Source: Flavobacteriaceae bacterium GF1 (GTDB taxonomy: Bacteria > Bacteroidota > Bacteroidia > Flavobacteriales > Flavobacteriaceae). Taken from it: a stretch of DNA of 64,000 nt. Under the pieces are notes generated by a model, which saw only the letters and a list, made by a program, of their open reading frames with translations, was not told the origin of the DNA and ran no database searches. Both the position numbers and the translations under genes were made by a program. The stretch lies in the NCBI GenBank assembly GCA_009797885.1, contig WNKP01000009.1:62001-126000 (forward strand). The letters are read 5' to 3'. How positions within the stretch are numbered: the stretch's first letter is position 1; each line of letters begins with the position of its first letter. Below, piece by piece: positions 1-64,000 of the stretch.

Positions 1-426
1 TAGGTTCCCTTCCGGATCTCTGGCATAGACAAAGGTGATTTCCCCTACCCCATCAACTTTCCGCTTGGTGATCTCCCCGGAAGCCGTTCCCCCATTTTTC
101 TCTAAAATCCCGAGAATCGCTTCCACATTTTCAACTTCAAAGGCAATATGGCCAAAGCCCCTTTTGTTTGGTGGTACCGGACGTTGACTTTCCATATGCT
201 CGTATTCATAGATTTCAAGGGTGGGTCCTTGGTCACCATAGCCTGGAAGTAATAGATGGGCTCCCTCCAATTTGGCATTTTTTAAACCGGTCCCTTTTTC
301 AAGCCATTCCCCAGATTGGCGCCTGATGGGAGGTACAACCTTGCAATTAAAGGTCCTTACGTAAAAATCGGTGAGCGATTTCCAGTTGGTGCTGACGATG
401 TTGGTATGGGCAAACCTCACTTCCAT
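1..426 (-). CDS. VOC (glyoxalase/bleomycin-resistance fold) family protein, partial
   Basis: Translating the minus strand from the ATG at 426 gives 142 codons that run off the left edge, so the C-terminus is missing. The start MEVRFAHTNIV and the later GFGHIAFEV and YARDPEGN segments are the usual landmarks of the two beta-alpha-beta-beta-beta modules of VOC proteins; the His in AHTN, the His in GHIAFEV and a Glu in LEIYEY are in the places of metal ligands. The family covers glyoxalases, dioxygenases and resistance proteins, so substrate cannot be named. It lies about 100 bases downstream of the lipoprotein methyltransferase on the same strand, with no clear sign of a shared job. Confidence 0.8.
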   Translation of the reverse strand, partial: MEVRFAHTNIVSTNWKSLTDFYVRTFNCKVVPPIRRQSGEWLEKGTGLKNAKLEGAHLLLPGYGDQGPTLEIYEYEHMESQRPVPPNKRGFGHIAFEVENVEAILGILEKNGGTASGEITKRKVDGVGEITFVYARDPEGNL

Positions 427-525
427 AAACTTGGTTTTATGCTTCTTTGTACGTTAAGGGTAGCTGATAGCGGCGGTCAAACTTTTGGCACCCTGCTTTT
501 GGCGGATTTCCCCATACACAAACCC

Positions 526-1242
526 TTATTTCGCCCTTACAATATATTGATACGGGAGTAAATCAACATTGATGTCAAAAGAAGTATATCCCGCTGTTTT
601 TAACTCATGTACAACCTTATCCATCGCAATTTTGTGATCTACCGGAGGTCCTACCGGTGTTTCAACTTTGAAGAAATCAATGATGATCAGTTCCCCATCG
701 GCCGTGGTCCCCTGTTTTACTTTGGTGAAATATGCCTCTCGATTTTCGATATGATGGTATGTGTTCACGATCAATACCTTATCGGCCTCTTGTTCTTTCA
801 AACCAGGGGAATCGTAGGGGATTTTTCGGGTCTCAATATTCTTTAGGTTATTTTCAGTTATCCTTTTCTCAATGAATTCCTGAAACGCATCGTCCACATC
901 CGCAGCAATAACGTTTGCCCCTTTTTCCGCCAATTTCACGGAGAAATATCCGGACCCCGCCCCAATATCAACAATGGTCTGGTCTTGTATATCCCCCAGA
1001 TACTCCAATACTTTTTGCGGTTGCTGGTAGGTATCCCTTTCCGGGGATTCGAACCTATTAATTAAGTCCTGTGCGGAGGTTTGGTGCATAAACTCATTTG
1101 CCGACCCGTGTTTTGAATGCCCATCGGTTTGGTGTTCATGGCCCTCTTTCTGTGTTGGACTCGCATCCAACCTACGCTTATCGCTCTTACAACCCAGGCA
1201 TAGCATAAGGATCAGTGTTATCGCAATACGTTTTAGTTCCAT
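526..1242 (-). CDS. Exported lipoprotein with class I SAM-dependent methyltransferase domain
   Basis: I chose the ATG at 1242 because it begins a clear lipoprotein signal (MELKRIAITLILM then the lipobox LCLGC). A longer frame up to 1284 only adds residues before the signal. After the lipid Cys come about 50 polar residues rich in His (several in GHEHQTDGHSKHG), then a Rossmann methyltransferase domain with motif I VDIGAGSGYF and a second acidic strand end AADVDD. The family transfers methyl from S-adenosylmethionine. Where an exported member would obtain SAM is unclear, so it may bind another ligand or be a lipid-side enzyme. The His-rich stretch could bind metal; that is inference. Confidence 0.8.
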   Translation of the reverse strand: MELKRIAITLILMLCLGCKSDKRRLDASPTQKEGHEHQTDGHSKHGSANEFMHQTSAQDLINRFESPERDTYQQPQKVLEYLGDIQDQTIVDIGAGSGYFSVKLAEKGANVIAADVDDAFQEFIEKRITENNLKNIETRKIPYDSPGLKEQEADKVLIVNTYHHIENREAYFTKVKQGTTADGELIIIDFFKVETPVGPPVDHKIAMDKVVHELKTAGYTSFDINVDLLPYQYIVRAK

Positions 1243-1350
1243 AGTTTTTTTGTTGTAGGGTCCCTCTTTTGTTCGGACGTTCACTATAGGTTTAAGTCAA
1301 AACAAAAATAGTATGGAATGTGGAATTTCAATACTCCATTAGGGACGATT

Positions 1351-2574
1351 CTATAGCTTTATAGGGGCCTTTTTTAGGAGTCCCGTTAATTTAGAACGAT
1401 CCACACGCTTACCATCCAACCGTTTTGTGAGGGGCTTTAACCCAAATAAAAATCGGCTTAGCCTATTGGTCCTAATGAGTTGGTACAAGAGAATGGATAC
1501 AGGAATGGCGGTGCTAAAAATTAGGACAAATTTTACAAAGGGACCGGCATCCATGGCGACAATATAATACCCAAAAACGATGATCAAGGTTTGATGCAGT
1601 ATATAAATGGGCAAGATGCCGATGTTCGCCGGAACGAGCCAGCGGTGCTGAAAATCCATGGATTTGGCAAAAAATCCCAAAAAGAAAAGTACCCATGCCC
1701 ACGCTATGAGCATGGCATTTACGGTAACGATCAAATGCAGCCATCCATATTCGGGATTCATATAGGCCTGGACCATACCCTCGTTGGTGGACCCCATGTA
1801 TAGGAATAACAGGGAAGTTATACTGCCAACGATCAGGAACAGGGTTGTTTTTCTTTTGATGATTTCAACAAACCCTGCATCTGCCATAAAAAGAAACCCG
1901 TAGACAAAGGGCCATAGGTAGACAAAAAAATCGGCCCAATCCGTATAGACGGGAAACAGGGGTTTTAGGAGAAACCTGCAAACGATCATAGGCACCACCA
2001 AAACAAAAACCCCTAAACGGGTAGATAGCACGTTCGTTAGCCATGTAAAACGAAGTTTTCCCTTTTGTATGTATTGAAATATGGGAATACAGATCAACGT
2101 CATTGTAAAAAGGTAGGGTAAATACCACAGGTGCGTCCCCAAATGGCCAAACCAAAGCAGCACGTTGGCTCCCATATTAGCCCCAAGTTGTTGTCCGGGA
2201 TAAACGGACATAAATTCTAAATATCCGCCTTCAAAATTTTGAAACATCAACCACTCGTAAAAGCGCTGTGGCGGAATGATGAGCACTATGCCCATGAGAA
2301 AAGGGACAATCAATCGATGCAATCGGTCCCTTAGGAACTTTCCTTTCCTGGAACGCATGGCAAACCAGGTACCGACTCCAGAAACCAGGAAAATAAGATG
2401 CATCCGCCAGCCATGGGTAAAGAAGGTAAGCAGGTCAAATAGGGCACTTTGTTCTTCATTTTTTATATGCCAGGGCATATGATCAAAGGGTCGCCACGAA
2501 TGGAACAGGAACAAGAGCCCAAAGGCCAATACGCGCAACCAGTCCAGATAATGTAGTCTTTTGGAAGTAGCCAT
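1351..2574 (-). CDS. Acyltransferase 3 family integral membrane protein (OpgC/MdoC-like)
   Basis: A 407-residue polytopic protein beginning MATSKRLHYLDWLRVLAFGL, the usual start of acyltransferase-3 enzymes, in which the RxxxLDxLR-type segment precedes helix 1. About ten hydrophobic segments follow. The family moves acyl groups (acetyl, succinyl) onto carbohydrates or lipids at the membrane. The early FLFHSWRPFDHMPWH stretch carries the histidine expected near the start. The sequence resembles the glucan-modifying OpgC/MdoC branch more than the OafA/SGNH fusion branch, because there is no C-terminal SGNH domain. It stands alone between a methyltransferase and an AraC regulator, and substrate is unknown. 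Confidence 0.85.
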   Translation of the reverse strand: MATSKRLHYLDWLRVLAFGLLFLFHSWRPFDHMPWHIKNEEQSALFDLLTFFTHGWRMHLIFLVSGVGTWFAMRSRKGKFLRDRLHRLIVPFLMGIVLIIPPQRFYEWLMFQNFEGGYLEFMSVYPGQQLGANMGANVLLWFGHLGTHLWYLPYLFTMTLICIPIFQYIQKGKLRFTWLTNVLSTRLGVFVLVVPMIVCRFLLKPLFPVYTDWADFFVYLWPFVYGFLFMADAGFVEIIKRKTTLFLIVGSITSLLFLYMGSTNEGMVQAYMNPEYGWLHLIVTVNAMLIAWAWVLFFLGFFAKSMDFQHRWLVPANIGILPIYILHQTLIIVFGYYIVAMDAGPFVKFVLIFSTAIPVSILLYQLIRTNRLSRFLFGLKPLTKRLDGKRVDRSKLTGLLKKAPIKL

Positions 2575-2706
2575 GATGTTGTGGTTTACTAAATATTACG
2601 GGGCAAAGGAACCAAAGCTTTCCTTACAAATCGACCGTCCCTATAGTGTTGGACCTTTCCCTATCCTTTTGGACGTATTCCTTTATACCTTTCTTGGCAA
2701 CCTTGA

Positions 2707-3861
2707 CTAGGTAAGTATTGTTTTAAGATAGGCCGAAGGCGTAAGGCCGGTCATTTTTTTAAAGATGTGGTTGAAGCTACTTTTGGAGTTGAAACCACTG
2801 TCATAGGCCATTCCCAACAAAGTAAGATGACTGTTGGCAGGATCGCGCATTTTGTTCTTCATCAAGGCTACCCGATAGCCATTGACAAAATCAAAGAAGT
2901 TGATATGGAGCTTTTCGTTAATGACCTGGGAAACATGATTTGTGGAGATACCCAGATAATCGGCAACATCACGAAGCGATAGTTTTCCGTCAAGGAAGGG
3001 CTGCTCCTTTTCCATATAATCTTGTAAGCGCTGCAAGTAAGCTTCGGACTGGGTTTCGGACAAGCTGGAGTGTACGTATTGTTTTGAGGGGATTGCTTTT
3101 TTGGCCTGCCCTTGTTCGGATACAGGATCCCCTGGGGGAATGGGTGGTGGTGCATAGATGATCTGTTGTTTGATCCCAAAATACCCCGTAAGGAACACAA
3201 TAAGGGTAATCACGGAGAAAATGATATTATCCCCAATACGATAGGGAAGCCAAATGTCCAAATAATACAGGATATTGGTGGCAATGATAGTGCCCCAAAG
3301 TATGATCATGGCCAGGATAACACGCTTCAACCACTTTAAATCCACTTGCTCCGTATAAGAGAATTGATGACCGATGCGCCTGTTGTGTCGCCGCAGTTCA
3401 ATAAAGGCGGCGATAAGGTAAAAAGCACCCACAAACACCCGAAAAAAGGCCATGACATAGAATATAATTTTCTTGTTTCCCTCAATAATTTCCTTGTCCT
3501 CCACAACGGATCCTTCACTGTACACCATGAGTTGCAGAAATACGGCGATGGTAAAAACCACGTAGGGAACCGCATGTAGGAGAAACCAAAAATTAAATCT
3601 TTGCGATTTTTTGGTATAGCTTACCACATACAAATAGACCAGTGGGCCAAAAAGGACGGGCATTGCCGTATAACAACCCAAAAAAATGGGATAGTCAATG
3701 TCCATGCCCATTACTTCCAGGGCATATCCTATTAACAGGAACCCCATTAGGACGAGCAACACCACCATGACGTAATCCGCCTTAAACTTATTTTTTTTGG
3801 CCATGGCGATGGCCGCCAAAAAGAAAGCTTGCGCCGCGCCAATGATAAAGACAAATTTCAT
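2707..3861 (-). CDS. Membrane-anchored AraC-family transcriptional regulator
   Basis: 384 residues. The N-terminal 230 residues contain about seven hydrophobic helices with no periplasmic domain. A linker rich in Pro and Gln follows (about 235-265), then a C-terminal AraC/XylS HTH of about 100 residues, including LSLRDVADYLGISTNHVSQV (first helix-turn-helix) and a second motif with GFNSKSSFNHIFKK, the family signature. Such 7-TM AraC proteins are frequent in Flavobacteria and probably sense a membrane or extracytoplasmic signal. It lies 132 bases downstream of the LytTR regulator on the same strand and could be read through from that operon. Confidence 0.88.
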   Translation of the reverse strand: MKFVFIIGAAQAFFLAAIAMAKKNKFKADYVMVVLLVLMGFLLIGYALEVMGMDIDYPIFLGCYTAMPVLFGPLVYLYVVSYTKKSQRFNFWFLLHAVPYVVFTIAVFLQLMVYSEGSVVEDKEIIEGNKKIIFYVMAFFRVFVGAFYLIAAFIELRRHNRRIGHQFSYTEQVDLKWLKRVILAMIILWGTIIATNILYYLDIWLPYRIGDNIIFSVITLIVFLTGYFGIKQQIIYAPPPIPPGDPVSEQGQAKKAIPSKQYVHSSLSETQSEAYLQRLQDYMEKEQPFLDGKLSLRDVADYLGISTNHVSQVINEKLHINFFDFVNGYRVALMKNKMRDPANSHLTLLGMAYDSGFNSKSSFNHIFKKMTGLTPSAYLKTILT

Positions 3862-3993
3862 GGGTTACTACTTCAACTATAGGTTCGGGCCATATATGCT
3901 GTGCCCTTCTTTAGTTGGGGTTATGGAAAACAAGATAAGCATTCTTGAAGTGCAATCGCCTGCGGATTATCCCGGCATAATGATTCGGGCACC

Positions 3994-4746
3994 TTATCGA
4001 TTCATCCAACTTTTAAAATCGTTGGTTTTTGGCCGGCTTACAATAAATTCCATGTCCCTGGCTTTTGTTAGGGTCAATTTCAATCGGTGATTAAAGTATT
4101 TCCCAATTTTTACTATGGCGGATTTTGCTATAATCTGGCTGCGATTGATTCTATAGAATTGGTTCGGGTCCAATGATGGATAAAGCTGGTCCAGGGTTTC
4201 GTCTATGATGACCCGTCTGTCCCCCGTGACCCCAAATGTAATACTATCTTCGGAGTATACATACAACAGATCCGAAATGCGCAATTGTACAAAACCATTT
4301 CCCTCTTTGACCAAAATACCTTCTCGCCGCTCCGTGGTTTGCATATCGTCCAAAAAACGTTGAAGTGTTTCAGGGTTTAGCGTAAGCTGCTGTTTGGAAC
4401 GTTTGAATTTTTCCAGTGCGTGTTCCAAATCCTCCAGTTGAACGGGCTTTAAAAGATAGTCCACACTGTTCACCTTAAAAGCGCGTATGGCATACTGGTC
4501 AAAAGCGGTGGTAAATATAATCGGGCATTGCAACCGTACTTTTTGGAATATTTCAAAACTTAGTCCATCCGCCAGTTGAATATCCATGAACACCAAATCG
4601 GGGTCCTGGTTGTTTTGGAACCAATCCACACTTTCCTCAACCGTGTCCAGGATGGCCAATAACCGATAATCAAACCCCAAGGTTTGCAACAGGCGCTGTA
4701 ATTGATTGGCTGCCCGGGCTTCGTCTTCAATGATGAGTATCTGCAT
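3994..4746 (-). CDS. LytTR-type response regulator
   Basis: 250 residues. The receiver domain (about 1-120) starts MQILIIEDEARAA with the acidic pair, has the phospho-acceptor Asp at about residue 55 in LVFMDIQLADG, and the conserved Lys in YLLKPV. The C-terminal half is a LytTR DNA-binding domain (about 140-245) with the usual DLLYVYSEDS and FYRINRSQII motifs. It overlaps the 3' end of the LytS-type kinase by 20 bases, so the two are translationally linked and form a cognate pair. The regulated genes may be the two membrane proteins in the same operon; that is inference. Confidence 0.93.
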   Translation of the reverse strand: MQILIIEDEARAANQLQRLLQTLGFDYRLLAILDTVEESVDWFQNNQDPDLVFMDIQLADGLSFEIFQKVRLQCPIIFTTAFDQYAIRAFKVNSVDYLLKPVQLEDLEHALEKFKRSKQQLTLNPETLQRFLDDMQTTERREGILVKEGNGFVQLRISDLLYVYSEDSITFGVTGDRRVIIDETLDQLYPSLDPNQFYRINRSQIIAKSAIVKIGKYFNHRLKLTLTKARDMEFIVSRPKTNDFKSWMNR

Positions 4747-5815
4747 AGGAATGTTTTTGGTCGGCTATGGTCAGCAAAGGTAATTTCACTTTAAAATGTC
4801 CATTATCCGTTGTGATGACCACTTGTTTATCCGAAATCAGCGTATACCGCCGTTCTATATTTTTTAGGCCCAGCTTTGTGGTGGGCAATTGGGTGGTTTT
4901 GGGCTGTATCCTGTTGCGGACCACCAAATGTCCGTTTTCTATGGTGACCTCCACATGCAAAGGTTTTCCTTTGGAGATAACGTTGTGTTTGACCGCATTT
5001 TCCAATAGGAGTTGAAGGCTCATGGGGATAATCAACCAATCCCTATCATTTTTGGATACCTTCCAATCTACCGTGAGATTATCGCCAAATCGTTCTTTCT
5101 GTATGTGGATATAGGCCTCGGCAAATTTTAACTCTTCCCGTAGCGCAATTAGGTTTGCATTGCCCGATTCCAGAATGAAACGGTACACTTCGGACAATCG
5201 ATTCACAAATTCCTTGGCTTCCTCCCTGGTATTTTGGTCAATAATATCGCGTAGCGTATTTAACGTATTGAAAAAAAAGTGGGGCTGCGCCTGATTGCGC
5301 AGGGTATCCAATTGTGCCTGTACAATGGCACGCTTGGCTTGCTCTTCTTCCCGTATGGACTCCTTTAAACGAATGTAGTAGTATAAGGCTTCGTAAATGG
5401 CCATGGTCATGGTACTGATCAAAATTACCGGAAGTACAATTCTGGATCGCAGTGGGTGGTTATAGCTTTGATCAAAAATGTACCCAAGTGCGATATTCCC
5501 TATATAATCCACGCATAAGACCGTAATGACAATGGACAGGAAAAATAGTGGAATGCGTTTTTTGTTGTTCCTTAAACTGGGATACTTTTTGCGCAGTGCT
5601 ATCAAAATGGTACGCATTACCAACCAATTGACCGTGGAAAACAGTAGGGAAACGCTCCAATTTATGGTGGCCTCAAGAAAGGGCAAACGACTGAACGAAC
5701 CACGGGAAATAATGAAATCGGCTACAAAACTGAGCAAGACAATGCCCACCAACATGAACCAGACATCGTTGAACCCCAAATATTTGATGCGTTTCGCCTT
5801 ATTAAAAAATCCCAT
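4727..5815 (-). CDS. LytS/YehU-type sensor histidine kinase
   Basis: 362 residues with four hydrophobic segments in the first 145, a short coiled linker, and the His_kinase domain. The phospho-accepting His is about residue 179 in QAQPHFFFNTLNTL, the signature of this kinase class. A C-terminal ATP-binding region follows with LLLENAVKHN (N box) and TKLGLKNIERR (G box). It phosphorylates the LytTR regulator encoded by the next gene, whose start it overlaps by 20 bases. It begins 12 bases after the stop of the seven-helix membrane protein, in a four-gene operon. No extracytoplasmic domain is seen, so the signal is probably within the membrane. Confidence 0.93.
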   Translation of the reverse strand: MGFFNKAKRIKYLGFNDVWFMLVGIVLLSFVADFIISRGSFSRLPFLEATINWSVSLLFSTVNWLVMRTILIALRKKYPSLRNNKKRIPLFFLSIVITVLCVDYIGNIALGYIFDQSYNHPLRSRIVLPVILISTMTMAIYEALYYYIRLKESIREEEQAKRAIVQAQLDTLRNQAQPHFFFNTLNTLRDIIDQNTREEAKEFVNRLSEVYRFILESGNANLIALREELKFAEAYIHIQKERFGDNLTVDWKVSKNDRDWLIIPMSLQLLLENAVKHNVISKGKPLHVEVTIENGHLVVRNRIQPKTTQLPTTKLGLKNIERRYTLISDKQVVITTDNGHFKVKLPLLTIADQKHSYADTHH

Positions 5816-5827
5816 ACCCCAAATGGT

Positions 5828-6628
5828 TTATAGCCTTATCAAAGGCATGCCCTGTTTTGCTTGGTAAAAGGTAAATCCAATCCATGCGGCATACAATAAT
5901 CCAAAAAACAGGATACCCAGGTTTTTTGCCAGCTTAGGGGCATTCCATTTCTTGGTAAGCACTACTGCGAATAAAGGAATAATTTGAATGCCGTGCAATC
6001 CAAAAAAATGGGCAACGCGCAAGTCGCCGGCAATGGTACTCCAATTGATCAGGGGTAATCCCTCGCCCCCATCGGGAACTCCAACATTGTGGGACATTTG
6101 ACCTATCATTTGCCCCCCTACCCAACTTCCGAACAATACCACAAGCCAGCCCAATAGGATGCCCCACTGCACCGGTCTGGAAGTGTTGAGCCTTAGCCTT
6201 ATGGTTTCTACAATAAAGAACACCATAGTGAGCACAATGATACTGATAAGAACACCCATACTGCCAAATAGAATACCATCGAACAAACTGGATTGATTGT
6301 AGTGCGACCGCACTCCACGGGCCGCCTGAAAGACCACAATACAGATTTCCAACAACATGGTCCAGGAAATGATAGTATTGACAATGTTCTTCTTTCTTCT
6401 GGAAAAGGGATAAAGGGTAATCAAAAATCCCGAAGTCAGTACATAGATGCCCCCTGAAAGTGAAAATTTCATTGGTTTGACCCAAATATTGAGACCGGTC
6501 AGCATACGATCGTCCACCATCCACCCTACAAAACATAAGGCAACGAGTATAAAATGGAACATGGCAATTCCATACAAAATAGGGCTTTCCTTCCTAACGG
6601 TTTGCAATACATGTTTCAAGCCTCTCAT
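5828..6628 (-). CDS. Multi-pass membrane protein of unknown function
   Basis: 266 residues with about seven hydrophobic helices and short loops. I do not recognise a catalytic motif. Polar residues that may matter are the two His in VAHFFGLHGIQ and the His in GQMSHNVG, all near the membrane. The ATG at 6628 overlaps the stop of the ABA4-like gene by four bases (ATGA), and the stop is 12 bases before the kinase start, so it is translated as part of the ABA4-like/kinase/regulator operon. It could be an accessory sensor or a partner of the ABA4-like protein. Confidence 0.75.
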   Translation of the reverse strand: MRGLKHVLQTVRKESPILYGIAMFHFILVALCFVGWMVDDRMLTGLNIWVKPMKFSLSGGIYVLTSGFLITLYPFSRRKKNIVNTIISWTMLLEICIVVFQAARGVRSHYNQSSLFDGILFGSMGVLISIIVLTMVFFIVETIRLRLNTSRPVQWGILLGWLVVLFGSWVGGQMIGQMSHNVGVPDGGEGLPLINWSTIAGDLRVAHFFGLHGIQIIPLFAVVLTKKWNAPKLAKNLGILFFGLLYAAWIGFTFYQAKQGMPLIRL

Positions 6629-7047
6629 GATTTGGAAATTTTAAAGGTTCTTATCAGCATAAAGAGCAAAAAGCCTACCGGTCCAAGCATGAAGGTGGCC
6701 AAAAGACAAGGGGCCATCAATAGCTGGTGGATACCCAATTTTTGGTTTTGGTTCAACATCCACATCCCCACTAAAAGATCAAAAGCCAAATAATGGACCC
6801 AACCCGCCATTACGGCATTTTCCAATGTAAACAAGGACATCATGGAGGACAAACTCCCAAAATCCAAGCCTGCACCGGTCTGGAGGTGTACCGTCATGTA
6901 GAACACGTAAAAAAGGGATAGGAGAATGGGTACCACCCTATAATCAATTAAAAATCGGGTCACCTTCCATTTGGGAAGTACGATCATCAAAAGCCACATA
7001 GGCATTGCCATGGTATTGGCGATTGAAAAAACTTCTGCTGTTGTCAT
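6625..7047 (-). CDS. ABA4-like (DUF4281) small membrane protein
   Basis: 140 residues, four hydrophobic helices. The segment AGWVHYLAFDLLVGMW and the following GPVGFLLFMLIR are the hallmark of the ABA4-like family, named after the plant protein needed for neoxanthin formation. In bacteria the family is often found in pigment-producing species, but the activity is not settled. It is the first gene of an operon with a second membrane protein (four-base overlap), a LytS-type kinase and a LytTR regulator, which suggests the pair is under, or contributes to, that signalling system. Confidence 0.8.
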   Translation of the reverse strand: MTTAEVFSIANTMAMPMWLLMIVLPKWKVTRFLIDYRVVPILLSLFYVFYMTVHLQTGAGLDFGSLSSMMSLFTLENAVMAGWVHYLAFDLLVGMWMLNQNQKLGIHQLLMAPCLLATFMLGPVGFLLFMLIRTFKISKS

Positions 7048-7462
7048 CGTTGATTGGTTTATGGTTTAACACACCTCAAAAATCAATTTTCAATCGATTG
7101 TCGAGAAGGTTTTTTTGCTGAACCATCGTTACGGCCCGTTGAATTGTCAAAAGTCCACTTTTGCCCCTTACTGGGCAGCGGAAAACCTCTACCATCCGTT
7201 CCAAGCACATTACACTTCCCTTCTGTGGTAAGGAACATGTAACCCCATTTCATTGGCTTTTTAAGAAAAAGTAATCACACGCTTTTGGGTTGGCTGGAGA
7301 TCGTCAATTTCATGTCTACTTACAACGCTTCATTTTAACATACCAAAACCAGGGTTGGTTCGTTTTGAATTAATCCAGGGAGAATTGTTCACTGTCACCA
7401 ATGTCAAGTTTCCCTTGAAAACCAATCCTAATAGCTTATTGATAATTAATCCCCATTTGATC
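7048..7462. other. Divergent intergenic region, no firm feature
   Basis: 415 bases between the ABA4-like operon (leftward) and a secreted protein gene (rightward), so promoters for both should lie here. A minus-strand frame 7083-7253 (56 codons from an ATG, ending 35 bases before the ABA4-like start) encodes a polar peptide beginning MKWGYMFLTTEGKC. Its composition is protein-like, but I recognise no family and see no ribosome binding site, so I do not call it a gene. I see no hairpin or repeat here. Confidence 0.4.
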
Positions 7463-8908
7463 ATGAACCTAACCTTTAAGCAACTCATTTTAATCGCATT
7501 GACCACTGTTCCCCTATGGACCAATGCGCAAAAAATCAAAATCAAAAAAGAAGTCATTACGTTCGATGGAAAGGAGGTTGCCAAAGTCAATACCGAATTG
7601 CGGGACAACTTTCTTTTCTCCACTATGTCCGGGGAAAAGGCATTTGATGTTGTCTTTAAAGGGATGTCCGCCTCTAATATCGAAGGGTTTCAGTGGTTGG
7701 AACTGACCTCGACCAATGGAGAAAAAACAGAGATTCCGTATGAAATCTTGATGACATCCTTGAACCAGACCAAATTGATTGTCAAACTTTTAAGTGCCAA
7801 ATATGGACTGATTACCACCGAAGGCATTGACAGCGGGACCGTTGCTGCGTTTTTTGCAACGGAAAGGGAAGTATTGAGTGATAAGTATGCAAAAACGGTA
7901 ATGGAGGCCAAAAATGACCAAATGGAACGCCAGGCAAAAGTTGGGCGTTATAAACCCTTTGTAAAGGACGATGGGACCATTGTTTTTGGAGGGGCGACCG
8001 GTACCAGGATTATGGGGCGCGTGACCCATGGAACCAATACCTATACCGTTACCGATCTGGATGGAATTACTATTGGCACCGCCGCGGGATGTGCTACCTG
8101 CACTACCGTAAAAGCCAAGACCTTCACCGATGAGGATTTTGAGTTCGATTATGGTTCCAAGACCATGATGACCGGACGTTTTTCAAGATCCTTCGCACAA
8201 ATCTTTGTTGAGGAATTATTGGGAAGGGATTATAAACTGGGCCGTGAAGCGACTGCCTATAAAAAAAGCCTGCACAACGAAAAAGTAAAGGTTGCCAAAG
8301 AAAACAGTGTTAATCTTTATGGGGTTCCCGGCTATGTTATTGACGAAGACGGTACCACCCATGAAGGGACCATCTATGCCGTTTTTGAAAAATTGCAGTT
8401 GGACCCCTCCCAACAAGAGAGCGATCTCTATGATATGAATTCCATAGACAAATTCGGGAAATTTGTAAGTATCAAATACAAAAACGAAAAAGGACGATTA
8501 CGTACCAAACGTTTTGCCGCGAGAAACAATATTGTATTTGGTGCAACCGATGAAGGTAAGGAAAAGGTGTTCCACGGTATGAAGACCAAGGGAAACGCTA
8601 TGAAAAAGTTTTCAAATGCAGCGAATCTCGGTTTTGACAATTCGTATTTCTACGAAGTGGCGTATACCAATTCAGACCACAGTGTACTTTCCAAACCCGG
8701 TGAACCCAATACATTGGTCTTAAAATTCGCTGATAAAAAACTAGGGTTTATGATCGATAATCGTGAGAATGAAAAGGTATCCAATGCGCTGGCCGGGTTT
8801 GTCGACAATTGTAAATCACTTTCCAATGATCTGAAAAACCAGGAATTTGATTTAAGTAATTTCGAAAATCTAAAAACCATTGTTGATGAGTACGGCGGTT
8901 GTCAATAA
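7463..8908 (+). CDS. Secreted protein of unknown function
   Basis: I use the ATG at 7463, which starts a clean signal peptide (MNLTFKQLILIALTTVPLW, cut after TNAQ). The frame is open further upstream from a TTG, but that would bury the signal. The 481-residue product has no transmembrane helix after the signal. A central segment contains GIGTAAGC-like and CATCTTVK stretches, with three Cys close together around residue 210. The rest is a mix of strands and charged helices with many Lys. I do not recognise a family. It stands alone and is read towards the duplicated small genes, which are on the other strand. Confidence 0.75.
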   Translation: MNLTFKQLILIALTTVPLWTNAQKIKIKKEVITFDGKEVAKVNTELRDNFLFSTMSGEKAFDVVFKGMSASNIEGFQWLELTSTNGEKTEIPYEILMTSLNQTKLIVKLLSAKYGLITTEGIDSGTVAAFFATEREVLSDKYAKTVMEAKNDQMERQAKVGRYKPFVKDDGTIVFGGATGTRIMGRVTHGTNTYTVTDLDGITIGTAAGCATCTTVKAKTFTDEDFEFDYGSKTMMTGRFSRSFAQIFVEELLGRDYKLGREATAYKKSLHNEKVKVAKENSVNLYGVPGYVIDEDGTTHEGTIYAVFEKLQLDPSQQESDLYDMNSIDKFGKFVSIKYKNEKGRLRTKRFAARNNIVFGATDEGKEKVFHGMKTKGNAMKKFSNAANLGFDNSYFYEVAYTNSDHSVLSKPGEPNTLVLKFADKKLGFMIDNRENEKVSNALAGFVDNCKSLSNDLKNQEFDLSNFENLKTIVDEYGGCQ

Positions 8909-8976
8909 AGTTTTTGTACGCCGGAAAACAAAACCTGGGGGAATTAAGATAGCGGTATGCGTTTTAATTCCCAAAG

Positions 8977-9055
8977 ATTTTGTCGTCAACGGCATTTCGT
9001 TTATTGGAAGCTTATACTCCGGTTGGGAATGTTTACATTTTATATCGGCACCCAT
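8977..9055 (-). pseudogene. Remnant of a third copy of the small duplicated gene
   Basis: This stretch is nearly identical to 9483-9561, which holds the start region of the small exported gene 9091-9501. It includes the same start context (MPLTTK, ATG ending at 8995), but the reading then continues into unrelated sequence with no further similarity. It is best explained as the edge of a further tandem copy that was lost, or as the duplicated 3' flank of the preceding copy. Confidence 0.55.
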
Positions 9056-9090
9056 TGTCCCAGCCTTTACGTATTCAACAAATCTATGGT

Positions 9091-9501
9091 CTAGTCAAAA
9101 ACTACGCCAGGGATTAACTCCACAAACCCATCATCTTGCTTTAAGAATAATCTTGTATTATCGAAATGTTTCATAAATCCGGTAGATATCTTTAAATAGG
9201 TCTTTGTTTGATAAAATGGGCAGCTCCAAATGTACCTTCTTATATCAATGACCTTCTTTGGTTCAAACATAAAGATGGATTCCGATTTGAAGAAAAAGAT
9301 ATTTTCCATATTGGGTTCATCAGGATAAAAAATGGTCTTGTCCGTTTTTGATTGGGCAAGGTATTCCCAGTTGTCATCCACAAATACACTATCTATTGGA
9401 TGTTGGACAGCAGTAATTGCGAATATATCGGACACCTGTGATTGACATAATATTGTCATAAGGGTGCAAGTAAACACAACTAATTTTGTCGTCAACGGCA
9501 T
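9091..9501 (-). CDS. Small exported protein, tandem copy 2 (immunity-like layout)
   Basis: 136 residues from the ATG at 9501. This start gives a signal peptide (MPLTTKLVVFTCTLMTILC, cleaved near CQSQ); the frame is open to 9561 but that extension is polar and lies in duplicated flank DNA. The mature part shares PNMENIFFFKS, IDIRRYIWS, RLFLKQD and FVELIPGVVFD with the neighbouring gene 9596-9979; by eye about 14 differences in about 107 aligned residues. The signal peptides of the two copies are unrelated. It follows the HExxH lipoprotein gene and its first small partner on the same strand. No family recognised. A periplasmic protein duplicated behind a peptidase-like gene recalls immunity genes, which is inference. 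Confidence 0.7.
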   Translation of the reverse strand: MPLTTKLVVFTCTLMTILCQSQVSDIFAITAVQHPIDSVFVDDNWEYLAQSKTDKTIFYPDEPNMENIFFFKSESIFMFEPKKVIDIRRYIWSCPFYQTKTYLKISTGFMKHFDNTRLFLKQDDGFVELIPGVVFD

Positions 9502-9595
9502 TTCGTTTATCGGAATCTTATACTTCGGCTGGGAATGTTTACATTTTATATCGGCGCCCACTATCCAGCCTTTACGTATTCAACAAATCCATAGT

Positions 9596-9979
9596 CTAGT
9601 CAAAAACTACGCCAGGGATTAACTCCACAAACCCATTATCTTGCTTTAGGAACAATCTTTTATTTTCGAAATATTTTGCAAAATCAATAGTTATATCCAA
9701 ATAGGTCTTTTTGCGGTAGAACGGACGACTCCAAATGTACCTTCTTATATCAATAACCTTTTTTGGCTCGAACGGAAAGATGGAATCCGATTTAAAGAAA
9801 AAGATATTTTCCATATTGGGTTCATCAGGATAAAAAATGGTCTTGTCCGTTTTTGATTGTGCCAGGTATTCCCAGTTGTCATCAACAAATACACTATCTA
9901 TCTGACTTTGGGCAATACTTTCATTGGCCATTAGCCCAATGATGACCATTACCACACCCAAACTCATTTTTTGTATCAT
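9596..9979 (-). CDS. Small exported protein, tandem copy 1 (immunity-like layout)
   Basis: 127 residues with a signal peptide (MIQKMSLGVVMVIIGLMA, cleaved after ESIAQ), then a compact domain nearly the same as that of the downstream gene 9091-9501. The start overlaps the stop of the HExxH lipoprotein by four bases (9976-9979), so the two are co-translated. The protein is predicted periplasmic. I do not recognise a family. Direct coupling to a peptidase-like lipoprotein plus local duplication makes a partner, inhibitor or immunity role the first idea to test; a plain lipoprotein-operon member is equally possible. Confidence 0.78.
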   Translation of the reverse strand: MIQKMSLGVVMVIIGLMANESIAQSQIDSVFVDDNWEYLAQSKTDKTIFYPDEPNMENIFFFKSDSIFPFEPKKVIDIRRYIWSRPFYRKKTYLDITIDFAKYFENKRLFLKQDNGFVELIPGVVFD

Positions 9980-11427
9980 TTGGGGCAGTTTTTTGTTAAA
10001 CCATGAATATGTGTCTTAAGTTCATTTTCCAGGACCTCCTGTCTACCTTTTGGTAGGTTCACCCATGCTTGGACGCCATGTTCTTTGAGGCCCTGCCATG
10101 CAAGCGCTTCATAAAAATCATCCATGTTCCTTGTGCCGTTGTTTGTCATATAATTATACTCCCCTGGTAGTTGGGCACGATGAAAGCTTTTAAGGGCCTT
10201 CGCCAATTCATTAACATATAAATCAGCCATGGTATTATGCTGAGTTTGGCCACTTGGTTTCCAAATCTTGCTTTTATACATATTGTATGTGTTTAAAAAA
10301 CCGGCTGTTCCCGAAGGGGGACTACTGTATATCTTCGCAAACATTTCCGCATGTATGTATTCATGCAAAATTGTTCTTGCGACACTAAGGACTGAACGTG
10401 TTCGAGCTCTGCTTGAATTGATTTCTATAGTGATAGTCGTTGAACCTATCTTGTATCTGGTTAAACCATTTACCTCCTTACCATTATCATAGACCTTGTC
10501 CTTGGAAACAATGTCGACATCAAATTTGGACTCCCCTTTGAATTGGGATATTAAATCTACTATAAAAGTTTCAGTGTTATAGGGGTCAGAGAAATTATGA
10601 AGCTTATCATGTATACATTTTTCGGTACCTGTAAGTCCAGTACTTGTAATTCTTGCAGCAACATTGGATTTTGATAGATAAGAGATATAATTGGTATAGC
10701 CTATAGCGTAACCTGTGTACTTATTATTGGGATTAATGGTTATGGCCTGTTGAAACCTTTGGGTAGGTGATATTGTTGGGGTGGTCCAGCCTGGATTATA
10801 TCTAGGGGTCAATACAATTTCCGGTAAAGTAATTCCGCAAGCAATCCCCCAACATGGCTCGGGATTCTTCCCTTGAAGATTTTTTTGAGTTTTCTCCGGG
10901 ACATAAGTGCTTGGGTCCAATTGATAAATTATTTTACCCTGTTCTATGAAATATGCCTCAATAAAACCACCATCGAAATCGGTAAAGGCCAAGACTCCAG
11001 TATAGGCTTCCTCCTCTCCATCGAAATTGGCACTTACATAATGGGAAACAACATTCACGGGCTTATCTTCAATTTCAAGCTGCCATACTTCGGACTCAAG
11101 ATTATCAAAACTTGTTTTGGCATCCGCCACAATGAGCTTGGCTTCTGTATCTACAAGATTTTCATATCGAAGGGAATGGATGTCTATGGATAAGTTAAGT
11201 CCACTTTTGTTGGATTTTTGATTGGTATTTAATAGTTCAAATGTTGATTTGGCTTCATCTAAATCGGCAGTTGTTATATTAATGGAATCGATAGGAACAG
11301 AATAATTTGCATTAGTCTTATCGTCATCAATTTGTACTTCTGATTTTGAACAATTTAGCAGTAACAGCGTTACTACTATTCCAAATAAGGGTAATGAAAT
11401 TTTACCAAAGGTTAGTTTAACTTTCAT
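9976..11427 (-). CDS. Lipoprotein with C-terminal HExxH metallopeptidase-like domain
   Basis: 483 residues. A signal ends in LLLLNC (lipid Cys at 26). Residues 30-190 form a domain of unknown type, a short linker with two Cys (about 192 and 197) follows, and the C-terminal domain (about 220-483) carries HEYIHAE at 355-361, a zinc-binding HExxH motif, preceded by a helix ARTILH. A later HNTMADLYVNELAKAL (His 397) and DDFYEALAWQGL (Glu 440) are candidates for further ligands or structural residues. Similar HEYIHAE-type domains occur at the ends of large surface and polymorphic-toxin-like proteins of Bacteroidota (from memory). It leads an operon with two duplicated small exported proteins. Substrate unknown. 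Confidence 0.78.
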   Translation of the reverse strand: MKVKLTFGKISLPLFGIVVTLLLLNCSKSEVQIDDDKTNANYSVPIDSINITTADLDEAKSTFELLNTNQKSNKSGLNLSIDIHSLRYENLVDTEAKLIVADAKTSFDNLESEVWQLEIEDKPVNVVSHYVSANFDGEEEAYTGVLAFTDFDGGFIEAYFIEQGKIIYQLDPSTYVPEKTQKNLQGKNPEPCWGIACGITLPEIVLTPRYNPGWTTPTISPTQRFQQAITINPNNKYTGYAIGYTNYISYLSKSNVAARITSTGLTGTEKCIHDKLHNFSDPYNTETFIVDLISQFKGESKFDVDIVSKDKVYDNGKEVNGLTRYKIGSTTITIEINSSRARTRSVLSVARTILHEYIHAEMFAKIYSSPPSGTAGFLNTYNMYKSKIWKPSGQTQHNTMADLYVNELAKALKSFHRAQLPGEYNYMTNNGTRNMDDFYEALAWQGLKEHGVQAWVNLPKGRQEVLENELKTHIHGLTKNCPK

Positions 11428-11640
11428 AATAGTTTTTAAAGTGTTGTTTGAAAAAGAAAATCAAACTAGCCCAAGGCGGGAATATGGACAAAAAGCAATG
11501 CATAAGTGCTTCGCTGAAAAAATAAGTGATAGGGTAATTCCTATCCTACCTATCGCACCAAAGCCTTTACCCCTCCAAAAAGGATTATCTTTAGGGATAG
11601 TGATTATTGTAAATGGGTCCGTGATAGGGTCCACACTTTT

Positions 11641-12528
11641 TTGAAACTCTACCATAACATACGGGACCTTCTTTTGGATTGGGGCATCCACTCAAAACCC
11701 AACAACGGGAATATCCATATTTTCCGGATTGAGGATCATTTTGAGGATAAACCCCTGGCCTTTGGCCCCTACCAGCAGGATTTTTTTGAATTGACCTTCG
11801 GTATTGGGCATGATGCGGACATCACGATAGGGGCATCCCGGTTCAATCCCGTTCAAGCCTCCATTTCCTTTACGCCCCCTTACCAGATCACTTCCTGGAA
11901 GCTTCACCGTTTCCACAAGGATTCGTTGGGCTATATGATTCTTTTCAGGCCCCAACTCCTGGGCGCTACCCTGGATAAAATTGATTTTTACAAAACCTAT
12001 CCCTTCCTCAACCTGCATACTGCGCCAATGCTCTTTTTGGATGACGAACAACAAACCACCATTGTTGATTTGATGCGTACCTTACATTTGGAGTACAACA
12101 ATGTGGGACAGAAAGGGCATGAAACCATCTTAGCGGCCTATTTGACCATTATCCTGGAGAAAGTAAAGGGATTGTTCCAGACCCCGGCAAATTTGGGATT
12201 TGCCAGTAGGATCCAGGAAATTGCCTTTCGGTTTGAGGTCCTTTTGAAGGATCAGGCCCGATACGACCTAAAAATTCCCCATTTTGCGGAACAACTGCAT
12301 ATAAGTACCCCCTATCTTTCGGAAACCGTGAAGAAAGTCACCGGAAGGACGGCCATCAGTATCCTACAAGAATACGTGATCCTGAAAGCCAAGAGCCTTT
12401 TAAAGCAAACCGATAGTCCCATTGGGACCATTGCAGAATCCCTGGGTTTTACGGAAGCTACCAATTTCAACAAATACTTCAAAAAAAATACGGGCATTAC
12501 CCCCGGAGCCTATCGTAAACTACCTTAA
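11641..12528 (+). CDS. AraC-family transcriptional regulator (soluble)
   Basis: 295 residues. The frame has no ATG before the first helix; after an in-frame stop at 11530 the only usual initiator is TTG at 11641, which I use with caution. The N-terminal 160 residues look like a cupin-type ligand domain (strands such as ASISFTPPYQITSW). The C-terminal 100 residues are an AraC HTH with IPHFAEQLHISTPYLSETVK and TIAESLGFTEATNFNKYFKK. Unlike the other three AraC proteins in the window it has no membrane helices. It is read towards the beta-barrel-like protein and DoxX on the same strand, possible targets. Confidence 0.85.
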   Translation: MKLYHNIRDLLLDWGIHSKPNNGNIHIFRIEDHFEDKPLAFGPYQQDFFELTFGIGHDADITIGASRFNPVQASISFTPPYQITSWKLHRFHKDSLGYMILFRPQLLGATLDKIDFYKTYPFLNLHTAPMLFLDDEQQTTIVDLMRTLHLEYNNVGQKGHETILAAYLTIILEKVKGLFQTPANLGFASRIQEIAFRFEVLLKDQARYDLKIPHFAEQLHISTPYLSETVKKVTGRTAISILQEYVILKAKSLLKQTDSPIGTIAESLGFTEATNFNKYFKKNTGITPGAYRKLP

Positions 12529-12608
12529 TATTTACCCTTTTTACCTTTTAAATGATATAAAAAAGCGGTTTGCGGCAGCCTACTTTTGGGGTGACAAATT
12601 AAAACGCC

Positions 12609-13226
12609 ATGAAACGTCACCCTTTTATCCTTTTGCTATTGCTTGTGGCCATGGTTACGAAAAACAGCGCCCAAACCACCATCGAGACCTTCTCCAATAC
12701 CGATGGGATGATTATTGAGGCATGGTTTTTCAAACCCCTTACCGAAGACTACAAATTCACCATATTCAGTTTAAACGATGCCGTTATCGATTACGATACC
12801 GAAGTAACGGAATTCGTTTCCTACACCGTTTTGGGTTATGATGCCTGGAAGGGTTTTGGACCTGTCCTGGGCGGGCGTGTTTTTGATGGTCGCGCCAGCG
12901 CCCTGGCAGGTATCCAATGGAACAAGGCGGGGGAAGGGTTCCTAATTACGACCAATATTACTACCGAGGTTCGCGATGCCCCACTCTATGAGTGGTACCT
13001 ACTGGCCCAATACCGATTTCCTTTGAACCAAAAACTGGGCTTCTTTGGTCAATTCCAGAACTCAACAAATTTTGATGGCGATGGGCACCTTTTTTCGTTC
13101 CAGCGTCTAAGGGTCGGTCTCAGCGTGAAAACATTCCAGTTTGGACTGGGGCTTACCACCTACCAGTTTGGTAACGATGGGGACTTTGAGGCCGATCCAG
13201 GGATTTTTGTACGCCTTGAATTCTGA
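12609..13226 (+). CDS. Probable outer-membrane beta-barrel-like protein, unknown function
   Basis: 205 residues with signal MKRHPFILLLLLVAMV, cleaved after NSAQ. The mature protein is made of alternating short amphipathic strands with many aromatic residues (WYLLAQYRFPL, FGFFGQF-like, FQFGLGLTTYQFG) and ends in a C-terminal Phe (GIFVRLEF), a common mark of outer-membrane barrels. No family recognised. It lies 80 bases after the soluble AraC gene and 67 bases before doxX on the same strand. Confidence 0.65.
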   Translation: MKRHPFILLLLLVAMVTKNSAQTTIETFSNTDGMIIEAWFFKPLTEDYKFTIFSLNDAVIDYDTEVTEFVSYTVLGYDAWKGFGPVLGGRVFDGRASALAGIQWNKAGEGFLITTNITTEVRDAPLYEWYLLAQYRFPLNQKLGFFGQFQNSTNFDGDGHLFSFQRLRVGLSVKTFQFGLGLTTYQFGNDGDFEADPGIFVRLEF

Positions 13227-13293
13227 CCCATAACACCAAAACAGGGAAATCCGGTGTACCATTAAAAAAAGTAAAAACCATAAAAATTCCAAC

Positions 13294-13758
13294 ATGAAAA
13301 ACCTCGTATTCAACACAGACAACAACTGGGCCTCACTTATTTTACGGGTAGCCTTGGGAATCATCATCCTTATCCATGGGACCACAAAACTGGGAAGCGG
13401 TTTTGCAGGGTTCGAGGGCTTTATTACCGAATATATGGGACTTCCAGTAATTGTGGCCTATACCACTGTCTTTATCGAGACTGCGGGATCAGTGATGCTT
13501 ATCCTTGGGTTTGCAACCCGAATCAATGCCGTGGCCATGTTCGGTCTTTTCGTTGGAATGATCGTCACCGTACACGGTGCCATTGGATTCCAAATGAACT
13601 GGAACGGACAGTATGACGCAGGTATGGAAGGCTATGAGTACCATTTATTGGTCCTGAGTATCTGTACCGCCCTGATGGTACTTGGTGGGGGCCGGTTCTC
13701 CGCGGACCGGACCATTCAAGGGTTGGGCCAACCTGGTTTACGAAACATTAAAAATTAA
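13294..13758 (+). CDS. DoxX family membrane protein
   Basis: 154 residues, four hydrophobic helices. The segment LILRVALGIIILIHGTTKL and GLPVIVAYTTVFIETAGSVML-type helix with a conserved Glu are the typical DoxX/SURF4-like pattern. Members are linked to thiosulfate:quinone oxidation or to redox protection, but the role of most bacterial copies is undefined. An 18-residue azoreductase-like stub follows six bases later, fitting the frequent pairing of DoxX with flavin reductases. Confidence 0.88.
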   Translation: MKNLVFNTDNNWASLILRVALGIIILIHGTTKLGSGFAGFEGFITEYMGLPVIVAYTTVFIETAGSVMLILGFATRINAVAMFGLFVGMIVTVHGAIGFQMNWNGQYDAGMEGYEYHLLVLSICTALMVLGGGRFSADRTIQGLGQPGLRNIKN

Positions 13759-13763
13759 GGACG

Positions 13764-13823
13764 ATGAAAATACTGCATATCGAAACCAGCTTAAGGCAAG
13801 ATGCAGATAAAATAGGCCTGTAG
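13764..13823 (+). pseudogene. Truncated stub resembling the N-terminus of an FMN-dependent NADH-azoreductase
   Basis: Five bases after the doxX stop, an ATG opens a 19-codon frame beginning MKILHIETSLRQDADK and then stopping. The MKILHI(x)SxR start is how AzoR-type flavodoxin-fold enzymes begin, where the following loop binds FMN phosphate. No continuation is seen in any frame before the PPK2 gene. Either a deletion removed the rest, or the likeness is chance in a very short peptide. Confidence 0.35.
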
Positions 13824-13872
13824 ACCTCACATATTTTACTGTTAAACAAAAAACATCGTGCCATTTGAGCCA

Positions 13873-14646
13873 TTACTCATACGGTATGACCGTAAGAATA
13901 TGTGAAATTGCCTTCAATCTGGCATTTGATTTTTTGTTTGCATCAATAATTAACCAAGGTGCGGTTTCTGTGTTTGTAGCTTCAAACATTTTGGTTTTAT
14001 AAAAGGTATAATCGTCCCACAAAGCCTGCGCTTTTTCATCAACTGGGGTTATCTTCCAACGTTTCAGGGGATCATTTTTTATTTCCATGAATCTATGGGC
14101 TTGTTCCTTTTTAGTGATTGAAAAATACAATTTGATCAGATACGTATCTGACTCTACAAGCATCTTTTCAAAATCGTTGACCTGGGACATGAAAACCCTA
14201 TACTCCTTTTCGGTACAAAAACCGTTAACTGGTTCCACCACTGCCCTGTTGTACCAACTTCTATCAAAAAATACCATTTCTCCAGGTTTGGGCAATTGAT
14301 TGATATACCGTTGGAAAAACCATTGCCTTTTTTCATCCTCTGAAGGAATGTTCAAAGCCACCGTTCTAAAGTGCCTTGGGTTAATATATTCCGTGATTCG
14401 TCTTATTGCCCCACCTTTACCTGCGGCATCCCTCCCCTCGAAAAGAATTACTACTTTCTTATCATTTTGTATGACCCAATTTTGAAGTTTTATCAGTTTT
14501 TCCTGCTGCTTTCTTACCTCGGTCAGATATTTAACTTCTTCAAGGACTTTGTCCATTTTCACTTTTTTATTCTTAAAAAGCGTATGCAAACCTATCTTTG
14601 AATTAAGCAGTTCTATTTCTTCTTCCGTATATGCTCTATTCTTCAT
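13873..14646 (-). CDS. Polyphosphate kinase 2 family protein (second of tandem pair)
   Basis: 257 residues. PPK2 enzymes transfer phosphate between polyphosphate and nucleoside mono- or diphosphates. The Walker A motif GRDAAGKGG is at 71-79, Walker B VFFDRSWYNRAVVEPV at about 126-141, and a basic lid region (FSITKKEQAHRF) follows, with PLKRWKITPVDEKA near the end, all family hallmarks. It starts three bases after the stop of the upstream paralogue 14650-15498, so the two are co-transcribed. The length fits a single-domain enzyme. Direction of reaction and nucleotide preference cannot be read from the motifs alone. Confidence 0.93.
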   Translation of the reverse strand: MKNRAYTEEEIELLNSKIGLHTLFKNKKVKMDKVLEEVKYLTEVRKQQEKLIKLQNWVIQNDKKVVILFEGRDAAGKGGAIRRITEYINPRHFRTVALNIPSEDEKRQWFFQRYINQLPKPGEMVFFDRSWYNRAVVEPVNGFCTEKEYRVFMSQVNDFEKMLVESDTYLIKLYFSITKKEQAHRFMEIKNDPLKRWKITPVDEKAQALWDDYTFYKTKMFEATNTETAPWLIIDANKKSNARLKAISHILTVIPYE

Positions 14647-14649
14647 GTC

Positions 14650-15498
14650 CTAAATATCTATTTGAACAGCACTTCTGTGATATTTCATAATTACATTTGG
14701 ATCCGGTAAAAGGGAAATGTTGGAGTCCCCCTTTTCATCGTAATCAAATTGCGATAATACATACCGCATACTTTCCAATCGAGCTTGTTTTTTATTGTTT
14801 GTTTTTACAATGATCCAAGGGCTAAAATTGGTGTGGGTTTTACTGAACATTTGTTCTTTATAGTGCGTATAGCTATCCCATAACTCTTGCCCCTTCATAT
14901 CAACAGGGCTAAATTTCCAACGTTTAAGAGGGTTACTTAAACGGGCATCAAACCTTTTCTTCTGTTCTTCTTTGGAAATGGAAAACCAAAACTTGATGAT
15001 TTTCAAATTATCCTCGTAAAGTAAATGTTCGAACTCCGAGACTTGAACCATGAACTGATCATATTGCTTTTTTGTACAAAAGCCCATAACTGGTTCAACA
15101 ACCGCACGATTGTACCAACTTCTATCAAAAAAAACAATTTCGCCTGGATTTGGTAGCACTTTGATGTACCGCCTAAAATACCATTGTCCTTTTTCGACTT
15201 CAGTAGGTTTGGTCAAGGCCACCACCCTAGATGTTCTTGGATTCAAATGTTCTTTAAATCGTTTGATCGACCCACCTTTTCCCGCAGCATCCCTTCCTTC
15301 GAAAACAATGGCGACCCTCATTTTCTTTTCGGCAATCCATTTCTGAAGATTTACAAATTCGGACTGTAATTTTCTTAGTTCAACTTCGTATTTTAATTTT
15401 TCCAGTGTTTTGGCAATTGGAATATTGTTTTCCTTTGCTGTGTGAACTAGGTCATCCCTTGTTCTTACTCCAACTAAATGGTCCGGTTCAAATCTCAT
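14650..15498 (-). CDS. Polyphosphate kinase 2 family protein (first of tandem pair)
   Basis: 282 residues, a paralogue of the downstream gene. Walker A GRDAAGKGG is at about 68-76, Walker B FFDRSWYNRAVVEPVMGF starts at about 123, and the lid FSISKEEQKKRF and PLKRWKFSPVDMKG follow. It has a short C-terminal tail (about 20 residues, ending KYHRSAVQIDI) that the partner lacks. Two single-domain PPK2 genes side by side suggest either different nucleotide preferences or a hetero-oligomer. I see no other polyphosphate gene (ppk1, ppx) in the window. Confidence 0.93.
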   Translation of the reverse strand: MRFEPDHLVGVRTRDDLVHTAKENNIPIAKTLEKLKYEVELRKLQSEFVNLQKWIAEKKMRVAIVFEGRDAAGKGGSIKRFKEHLNPRTSRVVALTKPTEVEKGQWYFRRYIKVLPNPGEIVFFDRSWYNRAVVEPVMGFCTKKQYDQFMVQVSEFEHLLYEDNLKIIKFWFSISKEEQKKRFDARLSNPLKRWKFSPVDMKGQELWDSYTHYKEQMFSKTHTNFSPWIIVKTNNKKQARLESMRYVLSQFDYDEKGDSNISLLPDPNVIMKYHRSAVQIDI

Positions 15499-15698
15499 GT
15501 GATACGTTTATATGGCGGTCCAGGTCTTTTTGCAGGAAGGAAAGTACTTAAAGACATTGATTTTAGCACTTTGTTCCGTACTTTTTTTAATCCAGGCCTT
15601 CTCAACTAAACACAAAAATCCAGGGATCATTGTTAACAAAGATCAACATTTTAACAAACCTTATGATCACTTCTTCAAGGGGTTGGTTCCAAACGGAT

Positions 15699-16754
15699 TC
15701 ATACCGCATTAGCTTTCCTGTAACCAGAAGGGGTCATACCTTCAAACTTTTTAAAGGCGCTGTTAAAGGACGACAAACTGCTAAACCCGGAATCAAACGC
15801 AATGGCAGATATGGTAAGGTCCTTACCATCCTCCGCCTCAAGTCTTGCTTTTGCTTCCTGAATTCTGTAATAATTTATAAAATCATTGAAGTTTTGTTTG
15901 GCGTATTGGTTAATGACCTCGGAAGTTTTTTGGGTGGTCTTGTGAATGGACTTACTGATACTTGCCAGGGAGACGTTGGGTTCCAGATATCGTTTTTCGT
16001 CTAAAATCAATTTGACGATCTGGGCAAATAACCGGGTATCATCATTCTTTTTAAAAACAGTTCCGTCCATATCGGTTGCTTTAAGTTGAAAAGCCTTAAA
16101 GCTTAAAAAATAGACCACGAGGGAATAGATGATCGGTCCTATAATGTAGGGAACGGTATCTTCTATGATGTTTAAAAAATAGGACACCCATATTAGGATA
16201 AAACCGACCACAACTAAATTCAACCAGGCAATAATAGCTTTCTGGGATTTTGTGCGCAGTGCCTTAGGGTAGCTTTTTTTAACTTTTTGCAATACCCTAT
16301 GGGCACTAAAAATGTAAAAGGCAAAATGCAAATAGATAAAAACAAGAAGGCTGGCAAATACCATAAGGACCTCTTGGGTATTGCTCTCAAACCAATTTCT
16401 GGTGACAAAAAAGCTGGAAAAAAATAATGCCGTAAATGGAATCAATGCCAAAAAATGGTAACGTGGCAGTTTGTAATTTGGAGTGGTCATTCCAGCAACG
16501 TACCACTTTAATAGGGGACCTATCAACAATAGAAAAGTTAAGCCTACAAAAATGAACACAGGTTCCAAATCATTGCCAAAATACAATAGGACGGATTTAC
16601 CTATCCGAAAGGCCATAAAAACAAGGATGAAGGCCAATAGATAATTGGTAACCATTCTTTTCTTTTTGAAAAAGAACAGGTAAGCCGCAAAAGTTACGCC
16701 ATGTAAAAGTCCTGCACTGGCTAAAATGATAAGAAATATATCCAAAAAACCCAA
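15699..16754 (-). CDS. Membrane-anchored AraC-family transcriptional regulator
   Basis: 351 residues: about seven hydrophobic helices in the first 220, then a C-terminal AraC HTH with VSLASISKSIHKTTQKTSEV and ISAIAFDSGFSSLSSFNSAF. It has the same build as the regulators at 2707 and 18170. It lies 15 bases downstream of the DJ-1/PfpI gene on the same strand, so the two probably form one transcript and the regulator may control it. Confidence 0.88.
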   Translation of the reverse strand: MGFLDIFLIILASAGLLHGVTFAAYLFFFKKKRMVTNYLLAFILVFMAFRIGKSVLLYFGNDLEPVFIFVGLTFLLLIGPLLKWYVAGMTTPNYKLPRYHFLALIPFTALFFSSFFVTRNWFESNTQEVLMVFASLLVFIYLHFAFYIFSAHRVLQKVKKSYPKALRTKSQKAIIAWLNLVVVGFILIWVSYFLNIIEDTVPYIIGPIIYSLVVYFLSFKAFQLKATDMDGTVFKKNDDTRLFAQIVKLILDEKRYLEPNVSLASISKSIHKTTQKTSEVINQYAKQNFNDFINYYRIQEAKARLEAEDGKDLTISAIAFDSGFSSLSSFNSAFKKFEGMTPSGYRKANAV

Positions 16755-16769
16755 CCCACTATTTTTCTG

Positions 16770-17885
16770 CTAATTTAGTGCTATGTCCTTTCTTTTGGAT
16801 TCACATTTCTTCGCAAAAGCTACCAGGGACATCATATTTGAAAAATCACCGATTTTGCCCTGCATCGCCGAAATTATACCATGTTTTGCGATTAAAACCC
16901 TGTTCATCGGCTGGTTCCCGTTCAGTAGCATGGCCTCAATCATTTTTTTTGCTTCCTGTTTACCATGAGTTTTGTAGGCCAACAACACCTTTACTGCATT
17001 TTCTTCATCGGTGATTTCCCTATGTTTCGGTTCATGACCCAATTGTCCGATCATTTGTTCAGCAACACTCCAGGTCGACCATGGGTTTTGTCCCGTAAGT
17101 AGATTACCATCATGGCCAATTTTTTCCAGGTACATGGCACCTTCCTTAAAATGGGCCCCCTTCTCCATCATCTTATCCTGTAAAAGAAAGGGAAATATTT
17201 CCTTGGCATCGGATATTAAAAGCAATTCCTCCCGATTTGTAAATCCGGTCACTTCCTTATTTTCCAGAAGCGGACGCCCATTGGACAAGGTCACATTGAC
17301 CAATGCTGCAGGACCATGGCAAACGGCTCCAATAACTTTATTGTTCTCATAATGATCCTTTACGATATGCTGAATTGCTTTGTTATCTGGAAAGTCGAAC
17401 ATGGCCCCTTTTCCTCCAACAAAGAAAATGGCCTCATACGGTTCACCAATACAATCTTCTATTTTGATCGTATGGCTTGTTTTGTATTGTGCGATGGAGT
17501 CGTTTAAAAAGGCAAAATCATAGGCCCCCATATCTTCTTCATCAATCACCACAGGTGGCTTCCCTCCTTTTGGACTCGCAATATCCACTTCAAAACCATT
17601 GGCCATAAAGGTATAATAGGCACGTGCCAACTCCGATAATTCATAACCTGTACCTTTTCCACTGTTGCCCATGACATCCGTACTTGTTACTACGGCCAGT
17701 ATTTTACCCCTAATTGGGATAACATTGTCCGATAAATAGGGTAAGTCTTCAATTGTAGTGGATTCAATAGTGACGTCGCTAGGGGGAATTAAACTCCTGA
17801 ACCAAAATCCAAAAGAAACGATGACGACAATGAGACTGCCCAAAAAGAGGGATATCCATTTAAGGATGCGATATTTTTTAAACAT
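16770..17885 (-). CDS. Membrane-anchored DJ-1/PfpI superfamily protein
   Basis: 371 residues from the ATG at 17885, which gives an N-terminal anchor (ISLFLGSLIVVIVSFGFWF); the frame is open 14 codons further but those residues precede the anchor. The DJ-1/PfpI (Hsp31-like) domain spans about 55-285, with Glu 82 in GYELSE and the nucleophile Cys 189 in GAVCHGPAAL, the elbow motif of the family. Relatives act as glyoxalase III, chaperones or stress proteins. The last 85 residues (after EPKHREITD) are an extra Lys-rich helical tail without known counterpart. It is followed closely by an AraC regulator. Confidence 0.85.
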   Translation of the reverse strand: MFKKYRILKWISLFLGSLIVVIVSFGFWFRSLIPPSDVTIESTTIEDLPYLSDNVIPIRGKILAVVTSTDVMGNSGKGTGYELSELARAYYTFMANGFEVDIASPKGGKPPVVIDEEDMGAYDFAFLNDSIAQYKTSHTIKIEDCIGEPYEAIFFVGGKGAMFDFPDNKAIQHIVKDHYENNKVIGAVCHGPAALVNVTLSNGRPLLENKEVTGFTNREELLLISDAKEIFPFLLQDKMMEKGAHFKEGAMYLEKIGHDGNLLTGQNPWSTWSVAEQMIGQLGHEPKHREITDEENAVKVLLAYKTHGKQEAKKMIEAMLLNGNQPMNRVLIAKHGIISAMQGKIGDFSNMMSLVAFAKKCESKRKDIALN

Positions 17886-18169
17886 AATTACGTATTTGAA
17901 ATTCTCGGCTAAATAACACCAAGACATCCGTACATACTGTTTAAATGATAATTCCGTCAGAGGAAAATACTATTCTGGAAGTGACCTATTTTCCATTTCC
18001 CATGGATTAGGCTTCCCTTGTTGGTTACGGTTTTTCCCTACGGGAAAGATTCATCATTTTACCATACGTCCCTTTAATCAAAACCTAAATTGAGTTGTTG
18101 AAAGTCATAAACCCGATAGGGATTTGGATATTTTTTTCAGAGTTGAACTACTTTTAGGGAAAAACAATT

Positions 18170-19291
18170 TTGGCGCCCATAGAAATTCTTTTTCTTTTTT
18201 TCGGTTTTCAGGCTTTTCTACTCATGATGCTGTTTGCTCTCAAAAAGCAGGACGGATTTGCCTACGCCAATAGGATTTTCGCTCTTTTTCTATTTTTCGC
18301 CGGATGGCTTATAAGTTATAATCCTCTTTTTTGGTCAGGAGTATTGTTTCAGGGTAGCCTTATACATCTTAATTTGACTTATGTAATTCCATTGTCCTTG
18401 ATCGGACCCATTTTTTTCTTTTACATCAGGTATGTTGTAACAAGGCGGAAGCTATCCTTTTCAAGGGATTTTTTTCATTTCCTACCTTTCCTATATATGG
18501 TTTTCTCTTACCTCCCCTACTTTATACTGGACTCCAAATCAAAACTTGAGGTATACAGGGAACAACAAATGAACAGTATCATCAATGTCAGTAACTTGGC
18601 GGAAGCCAGTCTCATCATTATTATGATCGTTTATGCCGCAGTTTGTTTTAGCCGCTACTTGGTCGTATTTCAGGGACAAAACGATTTTAAACTATGGTTA
18701 AAGGCAATTTGCATCTCGTACTCAGGCATTGTATTAAGTTTGGTGGTCTTCTATGTTTTGTACTTTTCCCAAGTTCTTACCACGGAACAGGACTATATCA
18801 TTACATTGATGATATCCATATCCGTGTTCATCACCTCCTATTTTTCGTTTAACTATGCAACCCTATTCAATGGGAGCCCGTTCAGGGAAATTATTCCCCT
18901 CACCAAGTATAGAAAGACAGGGCTCACCAAAAACTATTCCCTAGAGCTTAAGGAAAGCCTATTGGACCTTATGGAAAAAGAAAGACCCTATTTAAACGGT
19001 GAACTCCGATTGGACGATATTGCAAGATTATTGGGTATTGGTAGACATCACGCATCGCAGATCATCAACGAGCATTTCAACACAAATTTCTTTGATTTTA
19101 TCAACACCTATCGAACGGCGGAAGCAATCAAACAAATAGAGAAAAATAAGCGCAAAATGAATCTGGCCGAAATTGGCTTTATAGCCGGATTCAACAATAC
19201 CGTTTCTTTTAATAAGGCTTTCAAAAAGAATGTTGGGGTCACTCCTTCAAAGTATAGGAAGCAGCTATCAAAAAGGTCGGAATTTCAATAA
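18170..19291 (+). CDS. Membrane-anchored AraC-family transcriptional regulator
   Basis: 373 residues. The start is TTG at 18170: an in-frame stop lies 13 bases upstream at 18155, no ATG precedes the first helix, and AGGGA at 18156-18160 is a plausible ribosome binding site. Seven hydrophobic helices (to about 240) are followed by an AraC HTH with RLDDIARLLGIGRHHASQII and a final NLAEIGFIAGFNNTVSFNKA. It is divergent from the DJ-1/PfpI gene across about 285 bases and is read towards the small secreted protein at 19396. Confidence 0.87.
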   Translation: MAPIEILFLFFGFQAFLLMMLFALKKQDGFAYANRIFALFLFFAGWLISYNPLFWSGVLFQGSLIHLNLTYVIPLSLIGPIFFFYIRYVVTRRKLSFSRDFFHFLPFLYMVFSYLPYFILDSKSKLEVYREQQMNSIINVSNLAEASLIIIMIVYAAVCFSRYLVVFQGQNDFKLWLKAICISYSGIVLSLVVFYVLYFSQVLTTEQDYIITLMISISVFITSYFSFNYATLFNGSPFREIIPLTKYRKTGLTKNYSLELKESLLDLMEKERPYLNGELRLDDIARLLGIGRHHASQIINEHFNTNFFDFINTYRTAEAIKQIEKNKRKMNLAEIGFIAGFNNTVSFNKAFKKNVGVTPSKYRKQLSKRSEFQ

Positions 19292-19395
19292 TTTCCATCG
19301 GCAAAAACCATAAGGTTTATAATGATTGCCCATTTTGAACTCGTTTTTTTGTTTTTTGCCAGATTAAAGCCGAGAGGTTGTTAAGTTTAAAAAGT

Positions 19396-20118
19396 ATGGA
19401 AAAATATTATATAGGTATTGTCTTTGCATGGTTGGGCATCACCACTTGCCTAGGTCAACAAACAGGTATTGAAGAGGGTCTCCTTTTGCTGGAAAAATCA
19501 AAAAAAATTCATGACAGGGATGGAACTTGGCCGTCCCAAAAATTGGAATTCAGGGTTCAGGAGCCACGGGTCCAAAACCCTGAGCGATTTTCCGAAGTAT
19601 TGATTAATCGGTCCAACCAATCGTTTGCATTAAAAAGAAGAATTGATTCAAAGGAAATTGAAATCCATGTTTCGAACGATCAGGTCTGGTTCAAAATTGA
19701 TGGCAATGAAATCAAGGACGAAACCCTACTTGGAAAGTACAGGTTGTCCGAACCCAGGGCCAAGGGATATCAAAGATTTTACCAGACCATTTATGGAATT
19801 CCAATGTCCATTGACACCACTTTTTATAAAAAAATTGAACACGTCAAAAAAGTGAAGTTTCAAGGAGCAGATGCTTTTTTGATCATGTTTTCCCTAAGGG
19901 AGGAAATGATAGGAAAACAATGGGGGTTAATCCTCTCAAATACGGATTTCAGGGTCCTTGGATTGGAAATATACCATCCTGGGTCCGAAAATGACGAAAG
20001 GGAAACAATCTGGTTCGATGGATACTTTGAAAAAAATGGAATCCTGATCGCCAGATTCAAGCATTGGTTTTTAAATGGGGATAAGGAATATTTGGGCAGT
20101 GATATCATCATAAACTGA
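19396..20118 (+). CDS. Secreted DUF6503-type protein
   Basis: 240 residues from the ATG at 19396, which begins a signal peptide (MEKYYIGIVFAWLGITTC, cleaved near LGQQ). The upstream TTG-started frame adds six residues only. The mature domain has the pattern of the lipoprotein-carrier-like DUF6503 group: LLEKSKKIHDRDGTW at the start, a strand-rich middle with VWFKIDGNE, and EHVKKVKFQGADAFLIMF and FRVLGLEIYHPG later. Function is not known; a lipid- or ligand-binding half-barrel is likely. It is 104 bases behind the AraC gene and convergent with the PD40 lipoprotein gene. Confidence 0.7.
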   Translation: MEKYYIGIVFAWLGITTCLGQQTGIEEGLLLLEKSKKIHDRDGTWPSQKLEFRVQEPRVQNPERFSEVLINRSNQSFALKRRIDSKEIEIHVSNDQVWFKIDGNEIKDETLLGKYRLSEPRAKGYQRFYQTIYGIPMSIDTTFYKKIEHVKKVKFQGADAFLIMFSLREEMIGKQWGLILSNTDFRVLGLEIYHPGSENDERETIWFDGYFEKNGILIARFKHWFLNGDKEYLGSDIIIN

Positions 20119-20233
20119 GGGACCACATCATTCCCCACCCTTTGAACAGTTTTGGTATGGAACACAGCCATTTCATCATGATCCAGGCTTGTGGTTTTAA
20201 TTTAAATGGGCTTACAGCGCTTTCAACTAGCTG

Positions 20234-21175
20234 TTATAACATGTCACTTAGCGCTGCTTCAGCGCTAATGAAATAAATATCACCATCCCTTGAAAAAAAG
20301 AGCCATTTACCATCTGGACTGAGACTGGGTGTCCCTTCATCACCAGGCGTATTAATTTTAGGTCCGATATTAACAGGTTTTGACCATGTATTACCTCGAA
20401 GCCGTTTTACAAAATATAAATCGTTACCTCCCAAGCCTCCAGCCTGTCTTGAATCTATCAGCAAAAAGTCTTCATCTGGGGAAATGAAAGGATTGGAGAA
20501 ACTGGTGTCAATATCAATTTCAACATATTCGGGTTCCGAAAACATATGGTCGCTGGACGTTGATTTAAATATATCATGTTGTTTTCCCTCCAATCTACCC
20601 ATTGTTGAAAAATACATGGTACCATTTTTTGTTAGACTCAAATACCCCTCGCCACTGGTAGGTGAATTAATGTCCCCTTTGATCATTTTTGGCTCCGCCC
20701 AGGAACCCTCTTTTTTTCCGGTATACCAAATATTGGGCATTTCCAATGGTATGGTATCCTTACCCCTTGGTCGCATTGAAAAAAAATAGAGTTTGTCGTC
20801 CTGTGGGTCAATAAAGGCGTCAGCATCGAAGTACTTTCCAGAGAATGAAGCAATCCCTGCCGGTTGCCATTTATTGTTCTCAAATCTTGAGGTATAAATG
20901 CAGAAATCCTTGTCTTCACCTCTCTTACTGGTAAAGAACAGCGTTTTCATATCTGCTGTAAAGGTTATGCCAAACTCAGCACTTTCCGTTAAGGAAACTA
21001 CTTCAGATTCAAATTTTGTAGCGGTCTCGGCGGATGTTCCTTCAAATGGGTGGATATCAGTATTGGCATGGGTGCTGGATGGCTTTTTCCCTCGTTCATT
21101 CCGACAGGACATTAAGATTATAGCAATAATCGTTAAAAGCGTAGGTACACTGCTCATTTGTCTTTTCATCATCAT
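20234..21175 (-). CDS. PD40/TolB-like beta-propeller lipoprotein
   Basis: 313 residues. The signal ends in the lipobox ILMSC; three Met codons (21175, 21172, 21169) are possible starts. The body contains repeated WD40-like (PD40) blades: TADMKTLFFTSKRG, DPQDDKLYFFSMRPRG, TKNGTMYFSTMGR, SPDEDFLLIDSRQAGG and SPDGKWLFFSRDGDIYF. Propellers of this type in Bacteroidota are surface or periplasmic binding proteins. The last codons encode a run of small residues over a perfect 9-bp inverted repeat (20248-20268). No operon partner is evident. Confidence 0.85.
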   Translation of the reverse strand: MMMKRQMSSVPTLLTIIAIILMSCRNERGKKPSSTHANTDIHPFEGTSAETATKFESEVVSLTESAEFGITFTADMKTLFFTSKRGEDKDFCIYTSRFENNKWQPAGIASFSGKYFDADAFIDPQDDKLYFFSMRPRGKDTIPLEMPNIWYTGKKEGSWAEPKMIKGDINSPTSGEGYLSLTKNGTMYFSTMGRLEGKQHDIFKSTSSDHMFSEPEYVEIDIDTSFSNPFISPDEDFLLIDSRQAGGLGGNDLYFVKRLRGNTWSKPVNIGPKINTPGDEGTPSLSPDGKWLFFSRDGDIYFISAEAALSDML

Positions 21176-21289
21176 TTTTAGAATACTGGTTTGTTTCAGT
21201 GGTCGTCTTTTAAATCAGTTGTGATCGATTAAAAATTAGCGTTTTGTACAACCTTTTGTACTTAGGAAGAGTCCACAATTGGTGTTCCC

Positions 21290-21808
21290 TCATCCCTTTC
21301 TTTTATACTTGATCCGCCAGTTCAAATGCCACGTTTTTCCATTATCGTTGCTATATTCCCAGTCCCAGGTCATTGATGCAGCGGTAATCTCGTAAAAGAC
21401 CATGCGCTGCACAAAATCCTTGCCTTCCTGGTTTTTGGAAACCTCCGTTTTGAATATTTTTTTGTCACCGTCCAAATCACCTGTAAAGTGATAAAAAGCC
21501 CCATTGTTGTCCGCATAGCATTGGAACCACTTTTTGGTGGCGGTATGATAGGTAGAAATACTGGTGCCCTTATACCCCTTGGATTTTCCTTCCAGGATTT
21601 CAAAGTTCTCTTGTACCACCTTTCCGTCCAGGACTTTTTGAATGTGATTGACACCCCACCCTTTTTTGCCATCGCCCTCACTCCAACTTACTTCCCATTC
21701 CCCTATCCAAAAATCGAGGTATCCCGACGGATCGGAAGGGCCTTCCTGTGCTTTTATCCCAAACAGCGGAGCCAACAACAGAACAATACTTAAAACCGTT
21801 TTTTTCAA
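21290..21808 (-). CDS. Secreted DUF1579-like beta-barrel protein
   Basis: 172 residues with signal MKKTVLSIVLLLAPLFG, cleaved after IKAQ. The mature protein begins with a segment GYLDFWIGEWEVSWSEGDG, typical of the DUF1579/THAP4-like ten-strand barrel fold (xxxLxGxWxV), and continues as paired strands with many Trp, ending SNDNGKTWHLNWRIKYKRKG. The fold binds heme or small ligands in some members; here the ligand is unknown. Confidence 0.75.
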   Translation of the reverse strand: MKKTVLSIVLLLAPLFGIKAQEGPSDPSGYLDFWIGEWEVSWSEGDGKKGWGVNHIQKVLDGKVVQENFEILEGKSKGYKGTSISTYHTATKKWFQCYADNNGAFYHFTGDLDGDKKIFKTEVSKNQEGKDFVQRMVFYEITAASMTWDWEYSNDNGKTWHLNWRIKYKRKG

Positions 21809-21961
21809 AACCTGCTATTTTAATTGAACCCATTTTCCAACAAAATAAAGATTGCCCTAAAAGGAAATAAGAAAGCTTATAATAATTAGCAAAGTGGAGC
21901 GGCATCCTTTTACAGATTCAGGACAAGATGACGCGTTATTGGGTGGAATGCCATCAACTAA

Positions 21962-21989
21962 AAAGGCATGAAATCAATTTCATGCCTTT
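21962..21989 (-). terminator. Rho-independent terminator of the SPFH gene
   Basis: Arms AAAGGCATGAAAT (21962-21974) and its complement (21977-21989) leave a two-base gap and are followed on the minus strand by TTTTAG. It lies 25 bases after the stop of the SPFH lipoprotein gene. Confidence 0.7.
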
Positions 21990-22014
21990 ACCTATCATTA
22001 TACCTTCCCTTGCC

Positions 22015-22794
22015 TTATTCGTTGGCGTCGATGAGCATGGGGGTCTTTCCATCGGTAAGGATGATTTTGGTGTTTGGCGAGGTCGAAAGCCTATTGAATG
22101 CTTCAATGCTCCTGATCTTAATGATTTCTTCGGTCAAACCCTCGGAAAGGATTTTCTGTGCATCACGTTCCCCTTCGGCATCAATGATCTTACGGTTCGC
22201 CTCAAGCTTAGCCTGTTGAATCACAAATTCCATACGCATGGCGTCCTGTTCCGCCTGTAGTTTTCGCTCAATGGAGTTTGCCAACCCTGGGGGCAATTGG
22301 ATGCTTTTCATCAAAACGGCAATCAATTCAATACCATCAGCTTGCTTTCTCAGATTTTCATTCATTTTAACCTTGATTTCTTCCTCAATATTGGAACGCA
22401 TCCCCGAGTGCATGTCCTTGGCGTAGAATTTTGCACAGACATCAGAAGAGGCGGAACGAAATACGCTGGTAATTATGGATTCGTAATCGCGCCCTAAATT
22501 TTGAAGGACACTGGGAATCTTCTCCCGTTCCAATCGGTATAAAATTGAAATTTCCGATTCCACACTTAGCCCTTCCTTACTGGGGAGCGTCAAAATAAGT
22601 TTAATGTTATTCGTTTGTGTTGATTCCTTGATCACCTTACTTGTAAAGGGATTAAAAAAAACGGTGCCCTCAGTGGCCACCTGATCGTCAAACTTCCCCA
22701 AGGTCTGCTTTACCCCAGCTTCACCCGGTCGAATAACTGCACAGCTTGAAAACAATAGCATAGCTGCAATGCTTAACATAAATACATCTCTCAT
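22015..22794 (-). CDS. Prohibitin/SPFH-domain lipoprotein
   Basis: 259 residues. The signal MRDVFMLSIAAMLLF ends in a lipobox FSSC, and AVIRPGEAGVKQTLGKF opens the SPFH (band 7) domain. The body runs to about 200 with EYDVRY-like SILYRLEREKIPSV and a coiled AEQDAMRMEFVIQQAKLEANRK region, as in prohibitins. SPFH proteins form large rings that hold membrane proteases or lipids. Most are anchored by a helix; a lipid anchor is less common. It is a single-gene unit ended by the hairpin at 21962. Confidence 0.85.
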   Translation of the reverse strand: MRDVFMLSIAAMLLFSSCAVIRPGEAGVKQTLGKFDDQVATEGTVFFNPFTSKVIKESTQTNNIKLILTLPSKEGLSVESEISILYRLEREKIPSVLQNLGRDYESIITSVFRSASSDVCAKFYAKDMHSGMRSNIEEEIKVKMNENLRKQADGIELIAVLMKSIQLPPGLANSIERKLQAEQDAMRMEFVIQQAKLEANRKIIDAEGERDAQKILSEGLTEEIIKIRSIEAFNRLSTSPNTKIILTDGKTPMLIDANE

Positions 22795-23132
22795 TACGCA
22801 CTTTTTGATTAATTAATAGTAAAAATTTGGTTTGAACTCACATTGGTCATTTATGAAATCTGAATTTCAGGGTAGTGCACAAAGCCTGGTCCACCCCTGG
22901 CATCCTTTACTTATTTACCAAGAATTATGCCATTCAACAGCCCATTTTTGGTAGGCCACCAGAAAAATGAAATAGACCGTTCCCACACCAAACAACGGAT
23001 GATTCCCTTAGGATGATCAAGGCGTTGAATCCCACAATCGCCATTCATCCCAATCCTTGCTTTAAGAGCCCAGGTTCATGGCACGTATTGTGTACATTGG
23101 TACGATTGTCGTCTGTTCCGGTACCTAAAAAA
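22795..23132. other. Intergenic region with possible decayed membrane-protein reading
   Basis: About 340 bases between the SPFH gene and the terminator of the EF-G-like gene. On the minus strand, two frames over 22915-23044 read like one short membrane protein broken by a frameshift: a frame with MAIVGFNALIILRESSV, then another with GTVYFIFLVAYQKWAVEWHN and a stop. I recognise no family, so this is only a possible relic. Confidence 0.25.
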
Positions 23133-23171
23133 TACGGCAGTAACCCTAAGAAACACAAGGTTACTGCCGTA
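23133..23171 (-). terminator. Strong rho-independent terminator of the EF-G-like gene
   Basis: A perfect 13-bp stem (TACGGCAGTAACC at 23133-23145 pairing with 23159-23171) encloses a 13-base loop. On the minus strand it starts 7 bases after the stop codon and is followed by six T residues. Confidence 0.88.
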
Positions 23172-23178
23172 ATATAGT

Positions 23179-25281
23179 CTACGCTTTGATCAGCTCTTTT
23201 TGTACATTTTCAGGAACGGATTCAAAGGAAGCAAATTCAGAAGTGAAGGTTGCCTTACCTTGGGTGAGTGAACGTAAATTGGTGGAATAGCCCCCAAGTT
23301 CCGATTCCGGGGTGGTACATTTTAAAATCTGATACTGCTCCACAGTATCAAAACCTAAAATCACCGATCTGCGCGACTGTAGATCGGTCATCACATTACC
23401 CAGCATTTCTTCGGGCACCCTAACCGTAAGTTCCCGTAAGGGTTCCATTAATTGGGGTTTTGCGTTTAGAAACGCTTCTTTAAAGGCATGTGCCCCCGCA
23501 ATCTTAAAGGCAATATCGTTTGAATCCACGGAATGCATCTTTCCATCATATACCAACACGCGAACATCCCGAACATAGGAGCCGGTCAATGGGCCGGATT
23601 CCATAACCTCCAAAATTCCTTTCTTGATGGACGGTAAATACCTCAGGTCGATGACACCTCCTACAATACAATTGTAAAAGACCAGTTTGCCTCCCCAGGG
23701 CAAATCCACTTCTTCCTTTCCACGGATATTGAATCCTTCCGGTTCGGGCATCCCCTCATGCCATGGTTCTATCTTTAAATGCACCTCGGCAAACTGCCCT
23801 GCACCTCCCGATTGTTTTTTATGACGATAACTTGCCCGGGCGGAACGTTTTATGGTTTCGCGATAGGCAATTTTAGGCTGTTCAAATTTCGGTTGTACCC
23901 CGTAGGTGTTTTCCAAGATCCATTTGACCGTGGCCAAATGCAATTCGCCTTGACAACCGACCAGTTGCTGCTTTAATTCATTGGAATAGCTCACTACAAC
24001 CGTCGGATCCTGGCTTTGAATTTTCCGCAAGGCCTCGGTTAGTTTTTCTTCCTCATGCTGTGATACTGCCGAAACCGCCTTGGTCAATCTTGACTGCGGA
24101 TACTTGATCGGTTTAATGGTCATTTTGTGCCCTTCTTGATGCAGGGTGTCATTGGTCTCCGTACCTTTTAGCTTCAAGGTGGCCCCAATATCACCTACCA
24201 CGAGTTTGGAGACCGGTTCACGCTTTTTACCATCCATAATGAACAACTGGTTCAACACTTCGGTTTCCTCCGTTCTGGAATTGATCAGCTTATCATTGAC
24301 CGTAACCGTACCTGATTTTACTTTGAAGAAGGTCAATTGGCCCACATTGGGCAAATTAACGGTTTTGAACACGAACAAGGTGGTAGGAGCGTCTGCTTTG
24401 GGGGGAATATCGAATCCCTCAACACTTTGTTCCGGTTTTAAATCTGCCGCGGCGGGCGTCACATTATCGATAAAGCCCATTAGTCGGCCACTGCCCATAT
24501 CTTGTAGGGCCGATACGCAGAACACTGGAAACACCTCGTGGTTAAGCATGCCGGCTTTGATACCCTGCCGCATTTCATCCTCATTTAAGGTCCCCTTCTC
24601 AAAGAAAAGTTCCATCAAATCCTCATCATTTTCAGCAGCTTTTTCCACCAATTCGTTGTGCAATTGGTCTGCCAATTCCTTTTGGTCATCCGGAATAGGG
24701 TGTTTTTCAGGCTTGCCTCCCTGAGGAGGGAATTTGTACATTTTCATTTTAAGTACATCAATGATGCACTGTGCCCCATCCAGCTGTAGCGGGTACTGTA
24801 CCTTAACCGCACTATTGCCCACCAACGCTTTGATATCATTGAAACTGTCCTCAAAATTGGCTTTGGGATGGTCTATTTGATTGATGACAAAGAGCGTAGG
24901 TTTTTGGTAGGTGTCCACATAGTTCCAAATGATTTCCGTACCAATCTCAACGCCGTTCCTAGCATTGATAATGGTGACCACGGTATCGGCCACCCGAATT
25001 GAAGACATAATTTCCCCTACAAAATCATCAAGTCCGGGGGTATCTATGATGTTTATCTTATAGTTGCGCCACTCGGTATGCAGGGGTGTTGCAAATACTG
25101 TGGTGCCCCTTTCATGTTCAATGGTATGATAATCGGAGACCGTATTTTTGTTTTCAACGGTTCCCCTTCTGTTCAGAAGTCCTGCTTCAAAAAGCATAGT
25201 CTCAGATAATGTGGTCATGCCACAGCCGTGGGCACCCACAAATACTACGTTTTTAATGTGTTTTTCGTCATATATTTTCAT
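23179..25281 (-). CDS. Elongation factor G-like translational GTPase paralogue with altered P-loop
   Basis: 700 residues from the ATG at 25281; an ATG at 25311 is possible but lacks similarity. The order is that of EF-G: G domain with RGTT (switch I), DTPGLDDF (G3), NQIDH (G4) and VSALQDMG (G5), domain II, then domains III-V with a KQSGGAGQFAEVHLKIEP segment and C-terminal EPLRELTVRVPEEMLGNVMTD. The P-loop reads GAHGCGMTT at about 16-24: the lysine of GxxxxGKT is Met (ATG codon, one base from AAG). G4 has Gln in place of Lys. This matches the second, EF-G-like class rather than the housekeeping factor. A monocistronic gene with its own terminator. Confidence 0.88.
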   Translation of the reverse strand: MKIYDEKHIKNVVFVGAHGCGMTTLSETMLFEAGLLNRRGTVENKNTVSDYHTIEHERGTTVFATPLHTEWRNYKINIIDTPGLDDFVGEIMSSIRVADTVVTIINARNGVEIGTEIIWNYVDTYQKPTLFVINQIDHPKANFEDSFNDIKALVGNSAVKVQYPLQLDGAQCIIDVLKMKMYKFPPQGGKPEKHPIPDDQKELADQLHNELVEKAAENDEDLMELFFEKGTLNEDEMRQGIKAGMLNHEVFPVFCVSALQDMGSGRLMGFIDNVTPAAADLKPEQSVEGFDIPPKADAPTTLFVFKTVNLPNVGQLTFFKVKSGTVTVNDKLINSRTEETEVLNQLFIMDGKKREPVSKLVVGDIGATLKLKGTETNDTLHQEGHKMTIKPIKYPQSRLTKAVSAVSQHEEEKLTEALRKIQSQDPTVVVSYSNELKQQLVGCQGELHLATVKWILENTYGVQPKFEQPKIAYRETIKRSARASYRHKKQSGGAGQFAEVHLKIEPWHEGMPEPEGFNIRGKEEVDLPWGGKLVFYNCIVGGVIDLRYLPSIKKGILEVMESGPLTGSYVRDVRVLVYDGKMHSVDSNDIAFKIAGAHAFKEAFLNAKPQLMEPLRELTVRVPEEMLGNVMTDLQSRRSVILGFDTVEQYQILKCTTPESELGGYSTNLRSLTQGKATFTSEFASFESVPENVQKELIKA

Positions 25282-25574
25282 CTGTTGGAGAGTTAAGGAG
25301 TTACAATTCACTAAAATTTACTAAAAATACCCGTTTCATTGTTTTAAAAACATGACATTTTCCCATATAAATCGCCCGCGAATTGTTGTATATTCTCCAC
25401 ACCTCTTAAATATCAGGGCGCTCGTAGATTTTATCCTGAAATGGTGTGTCCATCCATGGACCTATTTTTGTCCGGAATGAATGGGTCCTATACGCCTGTA
25501 GTCAACCGTTAATTGTCCCAACTAGAGCTCAATGCAATGCCTAGGATTGCTTATTTAAAAAATGAAGATGGGAT

Positions 25575-26714
25575 TTAAAAGGCATTCCACCATTGCGCTT
25601 TGATGGCACCCTTTTCTTTTACAACGATAGGCTCTCCTATAGTGGGTGCCACTAGGGCCACATTGAGTTCCTTTGCCTTTTTAGTGACCCGTTCTATGGG
25701 GTCTGTCCACGTATGCATGGCCAGTTTGAACGCCCCCCAGTGGATGGGCATTATTTTTTTGGCCCCCACATCCAGTCCCGCTTGTGCCGTTTCCTCGGGA
25801 AACATATGGATATCAGGCCACATTTCATTGTACTGTCCACACTCTATCATGGCAAAATCAAATGGGCCATATTTGGTGCCGATTTCCTTAAAATGATCGG
25901 CATAACCGCTATCCCCACTAAAGAAGATATTTTCACTATCCGACTGGATTACCCATGAACTCCATAAAGTTTTTGTCCTGTCCGAAATTCCCCGACCTGA
26001 AAAATGTTGCGCTGGCGTACATACCAATCGCAATTCCCCCAAACGGTTTTCCTCCCACCAATCCAATTCAACAATTTGTTTTTTGGCTATCCCCCATTTT
26101 TGTAAATGGACGCCCACCCCCAGAGGGGTGTAGAACATGTTGACCTTATGCTTTAGTTTTTGGATGGTACCGTAATCCAAATGGTCATAGTGATCATGGG
26201 AGAGGAGTACGGCATCTATTTCAGGAATTTTATCGACTTCAATAGGTAGTTCTTTGCTAAACCGCTTCCCTCCCAGCAAGGGATGTGGGGCCGGAACTTC
26301 CCCGAACATGGGATCGATGAGGATATTCCTGTTGTTCATCTGTAGCAGGAAAGCCGAATGCCCAAACCAAAACAAACGTGCTTCCCCCTGATAACTTGCG
26401 ATGGCCATGGAGTCTATTTTTCGTACGGGGAGGTTTTCCTTGGGTGTGGTATTGGGTTGTGATCTTAAAAAACCGACTATGCTTTTTAACATGTCCCCAA
26501 AGCTCATATCCAATTGCACCGCATTACTATTCACAAACCTGCCATCCCTGTAGTTATCCGATAGTTCGTAAGTTGCCTTTTGTGCCTCGGTGGCCTTTCC
26601 TCCAAATTGGGGGCTTAGACCAACAAACAGTAATATTGTGGTTACCACAAGTCCAGTACCTATTCCAATTCCCAGTAGCATTCGCCTTAAAAATTTTACA
26701 AATTTATGTTTCAT
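25575..26714 (-). CDS. MBL-fold metallohydrolase of the UlaG/NAPE-PLD-like type, membrane-anchored
   Basis: 379 residues: an N-terminal anchor (about 13-33), then a metallo-beta-lactamase domain with HSAFLLQM, the metal motif LLSHDHYDHLDYG (His 173, His 175, Asp 177, His 178), an ISDRTKTLWSSWVI segment, FFSGDSGYADHF and PIHWGAFKLAMH. The GRGxxDR-like and MPIHWG motifs are those of the N-acylphosphatidylethanolamine phospholipase D-like branch. Likely a phosphodiesterase or lactonase of the cell envelope; the substrate is not shown. Starts 24 bases behind the kinase gene at 26739 in the opposite sense of order (same strand, downstream), so it may share that transcript. Confidence 0.87.
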   Translation of the reverse strand: MKHKFVKFLRRMLLGIGIGTGLVVTTILLFVGLSPQFGGKATEAQKATYELSDNYRDGRFVNSNAVQLDMSFGDMLKSIVGFLRSQPNTTPKENLPVRKIDSMAIASYQGEARLFWFGHSAFLLQMNNRNILIDPMFGEVPAPHPLLGGKRFSKELPIEVDKIPEIDAVLLSHDHYDHLDYGTIQKLKHKVNMFYTPLGVGVHLQKWGIAKKQIVELDWWEENRLGELRLVCTPAQHFSGRGISDRTKTLWSSWVIQSDSENIFFSGDSGYADHFKEIGTKYGPFDFAMIECGQYNEMWPDIHMFPEETAQAGLDVGAKKIMPIHWGAFKLAMHTWTDPIERVTKKAKELNVALVAPTIGEPIVVKEKGAIKAQWWNAF

Positions 26715-26738
26715 CTATTTTTTATGGTCTATCTCCGT

Positions 26739-27710
26739 TCAATTGCCCATCACCCACTTTTCAGCTAAATGGAGCAATTGCTCCTTCTCCCCGATTGTTC
26801 GATCTAGGGGCAGTTGTGCCAAACCTATCAAACGCCTAATAATTTCAATTCCGGCGAACTCACGGACCAATTGAACGTTGGGCCGTCCGTTATAGCGTTC
26901 AATGACCTTATCAAAAAAACCGGTATCCCCTGTAGCCATGCAAAGATGGGCCACCAGAACGCCCAAATCAAATTCAAGGGGGCCTTGGTAACTAAATTCG
27001 GGATCTAAGACATAGACATCATCCGTTTTTGCCATCCAGCTCCCTGGATAGTAGTCCCCATGAAGAAGCACTCCATCCGAAACGAGGTATAAAGCGCCCA
27101 AGCCCTCCACTTTTTCCTTTAGGGCCTGAGCTGTTTTGAAAGGAAGGGACAAGGCTTCCAGACCAGGTTGGATACCATCCAGCGAAAAACCATTATCTTC
27201 CAAAAACGGCAATACAAAAATATGTTGATGGTTCAATTTCCGTAGTTCCAGGTTTTTGGGATAATCCACCGCAATGGGACTTGAATGTATTCCTTTGGCA
27301 ACGGAGACCAATTGATCAAAATGGGTATCGGAAATACTCCTTTTTTCGTAAATGAAGGACATGTCCTCACTTTGCCCCAAATCCTCCAGAAACAACATGT
27401 AATGCTCTGGAAGAAAGCCCAATATTCCCGGTAGGTGTGCATCGATACCGGAACCCTGAACCGTTTTATAGAAGCTATGCTCAACACCAATGCGGTCCAT
27501 TGGAGCGGGAATGTCCTGATATTTTTGAACAAAAGGCCTTGATTGTTTGGCGATAAACGAACGTTGTCCCGTAATCACCCGAAGCACAACGTTCATATTT
27601 CCTTCACCGGGTATTTCGACCTTTTCTATTTTTTCATTTGGGTTCAGCATACCTTTTTCACTTAGAAAATCGGTAAAAAGGGCGATATCGATAGCTGTTG
27701 TGAGTTGCAT
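26739..27710 (-). CDS. APH/choline-kinase family phosphotransferase (methylthioribose-kinase-like)
   Basis: 323 residues. The kinase fold shows a Lys in SFIAKQSRP (ATP side), a catalytic loop LLHGDYYPGSWM and the metal-binding DPEFSYQGPLEFDLG. These are the motifs of the aminoglycoside phosphotransferase/choline kinase superfamily, closest in pattern to methylthioribose kinases. It begins six bases after the nucleoside hydrolase stop, so the two are one operon: a nucleoside hydrolase that frees ribose-type sugars and a kinase that could phosphorylate them. The hydrolase carries a signal peptide whereas the kinase does not, so the product would need uptake. The substrate is inferred. Confidence 0.78.
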   Translation of the reverse strand: MQLTTAIDIALFTDFLSEKGMLNPNEKIEKVEIPGEGNMNVVLRVITGQRSFIAKQSRPFVQKYQDIPAPMDRIGVEHSFYKTVQGSGIDAHLPGILGFLPEHYMLFLEDLGQSEDMSFIYEKRSISDTHFDQLVSVAKGIHSSPIAVDYPKNLELRKLNHQHIFVLPFLEDNGFSLDGIQPGLEALSLPFKTAQALKEKVEGLGALYLVSDGVLLHGDYYPGSWMAKTDDVYVLDPEFSYQGPLEFDLGVLVAHLCMATGDTGFFDKVIERYNGRPNVQLVREFAGIEIIRRLIGLAQLPLDRTIGEKEQLLHLAEKWVMGN

Positions 27711-27716
27711 GATGGT

Positions 27717-28655
27717 TCAGTTTAAAAGGGTATCCAAATGGCGCCAAAAATCGGCTTCCATTTTTTCGACCGCTATGGCCGTATGGATTTTGATATGTCT
27801 TTGGGTGTTCTCGCTTGGGGTAAGAAATTCTTTCGTTGTAGTCCATTCAGGATGTGCCAAAGCCTGGATAATGGCCACATCCCACATGACCCATTTCTTT
27901 TTCAAAGGATCCTCTTTGGTCCACCACCGTTGGTACGTCTCCCACCGATTGACCAGGTAATCCGCAATTCCCCCTTTTCCCTTAAGTCTTTGGTCCACGG
28001 TTTGTTTGGTAAATACCAGATGTTGGCTGGTAGTTGCCGTCATCACACTTAGGTCCAATGTAGGGTAATCCAAAAGAACATTGACAGCGATAACGTCATT
28101 ACCGGAATTAAACTCCTCCTTATTATAGGTATTGGTATCCGGATCGTGCCAAAAACCAAGATAATGTACCTGTATTTTTGGGACGATGGTGGGATCCAAT
28201 AAAATGGCCGACGCCACATTGGTGCAGGAACCTAAAATCACCAATTGCAATTTTTTACCCTCTTGCATTTGATGTGCTTTCTCAATGATAAAACTTGCCG
28301 CTTCGGAGGGTTCGGGTTGGTCCGTCTTTGTTAAGGGTCCGTTGCTCCCCAATGGCAAAGGAATGTCCTTTCTGCCAAGCAAGCGCACGATTTCCTCGTT
28401 GATGTGTTGGCTTTCGGCCACGGTACTATCACTGGCCAAGGGAGAGGTGTGGAACTGGGCCGAAGTAATGCCCAACAAATCGAATTCCGGTGCCCCTATG
28501 GCCCGTACAAGTGCAAAAAGATCGTCCACCTCATTGGCCGTGTCCGCATCTATGATCAATGCCTGCTTTGCGGGTGCATTTTGCGCTACAAATTCGATTG
28601 GGGTCAACACCAATGTCAGAAGGAGTATTGCCCTTTTTGATTTCTTTAGTATCAT
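27717..28655 (-). CDS. Exported nucleoside hydrolase (inosine-uridine preferring type)
   Basis: 312 residues with a signal (ILLLTLVLTPIEFVAQ, cleaved near QNAP). The calcium-binding Asp cluster is DADTANEVDD at 36-45, the Bacteroidota form of DxDxxxxDD. VILGSCTNVASAIL and the NSGNDVIAVNVLL segment are typical of ribohydrolases of this fold. The enzyme cleaves the N-glycosidic bond of ribonucleosides in the periplasm. The ATG overlaps the stop of the TonB-receptor-like remnant upstream (ATGA at 28652-28655), and the next gene is the sugar-kinase-like protein six bases on. Confidence 0.88.
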   Translation of the reverse strand: MILKKSKRAILLLTLVLTPIEFVAQNAPAKQALIIDADTANEVDDLFALVRAIGAPEFDLLGITSAQFHTSPLASDSTVAESQHINEEIVRLLGRKDIPLPLGSNGPLTKTDQPEPSEAASFIIEKAHQMQEGKKLQLVILGSCTNVASAILLDPTIVPKIQVHYLGFWHDPDTNTYNKEEFNSGNDVIAVNVLLDYPTLDLSVMTATTSQHLVFTKQTVDQRLKGKGGIADYLVNRWETYQRWWTKEDPLKKKWVMWDVAIIQALAHPEWTTTKEFLTPSENTQRHIKIHTAIAVEKMEADFWRHLDTLLN

Positions 28656-28924
28656 CCGTTTAATCGCCCTTCTTGTATTTGGTTGCTTTGTGCGGCATTA
28701 GTACCGAAACCACTCAAATTTACGGCATTGAACAGATTGAACACGTCTACAAGGACTTCAATTTTTGTTTCCTTGGGGGAAAGGGTAAAACTAAGGACGG
28801 CTGTTTTGGATGGATTTTGGATGATTCCCTTTATTATATCGATCTCGGTCGTGCAATTCGCACCCCCCTTACTTTTGCGTATTCCATTTACCGGTGCCAG
28901 TCCCCTCCAAAAAGGGAAACCACC
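28652..28924 (-). pseudogene. C-terminal remnant resembling a TonB-dependent receptor
   Basis: A frame open from the stop at 28925-28927 to 28652 (about 90 codons, no start signal) ends with a stretch VLVDVFNLFNAVNLSGFGTN followed by about 15 residues and stop. The DVFNLFN(x)xN pattern is the usual last-but-few strand of TonB-dependent outer-membrane receptors. The upstream part (LSFTLSPKETKIE) also fits barrel strands. No plug or larger barrel is left before the FAD oxidase gene. Its stop overlaps the nucleoside hydrolase ATG, which suggests that the two were once coupled and the receptor was mostly deleted. Confidence 0.45.
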
Positions 28925-28954
28925 CTATACTTTCCCGCTTTTTGTATGTGCGAT

Positions 28955-30577
28955 TTATACCAAGGAGGCTACCAAATCCGCGGGGTTTTGAACGGATTCA
29001 CTGCGGTCGAGTCCACACTCCTTTAAAAATCGATTGGAAAACAGTTTTTGCATATCGGGAGCTAATAGTGATGAGCGGTACTCCCTCCATTTTTTGGCAT
29101 CCTCCCCATACATATAATCGGCCAAGGAAGAAGCTTGCCAATCATCGCCCACAAAGGCCCAGTCCGCATTTTTACCCCAATGAATGGTAAAGGGGATGCT
29201 GTTTTTGTGCAGGGCGACCATCATTTCCCTACTGAGGCCATTGAGGGAGCCCAGATTCTTTTTCTCATTCCAAAGTACCCCATCAATTTCAATCATACAG
29301 GTTTTGTCAAAACGGGCAAAGGAGAGGGTTGCCTCGGATTTTTTGATAAACCGCATGGCAAAAATCCCCGGGGTTCTTTTCTTTCTGGCTATCTCCGAAA
29401 GAATTTCCAATGTTTTTCCCGAAAGATTTTGTGGCACCCCAAAAGAAATGGCAAAGGCGGGACCTTGATAGGGTGCATCCCAAAAGGTTTCGGCCAAAGT
29501 ACCTATGGACACCTCATCAACTTTGGGCAGTATGGTGGATTCCAGGGCATTTACAAATTTTGGGATCAAACCGGTAAACTGGGCCCCCAAGGAAACCGCT
29601 ACCTGGATCAAATCGCGGTAAATGGACTTTTTGATCACAGGAAAGGGGTCAGGATAGTTGAGCTTGAAGTCTTTTTTGTACATCAACTCCACCACGTAAT
29701 CGGTATCGTCTTTTTGATATTGATTGATAAATACTTTATAGTGGTACGGTTCCCTCCCTTTTCCACCAACCACTTCTTCGGGTATTTCCGTAAAGTTTTC
29801 AAAGTCCAACGATTCCGCCAATTCCAGGGCCAACTCCTTTTTGATGGACTTTACATAACGCTTCAACAAAAACAAATTTTGACTTTCAATAACGACGCCA
29901 TAGATAAACCCAAAAGAACCCAAACCTACTAGGGCAGCATTAAAAAGCCCATCATTCCGAATTACCCTGGACCTTATTTTTTGTACAAATACGTCGTTTA
30001 AAACCGGTTTGCTATGCCTTTCCAGATAAACGATGTCACCTGGATTGGGACCAACAATCAAATTCAACCCTACGACATAATCCTGAACCGAACCCACCTT
30101 AATTCCCGAACCATGTACACCCGTGGAAATGCATCCCGCTATGGTTTGGCCATTGCTTGCCCCAGAGGATTTTAGGGATTTGCCATGACCTGCAAGTTTT
30201 TCCGATATCTCCTTGATCACATTACCGCATTGAAACATAAAAATGTCATCCGCATCATAGCCGGAGAGGTGGTGGAGATCTTGATCTTTAAACGAAAAAT
30301 ACTCGTTCATATGGGCATTAAAATGCATTCTGTCCTTTTGGTGCGCAATATGCGACAGGGACCAGGCAGAACCATAGGCCCTAAACCCATCGTTCTTATT
30401 TTTCGCCTCTTTTAAAAGCTTTTGAATTTCCCGGGCCGCATCATTGTAGCGATCTAAATTGGAAGGCATAAGGCTGGAGGCTTCCAACTTGGTCTTATAA
30501 AGGAACTTTAGGTCCCAGGGTCCATTATTGTGTAACGTATCCCACTCGTCCAGTGATAATTTGGTTGTTCTGGCCAT
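28955..30577 (-). CDS. FAD-binding oxidoreductase (VAO/FAD-linked oxidase family)
   Basis: 540 residues. The FAD-binding PCMH half shows RAYGSAWSLSHIA, SGASNGQTIAGCISTGVHGSG (diphosphate loop) and VGLGSFGFIYGVVIES. The C-terminal half holds a substrate domain with ISFGVPQNLSGK and FTIHWGKNADW. This order matches aldonolactone oxidase or cholesterol-oxidase-like members of the vanillyl-alcohol oxidase superfamily. No signal peptide is seen, so it is cytosolic. The start MARTTKLSLDEWD is preceded by an AAGAGAAAGTT run on the coding strand. It lies 12 bases upstream of nothing conserved except the receptor-like remnant; a role in lactone or sugar oxidation is inference. Confidence 0.82.
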   Translation of the reverse strand: MARTTKLSLDEWDTLHNNGPWDLKFLYKTKLEASSLMPSNLDRYNDAAREIQKLLKEAKNKNDGFRAYGSAWSLSHIAHQKDRMHFNAHMNEYFSFKDQDLHHLSGYDADDIFMFQCGNVIKEISEKLAGHGKSLKSSGASNGQTIAGCISTGVHGSGIKVGSVQDYVVGLNLIVGPNPGDIVYLERHSKPVLNDVFVQKIRSRVIRNDGLFNAALVGLGSFGFIYGVVIESQNLFLLKRYVKSIKKELALELAESLDFENFTEIPEEVVGGKGREPYHYKVFINQYQKDDTDYVVELMYKKDFKLNYPDPFPVIKKSIYRDLIQVAVSLGAQFTGLIPKFVNALESTILPKVDEVSIGTLAETFWDAPYQGPAFAISFGVPQNLSGKTLEILSEIARKKRTPGIFAMRFIKKSEATLSFARFDKTCMIEIDGVLWNEKKNLGSLNGLSREMMVALHKNSIPFTIHWGKNADWAFVGDDWQASSLADYMYGEDAKKWREYRSSLLAPDMQKLFSNRFLKECGLDRSESVQNPADLVASLV

Positions 30578-30589
30578 AACTTTCTCTTT

Positions 30590-30949
30590 TTAATTGGATT
30601 TCATGCATACATATTTGATCTTTACCTTGCGTTTGCGACCAAACGTAATACCGCTCAATAAAACCGCTCCTAAAGTATTGCGGTATTCAACCGTATGGAG
30701 TTTGCCACTGGGACATAGGTCCGATCTTTTGATCAAATACGTAAAATCCTTGTCCAAAGCCCCAATAGTAATCACAGTATCCAATTCGACTACCTGCATC
30801 GTTCGATAATAATCATCCCGAACCATGGGAAATGCCGGTTCCGGGGTTCCTTCAACGCTCCGAAGGCGAACCGAATAACAGGAATTGAGCAAAAACGTTC
30901 CCAACAAAATAAAAATGAACAAGGAACACCTAAAAACTTCCGTTTTCAT
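30590..30949 (-). CDS. Small lipoprotein of unknown function
   Basis: 119 residues from the ATG at 30949, which gives a lipoprotein signal (MKTEVFRCSLFIFILLGTF ending LLNSC). The longer frame to 31090 adds residues with no function. The mature domain has strands such as MQVVELDTVITIGALDKDFTY and ends basic (GRKRKVKIKYVCMKSN). No family recognised. It lies 12 bases before the FAD oxidase start on the same strand, so the pair is likely co-transcribed. Confidence 0.65.
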   Translation of the reverse strand: MKTEVFRCSLFIFILLGTFLLNSCYSVRLRSVEGTPEPAFPMVRDDYYRTMQVVELDTVITIGALDKDFTYLIKRSDLCPSGKLHTVEYRNTLGAVLLSGITFGRKRKVKIKYVCMKSN

Positions 30950-31287
30950 ATCGTTGAATTTTATGAAGTAACTATTTCGTGGGAGAACTAAAGGGAATAC
31001 CCGGAAATGGGCCATTCCTCGCTTCGAGGGAAGAAGCTGGCATACTGAATTCAGTACTCCATAAAAATAAAGATTCCCAAGGGAAAACAATTGCAGGTTG
31101 ACCTTATATTTTCTGGGGTTTTCCTTCTATTTCTTAAGGTGCAGGCACTTATCCGATTACTTCCTTGGAACCCCTGTTCCATTTTTTGATCAAATGGTTC
31201 TTGAAATAGGAAGTAAGGATGGTGTACTGGCCAATCCCTACTCCCCATACAAAATATGATAGTGTCGATCTGTAATGCACAAAGGGC
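30950..31287. other. Intergenic region with a short membrane-like frame
   Basis: About 340 bases between the small lipoprotein start and the GH38 stop. On the minus strand the frame ending with a stop at 31149-31151, open from inside the end of the GH38 gene, reads VHYRSTLSYFVWGVGIGQYT and then ILTSYFKNHLIKKW before the stop. This resembles the tail of a membrane transporter but has no credible start, so it may be a relic. The rest shows nothing. Confidence 0.3.
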
Positions 31288-34200
31288 TTACTGAGGTTTT
31301 AGCTCCAGTAAAATGAACTTTGTCTCAAAATGCTCAATTAGTAACGGGCTATCCAGTTCGCGAATGGTCTCTCCAAGGCCATTCACCTCCTTTACGGCGG
31401 TAACGTTGGAATTGCCAAGGATTTTGGTAATATCCAATACGGCATGGTCCCCTTCGGTTTCGCGTAAGTGCAATAGTATCCCCTTACCCGTATTGGAGGG
31501 CCTGGAATTGACCAATAAAAGATTCTTGGGCGAGTTCAAATCGAGAATGGAACCGGCCATTGGTACGGATGATTTTTCCGTACTTCCCGAATAAGCCCTT
31601 GCAATCATGGGTACGCGATTCCCTATTCCAAATCGGGCGGCAAAGGCAGTAGAATTGTCCCTTGAGGACGTAATTTGATACTTCCATGTCAATTCCCCTT
31701 TTTGGCTTGCCCTAAAATTGGTCACCCAGTAATTGTTCAATACCCATGAGTAGATATGACTGTTCGGAGGTTGTCTTTTGTAGTAATACCTCCCGGTATT
31801 GATACCTCCAAAATGTACCAATGGGACATCTCCACTGCAGAATACTACCTGCGCATTTTTGCTTTTAACGGCCGCAAAGTTTTGAACGGTATTCCAATCG
31901 GAGGCCGTGCCCTCCAACTGGTTTACTCCGGGATAAACCACACCTCCCTGTACCTCAAATAATAATTTCCCCTGGTCTTCGGAAGAAAAAGGAAATGCAA
32001 TGAAAACACCTTCGGCATCCGTGTTTTCCAGTTTGTTCATTCTATAGAGCAGTTCCATTTTTTTAGTATGGTGATACAATCTTAACTCAATATCCAATCC
32101 GTTTTCATCCGCACACTGTGGAATTTTACCATTCAAAAAGAGACTTTTCCAGATACTGCCATTTTTGGCCCCAGTAATCCTTAAATTCGATAAGGACAGG
32201 ACTTCCTTGTTTAGTGGCTTATATACCGTATCCCTCAAATTATTGGTCAGCCTTTCCATTTCTCGACGGTCTTCCAAAAGTTCGTAAATCAAGGTGCCCA
32301 GTGTATAGGTGCTTTTTTCATCGATCAATTCTTTTTGGAGCTCCTTATCGTAAAGGGAGGTAATTCCGTTTTGGGAAGGGTCTACCACTATCCTATAATG
32401 TGCATTTTCAAAAAGATTGGCCCCCTCCAAGTCCTGTGTTTTAGTCTTGAGCGGATGATCACTTACCAGAATTTTATAGGTGGAATACCCCAATGCAGGA
32501 ACATCCTTTACCCATAAGGACCAATAACTTCCATCGCTTCTACTTTTCAGCAACTGGGCAGGTACTTTGTTTCCATCCTTGTCCACAATTTGGGCTTCTT
32601 TATCCAATGGTAATTTATCATGATCAATGTACACTTCAACCGTTCCGGACCGTTTCCAGTTCATGGTATTGTAGACCATTACCGTAGGTTCCTTTGATTT
32701 TTTACCATAGGGCTGAATCAGACCTATGGCTTTTTCCCGAAGTAAATTGGATTGCTGGTTGGCAGCCCAGACATAGGACAACTTTTGATGCCACTGATTT
32801 ATGACATTTTCACTGGTAGGATTGGAAATACTTTCATCCGCTCCAAAGGTGTGCTCATCATAGAACAGTAAATTATCATAGCATTCACGCACATCATCCA
32901 TCATTTCCTCAGGTATTTTAGCTCCTGAAGCCTGTGCCATGGTCATCAATCCCATAGTGGCAATCATATTGGTGTGGGTATTTCTAGCGGTTTTGGTTTC
33001 ATGCATGGAAGAACCAAATCCGTCCGTCCACCAATCCGGCCAAGCCACTTTTCTACGGTCCAGTTGTTCTCCATGGTTCTGCTCCAGATACACCATAAAT
33101 TCACTGTCCAATGAAAGTTTAAGTTTGGGCCATTCGTATTTCTCGTTCCATTCCTTCACAATATCACAGGCTTTTGTGGATGGCGGTGAATTGTCCGTGA
33201 GGTATCCGGAAAACTGAAGGGCCATCCGATCCAAAGGATAGTCCTTGGATTCCAAATCAATAAGATATTCGGACAGATTGTTCCGAAATACGTCCATATT
33301 TCCGGAGGTAAGTGCCAATGCATTTCCATGCATATAGTGTTCACTTCTAAAGGCGAGTAGTTTTTTCCCCGAGGGCGACTCCCACCAAAAAGAGGTAGGT
33401 TTATCAAAAGGCACATGTGCCCGATGCCCGTGTTGTCCCATGGTGAGGTATTTCACCCCTGTGTCATGGTAGAAATCAATCATGCACCAACCAATACCGT
33501 TCACATCGTTCTGCATGGCCGTAGTAACATCGATCCCCTGTTCCTTAAATTGATTCAAGGTTTGCATTTGAATGGCCAAGGCCGTTTCATCCACAATTTC
33601 GGAGAAGTTGAAAAACATACCGGTGACCTCTATCCTACCCTCCCGGATACGCTGTAGCAATCGCTCAATTTGCTGTGGGGGACGGCTATTTAAGTACTCC
33701 CTTACCGTCCATGCCGCTTCACAGGTCCACCTAAACTTTGCATTGTCCGGATAATCATCCGTCTGGTCACAAAAATCCAGGGCATCATCAATATATCTTA
33801 GATGTTCCGCTAAAATTTCTGATTGTTGCCTGGTATATCCAATATCTGTGTGACTATGTTGCACCAAATGAACGGTCCATTCCTTAACCGGTTTTAAGTT
33901 GATGATTTTTTCCTCCGTTCTACCCTCTCTGGTAATCTTTGCCACCATTGTGGTTTCCTGCTCAACTTTTGGTACCAAAAAATCCAATTCATTTAAACCA
34001 GGTTTCAATGAAAACCGTTTTTGTTCCCCATTTAGCATAACATCAACATTTGAGGGATCTCCGAGATGGACAATGTTAAAACGAATGGTATTGTACAAAC
34101 GACCTTTCCCTTTGCTTACCGTGTTTAACTGAAATACGGAAAACTTATCATTTAATTCCACCTTATAGGTCATATACCAAGCAACGCTCTGCGCATCTGA

Positions 34201-34749
34201 AGGGCTTACTTTAATAGTGATGGGTTCTCCCTTTTTTATGGTTTTTGTGGGCAGGGTAAGAATGGCATATCCCATTTGATCGCCATGCCTGTCTTCCATC
34301 GTCTTCCGAAACAAAAGTCTGCTTTTGTTCGCTCCGTTGATCTCAATGACTTCCGCATCATTATTACTGGGGTTTGAAAACGAGAGTAATTCTTCTCCCT
34401 GTACCGATAATTTGAAGGTTTCTCCATCTGGGCGCACGCTAAGGGCGTAGAGCCAAATAAAGGAAATCGTTTTTTGGTTATAGTCAACCGGAATCTTTTC
34501 CGTCTCCCATTCCAAGGAATCGAAGTTTTTATCCGCCCGGACCAATAAGGATTCATCATTGGAGGAGTTTGGCGAATGGTAGGCGAAATTTTGGCCCGCC
34601 AGGGACTTTTGATATCCAGCAAAATACCGCTTTTGGGCCATTCCCAAACTACTTACGGCCAAAGCCAGAACCACTACCATCCATCCTTTTAAATTAGAGC
34701 TATCCCTTTCCATTCCAAAGTGTTTTATGTTGTTATTGTTGATTTTCAA
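31288..34749 (-). CDS. Glycoside hydrolase family 38 alpha-mannosidase (exported)
   Basis: 1153 residues. A signal-like helix (WMVVVLALAVSSLGMAQ) ends near residue 39. An N-terminal beta domain spans about 45-285. The GH38 catalytic domain starts at about 290 with HSHTDIGYT (zinc ligands His 300 and Asp 302). The nucleophile Asp lies in AMQNDVNGIGW (about 415) and a further ligand in GQHGHRAHVPFDK. A long C-terminal beta domain follows. It hydrolyses alpha-mannosides, probably N-glycan or algal or yeast mannan. Its start overlaps the isomerase-like gene by four bases (ATGA), and the gntR gene precedes that; all three form one operon. A later ATG (34713) would give a shorter signal. Confidence 0.9.
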   Translation of the reverse strand: MKINNNNIKHFGMERDSSNLKGWMVVVLALAVSSLGMAQKRYFAGYQKSLAGQNFAYHSPNSSNDESLLVRADKNFDSLEWETEKIPVDYNQKTISFIWLYALSVRPDGETFKLSVQGEELLSFSNPSNNDAEVIEINGANKSRLLFRKTMEDRHGDQMGYAILTLPTKTIKKGEPITIKVSPSDAQSVAWYMTYKVELNDKFSVFQLNTVSKGKGRLYNTIRFNIVHLGDPSNVDVMLNGEQKRFSLKPGLNELDFLVPKVEQETTMVAKITREGRTEEKIINLKPVKEWTVHLVQHSHTDIGYTRQQSEILAEHLRYIDDALDFCDQTDDYPDNAKFRWTCEAAWTVREYLNSRPPQQIERLLQRIREGRIEVTGMFFNFSEIVDETALAIQMQTLNQFKEQGIDVTTAMQNDVNGIGWCMIDFYHDTGVKYLTMGQHGHRAHVPFDKPTSFWWESPSGKKLLAFRSEHYMHGNALALTSGNMDVFRNNLSEYLIDLESKDYPLDRMALQFSGYLTDNSPPSTKACDIVKEWNEKYEWPKLKLSLDSEFMVYLEQNHGEQLDRRKVAWPDWWTDGFGSSMHETKTARNTHTNMIATMGLMTMAQASGAKIPEEMMDDVRECYDNLLFYDEHTFGADESISNPTSENVINQWHQKLSYVWAANQQSNLLREKAIGLIQPYGKKSKEPTVMVYNTMNWKRSGTVEVYIDHDKLPLDKEAQIVDKDGNKVPAQLLKSRSDGSYWSLWVKDVPALGYSTYKILVSDHPLKTKTQDLEGANLFENAHYRIVVDPSQNGITSLYDKELQKELIDEKSTYTLGTLIYELLEDRREMERLTNNLRDTVYKPLNKEVLSLSNLRITGAKNGSIWKSLFLNGKIPQCADENGLDIELRLYHHTKKMELLYRMNKLENTDAEGVFIAFPFSSEDQGKLLFEVQGGVVYPGVNQLEGTASDWNTVQNFAAVKSKNAQVVFCSGDVPLVHFGGINTGRYYYKRQPPNSHIYSWVLNNYWVTNFRASQKGELTWKYQITSSRDNSTAFAARFGIGNRVPMIARAYSGSTEKSSVPMAGSILDLNSPKNLLLVNSRPSNTGKGILLHLRETEGDHAVLDITKILGNSNVTAVKEVNGLGETIRELDSPLLIEHFETKFILLELKPQ

Positions 34750-36533
34750 AACCGGATTTTTTCTATGGCCACGAAGGCTTTGACCACTTTACAAAGCGAT
34801 TCCCCCTCATTGGTCAATGTATAGGATTCACAGGCAGCAGGAATGACAAAGGTTTCCGCAAAATTGAAACGTTGTTGTACCCCTTTCTTGGTGGTTAGCC
34901 TAACGGATTCGCCTTCCACTACCATAAGTATATGGCACTGATTGTCCGTAGCTACCTCCAGTGCGTCTTCAAATTCATACCTGTGTACCTCGTAGAATTG
35001 TTGTTTGTGTGTGGGCAAATGGACTATTTTCCAGTCCTTCCCTTGGTTGAGCACCGTAGGCTTGGCAATGAAATCCTTTTCAATCATCGATTCCGTTCGG
35101 GTGAAATCCAAATTTTCAAAACCCCTTTCTATATTGATGGGTCTGGGTTTTCCATCCAGATCCAGCCGCAACCAATCGTATAGTTTAAAGGTGAAAATAT
35201 AGGGGGTCGCACTAATTTCCAATACAAGATTGTTCTTTCCGGAACCATGGATCGTACCACTGGGAATCAAGAACAAATCGTGTTTTTTTGCCGTTAGGGC
35301 ATGCACATAGTGGTCGATTTCCACAGGGGTGGCATTTTGTTGGCTTTTTTGCAATTCGCCCTTGAACTGCTTCGCATCAACCCCTTCCTTAAAACCCAGA
35401 TAAACCTTGGCATCGTCCTTCGCATCAAGAATATAATAACATTCATCCTGGGTGAAGTTTTCCCCAAATTCCCTAGTAAAATAGTCCTGTTGTGGGTGTA
35501 CCTGGATGGAAAGATTACCTCCATCAAAAGTATCGAGGTAATCAAACCTGATGGGAAATTCATATCCAAAATATGGGGCGGCCTCCCCCAGTACATTTTC
35601 AAAATCCTGATACATCAAAAAGTCAAAGGAAACTTCCATCACCCTCCCCTGGTCGGCCAATAGCAATCCATTTTCCGGTGTGATCAACTCAAAAGACCAA
35701 GCATAATTGGGAACTTCCTGACTTAATTGTTTAAAATTTTCCTTGATCCAAGTACCTCCCCAGGGACCGGGTTCAAACCACGGTCTAACCCTAAAGAAGT
35801 TTTCACTCATGACTTTTAGGGAGGTGCGCAGGCACGCCCCGGTCGTCCAATAAGGTTGCTGTGGCCTTTGGTCATCTACAATAATGGCAATATTCCCAGT
35901 TAGCTGCTGCTTATGTTTGTTCAGCACGACCCAATCCACAAAATAGTATCGTTTGTACATTTCCTTGGGATTGTCCAGTGGCGCGTCCGCCCCAAAATTG
36001 GCAATGGCTTTCGCCCGCATCCTAAATTGAAGTTCGTTCTTGGGGAGATCGATATAGACCAACGGGGCCTTCCAGTGGCATAAAGCGGCTCCAGGACCGT
36101 ACAAAATACAAACCGCTGCGTTGGGGTCGGGCTCTAAAGTTTTCAGTGTTTCTACATCAAAAAAGTCCTGGATATCCAACGTGGTCCTTGTTCCAAAAAT
36201 AGCGTCGTCCCCACCCAAAAAAGGAGTTATAAGCGTATCTATTTCCCTGGCCTTCTTTTGGGCAATGGCAACATTAATAAAAGTGGCGTGTATCCCCTTC
36301 TTCTTGAATTCGACGGTAAGCCCATTCCGGAAATTTTCCCAGAACACCCCTACATAACCATCTACAACAACAGTTCTATGTTGGGCAATGTATTCCACGA
36401 GTGATTCATAGCCCTCATGGATATGACCACCGTGCACGCCAAAATGGGGATATGCATCATAGATTCCTTTGGCCGTGGGCCGTATGGCATTGGGCAGAAG
36501 GATTTGGGTGGTTTTTCTTTTTTGAGGGGTCAT
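34746..36533 (-). CDS. Class I mannose-6-phosphate isomerase-like protein with N-terminal kinase-fold-like extension
   Basis: 595 residues; a normal ManA has about 300-390. The C-terminal part (about 240-595) is the cupin isomerase: LSIQVHPQQDYF holds the QxH zinc ligands, ECYYILDAKDDAKVYLGF the Glu, and FLIPSGTIHGSG a His. The N-terminal 220 residues form another domain with VVVDGYVGVFWENF, which resembles a P-loop kinase or PRK-like strand but lacks the glycine-lysine loop. ManA interconverts mannose-6-phosphate and fructose-6-phosphate, the step after mannosidase action. It overlaps gntR and GH38 by four bases on each side, so all three are translated as one unit. Confidence 0.82.
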   Translation of the reverse strand: MTPQKRKTTQILLPNAIRPTAKGIYDAYPHFGVHGGHIHEGYESLVEYIAQHRTVVVDGYVGVFWENFRNGLTVEFKKKGIHATFINVAIAQKKAREIDTLITPFLGGDDAIFGTRTTLDIQDFFDVETLKTLEPDPNAAVCILYGPGAALCHWKAPLVYIDLPKNELQFRMRAKAIANFGADAPLDNPKEMYKRYYFVDWVVLNKHKQQLTGNIAIIVDDQRPQQPYWTTGACLRTSLKVMSENFFRVRPWFEPGPWGGTWIKENFKQLSQEVPNYAWSFELITPENGLLLADQGRVMEVSFDFLMYQDFENVLGEAAPYFGYEFPIRFDYLDTFDGGNLSIQVHPQQDYFTREFGENFTQDECYYILDAKDDAKVYLGFKEGVDAKQFKGELQKSQQNATPVEIDHYVHALTAKKHDLFLIPSGTIHGSGKNNLVLEISATPYIFTFKLYDWLRLDLDGKPRPINIERGFENLDFTRTESMIEKDFIAKPTVLNQGKDWKIVHLPTHKQQFYEVHRYEFEDALEVATDNQCHILMVVEGESVRLTTKKGVQQRFNFAETFVIPAACESYTLTNEGESLCKVVKAFVAIEKIRF

Positions 36534-37258
36534 TGATTTCTATGGATGTCAATCGTATAGGTAAACTTATCACTTCGGTAATAGCACAAATTGTATTCTA
36601 TGATACGATTGCCGGGATCAAGCACCCGCCTCACCCTTGAAAGCAATGGGGAATTAACGGGCGTCCGTAGTTTTTTCGCCAAATGGTCGTCCGCCACTAT
36701 GGCCTTTATTTCCTCTTGCGAAGTAACGGCGCGAGTGGCATATTTGGATTCCAGGACTGTGTACAGGGGTTCACTAAAATCTTCATCGGTGGTCAGGCCT
36801 ACCCTGGGATGGAAATACGAGTAAAACAACACAAAAGGGCCCTCTTCATCACCTCGCAAACGAATTAATTCAAGCACTTCCTTGCCCTCTTTGATGTTCA
36901 AGGTCCTGGCCAAATCAGAGTCGGCTTTGACCATGGAAACCTTAATCTCATAGTTTTTTAACTGCACGCCGAGTTGGGTCATCTCTTCGGTAAAACTTGA
37001 CCATTTGTCCAGCTTTGTACTTAAGCTATTGGGTGCCACAAAAGAACCGACCCCCTTTTTCCGTACAATGGCATTTTCATACACCAATTTATTGGTGGCC
37101 TGTCGGACCGTATTCCGGGCCACCCCCAGTAGTTTGGACAAATCGACCTCCTTCGGCAAAGGTTCTCCGTTGATATAACGCTCCTCCTTGATGAGTTTCC
37201 GCAGAAGCTCTTCTACCTGATAATGCAAGGGAACGGAACTGGAATGATCGATTTGCAT
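36530..37258 (-). CDS. GntR/HutC-family transcriptional regulator (UTRA domain)
   Basis: 242 residues from the ATG at 37258, which gives the standard start MQIDHSSSVPLHYQVEELLR; a longer frame to 37285 is possible. The N-terminal winged helix contains LPKEVDLSKLLGVARNTVRQ, the GntR signature. The UTRA effector domain (about 90-235) ends with a segment IEYNLCYYRSDKFTYTIDI, typical of the family. It is coupled by four bases to the isomerase-like gene and then GH38, and a 16-bp palindrome lies 14 bases upstream of its start. It most probably represses its own operon and is released by a mannose-type phosphate (inference). Confidence 0.88.
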   Translation of the reverse strand: MQIDHSSSVPLHYQVEELLRKLIKEERYINGEPLPKEVDLSKLLGVARNTVRQATNKLVYENAIVRKKGVGSFVAPNSLSTKLDKWSSFTEEMTQLGVQLKNYEIKVSMVKADSDLARTLNIKEGKEVLELIRLRGDEEGPFVLFYSYFHPRVGLTTDEDFSEPLYTVLESKYATRAVTSQEEIKAIVADDHLAKKLRTPVNSPLLSRVRRVLDPGNRIIEYNLCYYRSDKFTYTIDIHRNQ

Positions 37259-37271
37259 GAGTATTATGTTT

Positions 37272-37287
37272 ATATGTTCAAACATAT
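37272..37287. promoter_or_regulatory. Palindromic candidate operator for the GntR regulator
   Basis: ATATGTTCAAACATAT is a perfect inverted repeat with 7-bp arms around CA, 14 bases upstream of the gntR start. GntR-family dimers bind palindromes of this size, and auto-control at the operon head is usual. I see no second copy elsewhere in the mannose operon by eye. Confidence 0.45.
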
Positions 37288-37396
37288 TGTTTTTAATTCA
37301 AAAACCCAAGTCCGGGAGCTACATTTTAACACTACTCCATCTAAATCGATTATCCCGCAACTTCAGGGACGGAAAAGAAAGTAATCCAACAGGTTT

Positions 37397-38179
37397 TCAT
37401 ACCCTGCTGGAATTGCCAAGCTCCTTTTCTAAGATTTTTTTGAATCGCGTGGCACTCAAATAATGGTCTTCCAATAATTTGCCATTGTGCAAAAGGCTAA
37501 ATACTCCATAACCGGAAGGTGCCTGTTTGGCCTCTTCGGCGGTTTCCAACCTTGTAACACAGAGATCTATTGCATGCTCCTCCGCTACGGCCTTAATGGC
37601 GGAGACCGACTTATTATGCCAAGGGCATTGTTCGGCATACAATAGATGCCAACCCATATATTTTTTCTGGTGGCGTTCCCAATCACGGAGTTTTGGATCC
37701 AGTGCTTTTTTATTCCATTTTTTGGACAATAACTCAAATCGGCCTTTTTGATCTACCTGAGTGAAACCATTTCTCAAAAAAATGTTTTTGTTGGCAATCC
37801 AAGTTCCCTTGCTGGCCATAACGCACAATCCCGCCATACGTTCTGTTCTTGCCGCTGCTTCGGCATGGGCAACAAGCATTGAACCCAACCCTTGATTTCG
37901 GTCTTTTTTGGATTGGATATACATGCAATGGATGAACATAAAATTATGGGCATCCACAGGTCTCCAAGCGAAATCTGCCGGCACAAATTCTATAAAACCA
38001 AGCATTCGTTCATGGCTGTCCTTCAAGATATGCAACCGCAGTCCTTCCGTGTACCTTCTTTCATACCACTTCCTTTTACCTTCAAAATCCGGGTTTTTGA
38101 CGGTCCTAATACAAAAAAGCGTTTCCGTTTGCACATTTTCCGGCGTAACCGCCACTATTTTTAATGGGGCTTCTTCCAT
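37397..38179 (-). CDS. GNAT acetyltransferase with C-terminal YoaP-like domain
   Basis: 260 residues. The first half is a GNAT domain: FIHCMYIQSKKDRNQGLGSM holds the acetyl-CoA-binding QGLGS loop, followed by ASKGTWIANKNIFLRNGFT. The second half (about 165-260) is a YoaP-like thioredoxin-fold domain with a Cys in YAEQCPWHNK, the place of a CxxC. YoaP-type proteins of this form act as acyltransferases whose substrates are unknown. Single gene, divergent from the permease at 38336. Confidence 0.78.
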   Translation of the reverse strand: MEEAPLKIVAVTPENVQTETLFCIRTVKNPDFEGKRKWYERRYTEGLRLHILKDSHERMLGFIEFVPADFAWRPVDAHNFMFIHCMYIQSKKDRNQGLGSMLVAHAEAAARTERMAGLCVMASKGTWIANKNIFLRNGFTQVDQKGRFELLSKKWNKKALDPKLRDWERHQKKYMGWHLLYAEQCPWHNKSVSAIKAVAEEHAIDLCVTRLETAEEAKQAPSGYGVFSLLHNGKLLEDHYLSATRFKKILEKELGNSSRV

Positions 38180-38335
38180 AACAGGCTAAAACTTAGAAAT
38201 ACGACGGCTAAACCTAGTCAAGTTTGGGCCGTAAATAAATGATTCAAATCATGAACATAAGGGAATGGCACTTCAAATACCGTTTAAAATCAATTAATCA
38301 CTATTTTAATACCGAAAATTGACGTATGCCCATCT

Positions 38336-40528
38336 ATGGAAGAACCACCCAAAAGCCTTAAAAAGTTCGGAACTTTTGGTGGGGTATTCACCCCTACCTT
38401 GTTGACCATCCTAGGGGTCATCATGTATTTACGACTGGGTTGGGTCGTGGGCAATGCCGGGCTGTTGGGCACGTGGTTGATCATTGGCATTTCCTTTTTG
38501 ATTACCCTCTGTACGGCCCTTTCGATGTCTGCCATTACCACAAACATCCGTATTGGTGCCGGTGGGGCTTATGCCATTGTTTCCCAGGCTTTGGGCCTGG
38601 AGGTTGGTGGTAGTTTGGGAATTCCCCGATACATTTCACAGGGATTGGCGGTGACCATGTATATTTTTGGTTTCCGCGAAGGTTGGCTGGGTATTTTTCC
38701 AGGTCATAATGCCTTCCTGGTGGACATCATTGTTTTTGCCTTGCTCATTACCATTGCCTATATAAGCGCAAATCTTGCCATTAAAACCCAGTTCATCATC
38801 ATGGGTATTATTGCGCTTTCCTTCATTTCAATCATCATTGCCGCCTATGAAGGTTCCATGACCATACCCACGAGTGACGCCCTACGCTGGGGTACTTTTA
38901 AGGGTTCCATTGAAAACAATTTTAGAGGGAGCAATTTCTGGCTTGTTTTTGCGGTGTTTTTTCCTGCAGCAACCGGAATCATGGCGGGCGCAAACATGTC
39001 GGGGGAATTGAAGGACCCTAAACGCAGTATCCCCACAGGGACACTTTGGGCCATTGGGGTGAGCTTTGTAATCTATATGCTAATGGCCTTCTGGATTTCA
39101 AGGAGTGCCTCGGAAGCTGAATTATTGAACAATTATTATATCATGGTGGAAAAGGCCTATGTAGGTCCCCTGATCCTTGCCGGGATATTGGGGGCTACGT
39201 TTTCATCGGCTTTGGCCTCCATAGTAGGTTCTTCGCGAATCTTATTTGCCATGGGGGAACATAAGGTACTACCCTTTTCCGATTTTTTGGCAGGACAAAG
39301 TGCCAATGGCCAACCGAGAAATGCCATGCTGGTCACGGGGATACTTATTTTCACCACACTCCTGCTGCGCAACATCAATGCCGTTGCCCCGTTAGTGACC
39401 TTGTTTTTCCTGATTACCTACGCCATGATCAACATTGTGGTCATTATTGAGCAAAACCTTGGTCTCATAAGCTATCGGCCCATCTTCAAAATTCATAGGT
39501 GGGTCCCCTGGTTTGGACTGGTTTCGTCTGTCTTTGCCATGTTCATCATTAACCCAATCGTTAGTTTGTTTTCCATTTTGATCGTTTTGATGGTCTACTG
39601 GTACTTATCCCGACAGAATTTGGAGACCCCTTTTGAAGATGTACGCTCCGGCCTTTTCTTTTCATTTGCGGAATGGGCGGCCAAACATACCTGGGGCATG
39701 AAAAAAATGCAACAACGTGCGTGGAAAGCCAATTTAATGGTTCCCGTGCGGGATATCAATGGTTTAAAGGGAACTTTTGAATTTTTAAGGAATATAGCCA
39801 AACCCAAAGGCTCCATAAAACTCCTGGGCATCGAGTCCTACTCGGAATCCAGTACCCTGGCGGGGGAGTTGGAGGCGATTTCCACCTCATTTCGGCAGAA
39901 AGATGTTTTTTCGTCCTCATCAGTAATCCATACCGAGGAATTTGCCAAGGGAATCAATTATGGAAACCAAGCCTTGCAAGGCGCTTTTTTCAGGCCCAAT
40001 ATTGTTTTTTTGAATCTCCAGAACCATGACGATTACGAAACCGAATTACGGCCCGTAATGAAAGAATCCATACGATTGGAGATTGGTGTACTACTATATT
40101 TGTCGCACCCCACCGCACTACTGGGGCAGCGTAACACCATTAACGTTTGGGTTAGCGATCGAAGAACCAATTGGGATTTGGGCTGGGACATTGGCAATTT
40201 GGATCTTTCCATTCTTGTGGCCTACAAGCTTAAGATGAACTGGGGTGCGCGTATTCGCATTATCACCGTCATCAGTGACCCAAAAGAAGAAGAGAATGCC
40301 AAAAAGTTTTTGAATTTATTGATCAATCTGGCCCGGCTGCCCGAAACACTTACGGAAGTCCATATTGGTGATTTTAATTCGGTGGTTCGCAATGCTCCTT
40401 CTGCCGACCTGAATATTTTTGGGATGGACGAAGACCTTAGATTTGGGTTTGTGGAAGATATGTCCGCAAAAACACAAAGCTCTTGTTTGTTCGTCAAGGA
40501 TTCCGGACATGAAAGCATCTTGGCATAG
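38336..40528 (+). CDS. Cation-chloride-cotransporter-like APC-superfamily permease
   Basis: 730 residues. MEEPPKSLKKFGTFGGVFTP leads straight into about twelve membrane helices (about 20-430). GVFTPTLLTILGVIMYLR, GAGGAYAIVSQALG and the SGELKDPKRSIPTG motif are typical of amino acid/Na-K-Cl (SLC12) transporters. A soluble C-terminal region of about 290 residues follows, as in eukaryotic cotransporters but with another fold. Bacterial SLC12 homologues may move K+, Na+ and Cl- or amino acids; motif reading cannot decide. No close neighbour shares its transcript. Confidence 0.82.
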   Translation: MEEPPKSLKKFGTFGGVFTPTLLTILGVIMYLRLGWVVGNAGLLGTWLIIGISFLITLCTALSMSAITTNIRIGAGGAYAIVSQALGLEVGGSLGIPRYISQGLAVTMYIFGFREGWLGIFPGHNAFLVDIIVFALLITIAYISANLAIKTQFIIMGIIALSFISIIIAAYEGSMTIPTSDALRWGTFKGSIENNFRGSNFWLVFAVFFPAATGIMAGANMSGELKDPKRSIPTGTLWAIGVSFVIYMLMAFWISRSASEAELLNNYYIMVEKAYVGPLILAGILGATFSSALASIVGSSRILFAMGEHKVLPFSDFLAGQSANGQPRNAMLVTGILIFTTLLLRNINAVAPLVTLFFLITYAMINIVVIIEQNLGLISYRPIFKIHRWVPWFGLVSSVFAMFIINPIVSLFSILIVLMVYWYLSRQNLETPFEDVRSGLFFSFAEWAAKHTWGMKKMQQRAWKANLMVPVRDINGLKGTFEFLRNIAKPKGSIKLLGIESYSESSTLAGELEAISTSFRQKDVFSSSSVIHTEEFAKGINYGNQALQGAFFRPNIVFLNLQNHDDYETELRPVMKESIRLEIGVLLYLSHPTALLGQRNTINVWVSDRRTNWDLGWDIGNLDLSILVAYKLKMNWGARIRIITVISDPKEEENAKKFLNLLINLARLPETLTEVHIGDFNSVVRNAPSADLNIFGMDEDLRFGFVEDMSAKTQSSCLFVKDSGHESILA

Positions 40529-40673
40529 CAGGAATTTAAAGGGTTTGTGACAAGCTGTTGCCCTTTCGCCCACAGCATAATGAGCTGCGCTTTTCGGCGA
40601 TTTATTACGACTGATTTCCTTTTCAAAATGTAATACTTTTCGTACTTTTAATGGGCGAACACCTGATGCCCCT

Positions 40674-41570
40674 ATGAACTTTATTCAGTCCTTCTGGTCG
40701 AAACCTATCTTTGATATTGAACATCGAAATAGCTGGAACTTTAGACATGATGGCGGGTTCCCCAATGCTTTTTTATTTTACAGCACTTGGGTGTATAGTT
40801 GCCTGTCCATTAAAAAGTATTATCCAAACCTACAGTTGGTAACGGATGACTATGGCATAGCCATTTTTAGGGACGCCTTACGCCTGCCCTATGTAAAGTT
40901 CTCCAACGCCTTAAATGACTTGAGTGACTATCACAAGGGGGCATGGGCCTTGGGGAAGTTGTATACCTATCAGCTCCAAAAAGAACCTTTTTGCCATATA
41001 GACGGGGACGTATTCCTTTTTGGTCCCGTCCTGGACAAAATCCTTAAGGCTCCCGTATTCGCCCAGAGTTTTGATCTTGACATGAAAGTGTATTCCGAAA
41101 TACATCCCTACGTCCATGAAAACTTTAGAAACGTCCCCGATGAATTTCAACTCGAGGAATTGGAGGGCCCACGACAGTTAAAACTGATCAATGCGGGTGT
41201 CATCGGGGGAAATGAATTGGAGGTTTTCCAACGGTACACGTCCAGGGCTTTTGAACTTGTTGACAACAACCAGGATAAGATAGGGGGTATTAACGGGGGT
41301 ATTTTCAACCTGTACTACGAGCAATTTTTACTGAGCAATATTGTATATCGCTATAATGTGGACCTGGCCACACTTTATGAAGAACCGGACAGTGAAATTG
41401 ATTTTGCGGCATTTCATAAAATACCCCATGATGCGAACTATGTGCATTTATTGAGTCATTTAAAGCTTTCCACGGCATTTTTGGAGCAGGTGGTGGCAAG
41501 ATTACAATTGGAATTTCCGGAATACTATCATCGACTATTGCAGTTTAGCAATGAACACAGCTTGGTATGA
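40674..41570 (+). CDS. DUF6734 family protein, glycosyltransferase-like
   Basis: 298 residues, no signal. MNFIQSFWSKPIF is the start of DUF6734 proteins. The stretch CHIDGDVFLFGPV contains a DxD-type motif, which in GT-A glycosyltransferases binds the metal and the nucleotide sugar. The phrase KLINAGVIGG and a Tyr-rich tail support a sugar-nucleotide transferase fold. The activity is unproven. Its TGA overlaps the start of the next gene, 41567-42193, by four bases (ATGA), so the two are one unit. It is convergent with the GG-leader peptide gene 800 bases away; a link to it is possible but not shown. Confidence 0.65.
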   Translation: MNFIQSFWSKPIFDIEHRNSWNFRHDGGFPNAFLFYSTWVYSCLSIKKYYPNLQLVTDDYGIAIFRDALRLPYVKFSNALNDLSDYHKGAWALGKLYTYQLQKEPFCHIDGDVFLFGPVLDKILKAPVFAQSFDLDMKVYSEIHPYVHENFRNVPDEFQLEELEGPRQLKLINAGVIGGNELEVFQRYTSRAFELVDNNQDKIGGINGGIFNLYYEQFLLSNIVYRYNVDLATLYEEPDSEIDFAAFHKIPHDANYVHLLSHLKLSTAFLEQVVARLQLEFPEYYHRLLQFSNEHSLV

Positions 41571-42193
41571 ATACACGTAGAAACTTTCTGAACTGGATGG
41601 CTACTTTGGAGGACCCCCCAACCTCCGAAATCAGTCGTGCTACCTTTTTGAATATCCATGAAAAAAAGTACGTTTTTGACGTCTTGGAAAAGTTGCAGGA
41701 TGTCAATGGCAATCCCAGGGCAATGCTATTGGATTATTACCATCTGGAGCAACAGCGATACCACATTTTTGAATCCCATACCCTGGATGAAAGGTTAGCC
41801 GTCAATCGTTTGGCTTCGGCCATTGCATTTTGTGCCAAATCCGATGATGAAAAGCGGAAAAGCCGTTTTAGGATGAATCTTTCCATCTCCAATTACGTCG
41901 CGGAAAGCACCTTTTTTTGGGATGTTGACGACATCGCCAATATTGCGCCCAAAACGACGCATTATTTATTTGTACCAAGTTTTCTCCCAATTGCCCCCAA
42001 GGAAATCTGCTTAACAGGCTTGCAAGCCCTTTTGTTGGATATCATGAGCTATGAAAATGAGTTTACGTACCAAGAGTTTTTTGGGCTTGTCAAAGAAACT
42101 TTGGATTTACCCCCTGAACAATTGGATAGCGCCCTACTTGAATTTATGGAAAAACAAAGCCTTTATTTCGGGACCATATTGGCTTTGGATTAA
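41567..42193 (+). CDS. Cytosolic protein of unknown function, coupled to the DUF6734 gene
   Basis: 208 residues, no signal and no membrane helix. Start ATG at 41567 overlaps the DUF6734 stop by four bases, so they are co-translated. The N-terminal 100 residues are helical and polar (RATFLNIHEKKYVFDVLEKL), the rest mixed, with TTHYLFVPSFLPIAPKEICL and a final helix rich in Leu and Glu. No motif or family recognised. It is followed after about 45 bases by a microsatellite. Confidence 0.65.
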   Translation: MNTRRNFLNWMATLEDPPTSEISRATFLNIHEKKYVFDVLEKLQDVNGNPRAMLLDYYHLEQQRYHIFESHTLDERLAVNRLASAIAFCAKSDDEKRKSRFRMNLSISNYVAESTFFWDVDDIANIAPKTTHYLFVPSFLPIAPKEICLTGLQALLLDIMSYENEFTYQEFFGLVKETLDLPPEQLDSALLEFMEKQSLYFGTILALD

Positions 42194-42227
42194 CGGGAAC
42201 TGAACAAGAGCTGGTTCTGGTTATTGG

Positions 42228-42285
42228 TTACTGGCCACTGGCTACTGGCTACTGGCTACTGGCTACTGGCTACTGGCTACTGGGG
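42228..42285. repeat. Seven-base microsatellite ACTGGCT
   Basis: Six perfect copies of ACTGGCT (42237-42278) plus a partial copy (ACTGG, to 42283), preceded by degenerate units such as GGTTACTGGCC from 42225. It sits between the 3' end of the 41567 gene and the terminator of the peptide gene. Such runs change length by strand slippage. Confidence 0.9.
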
Positions 42286-42325
42286 ATAAGCAATCGTTTT
42301 TCCGTGCCTGGTCCAAAATAAAAAA

Positions 42326-42358
42326 GTTCAAAGTTTACAGCATATGCAAACTTTGAAC
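42326..42358 (-). terminator. Rho-independent terminator of the GG-leader peptide gene
   Basis: Stem GTTCAAAGTTT (42326-42336) pairs with 42348-42358, with an 11-base loop. On the minus strand six T residues follow (revcomp of 42320-42325). It begins 30 bases after the stop codon of the peptide. Confidence 0.82.
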
Positions 42359-42388
42359 TCCTTTGAATTCCCTTTGGGCACCTGCTAT

Positions 42389-42532
42389 CTACGAGCAGCA
42401 ATCTGCCCCAGGGTTCACGTACATGCAGTAGTAAGGTGGACACCGGTAGCCTGGGAACCCTCCAGAAATGTCCTTCAATTTTGAATCATTCAATTTTTGA
42501 TTCTTGAGGTTTTTTAAACTCAATTTTTCCAT
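42389..42532 (-). CDS. GG-leader cysteine-rich precursor peptide (RiPP or bacteriocin-like)
   Basis: 47 residues, unlisted because of size. Residues 1-25 form a leader: MEKLSLKNLKNQKLNDSKLK followed by DIS and Gly24-Gly25. A double-Gly end and the Lys/Leu-rich start match the Bacteroidota GG-leader natural-product precursors. The 22-residue core (26-47) starts FPGYR and has Cys at 31, 36, 45 and 46, with PPYY between the first two and CC just before the final Ser. Such a core could form two disulfides or be cyclised. It lies 164 bases downstream of the C39-like/VKOR/thioredoxin gene on the same strand and ends before a terminator. A GAGGAG run about 22 bases upstream of the ATG is a distant possible SD. 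Confidence 0.78.
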   Translation of the reverse strand: MEKLSLKNLKNQKLNDSKLKDISGGFPGYRCPPYYCMYVNPGADCCS

Positions 42533-42696
42533 TGCATATAATTTTAATAATTCTCCTCTTTTTCAATATGGGGCTTCGGAGATTTGCCTGAAATTATATG
42601 CTAAAAATACTAATTTTGTAAGTTTTTTCCTACTTTTCTGAATGCTGGAAAATCACAATTAACAATTACCTTCATTTTGTTAACGATACGTTTACC

Positions 42697-44262
42697 TTAT
42701 GCGCTAACTGCTTCAATATCATTTTCTTCCACAGTTTTCATGAAATCGTTTATGAACGAAGCATCATAGAATTCCGGGATCACATAATCGTCTATGAGCC
42801 ATATGGGTGTATGGAACAAGGCATTGTCTTTGCACCAATCCCTTTGCGCCCATAACACGGTATAATTTTCGTCCTTAAGATGCCCATGGTATTTTTCCAA
42901 ATACGCACTATCCTTGGGACGGGAGAACCAATCATCCGTTTTTTGGAGCAGCGTTTCGAATCCTTCCGCTCTGCAGATTTGAATTAAATTGGCAGCGACT
43001 GCATTGCGCTTTGAGTTGGTTACTTCGTAGTGGTTAAAAATGATTTGAAACCCATACTTGCCCTTATTTTCCCGATAATACGCGTAGAACATGGCAAAGG
43101 CATCTTTGCAATATTTACAGGAAGTGGACAAAACCAAGCGAACAATATGTTCGGCATCCCTGTTACTGGATTCCAATGGGTTGTCTCCTTCCGAGGATGT
43201 AATCCGATCACCATTGGACAGGAGAAGGGAAATGATTTTAGAGGAACGCTTAAACCTTAATAAGTCTATTTGATCCAAGGCAAGCCCATGATTCATTTTT
43301 CTAAGCTTTCTGGAGTGAAATATGATGAACAACGCTATCACATACAGGAGGCCGAAAACGGATACTTCTCTGAGGCTCTCCCATAGGGGTTCCAAGACGA
43401 GTATTGTTTCCTGGGAAGATGTGCCCACTAAAACAATCAGTGCTTGCAGTACAACCAACAAACTGGATAACAGGCATAACCTGCACCAACTTTTCGCGAT
43501 AAACTTTTGAATGAACACCGTAGTCATAACCGCAGCGATGGCCATGGCATATACTGCAACGTGCATGAAATTGAACGAAGGGTAAAACAGGGTAAAAACG
43601 AGGGTGGTTGCAAAAAAGGAGAAGAGGATATCATTAAGGGAAAATAGGGATATGTTGTACTTAACGGAACCCAGTATCTCATGACAGCCGTTTTGCTTTT
43701 CATCCCCGCAGACTTTTGCCCCCAGGATAGAACCCATATTATTGCTTGTCTTAAATATTTCTTCGGAAAGCATAAGTCCCAAAATCCCGATCAAGCAAAA
43801 AAATAGGGCTTGGATTCCTGGCCAGACCAATAGGGTACATATCATGACCAAAAGCATGACCAGTCCTTTTTGCCAAAATGTCCTTTGGACCTTAGTGCTA
43901 TCTTCTTGCTCCGCAATGAGCAGTATCCCATCCCACCGTTTACAAAAATCCTCTTTTGAAATACTGTCCTTGTGATCGGCCAGATGAACCCTGTTCCCGG
44001 ATTGGTGTACATGGGCAAAATATCCATTTTCATTCTCATCCCGTAAAAAGGCAATAAAATTGCTAGGCAAAAATTCCAATTGCCCATGCTCCACCTGTGC
44101 GGCAACATTTTCTATTTTTAGAAATGTTAGGGTCTCTGCCACCGCGTATAGGGAAGGGGTATGTGGGTGACTGAACAGTTGGAGCCTTAGTTCATCCTGG
44201 GATATTTCTATTTTTTCAGCATTGAAATAACTTATGAGGGCTTTAAAAAGTACTTCATCCAT
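42697..44262 (-). CDS. Fusion of C39-like domain, VKOR domain and thioredoxin/DsbA-like domain
   Basis: 521 residues. Residues 1-120 look like a peptidase C39 fold: SHPHTPSLYAVAETLTFLKI then FIAFLRDENENGYFAHVHQ and NRVHLADHKD, with His 84 and Asp 96 in the right places but without the catalytic Cys. Residues 130-320 hold a VKOR domain with four or five helices: loop Cys 185 and Cys 193, active CxxC WCRLC (260, 263). Residues 370-515 are a thioredoxin/DsbA-like domain with SCKYC (382, 385) and cis-Pro in HTPIW (486). VKOR oxidises the thiol partner, here fused. With the Cys-rich GG peptide next door, disulfide formation on the core after leader binding is the obvious idea. No ABC exporter is in the window. 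Confidence 0.85.
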   Translation of the reverse strand: MDEVLFKALISYFNAEKIEISQDELRLQLFSHPHTPSLYAVAETLTFLKIENVAAQVEHGQLEFLPSNFIAFLRDENENGYFAHVHQSGNRVHLADHKDSISKEDFCKRWDGILLIAEQEDSTKVQRTFWQKGLVMLLVMICTLLVWPGIQALFFCLIGILGLMLSEEIFKTSNNMGSILGAKVCGDEKQNGCHEILGSVKYNISLFSLNDILFSFFATTLVFTLFYPSFNFMHVAVYAMAIAAVMTTVFIQKFIAKSWCRLCLLSSLLVVLQALIVLVGTSSQETILVLEPLWESLREVSVFGLLYVIALFIIFHSRKLRKMNHGLALDQIDLLRFKRSSKIISLLLSNGDRITSSEGDNPLESSNRDAEHIVRLVLSTSCKYCKDAFAMFYAYYRENKGKYGFQIIFNHYEVTNSKRNAVAANLIQICRAEGFETLLQKTDDWFSRPKDSAYLEKYHGHLKDENYTVLWAQRDWCKDNALFHTPIWLIDDYVIPEFYDASFINDFMKTVEENDIEAVSA

Positions 44263-44456
44263 AATCCATGCAACTTTACTACAGTAAAATACTATATTTT
44301 AACAAGTAATGGATTACGAAAAAGTAATTCTTATATCAAAAATGCAGTCGAAATACTGAAGTCAACTTTTTTTAAGATGATGGTTGTCATAGCGGTATAC
44401 CATCCAAGTAGTGCGGTCGGTTTTCCCCTACCAAGGTGAAGAACGATAATCCGTGC

Positions 44457-44915
44457 CTACTTTTCCTGTAAGCTTACCCGTACGGCATTCATTCCACGCT
44501 GTCCCTTTTCCAGTTCAAAAGTGACGTTGTCGTTCTCGTTGATTTCATCATTGAGACCGCTCACATGACAGAAGTATTTTTCCTGGGTTTCCGAGTCCAT
44601 AATAAAACCAAACCCTTTGGAATGGTCAAAGAAAGCCACCTTTCCTTTTCTAATGGGATCAAATTCCTCTTCGATATCTTCCTTTTGCGGGATGCCCAGA
44701 ACAATGTCCTCTGCTTCCACTTTGATTTTTTCCGATGGATCTGGAGGTGTGTCCGTTAAATTGCCGTATTGGTCAACATAAGCAAAGGGGATACCTCCCC
44801 CACTCTCTTTGGCCTCGGCTTTGCGGGCTTCTTTTTTCTTTTGTTTTTCTTCCCTTTTCTTTAAGCGTTTTTTTTCTTTTTCGCGTTTACCAAAAGTCTG
44901 TTGTGATTTTGCCAT
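44457..44915 (-). CDS. Cold-shock-domain protein with basic coiled N-terminal extension
   Basis: 152 residues. The first 40 are highly charged (FGKREKEKKRLKKREEKQKK), then a linker (about 40-85), and a cold-shock domain from about 88: RKGKVAFFDHSKGFGFIMD contains the RNP1 motif KGFGFI and YFCHVSGL is RNP2-like. It binds single-stranded RNA or DNA. The basic coil is unlike ordinary Csp proteins and might tether it to ribosomes or RNA. It lies about 115 bases downstream of the short csp gene on the same strand but beyond its terminator, so it is separately expressed or partly read through. Confidence 0.88.
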   Translation of the reverse strand: MAKSQQTFGKREKEKKRLKKREEKQKKKEARKAEAKESGGGIPFAYVDQYGNLTDTPPDPSEKIKVEAEDIVLGIPQKEDIEEEFDPIRKGKVAFFDHSKGFGFIMDSETQEKYFCHVSGLNDEINENDNVTFELEKGQRGMNAVRVSLQEK

Positions 44916-44978
44916 AAAATGTGTTCTTCCTACAAGTTAGTGCTTTTATATGGCATGACGGACAAATCCAACAAATAA

Positions 44979-45009
44979 AAAAGGCCCACCTCATACGGAT
45001 GGACCTTTT
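44979..45009 (-). terminator. Terminator-like hairpin after the csp gene
   Basis: An imperfect stem (AAAAGGCCCACC against GATGGACCTTTT, with two mismatches) follows the csp stop by 20 bases on the minus strand and ends in a T-rich run. Confidence 0.6.
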
Positions 45010-45028
45010 CATTCACTGGTACAATGTC

Positions 45029-45220
45029 TTATATAACTCTTACATTAACTGCATTTAAACCTTTTCTTCCTTGTTCCAAATCAAATTCAACTTGGTCGCC
45101 TTCGCGAATTTCGTCAATCAATCCAGAAACATGTACGAAGTGTTCTTTGTCGGCACCCTCTTCATTAATAAACCCAAATCCTTTGGTGTCGTTGAAGAAT
45201 TTTACTGTTCCTTTACTCAT
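45029..45220 (-). CDS. cspA: Cold shock protein (CspA family)
   Basis: 63 residues from the ATG at 45220, starting MSKGTVKFFNDTKGFGFI with the RNP1 motif, then EHFVHVSGL (RNP2) and ending RKGLNAVNVRVI. The length is that of a single OB-fold Csp. A longer frame to 45253 is the 5' leader. It binds nascent or structured mRNA in the cold. Typical csp genes have a long leader controlling translation; about 170 bases separate its start from the gene on the other strand. A terminator-like hairpin follows. Confidence 0.92.
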   Translation of the reverse strand: MSKGTVKFFNDTKGFGFINEEGADKEHFVHVSGLIDEIREGDQVEFDLEQGRKGLNAVNVRVI

Positions 45221-45391
45221 TTTACTGTTATTTGTTACTAAAATTGACTGCAAAGGTGAGGCTAATATTTGTATACCCCACTATTTATTTTGTTTCTTTT
45301 AAGCGATATGGGTTTTCCCCTTGACCATTGCCCAGACCATCCTTGGTACTATTGATAGCCTTTATTGCTTATAATTAACTACCTTTTGGAC

Positions 45392-46216
45392 ATGAAATAT
45401 GGGATTAAGTTTGTACTGATATGTTTGTTGATCATTGGATTTTCCCGTGCCCAAAGTCCAAGGTTTGATCTTGATAAAGACCTTTTACTGGCCCAATTTG
45501 ATTGTAAGACGGATGTGGATGACCTCCATACGGTAGCGGCCTTGACCACATTATTGTCGCATCCGGATTTTGGGAATATCAAATACCATGCAGTGGCCGG
45601 GACCTATGGGATACAAGAAGGGCTGTATGTACCCGCAGAGGAACTCTTTGAGCTTGCTTTTGGTGCCAACTGGTCCGATGCCCATGGAAATCATGAAAAA
45701 GCATTGAAAGAAGTACTGGAAAAAGTGGAACGGTCCCTAGATCAAGGTGGGGACATCTGGGTGGCCGATGCCGGACAGTCCGACTTCTCCGCAAAATGGA
45801 TAAAGCTTCTCCTTAAAAGGCAACCAAAAATAAAGGTCAAGGAACGGATTCACATTGTACAACATAGCAATTGGAATGAGGAGGTAACGGCCCCCGAATT
45901 ACTCGAATACGTGAAGGAAACGATTGACTACCACAAGATTCCGGATGGCAATACCATGGGAAATGGAACCCCGGGATTTCGTTCCGATCAACAGATTGAC
46001 TGGAAGCCCTTTCTAAGGGATACCCCCAGTCTTGTCAAAGTTTGGGAAATGGCCATTTCCATTGGCAATTCGTACAACGGAAAGGAGGGACGGTACGTAA
46101 ACACCTCCATTGCATCAGGCGGACTGGATTTTTCCGATCTTTCTGAAATATGCTATATCCTGGGGTTGGAGGATATTAAGGATGCCAATGAATTTTTTCA
46201 GCTTTTGGAGGAATAA
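45392..46216 (+). CDS. Exported nucleoside-hydrolase-fold protein of unknown substrate
   Basis: 274 residues from the ATG at 45392, which begins a signal peptide (MKYGIKFVLICLLIIGF, cleaved after SRAQ). A TTG-started frame would extend nine codons. The segment LLLAQFDCKTDVDDLHTVAA resembles the calcium-binding Asp cluster of nucleoside hydrolases, but with Lys-Thr in place of the first Asp-Asp spacing. The rest (DIWVADAGQSDF, IHIVQHSNWNEE, FRSDQQIDWKPF) fits a ribohydrolase-like fold without the usual His motif. Its substrate may differ from common nucleosides. Convergent with the MORN-repeat gene (8 bases). Confidence 0.65.
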   Translation: MKYGIKFVLICLLIIGFSRAQSPRFDLDKDLLLAQFDCKTDVDDLHTVAALTTLLSHPDFGNIKYHAVAGTYGIQEGLYVPAEELFELAFGANWSDAHGNHEKALKEVLEKVERSLDQGGDIWVADAGQSDFSAKWIKLLLKRQPKIKVKERIHIVQHSNWNEEVTAPELLEYVKETIDYHKIPDGNTMGNGTPGFRSDQQIDWKPFLRDTPSLVKVWEMAISIGNSYNGKEGRYVNTSIASGGLDFSDLSEICYILGLEDIKDANEFFQLLEE

Positions 46217-46224
46217 GCTACAGT

Positions 46225-47094
46225 TTAGCGCCCGGAGTTCTTGTCCTCTTTGACCAGTTCATCGTCCTCCCAAAGGCCACTGGCAACAACATCACTGTTT
46301 TTTCCATAAAAAGTGCCTTCCCCTGTCCGCTCATCATCTTCCCAAAGTCCTACAAATTTTTCACCATTGGGCCAGTAATAGGTCCCCTGACCGTTCCTTT
46401 TGTCATTTTCATATTCCCCTTCATAATAGGCCCCATCTTTCCAATGGTATGTACCCACGCCGTGCCGGTGGTTATCCTTCCACTCCCCAATATAGCGGCT
46501 ACCCGTGCTTAAGATGGCCACACCATAACCATGGGCCTTTCCCTTTCGTACTTGGCCAACATAATATACCAGACTTCCTTTACTATTGGTAAAAGTGATA
46601 TACTCCCCAAATGACTTCTGTTGAAGTTGTTTTTTTAATCGTGTCAATTGCACTTTGGTTTTTTCCAGCACAAAGGACAGGGAGTCCATTTGGTTGACCT
46701 CAGCGGCGAGGATATCCTTTTCAATTTCATCGGATTCCAATCCAACCGAATCCACAGGTTCCTCATAACGTTCCACCGTATTCTCCTGAAGTTCCAAAAA
46801 ACGTTCTGCGATGGCCACGCGCAAACCTATTCCATGCGCACCATCGGCAACGATACGGAGTTCCTCATTCCCATACTGTTCCAGGGCATCTTCATACTTG
46901 CCTGCCACCAATAAGGTATCCACACGTAATAACTCGTGCTGGACTTTTAGCTGACCTTGCAATTCAACCAAATGCTCACCTTGTAGGCGTAATTGGCGTT
47001 GTTGCTGTATGTTGGTGTTCACTACGTACAGTAATGCGGTAATCGCAATGATCAGGGAAAGGAATAAAATGAATTGGGATTTACGGTTTTTCAT
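46225..47094 (-). CDS. MORN-repeat protein with N-terminal membrane anchor
   Basis: 289 residues: an N-terminal helix (about 7-25), a coiled-coil region (about 30-160), then four or five MORN repeats from about 180. Typical units are YIGEWKDNHRHGVGTYHW, YYEGEYENDKRNGQGTYYW and FVGLWEDDERTGEGTFY, each about 23 residues with the GxG core. MORN units bind lipids or build extended beta sheets. It is 34 bases behind the DUF2490 gene and part of a three-gene operon with a second MORN-like protein at its start. Confidence 0.85.
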   Translation of the reverse strand: MKNRKSQFILFLSLIIAITALLYVVNTNIQQQRQLRLQGEHLVELQGQLKVQHELLRVDTLLVAGKYEDALEQYGNEELRIVADGAHGIGLRVAIAERFLELQENTVERYEEPVDSVGLESDEIEKDILAAEVNQMDSLSFVLEKTKVQLTRLKKQLQQKSFGEYITFTNSKGSLVYYVGQVRKGKAHGYGVAILSTGSRYIGEWKDNHRHGVGTYHWKDGAYYEGEYENDKRNGQGTYYWPNGEKFVGLWEDDERTGEGTFYGKNSDVVASGLWEDDELVKEDKNSGR

Positions 47095-47128
47095 CTTAAA
47101 AAAGCATTGTACAATTCCATATACGTAC

Positions 47129-47956
47129 CTAATCCGTAAAATGGATGGCGGGTAGCTTATTTTTTATTTTTCTGATGTCCGGAGAAAAATAGACATGGAA
47201 CCGCATGGTCCAATTTTGCCTAAAAATTCCAGGGTTTTCCAAGGTTTGTCCATGGGAATACATAAGACCTGCCGCTACTTTTAATCGTGGATTTATGATA
47301 TAGCCCAAAGTTGTGGTCAACCTCAAATCTTCCATGACACTGCCCACTACCTCCTTACCACTTTGCATGATCACCTCTGCCTCTGGGGAGACATAAATGG
47401 TCCTGGGTTCCAGTTTATTGCTGTTCAATGGTACTTTGGCCCGAAACATATACCGCCATCGATTTCTGAAAATATAGTCACTATTTTCCGCAAAGCCTTG
47501 TGTCCAACGGTGTTCTATACGAATTCTATGGTAAATCATTGCGCTATATACGGGTTGTGCAAACTGATATTGGTGCCAAATACGCCATTCGGGAACCACA
47601 TTGCGGTCATCCGAAGATTCGTCCGTATTGAAATTGACCCGTAGGACCCCCCCAAGACTGAAGTTGATGTATTTGGAATAAATATATCCAATGGCATGGC
47701 GATTGTAAATCTGCCCGATCTGCCCCATAAATGGCGTACTTTCCGTTTCCACAAAGCGGAAATGGGTTTGGGCATCCCAGTACAATCGATTGCTGATTCG
47801 GATAATTCCATAGGTATTGTACCATACTCTGGTAGTGGGCTCTTTAAACTCCGATTCTTCAGGAAGTACCTCCCCGTTTTGGGCCTTTATTTGTATTGCC
47901 GCCAGAAAAAGGAACAGAGGCAGGATCTTAAAGCGATGTGTATTGGTATTTTGCAT
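47129..47956 (-). CDS. DUF2490 family outer-membrane-barrel-like protein
   Basis: 275 residues with signal (ILPLFLFLAAIQIKA, cleaved after QNG). The pattern WYNTYGIIRISNRLYWDAQTHF and IGYIYSKYINFSLGGVLRV are typical of DUF2490, a family of barrel-like outer-membrane proteins; many strands alternate aromatic and polar residues. It begins 9 bases after the stop of the 647-residue MORN-like protein and precedes the MORN gene, so the three are one operon. Function unknown. Confidence 0.82.
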   Translation of the reverse strand: MQNTNTHRFKILPLFLFLAAIQIKAQNGEVLPEESEFKEPTTRVWYNTYGIIRISNRLYWDAQTHFRFVETESTPFMGQIGQIYNRHAIGYIYSKYINFSLGGVLRVNFNTDESSDDRNVVPEWRIWHQYQFAQPVYSAMIYHRIRIEHRWTQGFAENSDYIFRNRWRYMFRAKVPLNSNKLEPRTIYVSPEAEVIMQSGKEVVGSVMEDLRLTTTLGYIINPRLKVAAGLMYSHGQTLENPGIFRQNWTMRFHVYFSPDIRKIKNKLPAIHFTD

Positions 47957-47965
47957 ATAACGATC

Positions 47966-49909
47966 CTACTTTTCCAATGGTTTCAAATCAAAAAGTGCCA
48001 ATACCGCCAATGGGTCCTGAACCTTTCTTAGTTTTCGTTCCAGTTTTTTGGTGTCTTCCTCCCTGAGCGCAAGCATCCGAAGGTGCAAATCCCTGAAAAG
48101 CAAGGTCATTTCCTTGGCATTGTCACAATTCACTTGGGCTTCAACGGCATCGAGCAAATAAGGAAGGAGTACGGTTTTGTAGGCCGATGTAATTCTTCTT
48201 TTTACTGCCTCCTCCATAATGGTGGCCGTGAAGGGATTGAAAACCGCGTCTTTGTACTTTTCTTCAATTTCAACGGCATTCCTGGGAAGCAGCAGGATCT
48301 GCCCCGAAAGGCTGTCCAGATCCTCCAGACAAGAAATTAAAATATGGGCGCGCCGCAACTTTTCCTGATTTACTTCCATTTTGGAATAGGAAGCGAGCAG
48401 CTGTTCCGAAGTATGGCGTAGATGCTTCAATGCCCTTGACTGTGCCCTGGTTAACTTGCCCAATACGGAATCGGGATATTGGTTCAAGCGATTTGCTTTG
48501 GCAATAAGGGTTTCTTCCAAATCCACAAATTCCTGTTGCTTTTTGTCAAAGGCCAATTTTCCGTTCAGCTGATTGGCAACCTGTTCTACGCTCTTGCGCA
48601 TATAAGAAGCTATTTGATGGATGGATTCCAAATCCTGGCCCGAAAAATTGAATTGCTCGTGATCGGGACCTAAAAAAACCGGTGCTTCGCCATCGTCTGG
48701 AGTAACTTTTATTGAAATGGAAGGTGTTCCTGCAGGGAAAAGTGTTTCAACCAATTTTTTACGGTTTAAACAGTCAACAATGTCCAGTTCGTTGAAATGG
48801 ACCAATTGTAGCAATGGCATTTCATATTCCTGTTGTATGCGCGCAAGTACCCTATGAAGGTAATTGGCTTCGTCGTCCGAACGTTTCAACAAATTGAGTT
48901 GGGTACTTGCCAAAAGTGAAGCCGTGATTTCTTTTGATTCCTTTGTCAGCACCAAAATGCTGTCCAATTGCTGTTTCTCCGCTTCATTTAAAGGATAAAA
49001 AGGCACTAAAGCATTAAACTCCGGAAGAAAACCCGTATTCCCGAACATGCCTAATAGGGTATCTATTTTTGTGTAGTAACGGCCATTTTCCAATAGAAGG
49101 CCATTGATTCCTTTTGATGCATCCCAGGTGCCCGGTACTTTGGATCGGTACAACGACACCAAGGTGGAAAACCCAGCATCCATATGGATGGTTTTGGATG
49201 CCGAAAAGGGATTGGGAAATATTTCGGAGCTGATCACTTCCCCATCCTCCTCCTGTTCAATTCTTGTCAATCGGCCTTCATTAAAAATCCAGTTCTCCGT
49301 ACCGTCCTCATCATTGGAGAAAAGGGACCAACTGTCATGGGCCAATCCATTGCGGAGAAACCGACCGACCAGCGTGCTTTCACCGGTTGCTATGCGGAAG
49401 CTTTGCCGTGGCACGCCTTCCTCAAAAAGGATTTCGCTATAAAAAAGGGTATCGGCGATTTGGGAGTCCTCAATTCTTTTGGCGTTTATTTTCCAGATGC
49501 CCTGTGGCCTGCCATTTTTTAGGGAACCTTCAATCTCCTCCTGATTTCCATTGACATTCACACGGTATTGGTAGCCCACCACCTGGCTGGTACTATCCGT
49601 TTGGAATTCCCCAAATTGAAATAGCCACTTTCCCTGTGGGACTCCATTGGTAAAGTTCCCCAGAATGGAAAACGAGCTATCGTTCTCCTTTAACAAGGCT
49701 TCCAAACTGGAACTTTTCAGACTAAAACCACCATCCAAAATGGTGTCCGTTCCGGAAAATAGATATTCAAACCTGGCCTCACCTCTAAGATTGCCAACAC
49801 GGTAAGTGCCTTGATAGGTCCTTTTGCCCTGCCCCAGGGAAATCCCTATAGTAAAAACGCTAAAAACAATACCCCAAAAAATAGGTTTCCTTATCCAACT
49901 TGATACCAT
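47966..49909 (-). CDS. Large exported protein with N-terminal MORN/YwqK-like repeats, unknown function
   Basis: 647 residues. A signal (IFWGIVFSVFTIGISLGQG) is followed by strand units such as TFTNGVPQGKWLFQFGEFQ, EEIEGSLKNGRPQGIWKI and FLRNGLAHDSWSLFS, each with the GxPxGxW pattern of YwqK/MORN-like repeats. The C-terminal 350 residues are helical, mostly coiled coil, with no known domain. It heads an operon with a DUF2490 barrel and a MORN-repeat protein. A shared envelope structure role is plausible; nothing tested. Confidence 0.7.
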   Translation of the reverse strand: MVSSWIRKPIFWGIVFSVFTIGISLGQGKRTYQGTYRVGNLRGEARFEYLFSGTDTILDGGFSLKSSSLEALLKENDSSFSILGNFTNGVPQGKWLFQFGEFQTDSTSQVVGYQYRVNVNGNQEEIEGSLKNGRPQGIWKINAKRIEDSQIADTLFYSEILFEEGVPRQSFRIATGESTLVGRFLRNGLAHDSWSLFSNDEDGTENWIFNEGRLTRIEQEEDGEVISSEIFPNPFSASKTIHMDAGFSTLVSLYRSKVPGTWDASKGINGLLLENGRYYTKIDTLLGMFGNTGFLPEFNALVPFYPLNEAEKQQLDSILVLTKESKEITASLLASTQLNLLKRSDDEANYLHRVLARIQQEYEMPLLQLVHFNELDIVDCLNRKKLVETLFPAGTPSISIKVTPDDGEAPVFLGPDHEQFNFSGQDLESIHQIASYMRKSVEQVANQLNGKLAFDKKQQEFVDLEETLIAKANRLNQYPDSVLGKLTRAQSRALKHLRHTSEQLLASYSKMEVNQEKLRRAHILISCLEDLDSLSGQILLLPRNAVEIEEKYKDAVFNPFTATIMEEAVKRRITSAYKTVLLPYLLDAVEAQVNCDNAKEMTLLFRDLHLRMLALREEDTKKLERKLRKVQDPLAVLALFDLKPLEK

Positions 49910-50174
49910 TCCGCAAAAAAACTAAAATTCTGGTCGATGATCGTTGGATGTACGAAAAAATTCCGTCCACGGATTACAGCTACCAGAGGAAAATAATCCC
50001 CTTTCCATACATTGTACTATTTCCAAAAAGTAAGTTCCTAACTATGAAGCTATTAATCAGGTAAAAGGGCATGTTATTTTTTAAAAGAACGGTGCTGTCG
50101 ATACTACTTCATGTTGAAGCGTCATGCCATTACCATAGGTTGGCATGGATAACGCTTCCGAAATGGAGTGTGGG

Positions 50175-51377
50175 CTATTCCACCATAGCTATGGAATTGT
50201 CCTTGTAGGTTACCCTATAAATGGCATCACCAAAATCGTCGGAAATCAGCATTGATCCATCTTCCAGAAATAGGATATCCACGGGCCTGCCCCATCGTTC
50301 TTGACTTTCTTCATCCAACCAGCCATCAATAAAAGTGGTATATCCAACAGCTGTATTTCCATCCAATTCTACCAATGAAATGCGATATCCCACCTTTTTG
50401 GATCGGTTCCAGGAACCATGTTCTGCAATAAAGGCATATTTTTTAAAGGACTCTGGAAACATGGTGCCCTCATAGAACTTCACGGACAATGGGGCCACAT
50501 GCGCCCCAAGGTCCTGAATCGGAGGCACATAGTCTTCACAACTTTTATCATTTCCAAATTCCGGATCCACTACGGAACTTCCATGACAAAAGGGATATCC
50601 AAAATGTTGTCCTACTTCCCCCAATCGGTTCAACTCGCAGGGCGGAACGTCATCCCCCATCATGTCCCGACCATTATCCGTAAACCATAATTCCTTGGTT
50701 TGGGGGTGCCAGGTAAATCCTACCGTATTTCGAACGCCATGGGCAACAATCTCCCGATTACCGCCATCGGGGTCCATGCGGGTTATAGAGGCAAAACGCT
50801 TGTCCACAACGGCGCTATCACAAATATTGCAGGGAGCGCCAACAGGAACATAGAGCTTTTCATCAGGTCCAAAAGCAATATATTTCCAACCGTGATGAAA
50901 TTCATCCGGATAGTCATCATAAATCACCACGGGTTCGGGAAGCTGGTCCAAATTTTCTTCAATGGCATCATAGCGCAATAGCCTATTGACCTCGGCAACA
51001 TATAGGGACCCATCCTTAAAAGCAACTCCATTGGGCGTGTTAAGGGTAGTATCCAATACCATAATCTGGTCCGCCTTATGATCTGAATCACCATCAATAA
51101 CGGCATAGAGGGTATTTTCCGTTCTGGAACCCACAAAAAGGGTTCCCTTGTCTCCCAGTGCCATGGAACGTGCGCCATCTATGCGCTCGGCAAAAGTGGT
51201 TATTTGAAAACCTTCCGGTAATCTAAGGGTATTCAGTTTTAGGCTGGTATCGCCAACTGCAGTGCTTGGGAATACTTCTTCGCCCGTTGAATCCTTATTC
51301 GGATGCTTACAAGAGCCCGTAAACAAAAGCAAAAAGGTAGAAAAACAGAGCAGAAAACAGGAATACTTTGCAGTCAT
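50175..51377 (-). CDS. PQQ-dependent sugar dehydrogenase-like lipoprotein (sorbosone/aldose DH family)
   Basis: 400 residues. The signal ends in a lipobox FTGSC. The propeller shows RTENTLYAVIDGD, LYVAEVNRLLRYDA, HHGWKYIAFGPDEKLYVPVG, NTVGFTWHPQTKELWFTDNG and AEHGSWNRSKKVGYR, the standard motifs of PQQ-dependent aldose sugar dehydrogenases. A CxxC pair lies in PCNICD and another Cys pair in the CHGSS and SCED segment, which may hold a disulfide or a heme. It oxidises sugars or related alcohols at the outer face of the membrane, passing electrons to the respiratory chain. Monocistronic. Confidence 0.85.
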   Translation of the reverse strand: MTAKYSCFLLCFSTFLLLFTGSCKHPNKDSTGEEVFPSTAVGDTSLKLNTLRLPEGFQITTFAERIDGARSMALGDKGTLFVGSRTENTLYAVIDGDSDHKADQIMVLDTTLNTPNGVAFKDGSLYVAEVNRLLRYDAIEENLDQLPEPVVIYDDYPDEFHHGWKYIAFGPDEKLYVPVGAPCNICDSAVVDKRFASITRMDPDGGNREIVAHGVRNTVGFTWHPQTKELWFTDNGRDMMGDDVPPCELNRLGEVGQHFGYPFCHGSSVVDPEFGNDKSCEDYVPPIQDLGAHVAPLSVKFYEGTMFPESFKKYAFIAEHGSWNRSKKVGYRISLVELDGNTAVGYTTFIDGWLDEESQERWGRPVDILFLEDGSMLISDDFGDAIYRVTYKDNSIAMVE

Positions 51378-51434
51378 AGCATTTATTTAAAAATGCTAAA
51401 AATACAATAATTCCAACACGGAAAGCTTTGTAAA

Positions 51435-51899
51435 TTATTGGATGACCAACTGTTTGATCTGCAAGCGCAAGGATTCGTCCGGGTTGGCCACAATGATGTT
51501 TTTGAATTTTTTGGTCAACCAGTTCACCAGTCCGTCACCCATAAAGGCCAATCTTTTGGGCTTTTTTGATCCTACAATAATAATATCTGGACCATATTCC
51601 TTGGCATACTCTTTAACTGTACTTTTTAAATGTCCATACCTAACCTCCAAAGTTACATTCCGATGCAGTGGGATTGGTGATAATAACTCCTCCAATTTCT
51701 TCAGTGTAGTTCGATGATCATCATAGATGGCCCGCTTTGCTGTCAATTGATTTTCCATATTCACTACGGACAAAGGCGTCTTTACGTGCAGGATGGATAG
51801 TTTTGAGCCCTTTTCATTGGACATCCCAATGGCCATCTTCATTAGTGAGGCCGATTCGGGCTCAAGATTGGTAAGTAAAAGAATTTTGGAGTATGCCAT
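51435..51899 (-). CDS. Universal stress protein (UspA family)
   Basis: 154 residues from the ATG at 51899, which gives MAYSKILLLTNLEPESASL, the usual first strand. A TTG at 51914 is possible. The C-terminal GxxGxxG-like stretch reads IIIVGSKKPKRLAFMGDGLVN, and a Lys-rich middle is present. The Gly pattern of ATP-binding UspA (GSxxxG9GS) is partly kept. Small gene, 76 bases behind the 51990 gene on the same strand. Confidence 0.85.
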   Translation of the reverse strand: MAYSKILLLTNLEPESASLMKMAIGMSNEKGSKLSILHVKTPLSVVNMENQLTAKRAIYDDHRTTLKKLEELLSPIPLHRNVTLEVRYGHLKSTVKEYAKEYGPDIIIVGSKKPKRLAFMGDGLVNWLTKKFKNIIVANPDESLRLQIKQLVIQ

Positions 51900-51989
51900 C
51901 TCAATTTTTTTCAAATATAGGTAATTACCGCATTAATGAATATAAAACTTTCTTTATCGATAGCATTACTTTTATTTATGGTAAAAAAT

Positions 51990-52310
51990 TTAGTACCCGT
52001 TGATGTCCAATATGTACTGTGCCGTTAACTTTTCCAAAACAATGAACCTGGTCGCGGCCTCATCCATAAGCTGTTTTGCTTCGGTTGCATTTACACCGTG
52101 TTGCTGAATTTTATCAAAAAGTTGCATTTGGTCACTTGCCAAATCCTTGAATCCTTTTTGCAGATCCCGTAATTTTATATAGCAATCGTAGTTTTTCGGT
52201 TCGTAGCGATACGAACACAACTTTTTGATCAGGTGCAATACCTGTCTGTGGTTTCGCTCCAACTTCATAGTGAGTTCGTCCAGGTTAGTGGCTATGTTGT
52301 CTGTTGTCAT
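51990..52310 (-). CDS. Small helical cytosolic protein of unknown function
   Basis: 106 residues, mostly amphipathic helix (KLERNHRQVLHLIKKLCSYR and DLASDQMQLFDKIQQHG). No motif or family recognised. It lies 91 bases before the UspA gene and is divergent from the hibernation-factor gene 52505, so it may be part of the same stress-related group by position only. Confidence 0.55.
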   Translation of the reverse strand: MTTDNIATNLDELTMKLERNHRQVLHLIKKLCSYRYEPKNYDCYIKLRDLQKGFKDLASDQMQLFDKIQQHGVNATEAKQLMDEAATRFIVLEKLTAQYILDINGY

Positions 52311-52504
52311 TTACTAAAATTAGGTTTGATCACATTTTCCCTATCTAATTTACGAATTATCCTATAGCGAATGAACATGACCAATGTCATCTTTTTAAAC
52401 TTTAACATCCCCTAGTTTTGAATTAATGGAAACTTAACCATAGGGTAATTCAGCCTTTATAGTGTTTTCCTGATATTGAATTAACCTTTTAAATTTTTAG
52501 GTAT

Positions 52505-52807
52505 ATGAACATCACTTTTGAATATGATGGAGTAAAAGCGAGCGAACGATTGGAAGCCTTAATTGTGAAAAAGTTAAACAAAATGGAGTCTAAATTCGAT
52601 TTTATCGTTCAGGCCCATGTTTTTTTGAGAATTCAGAATACCAGTTCGCCAATGAGTGGTAAAATTTGTAAAATTCAACTAAGTGTTCCAGGGCCCCTAC
52701 TTTTTGCGGAAGCCAACACCAAAAGTTTTGAAGCATCCATTCAGGAATCCATTAACGATTTGGAAAGGCAACTCTCCAAAAAAAAGGAAAAAATGAAGGC
52801 ACATTAG
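52505..52807 (+). CDS. hpf: Short ribosome hibernation-promoting factor family protein
   Basis: 100 residues, the length of the short HPF/RaiA type. MNITFEYDGVKASERLEALI is the first beta-strand and helix, and KMESKFDFIVQAHVFLRIQN and SIQESINDLERQLSKKKEK at the end follow the beta-alpha-beta-beta-beta-alpha plan with a basic tail. It blocks the ribosome decoding centre in stationary phase. Upstream, TAGTTTTG (52413-52420) fits the -7 element of Bacteroidota, with no clear -33 TTG. Followed 50 bases on by the yceI-like gene, same strand. Confidence 0.87.
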   Translation: MNITFEYDGVKASERLEALIVKKLNKMESKFDFIVQAHVFLRIQNTSSPMSGKICKIQLSVPGPLLFAEANTKSFEASIQESINDLERQLSKKKEKMKAH

Positions 52808-52857
52808 CCTGTAAGTTTTAAATTGCCTTTTGGGACTAAGTACCAAAAAATCCATTC

Positions 52858-53376
52858 ATGAAGCGTTTATCGGTTCTGTTTTATCTCATAGCAATTGGTT
52901 TTCCAATACTTGGGGCTCAGGCCCAAGAGGCAAAAATTGAAACGGCCAGCATTACATTTGAATTTCCTGCAAAAAAGGTAAAGGGAAGTATTGCCGGTTT
53001 TACATCCTCCTCCAAAATTGACTGGGGCGACGTGGAGAATTCATTCTTTGAAGGTTCGGTAGCCGTTTCCACGCTGGATACCAATAACGGCTTGAGAAAT
53101 TGGTCCCTAAGAAGTTCCCGCTATTTCAACGCCAAGGACCATCCAAGAATCCGTTTTAAAAGTTCCAGTATCCAAAAACAGGGAGACCAATATCTGGTAA
53201 GTGGCAATCTAACGATAAAGGGCATTACAAAACCTTTTGAAATTATCATGAAAAAGTCTTCCAAGGGCTTAACGGGAAAAGCAAGTCTTTATAGTTCCGA
53301 GTTTGACATCAACATCAAGAAAAAGCAGAAAGATAACTTGGTGTTGGTCTATTTTAAGTTCGATTTAGTGCGCTAA
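52858..53376 (+). CDS. YceI-family periplasmic isoprenoid/lipid-binding protein
   Basis: 172 residues with signal (MKRLSVLFYLIAIGFPILG, cleaved after AQAQ). The mature part has the extended YceI lipocalin-like barrel: ASITFEFPAKKVKGSIAGF, WSLRSSRYFNAKDHPRIRFK and LVSGNLTIKGITKPF are landmarks, the last two being the family signature. Members bind polyisoprenoids in a long pocket. Its last 12 bases overlap the end of the opposite-strand gene 53365-53712 (tail to tail). Confidence 0.9.
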   Translation: MKRLSVLFYLIAIGFPILGAQAQEAKIETASITFEFPAKKVKGSIAGFTSSSKIDWGDVENSFFEGSVAVSTLDTNNGLRNWSLRSSRYFNAKDHPRIRFKSSSIQKQGDQYLVSGNLTIKGITKPFEIIMKKSSKGLTGKASLYSSEFDINIKKKQKDNLVLVYFKFDLVR

Positions 53377-53712
53377 AACAATCTCTTTAAGATTGTGTTT
53401 TTCCATGAACTTGCGCAACCTATTGGAAAACGGGTCGTCCAACACATCGTTTTTCAGTCTCAATTTCAATTCCGGCCGTATTTGGGAAGTGTCTATAATC
53501 GTAAGTAATACATCCCGCCTTGCCTTGATTTTTTCCCTTTTCCTTGTACGCTCCGCTGCGGTGGGCACCATTTCACGTTCAAAACGTTGGAACATGGTTC
53601 GATCACTGAACGCTTTTCGCTGTTCTAGCATTTCCTCTTTTTTGGTATGCTGCGCATAGCCCAAATGCATACCCAATACCATCATGGCACAGGTAAAAAA
53701 GTATTTTCCCAT
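53365..53712 (-). CDS. Small secreted basic protein of unknown function
   Basis: 115 residues with signal (MGKYFFTCAMMVLGMHLGYA, cut near AQHT). The mature part is charged and helical (EEMLEQRKAFSDRTMFQRFE, ERTRKREKIKARRDVLLTII), ending EKHNLKEIVLAH. No family recognised. It overlaps the yceI-like gene by 12 bases tail to tail, which constrains both 3' ends. Its promoter lies in the 170 bases to the right, next to the palindrome at 53758. Confidence 0.65.
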   Translation of the reverse strand: MGKYFFTCAMMVLGMHLGYAQHTKKEEMLEQRKAFSDRTMFQRFEREMVPTAAERTRKREKIKARRDVLLTIIDTSQIRPELKLRLKNDVLDDPFSNRLRKFMEKHNLKEIVLAH

Positions 53713-53757
53713 TTAAATCTAGTGTTCTCAACCCAAAAGTAAGGTGACCTTGGTTAA

Positions 53758-53785
53758 AAACCAGAAAACCATGGTTTTCTGGTTT
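53758..53785. terminator. Perfect 28-base palindrome ending the type III PKS operon
   Basis: AAACCAGAAAACCA at 53758-53771 is followed directly by its exact reverse complement to 53785. On the minus strand it is followed by more T residues (to 53756) and lies 100 bases after the last gene of the operon (stop at 53886). A hairpin with a CATG loop of this size is a plausible terminator; the symmetry would also fit a dimeric regulator site. The small secreted gene 53365 starts just beyond. Confidence 0.6.
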
Positions 53786-53885
53786 CTCATCTATAATAAG
53801 GTACATTTGGTCGATACCCCTGCCGGCCCAAGCCTATGGATGTTTCGATGAGCTTTCGATTTTCTCGATGAATATACGAAGTCGT

Positions 53886-54308
53886 TTATCCAAAGAGCAC
53901 GTTATATGTTTTGGAAACAAGCTTATTTCCCAGGGGAAAATAAAGGGCAAAAAACAGGGCCATTCCCAAACTAAAGTTTCGCTCGTTAAAAACTTGGTCA
54001 AGAAGATTGTTGGGATACGCATAGGAAGTTTCCAGCGCATACCCCCCGAACTCCAGTAATCCCATAGCAATCAGGCCGTAAGCATATTGCATATGAAATG
54101 GCAACCCCCGGAGCAATAGCGATATGGGCACCATGTAAAGGATGTAGCAGGTAATTACCTGCCACCAATAGGTAAAACGTGCAATTTCCAATTCTTGCCC
54201 GACCCAGTTCATGGCCATGCCCCAAATAAAATATACTACGCAGTAGGTGAACAGCAATCTTTTATCCACGGTCAACTTGGGCCTTGCCCATGTCCAGAAC
54301 TGATTCAT
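53886..54308 (-). CDS. Small membrane protein of the type III PKS operon
   Basis: 140 residues, four hydrophobic helices (YCVVYFIWGMAMNW, YILYMVPISLLLR and others). The start overlaps the stop of the 74-residue gene by four bases. No family recognised. As the last gene of the nine-gene operon it may place a lipophilic product in the membrane or export it; only position supports this. Confidence 0.65.
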   Translation of the reverse strand: MNQFWTWARPKLTVDKRLLFTYCVVYFIWGMAMNWVGQELEIARFTYWWQVITCYILYMVPISLLLRGLPFHMQYAYGLIAMGLLEFGGYALETSYAYPNNLLDQVFNERNFSLGMALFFALYFPLGNKLVSKTYNVLFG

Positions 54309-54529
54309 TGACTGCCCTTTTTAATATCCTTCTCCATAAAACCTGCCTTAATGAGCAGCACAATGCCCATAACCATGGAAGCAAGGGAAAGTGTCCCCAA
54401 TACCGTCCAAACATACCACAGGGCCCCGGAGTGCTTTAAAAAGGCACTTTCCAACACAGCGCAAACCCCAAATCCAAAAAGTGAGGCACCCAAACCTCCA
54501 GTGAATAACCACTTTCTTTTGTTACTCAT
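54305..54529 (-). CDS. Two-helix small membrane protein of the type III PKS operon
   Basis: 74 residues, two hydrophobic segments (LFGFGVCAVLESAFL and ASMVMGIVLLIKAGF) with a short loop; basic N-terminus. It starts 6 bases after the ACP stop and overlaps the next membrane gene by four bases. No family recognised. Confidence 0.65.
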   Translation of the reverse strand: MSNKRKWLFTGGLGASLFGFGVCAVLESAFLKHSGALWYVWTVLGTLSLASMVMGIVLLIKAGFMEKDIKKGSQ

Positions 54530-54535
54530 GGAATA

Positions 54536-54796
54536 CTATTTTTCCGAAATCTTCCGATCAATGATTCCCAATGCATCCGAAACGGTCTGCATTCCATCCA
54601 TATCATCATTTTCGAGCATAATATCAAAAGCGTCCTCCACATCCAGTACAATATCCACCAGATTGGCAGAATTGATGTTCAACTCTTGGATGAAGTGGCT
54701 TTCCATAGTAATGGTTGAAGCGTCCACATCATCGGGCAAATACTGCTCCACAATACCTTTGAGCAGGTCATAGCGTTCCTTTATTTCCTTTTTCAT
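54536..54796 (-). CDS. Acyl carrier protein of the type III PKS operon
   Basis: 86 residues, acidic, four-helix size. The phosphopantetheine Ser is about residue 43 in LNINSANLVDIVLDVED; the usual DSL is here NSA, a variation seen in specialised carriers. It starts 5 bases after the ketosynthase stop. It would carry the growing acyl chain made with the KS, dehydratase and SDR genes and pass it to the type III PKS or to a CoA. It is unlikely to be the housekeeping AcpP because of the altered motif and context. Confidence 0.88.
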   Translation of the reverse strand: MKKEIKERYDLLKGIVEQYLPDDVDASTITMESHFIQELNINSANLVDIVLDVEDAFDIMLENDDMDGMQTVSDALGIIDRKISEK

Positions 54797-54801
54797 AACA
54801 T

Positions 54802-56070
54802 TTATTGCAAATAGGCCTTAAAAATAACACAGGCATTAACGTCCCCAAAACCAAAACTTGCTTTGGCAATAATATTTGGTTGAAAGGACAGGGTTTGTGC
54901 CACTATTTTGGATGGGTCCACTACCTCCAATATTTTAGGATGAACATCTTCACAATTCAAGGTCCCAAACAATTGCTTGGCCTTAAATTGCAGTACTGTA
55001 CCCACGCACTCAATACTCCCCGAAGCGGCCAAACAGTGTCCAAAATGCCCTTTAAAGCTATTGATGTAAGGAAAATCGAGCCCCGATCTGCCCAAGGCCA
55101 TGCTCCAATTACCAATTTCATCCGGATCTTTTGTTGTAGCCGTTAAATGGCCATTAATGGCATCCACATCCTTTCCATCGATCCCAGAATCTTCAATGGC
55201 CATTGAAATACACTTTTGTACGCCAACGGGATTGGCCGCCGTAATACTTCCCCCATTACGATGACCACCACTGTTTACGGCACCCCCCATAATTTCTGCA
55301 TAAATTTTGGCCTTTCGCCGCAATGCACTGTCAAGGGACTCCAACACCAAGGCTCCGGCACCACTTCCAGGCACAAACCCCGAAGCTGAGGCACTCATTG
55401 GCCTACTGGCCTTGGTAGGAGCATCATTGAATTTTGTGGGCAAAATACGCATCGCATCAAAACCACCCCAAACGTAAGGTCCACTATCACTACAACTCCC
55501 TACCAGCATCCGTTTTGCCTTTCCATTTGCAATGGTATCATAACCCATCAATACGGCTTCCGTACCTGTGGTACATGCCGATGAATTGGTCGTAACTTGA
55601 TTTCCCAATCCCAATTTTCCTCCCAAAAAGGCGCTAATGCCGCTGGCCATGGTCTGTACAACGGTAGTGCTTCCCAAGCGCCTTACCTCACCGGCATCGA
55701 CCTTATAAATGGCTTCCCGAAATTTATCCACTCCCAGGATACCCGTTCCAAAAACGGTTCCACTGTCCCAGTCCGGAGCATCAGCAATTCGTAAACCGGC
55801 ATCTTTCCAGGCATCCATTCCGGCAACAACCCCATAGACAAGTCCATTGGAGTTTAACCCTTTTAATTGAACATTAGTGAAGTAATCATTCAAATTTACC
55901 ACACTAATATTAGGCAAGCCAGCTATTTGGCATGAGAATTTTAGTTTTTTTAGTTCGTCGATCCATGCAATTCCGGACTGCCCTCTGGAGAGCGATTCCC
56001 CAAAGGCAGGCAATCCTATTCCATTGGGTGCACATACCCCCATCCCAGTCACTACCACCCTATTCCTCAT
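54802..56070 (-). CDS. Beta-ketoacyl-ACP synthase (KAS I/II-like) of the type III PKS operon
   Basis: 422 residues in the thiolase fold. The active Cys is about residue 166 in NSSACTTGTEAVLMGY, with His 304 in INGHLTATTKDPDE, Lys 336 and His 341 in FKGHFGHCLAASG. The first His follows NG rather than the usual HGT, but the triad is complete. It extends acyl-ACP by two carbons. Four-base overlap with the dehydratase upstream and 5 bases before the ACP show one operon. It is clearly separate from the fabF expected elsewhere. Confidence 0.92.
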   Translation of the reverse strand: MRNRVVVTGMGVCAPNGIGLPAFGESLSRGQSGIAWIDELKKLKFSCQIAGLPNISVVNLNDYFTNVQLKGLNSNGLVYGVVAGMDAWKDAGLRIADAPDWDSGTVFGTGILGVDKFREAIYKVDAGEVRRLGSTTVVQTMASGISAFLGGKLGLGNQVTTNSSACTTGTEAVLMGYDTIANGKAKRMLVGSCSDSGPYVWGGFDAMRILPTKFNDAPTKASRPMSASASGFVPGSGAGALVLESLDSALRRKAKIYAEIMGGAVNSGGHRNGGSITAANPVGVQKCISMAIEDSGIDGKDVDAINGHLTATTKDPDEIGNWSMALGRSGLDFPYINSFKGHFGHCLAASGSIECVGTVLQFKAKQLFGTLNCEDVHPKILEVVDPSKIVAQTLSFQPNIIAKASFGFGDVNACVIFKAYLQ

Positions 56071-56507
56071 ACTGCCTTGGTTTTGAACATTCCGGAAAGA
56101 ACGCCTTTGCAGACCACTTTTCCCGCACTGTTTCGCATGGACACCTTACACTTTAGTTTATGGAACCGAAAATAGATTTTTTCGGAAAAAACCGTTACGG
56201 TTTCGTTGGGGAACACCGGTAGCAGAAAATCCATCTGAGTACTTGAAAGCGCTATTTGAACGGAAGTATCCAGTTCTTTTTCCATGAGATGGATTCCCAA
56301 ACACACCAAACCAATCTGCGCACAGCATTCCGTTAAAATAACCCCGGGAGTTACGGGAAGGGTCTTGAAGTGCCCTTGGTAAAAGGGCAGATCCGACCGG
56401 AAGGTATATTGCCCCTCACAACCTGCCCCATCGACCTTGTTCAGGGCATCCACAAAAAGAAAAGGATAGTCGTACGGCAAATGGTCAATGATTTCCTCTG
56501 TTGTCAT
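56067..56507 (-). CDS. FabZ-like 3-hydroxyacyl-ACP dehydratase
   Basis: 146 residues, hot-dog fold. LPYDYPFLFVDALNKVDG, then GHFKTLPVTPGVILTECCAQ holds the active His (46) and Glu (60). The typical GHFPxxPxxPG has KTL here. It removes water from 3-hydroxyacyl-ACP. One-base overlap with the SDR upstream and a four-base overlap with the ketosynthase downstream. Confidence 0.9.
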   Translation of the reverse strand: MTTEEIIDHLPYDYPFLFVDALNKVDGAGCEGQYTFRSDLPFYQGHFKTLPVTPGVILTECCAQIGLVCLGIHLMEKELDTSVQIALSSTQMDFLLPVFPNETVTVFSEKIYFRFHKLKCKVSMRNSAGKVVCKGVLSGMFKTKAV

Positions 56508-57304
56508 TATTGAAGGCTTTCCCCTCCGTCCACCTTAATTACAGTACCCGTAATCCAGGAAGCTTCGGGAGTGCTTAATAAATATACCACATTGGCCACA
56601 TCTTCCGGTGTGGTCAACCTTTTATTTGGATTTCGACGAAGGGTTTCCTGAATCAATTGATCACTTCCAGGAATCAATCGTAGGGATTTGGTATCGGTAA
56701 CACCCGCCTGTATACAATTGGCCTTTAGCCCCAAAGGCGCAAATTCCAACGCAATACTCCGAACTATTGCCTCAATAGCAGCCTTTGCCGCGGAGACGGC
56801 TGCGTAGTTGGGCCAAACTTTTGTACTCCCCTCACTGGTAAAGGCAATAATCCTTGCATCTCTGGAAAAGACCTGATTCTTCACCAGCAGTTTGGTCCAA
56901 TCATACAAACTTGTGGCCATGGCTTGAATGGTCAATTGAAAATCCTGACCTTCCAATTCGCCCGTTCCAGCAGCATACATCGGCTTTACATTTCCCTTAG
57001 CAATACTATGGACCAAAACCTTTACTTTATCGTCTTTTAAAACAGCCCTGATCTCTTGTACCAGGCTCTTTTGTCTCTCTGGGTTGGTGGCATCCATATT
57101 AAAGCTTACACACTGGACTTCATTTAAAGTAATTTCTTGGAAAGAGGATTTAATTTTCTCTAAATCAGACTTTCTATCTCTATGGATAATTATAATATTA
57201 AAGCCCTTGGAGCCCAACTTTTTGGCAGTGGCCAGTCCCAGTCCGGTACTGCCCCCCAAAATCAATGCCCATGGATGCCCCTTGGTGATTTTTGCCATTA
57301 CCAT
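56507..57304 (-). CDS. SDR family oxidoreductase, enoyl-ACP reductase-like (Yx6K)
   Basis: 265 residues, Rossmann fold with cofactor loop LILGGSTGLGLATAKKLGS and no membrane helix. The catalytic pair is Tyr 167 and Lys 174 (NYAAVSAAKAAIE), six residues apart, as in FabI/FabL enoyl reductases and unlike the Yx3K of FabG. A VHSIAKGN segment also recalls FabI. It would reduce the enoyl product of the dehydratase. No separate ketoreductase is seen in the operon, so that step may come from the housekeeping FabG. Overlaps the type III PKS stop by 7 bases. Confidence 0.85.
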   Translation of the reverse strand: MVMAKITKGHPWALILGGSTGLGLATAKKLGSKGFNIIIIHRDRKSDLEKIKSSFQEITLNEVQCVSFNMDATNPERQKSLVQEIRAVLKDDKVKVLVHSIAKGNVKPMYAAGTGELEGQDFQLTIQAMATSLYDWTKLLVKNQVFSRDARIIAFTSEGSTKVWPNYAAVSAAKAAIEAIVRSIALEFAPLGLKANCIQAGVTDTKSLRLIPGSDQLIQETLRRNPNKRLTTPEDVANVVYLLSTPEASWITGTVIKVDGGESLQ

Positions 57305-58353
57305 TCAATTAAAACACGCTGGGCGGAAAAACCGGGCCCAAAACTTAAAATCAATCCCTGTTCCCCTTTGGGTACGTCCTTTTTCATAAATTCCTCCAGT
57401 ACATAGAGTACGGTTGCACTGCTCATGTTTCCATATTCCCGGAGGACCTTCCGGGTCAAATCTATATTCTTGCCCAATTTTCCAAACAATGCTTCAACGG
57501 TTTGCACAATCTTTCTTCCGCCGGGGTGAAAAACAAGGTGGTTTACCCTTTCAATGGTTGAGCCCAGTCCTTCCAAAAACGGATTGGTCAAAAGTGGAAA
57601 ATGTTCTTCTATGGTCTCGGGAACCTTTGGATCCAGAATCATTTTAAGACCGGTATTCGTCAAATCAAAACCCATCATCCCAATGGCATCATAGAAATGG
57701 TACATCCCTTCACCCACTATTTTTGGCCCCTTATCCAACGCTTTGGAAGATAACAGAACACAGGCCGCACCGTCCCCAAAAATTGCGGCACTGACCATAT
57801 TGGCCATGGAATAGTCATTGAGCTGAAAGGTTGCCGTTGGGCTTTCCAGAGCTATTATTGCGGCGCGTTTACCGGGATTGGACCGTAAAAAATTTGCGGC
57901 ATAGATCATTCCGGAGACTCCGGCCGCGCAACCCATTTCAGTAACTGGAAGCCTTACTATGTCCTGTCGTAATTGTAGGGCATTCACCAGGTAGGCATCC
58001 AATGAAGGAATCATAATACCCGTGCAGCTTACCGTAATGATGTAATCCAGGGAGTCCGGTTCCCAATTGGAATCCTTAAGGGCAGATTGTAGGGCCTTTG
58101 TTCCCAATTCCTTTGCTGCTTGGGCATAAACACTGTTTTTATCCTCAAAAGATGTGGCAGTAAATACCTCTTCTATGGACATGATACCGTATCGTTTGTC
58201 CACACCGGCCCCTTCAAAAATTTTGACCACCTTTCTTCGAAAACGCTCTTCTTGGTCGCCAAGCCATAAATTGACAAAAGGGATGATCTCCTTGGTAGTC
58301 CTCGAATATTTGGGAAGTGCTTTGGACACTCCAATAATTTTTGCTTCACCCAT
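57298..58353 (-). CDS. Type III polyketide synthase (chalcone/stilbene synthase-like)
   Basis: 351 residues, the normal length. The triad is Cys 142 in PVTEMGCAAGVSGMIYAA, His 276 in NHLVFHPGGRKIVQ and Asn 309 in REYGNMSSATVLYVLEEF, with GFGPG-type end LSFGPGFSAQ. The enzyme condenses malonyl units onto a CoA or ACP-bound starter and cyclises the chain to resorcinol, phloroglucinol or pyrone. It lies 6 bases behind the methyltransferase and overlaps the SDR by 7 bases, so it is translated within a nine-gene operon. Starter and cyclisation type cannot be read. Confidence 0.95.
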   Translation of the reverse strand: MGEAKIIGVSKALPKYSRTTKEIIPFVNLWLGDQEERFRRKVVKIFEGAGVDKRYGIMSIEEVFTATSFEDKNSVYAQAAKELGTKALQSALKDSNWEPDSLDYIITVSCTGIMIPSLDAYLVNALQLRQDIVRLPVTEMGCAAGVSGMIYAANFLRSNPGKRAAIIALESPTATFQLNDYSMANMVSAAIFGDGAACVLLSSKALDKGPKIVGEGMYHFYDAIGMMGFDLTNTGLKMILDPKVPETIEEHFPLLTNPFLEGLGSTIERVNHLVFHPGGRKIVQTVEALFGKLGKNIDLTRKVLREYGNMSSATVLYVLEEFMKKDVPKGEQGLILSFGPGFSAQRVLIEW

Positions 58354-58359
58354 ACGTCG

Positions 58360-59067
58360 TTATCCCTGCGGTTGTGGTTTAAGTATCCAAACATAGCGAA
58401 AGGCCCATTTCCACGAAATTCGATGTGAGGCCCCGGTAATCCGTTTGGACATTATCAAGAGTTCTTCCTTTTTAAAACCTCTCCTAATGGATACCAAACC
58501 ATCATTCTTGGCAATTTTGGATTTTAAAAAAAGGGCCCGGAAGATTTTGAACAAAAAATGGGCAATCCTACTCCGTTGCAAATCGTTGATGACCACTCCA
58601 ACACGGGCAATGGCGACAAAGCGATTTAAAAAAAGGGGAATCTCCTCCTGCTTAAGATGATGCAGGGTCAACGTGCACAACAAAATATCACAGTCCAGGG
58701 AATCGTCATTCAAAACATCGCTGTATCGGTACCCAATATCCAAAAAATCCTGTGATTTCTCTTCTGCAATCCCTAAAATGGTCTTATTGATATCGATACC
58801 CAAAAGGCGATGGGAAATGCCTTTGTCATGGAGTGTTTTTGCTATTTTTCGCAGCATTTCCCCATCCCCACAGCCTACATCCAAAATCGTATACGATTTT
58901 TTTCTATCCGATTTGATCAAATCGAGGACGGCATCTATGGTCAAACGGTAACCACCAAGCCAAGTGTTGCAAAAATTGATGTCTTTTAGCGCGTTGGTAA
59001 GGGACTTTTTATCCAGTCCCGGCCGATCCATAAGTTCAACCTCCGAACTTCTAATGGAAATATCCAT
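58360..59067 (-). CDS. Class I SAM-dependent methyltransferase of the type III PKS operon
   Basis: 235 residues. Motif I is ILDVGCGDGEMLRKIAK, followed by LLGIDINKTILGIAEE (acidic second strand) and CDILLCTLTLHHLKQEEI (motif near the product-side). No membrane helix. It could O- or C-methylate the phenolic product. One-base overlap with the FAD oxidoreductase and 6 bases before the type III PKS. Similar genes commonly accompany bacterial type III PKS genes. Confidence 0.88.
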   Translation of the reverse strand: MDISIRSSEVELMDRPGLDKKSLTNALKDINFCNTWLGGYRLTIDAVLDLIKSDRKKSYTILDVGCGDGEMLRKIAKTLHDKGISHRLLGIDINKTILGIAEEKSQDFLDIGYRYSDVLNDDSLDCDILLCTLTLHHLKQEEIPLFLNRFVAIARVGVVINDLQRSRIAHFLFKIFRALFLKSKIAKNDGLVSIRRGFKKEELLIMSKRITGASHRISWKWAFRYVWILKPQPQG

Positions 59068-60188
59068 TACACTAAGATAGGCTTTCCGTGGGTTCGTTGG
59101 ATGATTGGATTGATAATTCTTTGGGATTTTGGGATAATTGAAAAAATCGCATCCGCTAGTTTAGGATTTAATAAAAGCGTTTGAATATACCGACCATACC
59201 GTAAACGTTTCGCAAAGGTCGCTTTCCATAAATGGGTATATTCCTGCTCCATATCCACTCTCCCATACCCCTTCTCGGCAAGGAACCGAATGGCACAGGA
59301 CGAAGCAATTTTTCCGGCATGAATGGCCATCGCCATCCCATTGCCGCACAGCGGATGTATTAAGCCTGCACTATCCCCGCAGTACAAAACATGGTTTTCC
59401 ACAATGGTTTTTGAGGCAAATGATATTTGGGCAATGCTTAAAGGCTTTTCAAAAACCGGTTCTGCGTTTTCCAGAAACTGTTTTAGATAACAGTTTTGTG
59501 AAACAACGTTTTGGTTGAACCCAGCTATGTTTCGGTATTTTTTAAAGCTTGCATAATTGGCCAAATAACAAAAGTTGACCAGACCTTGTTCCGTTTTGGA
59601 CAGTCCTCCATAACCTCCATAAAAACTGTGCAGTTCTACCTTATCCGAAGGAAAGTCAGCCAAACGATAATGGCATTTAACACCAAGCCAAGGCGATTGC
59701 CGTTTTAAAAAACCCCGATGTAGTTTTTTATCCAAATTTGAACGTTTCCCATAACAACCTAGGACCACGGATGCCTGATAGTGACCGTTATCCGATGTTA
59801 TGCGAAAAAGATCATCTTCAAAAACAATATCCGTTACCATTTCAAAGGCAAACTCCACCCCATTTTGGAGTGCCAAATGGTAAAGGGCATTGTCCAATGC
59901 ATAACGGCTTATCCCAAAACCGCCCAAGGGCAATTTAACATCAATGCATTTGCCTTTAAGCGTACTTAAAGAAAATGATTTGATATCCACGGCCCCCAAC
60001 GCCTTTACATCAAGGCCCAAGCCTTCCAATAGCGGCCGGACCTCATTGGAGACATATTCCCCACAGACTTTATGGTTGGGGTACGGATTTTTCTCTATGA
60101 CCAATACCTCCATACCGGCCTTGGAGAGTAAAATGGATGCGGTGAGCCCCGCCAATCCGCCGCCTACAATAATTACGTTTTGCTGCAT
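59067..60188 (-). CDS. FAD-dependent oxidoreductase (geranylgeranyl-reductase/UbiH-like) of the type III PKS operon
   Basis: 373 residues, no signal. The FAD fold opens with VIIVGGGLAGLTASILLSKA, has HKVCGEYVSNEVRPLL near the start, and a second FAD motif YCGDSAGLIHPLCGNGMAMA. These mark the group of flavoprotein monooxygenases and geranylgeranyl reductases. It would hydroxylate an aromatic ring or reduce double bonds. First gene of the nine-gene operon; its upstream region (60189-60215) lies just behind the terminator of the OmpA gene, so the operon promoter must be here. Confidence 0.87.
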   Translation of the reverse strand: MQQNVIIVGGGLAGLTASILLSKAGMEVLVIEKNPYPNHKVCGEYVSNEVRPLLEGLGLDVKALGAVDIKSFSLSTLKGKCIDVKLPLGGFGISRYALDNALYHLALQNGVEFAFEMVTDIVFEDDLFRITSDNGHYQASVVLGCYGKRSNLDKKLHRGFLKRQSPWLGVKCHYRLADFPSDKVELHSFYGGYGGLSKTEQGLVNFCYLANYASFKKYRNIAGFNQNVVSQNCYLKQFLENAEPVFEKPLSIAQISFASKTIVENHVLYCGDSAGLIHPLCGNGMAMAIHAGKIASSCAIRFLAEKGYGRVDMEQEYTHLWKATFAKRLRYGRYIQTLLLNPKLADAIFSIIPKSQRIINPIIQRTHGKPILV

Positions 60189-60215
60189 GTAGCCAAAAGA
60201 TACTTTAAAAAAGAA

Positions 60216-60240
60216 AAATCCCGGAAAAAATCCGGGATTT
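60216..60240 (-). terminator. Rho-independent terminator of the OmpA gene, upstream border of the PKS operon
   Basis: Stem AAATCCCGGA (60216-60225) pairs with 60231-60240 around a five-base loop. On the minus strand it is followed by a T-rich run. It lies 40 bases after the OmpA-family stop and 28 bases before the FAD oxidoreductase start. Confidence 0.85.
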
Positions 60241-60280
60241 CTTTCTTCAATTTAACTCATCCCGAGCTTATAACATAGTC

Positions 60281-60973
60281 TTACCCTTTGGTATTCTCGT
60301 AGGCTTCCTCTTTTAGGGAGTCACTGGCCACAATGGCCAGTTCCACCCTACGGTTTTTGGCCTTGCCCGCTGCAGTTTCATTACTTTCCCTGGGTTGTGT
60401 CTCACCATACCATTTGGTGGTAAGTCGGGATGAACTGATGCCCTGTGCTATCAAATACTGGGTAACGGACTCTGCCCTCTTTTGAGACAGTCCAAGATTG
60501 TATTCTTCGGAACCGGCACTATCTGTATGTCCTTCAACCAAAATATTGGACTTTGGATATTCCCTAAAAATATCGGCCAACTTATTGAGTGTTTCTGCTG
60601 AGCTCCCTTTGACATCGGCTTTGTTGGTGTCAAAGAAAACACCGGCGTCCTGGGTAAAGGTTACGTTGATCCCTTCACCAACACGCTGTACTTCCGCACC
60701 TGGTATTTCTTCCTCGATCCGTTCTGCCTGACGGTCCATCCTACTTCCAATATAGCCCCCTGCGGCACCACCTACGGCTGCACCAATAATTGCACCAAGG
60801 ACCGTATTTCCCTTTCCGACATTGTTCCCTATGATTCCTCCAATTACCGCACCACCCGCTGCACCAATGGCACCACCTTTCTGTGCTTTATTGGCATTTT
60901 TTACGGCACTACAACTAACCAATAGTAGTACGATCATTCCGTATGAGATTCCTTTTTTAAGCTTGATGTTCAT
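60281..60973 (-). CDS. OmpA-family lipoprotein with glycine zipper
   Basis: 230 residues. The signal ends in a lipobox LLVSC. A Gly-rich zipper (IGAAGGAVIGGIIGNN and AIIGAAVGGAAGGYIGSRMD) crosses or coats a membrane. The OmpA domain (about 105-220) has VFFDTNKADVKGSS, LVEGHTDSAGSEEYN and NRRVELAI, which bind peptidoglycan. It begins 3 bases after the stop of the lipocalin-like gene on the same strand, in one transcript ended by the terminator at 60216. Confidence 0.93.
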   Translation of the reverse strand: MNIKLKKGISYGMIVLLLVSCSAVKNANKAQKGGAIGAAGGAVIGGIIGNNVGKGNTVLGAIIGAAVGGAAGGYIGSRMDRQAERIEEEIPGAEVQRVGEGINVTFTQDAGVFFDTNKADVKGSSAETLNKLADIFREYPKSNILVEGHTDSAGSEEYNLGLSQKRAESVTQYLIAQGISSSRLTTKWYGETQPRESNETAAGKAKNRRVELAIVASDSLKEEAYENTKG

Positions 60974-60976
60974 TTT

Positions 60977-61462
60977 TTATTTTTTTGAAAATTCGTAAAC
61001 AATGGTGACCAATTCACCATCAACATTTGCATTTGACTTTAATACCATCTGTTGTTCGTCCAGACTTGTAATATTCAATCGGTACCCTACTCCACCAGAA
61101 ATGTCCTTATACTTCTCATCAATGAATTTGAACTGTAATTGGCTACTGTAGTTTTGTGCAGGCTCAATGACGGACCAACGAATGTACCTATCCCCACCTT
61201 GACATAGGGATCCGCCTTTTATGGTATATCGTCCAGTACTGTTGTTATCCCTAAAAAACCATTCACTCCCCTCAAAACAGATGTCCTTGGCATCATCAAA
61301 AAGAACAGCCTGAAAGTTTCCGGTGTTGTTTTCATACCTAATATTGTCCAGGGACCACGTACCACTGAACAAATTGCGTTGGGAACGCGCAGACTTGGTG
61401 ATGGTACAGGACCCCAGCAAAATCGTGAACACCCCTAGCAAAATACTTGTTTTTCTTATCAT
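60977..61462 (-). CDS. Lipocalin-like lipoprotein
   Basis: 161 residues. The signal ends in LLGSC. The barrel starts with a SGTWSLDNIRY segment, the lipocalin-like GxW strand, and has strands GRYTIKGGSLC, YSSQLQFKFID and GYRLNITSLDEQQMVLKSN. The fold binds small hydrophobic molecules. Co-transcribed with the OmpA-family gene 3 bases downstream. Confidence 0.82.
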   Translation of the reverse strand: MIRKTSILLGVFTILLGSCTITKSARSQRNLFSGTWSLDNIRYENNTGNFQAVLFDDAKDICFEGSEWFFRDNNSTGRYTIKGGSLCQGGDRYIRWSVIEPAQNYSSQLQFKFIDEKYKDISGGVGYRLNITSLDEQQMVLKSNANVDGELVTIVYEFSKK

Positions 61463-61556
61463 ATCGTTTGGATTATACTATTGGTACATACGCAAAAACC
61501 GCAGCAATGGTTTTCCACTTAACATCAATTTGTCGAAAAAAGGGCACTTATAAAAA

Positions 61557-63536
61557 CTAATAGGCCAGGAGCTCCAGTAAGTCATCTTCAAAACGTTTTT
61601 TAGGCAAAAAGCCCTCTTCCAAATTTTTCGCAAAGGGAACCGGGGTATCCAGGCTTGCCACCCTCCTGACCGGGCCATCCAAATATTCAAAGCAGTGTTC
61701 CGTAACCATTGCGGAAATATCACTTGCCACTCCCCCAAAAAGTGTGTCTTCTTGCAGTATGATGAGTTTGCCCGTTTTTTGAACCGATTGGTATATTGCT
61801 TCGGTATCCAATGGGGCCAATGTTCGTAGGTCAATCAAATCCGCCGATATATTGGAATGCCGTTCCAACGTTTCCAAGGCCCAATGCACGCCTGCACCAA
61901 AGGTTACGATTGAAACATCATTTCCCTCCTTCAAAAGCGAGGCCTTGCCCAGGGGCAAGGTGTAGTATTCCTTTGGTACATCACCGGAAATACTGCGGTA
62001 AAGTCCTTTGTGCTCAAAAAACAGTACCGGATTGGGATCATTGATACTGGCGGTCAACAGTCCCTTGGCATCCGCAGGAAATGCGGGATACACTACTTTA
62101 AGTCCAGGGGTTTTGGTAAACCAGGCTTCATTGGTCTGGGAATGGAAGGGTCCGGCACCTACCCCTCCGCCACATGGCATTCGTATGACCACATCTGCAT
62201 TTTGTCCCCAACGGTAATGAATTTTTGCCAGGTAGTTGACAATGGGGTTAAACCCGCTGCTTACGAAATCGGCGAATTGCATTTCCACTACCGCCTTCAT
62301 GGAGTTGATGGAGAGGCCCATTGCCGTGGACACAATTACGGATTCGCAAATAGGCGTATTCCGAACCCTATTTCTACCAAATTCCTTTACAAAACCGTCC
62401 GTTATTTTAAACACTCCCCCATATTCCGCAATGTCCTGTCCCATAAGGACCAGTTCATTGTGTTCTTCCATCGATTGTCGCAAACCCTGGGATACCGCAT
62501 CCACAAAACGGATTTCCTGGGCATCCAATGCGTTGGGTTCAATGGATACATCTTCATTTTTTTGATAGAGATCATCCAACTCCATTTTCCCATTAAAAAC
62601 AACCGGATCCTCATCAAAAGCCACCTTTAAGCTCATGTTGATTTCCTCCATATAATCTGTTTTGAGCTTCTCTATCTTCTTATCGTTCAAGACACCCTCC
62701 TTCAATAAAAAGGCTTCAAAATTCGCTATGGGATCTTTTTTCGCCCATTCCTTAATTATTTTTTCCGGCACATATTTGATGCCGCTGGCTTCCTCATGTC
62801 CACGCATACGGAAGGTCTTGAACTCAAGAAGTACGGGCCGCGGTCGTTTTCTTAAAGCCTTACAGAGTTCATTGACCTTTGTGTAGACTTCCAAAATATT
62901 GTTTCCTTCAATGATCCTACCTTCTATCCCGTATCCCTTTGCCCTGTCCGCCAGATGTTCACAATTGTATTGTTCCCTGGTAGGTGTGGACAGGCCATAA
63001 CCATTGTTTTCGATACAAAATAAAATGGGTAGGTTCCAAACGGACGCCACGTTCAATGCTTCGTGAAAATCCCCTTCACTGGTAGCTCCTTCACCGGTAA
63101 AAACTGCGGTGACCCTTTTCTTTTTTCGAATTAAATCCGCCAGTGCTATTCCATTGGCGACCCCAAGTTGTGGCCCCAAATGGGAAATCATCCCAACAAT
63201 TTTATGTTCTTGACTGCCAAAATGGAAGCTTCTGTCCCTTCCTTTCGTAAATCCACTGGCCTTCCCTTGCCATTGTGCGAAAAGTCGTTTTAAGGGAACA
63301 TTGCGTGTGGTGAACACCCCCAGGTTTCGATGCATGGGAAGGATGTACTCGGAGTCTTTGAGGGCGGAGGCAACGCCGACGGATATGGCCTCCTGTCCCA
63401 TTCCACTGAACCATTTCGGAACCTTACCCTGCCGAAGCAGAATCAACATCTTTTCCTCTATCATTCTAGGTTTTAGCATACGTCCGTAGAGCCGGAGCAA
63501 TTCTTCTGGGTTCAGATCCCCAATATGGTAGCGCAT
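61557..63536 (-). CDS. Fused E1 alpha/beta 2-oxoacid dehydrogenase (branched-chain type)
   Basis: 659 residues from the ATG at 63536, which gives MRYHIGDLNPEELLRLYGRM; an upstream frame to 63617 would cross the divergent promoter. The N-terminal half (about 1-320) is E1 alpha: thiamine-diphosphate motif FTGEGATSEGDFHEALN with ENNGYGLST. The C-terminal half is E1 beta: LVLMGQDIAEYGGVFKITDG and FQLANPxFAD-like MQFADFVSSGFN, later GAGVHWALE. It would decarboxylate 2-oxoisovalerate and related acids and hand the acyl group to E2. Such fusions are typical of Bacteroidota. Branched acyl-CoA from it could feed fatty-acid or PKS starters; that link is inference. Confidence 0.92.
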   Translation of the reverse strand: MRYHIGDLNPEELLRLYGRMLKPRMIEEKMLILLRQGKVPKWFSGMGQEAISVGVASALKDSEYILPMHRNLGVFTTRNVPLKRLFAQWQGKASGFTKGRDRSFHFGSQEHKIVGMISHLGPQLGVANGIALADLIRKKKRVTAVFTGEGATSEGDFHEALNVASVWNLPILFCIENNGYGLSTPTREQYNCEHLADRAKGYGIEGRIIEGNNILEVYTKVNELCKALRKRPRPVLLEFKTFRMRGHEEASGIKYVPEKIIKEWAKKDPIANFEAFLLKEGVLNDKKIEKLKTDYMEEINMSLKVAFDEDPVVFNGKMELDDLYQKNEDVSIEPNALDAQEIRFVDAVSQGLRQSMEEHNELVLMGQDIAEYGGVFKITDGFVKEFGRNRVRNTPICESVIVSTAMGLSINSMKAVVEMQFADFVSSGFNPIVNYLAKIHYRWGQNADVVIRMPCGGGVGAGPFHSQTNEAWFTKTPGLKVVYPAFPADAKGLLTASINDPNPVLFFEHKGLYRSISGDVPKEYYTLPLGKASLLKEGNDVSIVTFGAGVHWALETLERHSNISADLIDLRTLAPLDTEAIYQSVQKTGKLIILQEDTLFGGVASDISAMVTEHCFEYLDGPVRRVASLDTPVPFAKNLEEGFLPKKRFEDDLLELLAY

Positions 63537-63555
63537 ATAGTTGTTGTTATATACC

Positions 63556-63591
63556 CAAAAGTAGTAAAAAGGGCAAGATTGCTTACTTTTG
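63556..63591. promoter_or_regulatory. Mirrored candidate -7 promoter elements between E1 and the oxygenase
   Basis: TACTTTTG occurs on the minus strand at 63556-63563 (20 bases before the E1 start) and on the plus strand at 63584-63591 (25 bases before the oxygenase ATG). It fits the Bacteroidota -7 consensus TAnnTTTG. The expected -33 TTG is not evident for either. The two copies form an inverted repeat CCAAAAGTA/TACTTTTGG. Confidence 0.35.
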
Positions 63592-63615
63592 GAGGGAAGC
63601 AAAAAACAAAGAACC

Positions 63616-64000
63616 ATGAGTGCGATACCAAGTGTTCACCTGGGGGATTTTTTATCCGGTGATCCTGTAAAAAAGGAAAAATTTGTTCGAGAAATTGGAG
63701 CAGCTTTTGAGGATATTGGATTTGTGGCCTTAAGTGGTCATTTCCTGTCCAATGAACTGGTCGAAAAGCTCTACGAGGAGATAAAACATTTCTTTGGATT
63801 GCCACAGGAAACCAAGGACAAGTATGAAATAGCGGGAATTGGTGGGCAACGGGGCTATACCTCATTTGGAAAGGAACATGCCAAAGGACGGAAAGAAGGG
63901 GATTTAAAGGAATTTTGGCATTTTGGACAATATGTGGAGAACGATTCCAAACTGGCAAAGGAATATCCGGAAAACGTGACCGTGGAGGAACTTCCCGATT
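63616..64000 (+). CDS. 2-oxoglutarate/Fe(II)-dependent (isopenicillin N synthase-like) oxygenase, partial
   Basis: 128 codons to the right edge. The translation MSAIPSVHLGDFLSGDPVKK followed by IGAAFEDIGFVALSGH is the DIOX_N pattern of the isopenicillin N synthase family, with later KHFFGLPQETKDKYE and GQRGYTSFGKEHAKG. The iron-binding HxD...H lies beyond the window. Members oxidise or desaturate small molecules, and in Flavobacteria single copies are common. Divergent from the E1 gene by 79 bases. Confidence 0.88.
   Translation, partial: MSAIPSVHLGDFLSGDPVKKEKFVREIGAAFEDIGFVALSGHFLSNELVEKLYEEIKHFFGLPQETKDKYEIAGIGGQRGYTSFGKEHAKGRKEGDLKEFWHFGQYVENDSKLAKEYPENVTVEELPD

Follow-up and report, generated by a model that had tools for sequence, protein, structure and literature searches.

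Four-Cys peptides with a Gly-Gly (GG) leader are already described from Bacteroidota as the bacteroidetocins (class IIf), and the locus analyzed here shares these features with them. In the available portions of two accounts (Coyne et al. 2019, PMC6671954; PMC8546649), bacteroidetocin clusters hold a gene for a thiol oxidoreductase (for instance EH213_1843), the deletion of which attenuates activity and which by its description can be likened to the fusion protein of our locus. The C39-ABC exporter that serves as maturing partner lies within the bacteroidetocin cluster, whereas the putative partner of our system is encoded elsewhere in the genome. Bacteroidetocin leaders of 15–16 aa and mature peptides of 42–53 aa contrast with the 25 and 22 residues seen here, and where those clusters have a five-TM protein and an adjacent exporter, ours has a DUF6734 protein and a 208-aa protein, c2. 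In leader and core lengths and in the lack of an adjacent exporter, our peptide departs from the bacteroidetocins.

Glycocins (sublancin, glycocin F, thermoglycocin) likewise combine a disulfide-rich peptide, in most cases behind a GG leader, with thioredoxin-like proteins and a glycosyltransferase. As far as the available text of the source goes (PMC12457901), their thiol oxidoreductases are separate proteins and a PCAT stands in the cluster, while our locus has a single fusion and an exporter elsewhere; their glycosyltransferases are of the SunS/GccA type, whereas DUF6734 matched no Pfam glycosyltransferase family. The VKOR-DsbA/thioredoxin fusions of Synechococcus and Clostridium resemble our fusion in joining a four-Cys VKOR to a DsbA-like domain. 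The excerpted source gives them general periplasmic substrates, in contrast to a fusion with an extra first TM helix and predicted cytoplasmic active sites (PMC12453122). Finally, the C39-like domains (CLD) of type I exporters such as HlyB have the C39 fold, lack the catalytic Cys and recruit substrate (PMC6363468, available part); a CLD sits on an ABC exporter, and the C39-like domain described below sits on an oxidoreductase. The open-licence literature, as searched, yielded no account of the fusion, of DUF6734, of these peptides, or of a system joining VKOR to C39, RiPPs or bacteriocins. An earlier sequence-only reading of this DNA had called the system little described, which fits that literature but has to be tempered, given that a four-Cys peptide behind a GG leader already occurs together with a 'thiol oxidoreductase' in the bacteroidetocins, by the accessible text.

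The locus lies in a 64,000-nucleotide stretch of DNA from Flavobacteriaceae bacterium GF1 (contig WNKP01000009.1; hereafter the window). On the minus strand, the gene for the fusion (42697–44262) is followed by the precursor peptide gene (42389–42532) and then by a terminator-like hairpin with a U tract (42320–42364). The peptide gene is an ORF of 47 aa comprising a 25-residue leader with Gly-Gly at 24–25 and a 22-residue core with Cys at 31, 36, 45, and 46. Our reading of the ORF agrees exactly with the sequence-only reading in gene length, leader, core, and Cys positions. That reading had also assigned the gene its own terminator, and the hairpin 3′ of the gene, on the same strand, supports this: it has a folding energy of −22.3 kcal/mol (z −7.94), and 0 of 200 shuffles were as stable. 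A consensus terminator scan of the window did not list the hairpin. Between c2 and the terminator, positions 42211–42283 carry about 10 copies of a seven-base tandem repeat that is absent from the aligned stretch of a close relative (L024). Compared with L024, the peptide gene differs at 0 of 144 nt and the fusion gene at 127 of 1566 (8%). Coding constraint alone may not explain the identity of the peptide gene, as the ~79 bases upstream of it are equally unchanged (identical stretch 42389–42611).

The fusion is a 521-aa protein made up of a C39-like domain (~1–121), a VKOR domain with six predicted TM helices in all, and a DsbA/thioredoxin-like domain (~365–512). Its redox Cys are at 185/193, at a CxxC at 260/263, and at a second CxxC at 382/385, so that coordinates, VKOR Cys, and the CxxC of the thioredoxin-like domain are all as first proposed. 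The VKOR signature of two loop Cys and a CxxC in a TM helix is present, and all six redox Cys, including VKOR C185, C193, C260, and C263, are kept in 56 of 56 fusions. Taken alone, the window fusion scores 26.3 bits against the C39 family (Pfam PF03412; cut-off 22) and falls below the cut-offs for VKOR (10.4 bits; 27.5) and Thioredoxin_4 (15.2 bits; 23.2). Among 18 aligned fusions, that of the window included, matches at E ≤ 0.01 were obtained for VKOR in 16, Thioredoxin_4 in 13, and C39 in 13. A profile of the 18 found the C39 domain of PCAT1 (E 1e-7), VKOR structures (3e-4 to 3e-3), and DsbA-like structures (best 5e-9) in the PDB; a phmmer search of the PDB with the VKOR part of one paralogue gave no match. 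To our knowledge, neither glycocin thiol oxidoreductases nor VKOR-DsbA/thioredoxin fusions carry a C39-like domain.

In hhalign, the N-terminal domain of the fusions matched the C39 domains of 35 exporters encoded in the fusion loci with a probability of 97.9 (E 4e-13). This result, together with the PF03412 match, upholds the assignment of the domain as C39-like. The alignment spans the region after the catalytic Cys, the Cys-bearing segment lying outside the aligned domain, which bears out the proposed loss of that residue. The accompanying claim that the His is retained is not right, since the profile alignment places the catalytic His opposite Tyr81 of the window fusion, a position that varies across the family. 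With catalytic Cys and His both lost, the domain is predicted to be protease-dead.

A search of contigs for relatives of the fusion gave 13 loci. Nine of these carry fusions with 42–92% identity to that of the window and the other four only 24–26%; the nine and the window form one clade (support 1.0), which we refer to as window-type. Their hosts are Croceivirga, Allomuricauda, Ulvibacterium (among them U. marinum, L029), and further Flavobacteriaceae. A sister peptide gene is present in 10 of 10 window-type loci, 11 genes in total, as L028 has two, one of them (13165–13377) encoding a precursor with a doubled core of two C-YYC-VNP-CC units. The core motif C-x(3)-YC-x(2)-VNP-x-A-x-CC is common to all 10 loci. 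Invariant across the 11 peptides are M1, K3, L4, L6, N8, L9, Q12, and G24 in the leader and Y29, C31, Y35, C36, V39, N40, P41, A43, C45, and C46 in the core; three of the 11 have an odd number of Cys (5, 5, and 9). In a census of 299 genomes of the family, scoring up to 22 candidates per genome, a peptide profile matched at E < 1e-15 in five (G000, G028, G135, G153, and G249), the same five that hold a window-type fusion. All five, the window's genome and four others, had contributed to the profile, so what the census adds is the lack of a strong match in any other of the 299 genomes. Weak matches (E 0.001–0.01) occurred in six further genomes; those of G171, G176, and G186 adjoin other fusions and the remaining three do not.

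The fusion extends well beyond this clade. Scoring up to four candidates per genome, we found it at E < 1e-100 at no fewer than 55 places in at least 40 of the 299 genomes (the 78-genome tally of the same census also counts genomes in which just the C39 domain of an exporter matched). It is often multicopy within a genome, the copies having peptides of their own. Neighborhoods were analyzed for 55 fusions in 54 loci, made up of 52 of the 55 census places and three further places; the other three census places are window-type and were examined with the 10 loci above. A fixed rule asked for an ORF with a GG or GA leader and three or more core Cys, no more than 3 kb from the fusion. Of the 55 fusions, 46 had such an ORF, at least one of the 46 (L067) looking spurious by eye, and 36 of 55 had a C39-ABC exporter within 5.5 kb. 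Forty control regions of 12 kb from arbitrary places in the same genomes gave three hits to the same rule, none with a credible leader. Nine fusions lacked a rule-defined ORF within 3 kb; one of these, in L094, has a four-Cys GG peptide, recognized by eye, 3.5 kb away. Core Cys numbers were even in 62 of 72 distinct rule-defined ORFs (4 Cys in 23, 6 in 35, 8 in 2, 10 in 1, and 12 in 1) and odd in the rest (3 Cys in 3, 5 in 6, and 9 in 1).

In a scan of 395 genomes of the phylum, with up to three candidates scored per genome, at least 41 had a fusion match at E ≤ 1e-20. Twenty phylum loci, 17 of them outside the order, had a rule-defined ORF in 15 and an exporter in nine, counted anywhere in a stretch of up to 12 kb; the control regions belong to the 55-fusion set only. 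Taken together, the comparisons argue that the pairing of peptide and fusion is not due to chance. The sequence-only reading had paired a GG-leader, Cys-rich peptide with a dedicated disulfide-forming fusion and had called for a search for such peptides beside homologous fusions; comparative genomics strongly supports the pairing, both in the window-type loci and in the fusions at large. Searching plasmids gave seven records, annotated as 'vitamin K epoxide reductase family protein' (six) and 'thioredoxin domain-containing protein' (one). A Parabacteroides distasonis plasmid (L183, NZ_OY725771.1, 4071–8731) carries a Cys-rich GG peptide, a C39-like ORF, a VKOR-thioredoxin ORF, and a galactosyltransferase-related gene. 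We gave up the idea that one ORF of this pair encodes a soluble C39-like protein in its own right: the two overlap in different frames, the second being open upstream with an extra TM helix, and hence look like one gene in two frames. Decayed copies (an interrupted fusion, DUF6734 remnants, and a fusion fragment) were seen at L013/L018 (G002), L095 (G006), and G000:C61:19138–19344.

The family profile of the fusion has six hydrophobic segments. VKOR-DsbA/thioredoxin fusions typically have five TM helices, and the first segment here (~134–150), present in 56 of 56 fusions, has no counterpart in the alignment to solved VKORs. Lys and Arg have a density of 0.183 on one side of the membrane, where the N end, the thioredoxin linker, and the two redox sites lie, against 0.036 on the other, and each of the 56 fusions shows a bias of the same sign. 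The comparison is weakened by the shortness of two of the three loops on the poorer side, but in all 56 the loop that joins the last two helices, with a mean length of 13 residues, is by itself poorer in Lys and Arg than the linker. As a control, 35 exporters had 3.7–4.9 Lys/Arg before the first TM helix and 0.0–0.8 after it, matching the known topology; this simple method did not separate their later helices cleanly. By the positive-inside rule, we predict from this distribution that both redox sites face the cytoplasm, inverted relative to an ordinary VKOR, in which case the leader would still be attached when they act. Hibender et al. (2017) are said to have described a VKOR working in two compartments in Aeropyrum pernix.

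Two further genes lie on the plus strand, one for a 298-aa DUF6734 protein (40674–41570; PF20508, 1.4e-92) and one for c2 (41567–42193), which overlaps it by 4 bp and has no Pfam match. Both are present in 10 of 10 window-type loci and belong to the module, and the earlier description of the system as minimal did not hold. They are convergent to the peptide gene in the window and three relatives. In the other six loci they follow the fusion on the same strand, four of these with a 4-bp overlap, which suggests that the fusion, DUF6734, and c2 make up a single operon, rearranged in the branch of the window. Among the DUF6734 loci retrieved from beyond the window-type clade, none held a homologue of c2 at E ≤ 10, and the AF2 model of c2 was poor (pLDDT 43).

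Fourteen DUF6734 genes score above cut-off in the 299 genomes (15 matches, two being pieces of one gene). Seven have an intact fusion no more than 10 kb away, one adjoins a fusion fragment (G329), one is a remnant ~10 kb from a fusion (G006), and five have no fusion nearby. One of these five (L084, G249:C26, 3356–6921) adjoins a LanC-like gene, together with a Cys-rich peptide whose score against a leader model for class I lanthipeptides falls narrowly short. In another family of the same class, a 526-aa DUF6734 protein adjoins a fusion (L218). The AF2 model of DUF6734 was moderate (pLDDT 67, pTM 0.73). With this model as query, 48 of the 50 matches listed by Foldseek were glycosyltransferases, glycogenin foremost, the best having an E of only 0.015. 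The motif D110-G-D112 is invariant in the 10 window-type proteins, and DGD or DND occurs in the same context in at least six of eight more distant ones. Membership in GT8 by sequence was considered and rejected: hhalign gave E 0.26 against a GT8 protein and 0.13 against its reversed sequence, so that the comparison gives no sequence support. GT8 is rare in the relatives (2 of 40 genomes). Whether DUF6734 is a GT-A glycosyltransferase, as the fold search and the DxD motif suggest, seems to us evenly balanced.

The fusion is the only C39 match on the window's contig, which thus has no C39-ABC exporter adjacent to the peptide, and none of 15 radical SAM matches in the genome falls on that contig. 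The sequence-only reading had noted that neither kind of protein is present. This stands for the contig, but not as a limit of the system, as three C39-ABC exporters are encoded on other contigs of the same genome. Likewise, 10 of 10 window-type genomes encode elsewhere a C39 domain in a frame of more than 700 aa, which we read as a C39-ABC exporter. One exporter of the window's genome belongs to a complete second cluster (L094, G000:C4, 3257–13823), which contains a fusion paralogue, DUF6734, a weakly DUF6734-like gene, a Glyco_transf_7C protein, a four-Cys GG peptide, and HlyD. The second (C44) stands with Cys-free GG peptides. The third (L191, G000:C22, 3841–7366) is accompanied by a gene resembling HlyD; neither a GG peptide nor a fusion was noticed around it, and this exporter is the likeliest candidate for a partner in trans of the window peptide.

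We consider it probable that these genes constitute a four-gene module for peptide maturation, with leader docking, disulfide formation, a second modification, and export in trans. As the sequence-only reading had suggested, the protease-dead C39-like domain of the fusion would recognize the GG leader; we place this step before export. C39 recognition calls for hydrophobic residues at leader positions −4, −7, and −12 (LahT paper, available part); all 11 window-type peptides satisfy this at −4 and −12, and nine of them at −7, where both L028 peptides have Gln. Since the leader fits this rule, a dead C39 domain could dock the precursor, although we infer rather than assert binding, because GG leaders and C39-like domains are general and position −8 of the window leader is Lys where the ComA consensus has Glu. 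The thioredoxin-like and VKOR domains would then pass electrons from the core Cys to quinone, placing two disulfides in the core (in relatives with six Cys, probably three). A second modification may come from DUF6734 and its partner c2, the former possibly a glycosyltransferase, and a C39-ABC exporter encoded elsewhere in the genome would cut after Gly-Gly and secrete the product. The latter is most likely a bacteriocin-like or signaling peptide, to which an antibacterial use may be attributed by analogy.

Other accounts of the same genes can be given. The fusion might be a general periplasmic DsbA/DsbB-like system, with the peptide a neighbor or one of many substrates. VKOR-DsbA fusions can indeed serve general folding, in that the clostridial one complements E. 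coli dsb mutants (PMC12453122, available part), and a VKOR scan of the window's genome raised only two fusion paralogues above cut-off, so that no separate VKOR is seen there. A general system would hardly be as patchy as the fusion is in the family census, often with several copies beside their own peptides; it would leave the C39-like domain without a purpose, and the charge distribution argues against periplasmic active sites. We therefore hold this account to be improbable. Still less credible, to the point of being very improbable, is that a radical SAM enzyme of the TIGR04149 type encoded elsewhere modifies the peptide and the fusion only manages the redox state of its Cys around that step. 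The leader does resemble TIGR04149, which matches nine of the 11 window-type peptides at E ≤ 0.1 (best 5e-9) and the window peptide at 22.1 bits, under the curated cut-off of 25, and some relatives may pass that cut-off; set against this is the lack of radical SAM matches on the window's contig. The NCBI models TIGR04149 and NF047798 recognize some of the leaders, and the pairing of peptide and fusion is covered by none.

A closer competitor to the proposed module, possible though we lean against it, is that the module makes a disulfide peptide bearing a sugar and acting in the manner of a glycocin, the sugar mattering as much as the disulfides. The likeness of DUF6734 to GT-A enzymes and its invariant DGD speak for such a product, as do the Glyco_transf_7C proteins that adjoin the fusion in the C4 cluster of the same genome and in a Parabacteroides cluster, and the union of glycosyltransferase, thioredoxin-like proteins, and PCAT in glycocin clusters (PMC12457901, available part). 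Yet only four of the 54 fetched fusion loci have an intact DUF6734 (L054, L065, L094, and L100), with a remnant in L095, from which it follows that a sugar is not general to the fusion. The glycosyltransferase assignment is itself weak, given the Foldseek E value and the GT8 comparison, and the cores of the 11 window-type peptides share no invariant Ser or Thr. Within the maturation module that we favor, a bolder version is conceivable, in which an inverted VKOR-thioredoxin with an extra TM helix docks precursors through its dead C39 domain and forms disulfides before export, DUF6734 founds, in the window-type branch, a new family of glycosyltransferases acting on peptides, and the whole is a distinct class of Bacteroidota peptides; in this full form we find it doubtful.

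If the proposed module is real, many Bacteroidota genomes carry clusters for disulfide peptides whose short precursor genes are easily missed. The fusion, as an apparent leader-guided oxidase, would be usable for making disulfide-rich peptides, and it would offer a clean test of whether a disulfide can enter a precursor before export. DUF6734, at present a family of unknown function, would gain a testable role.
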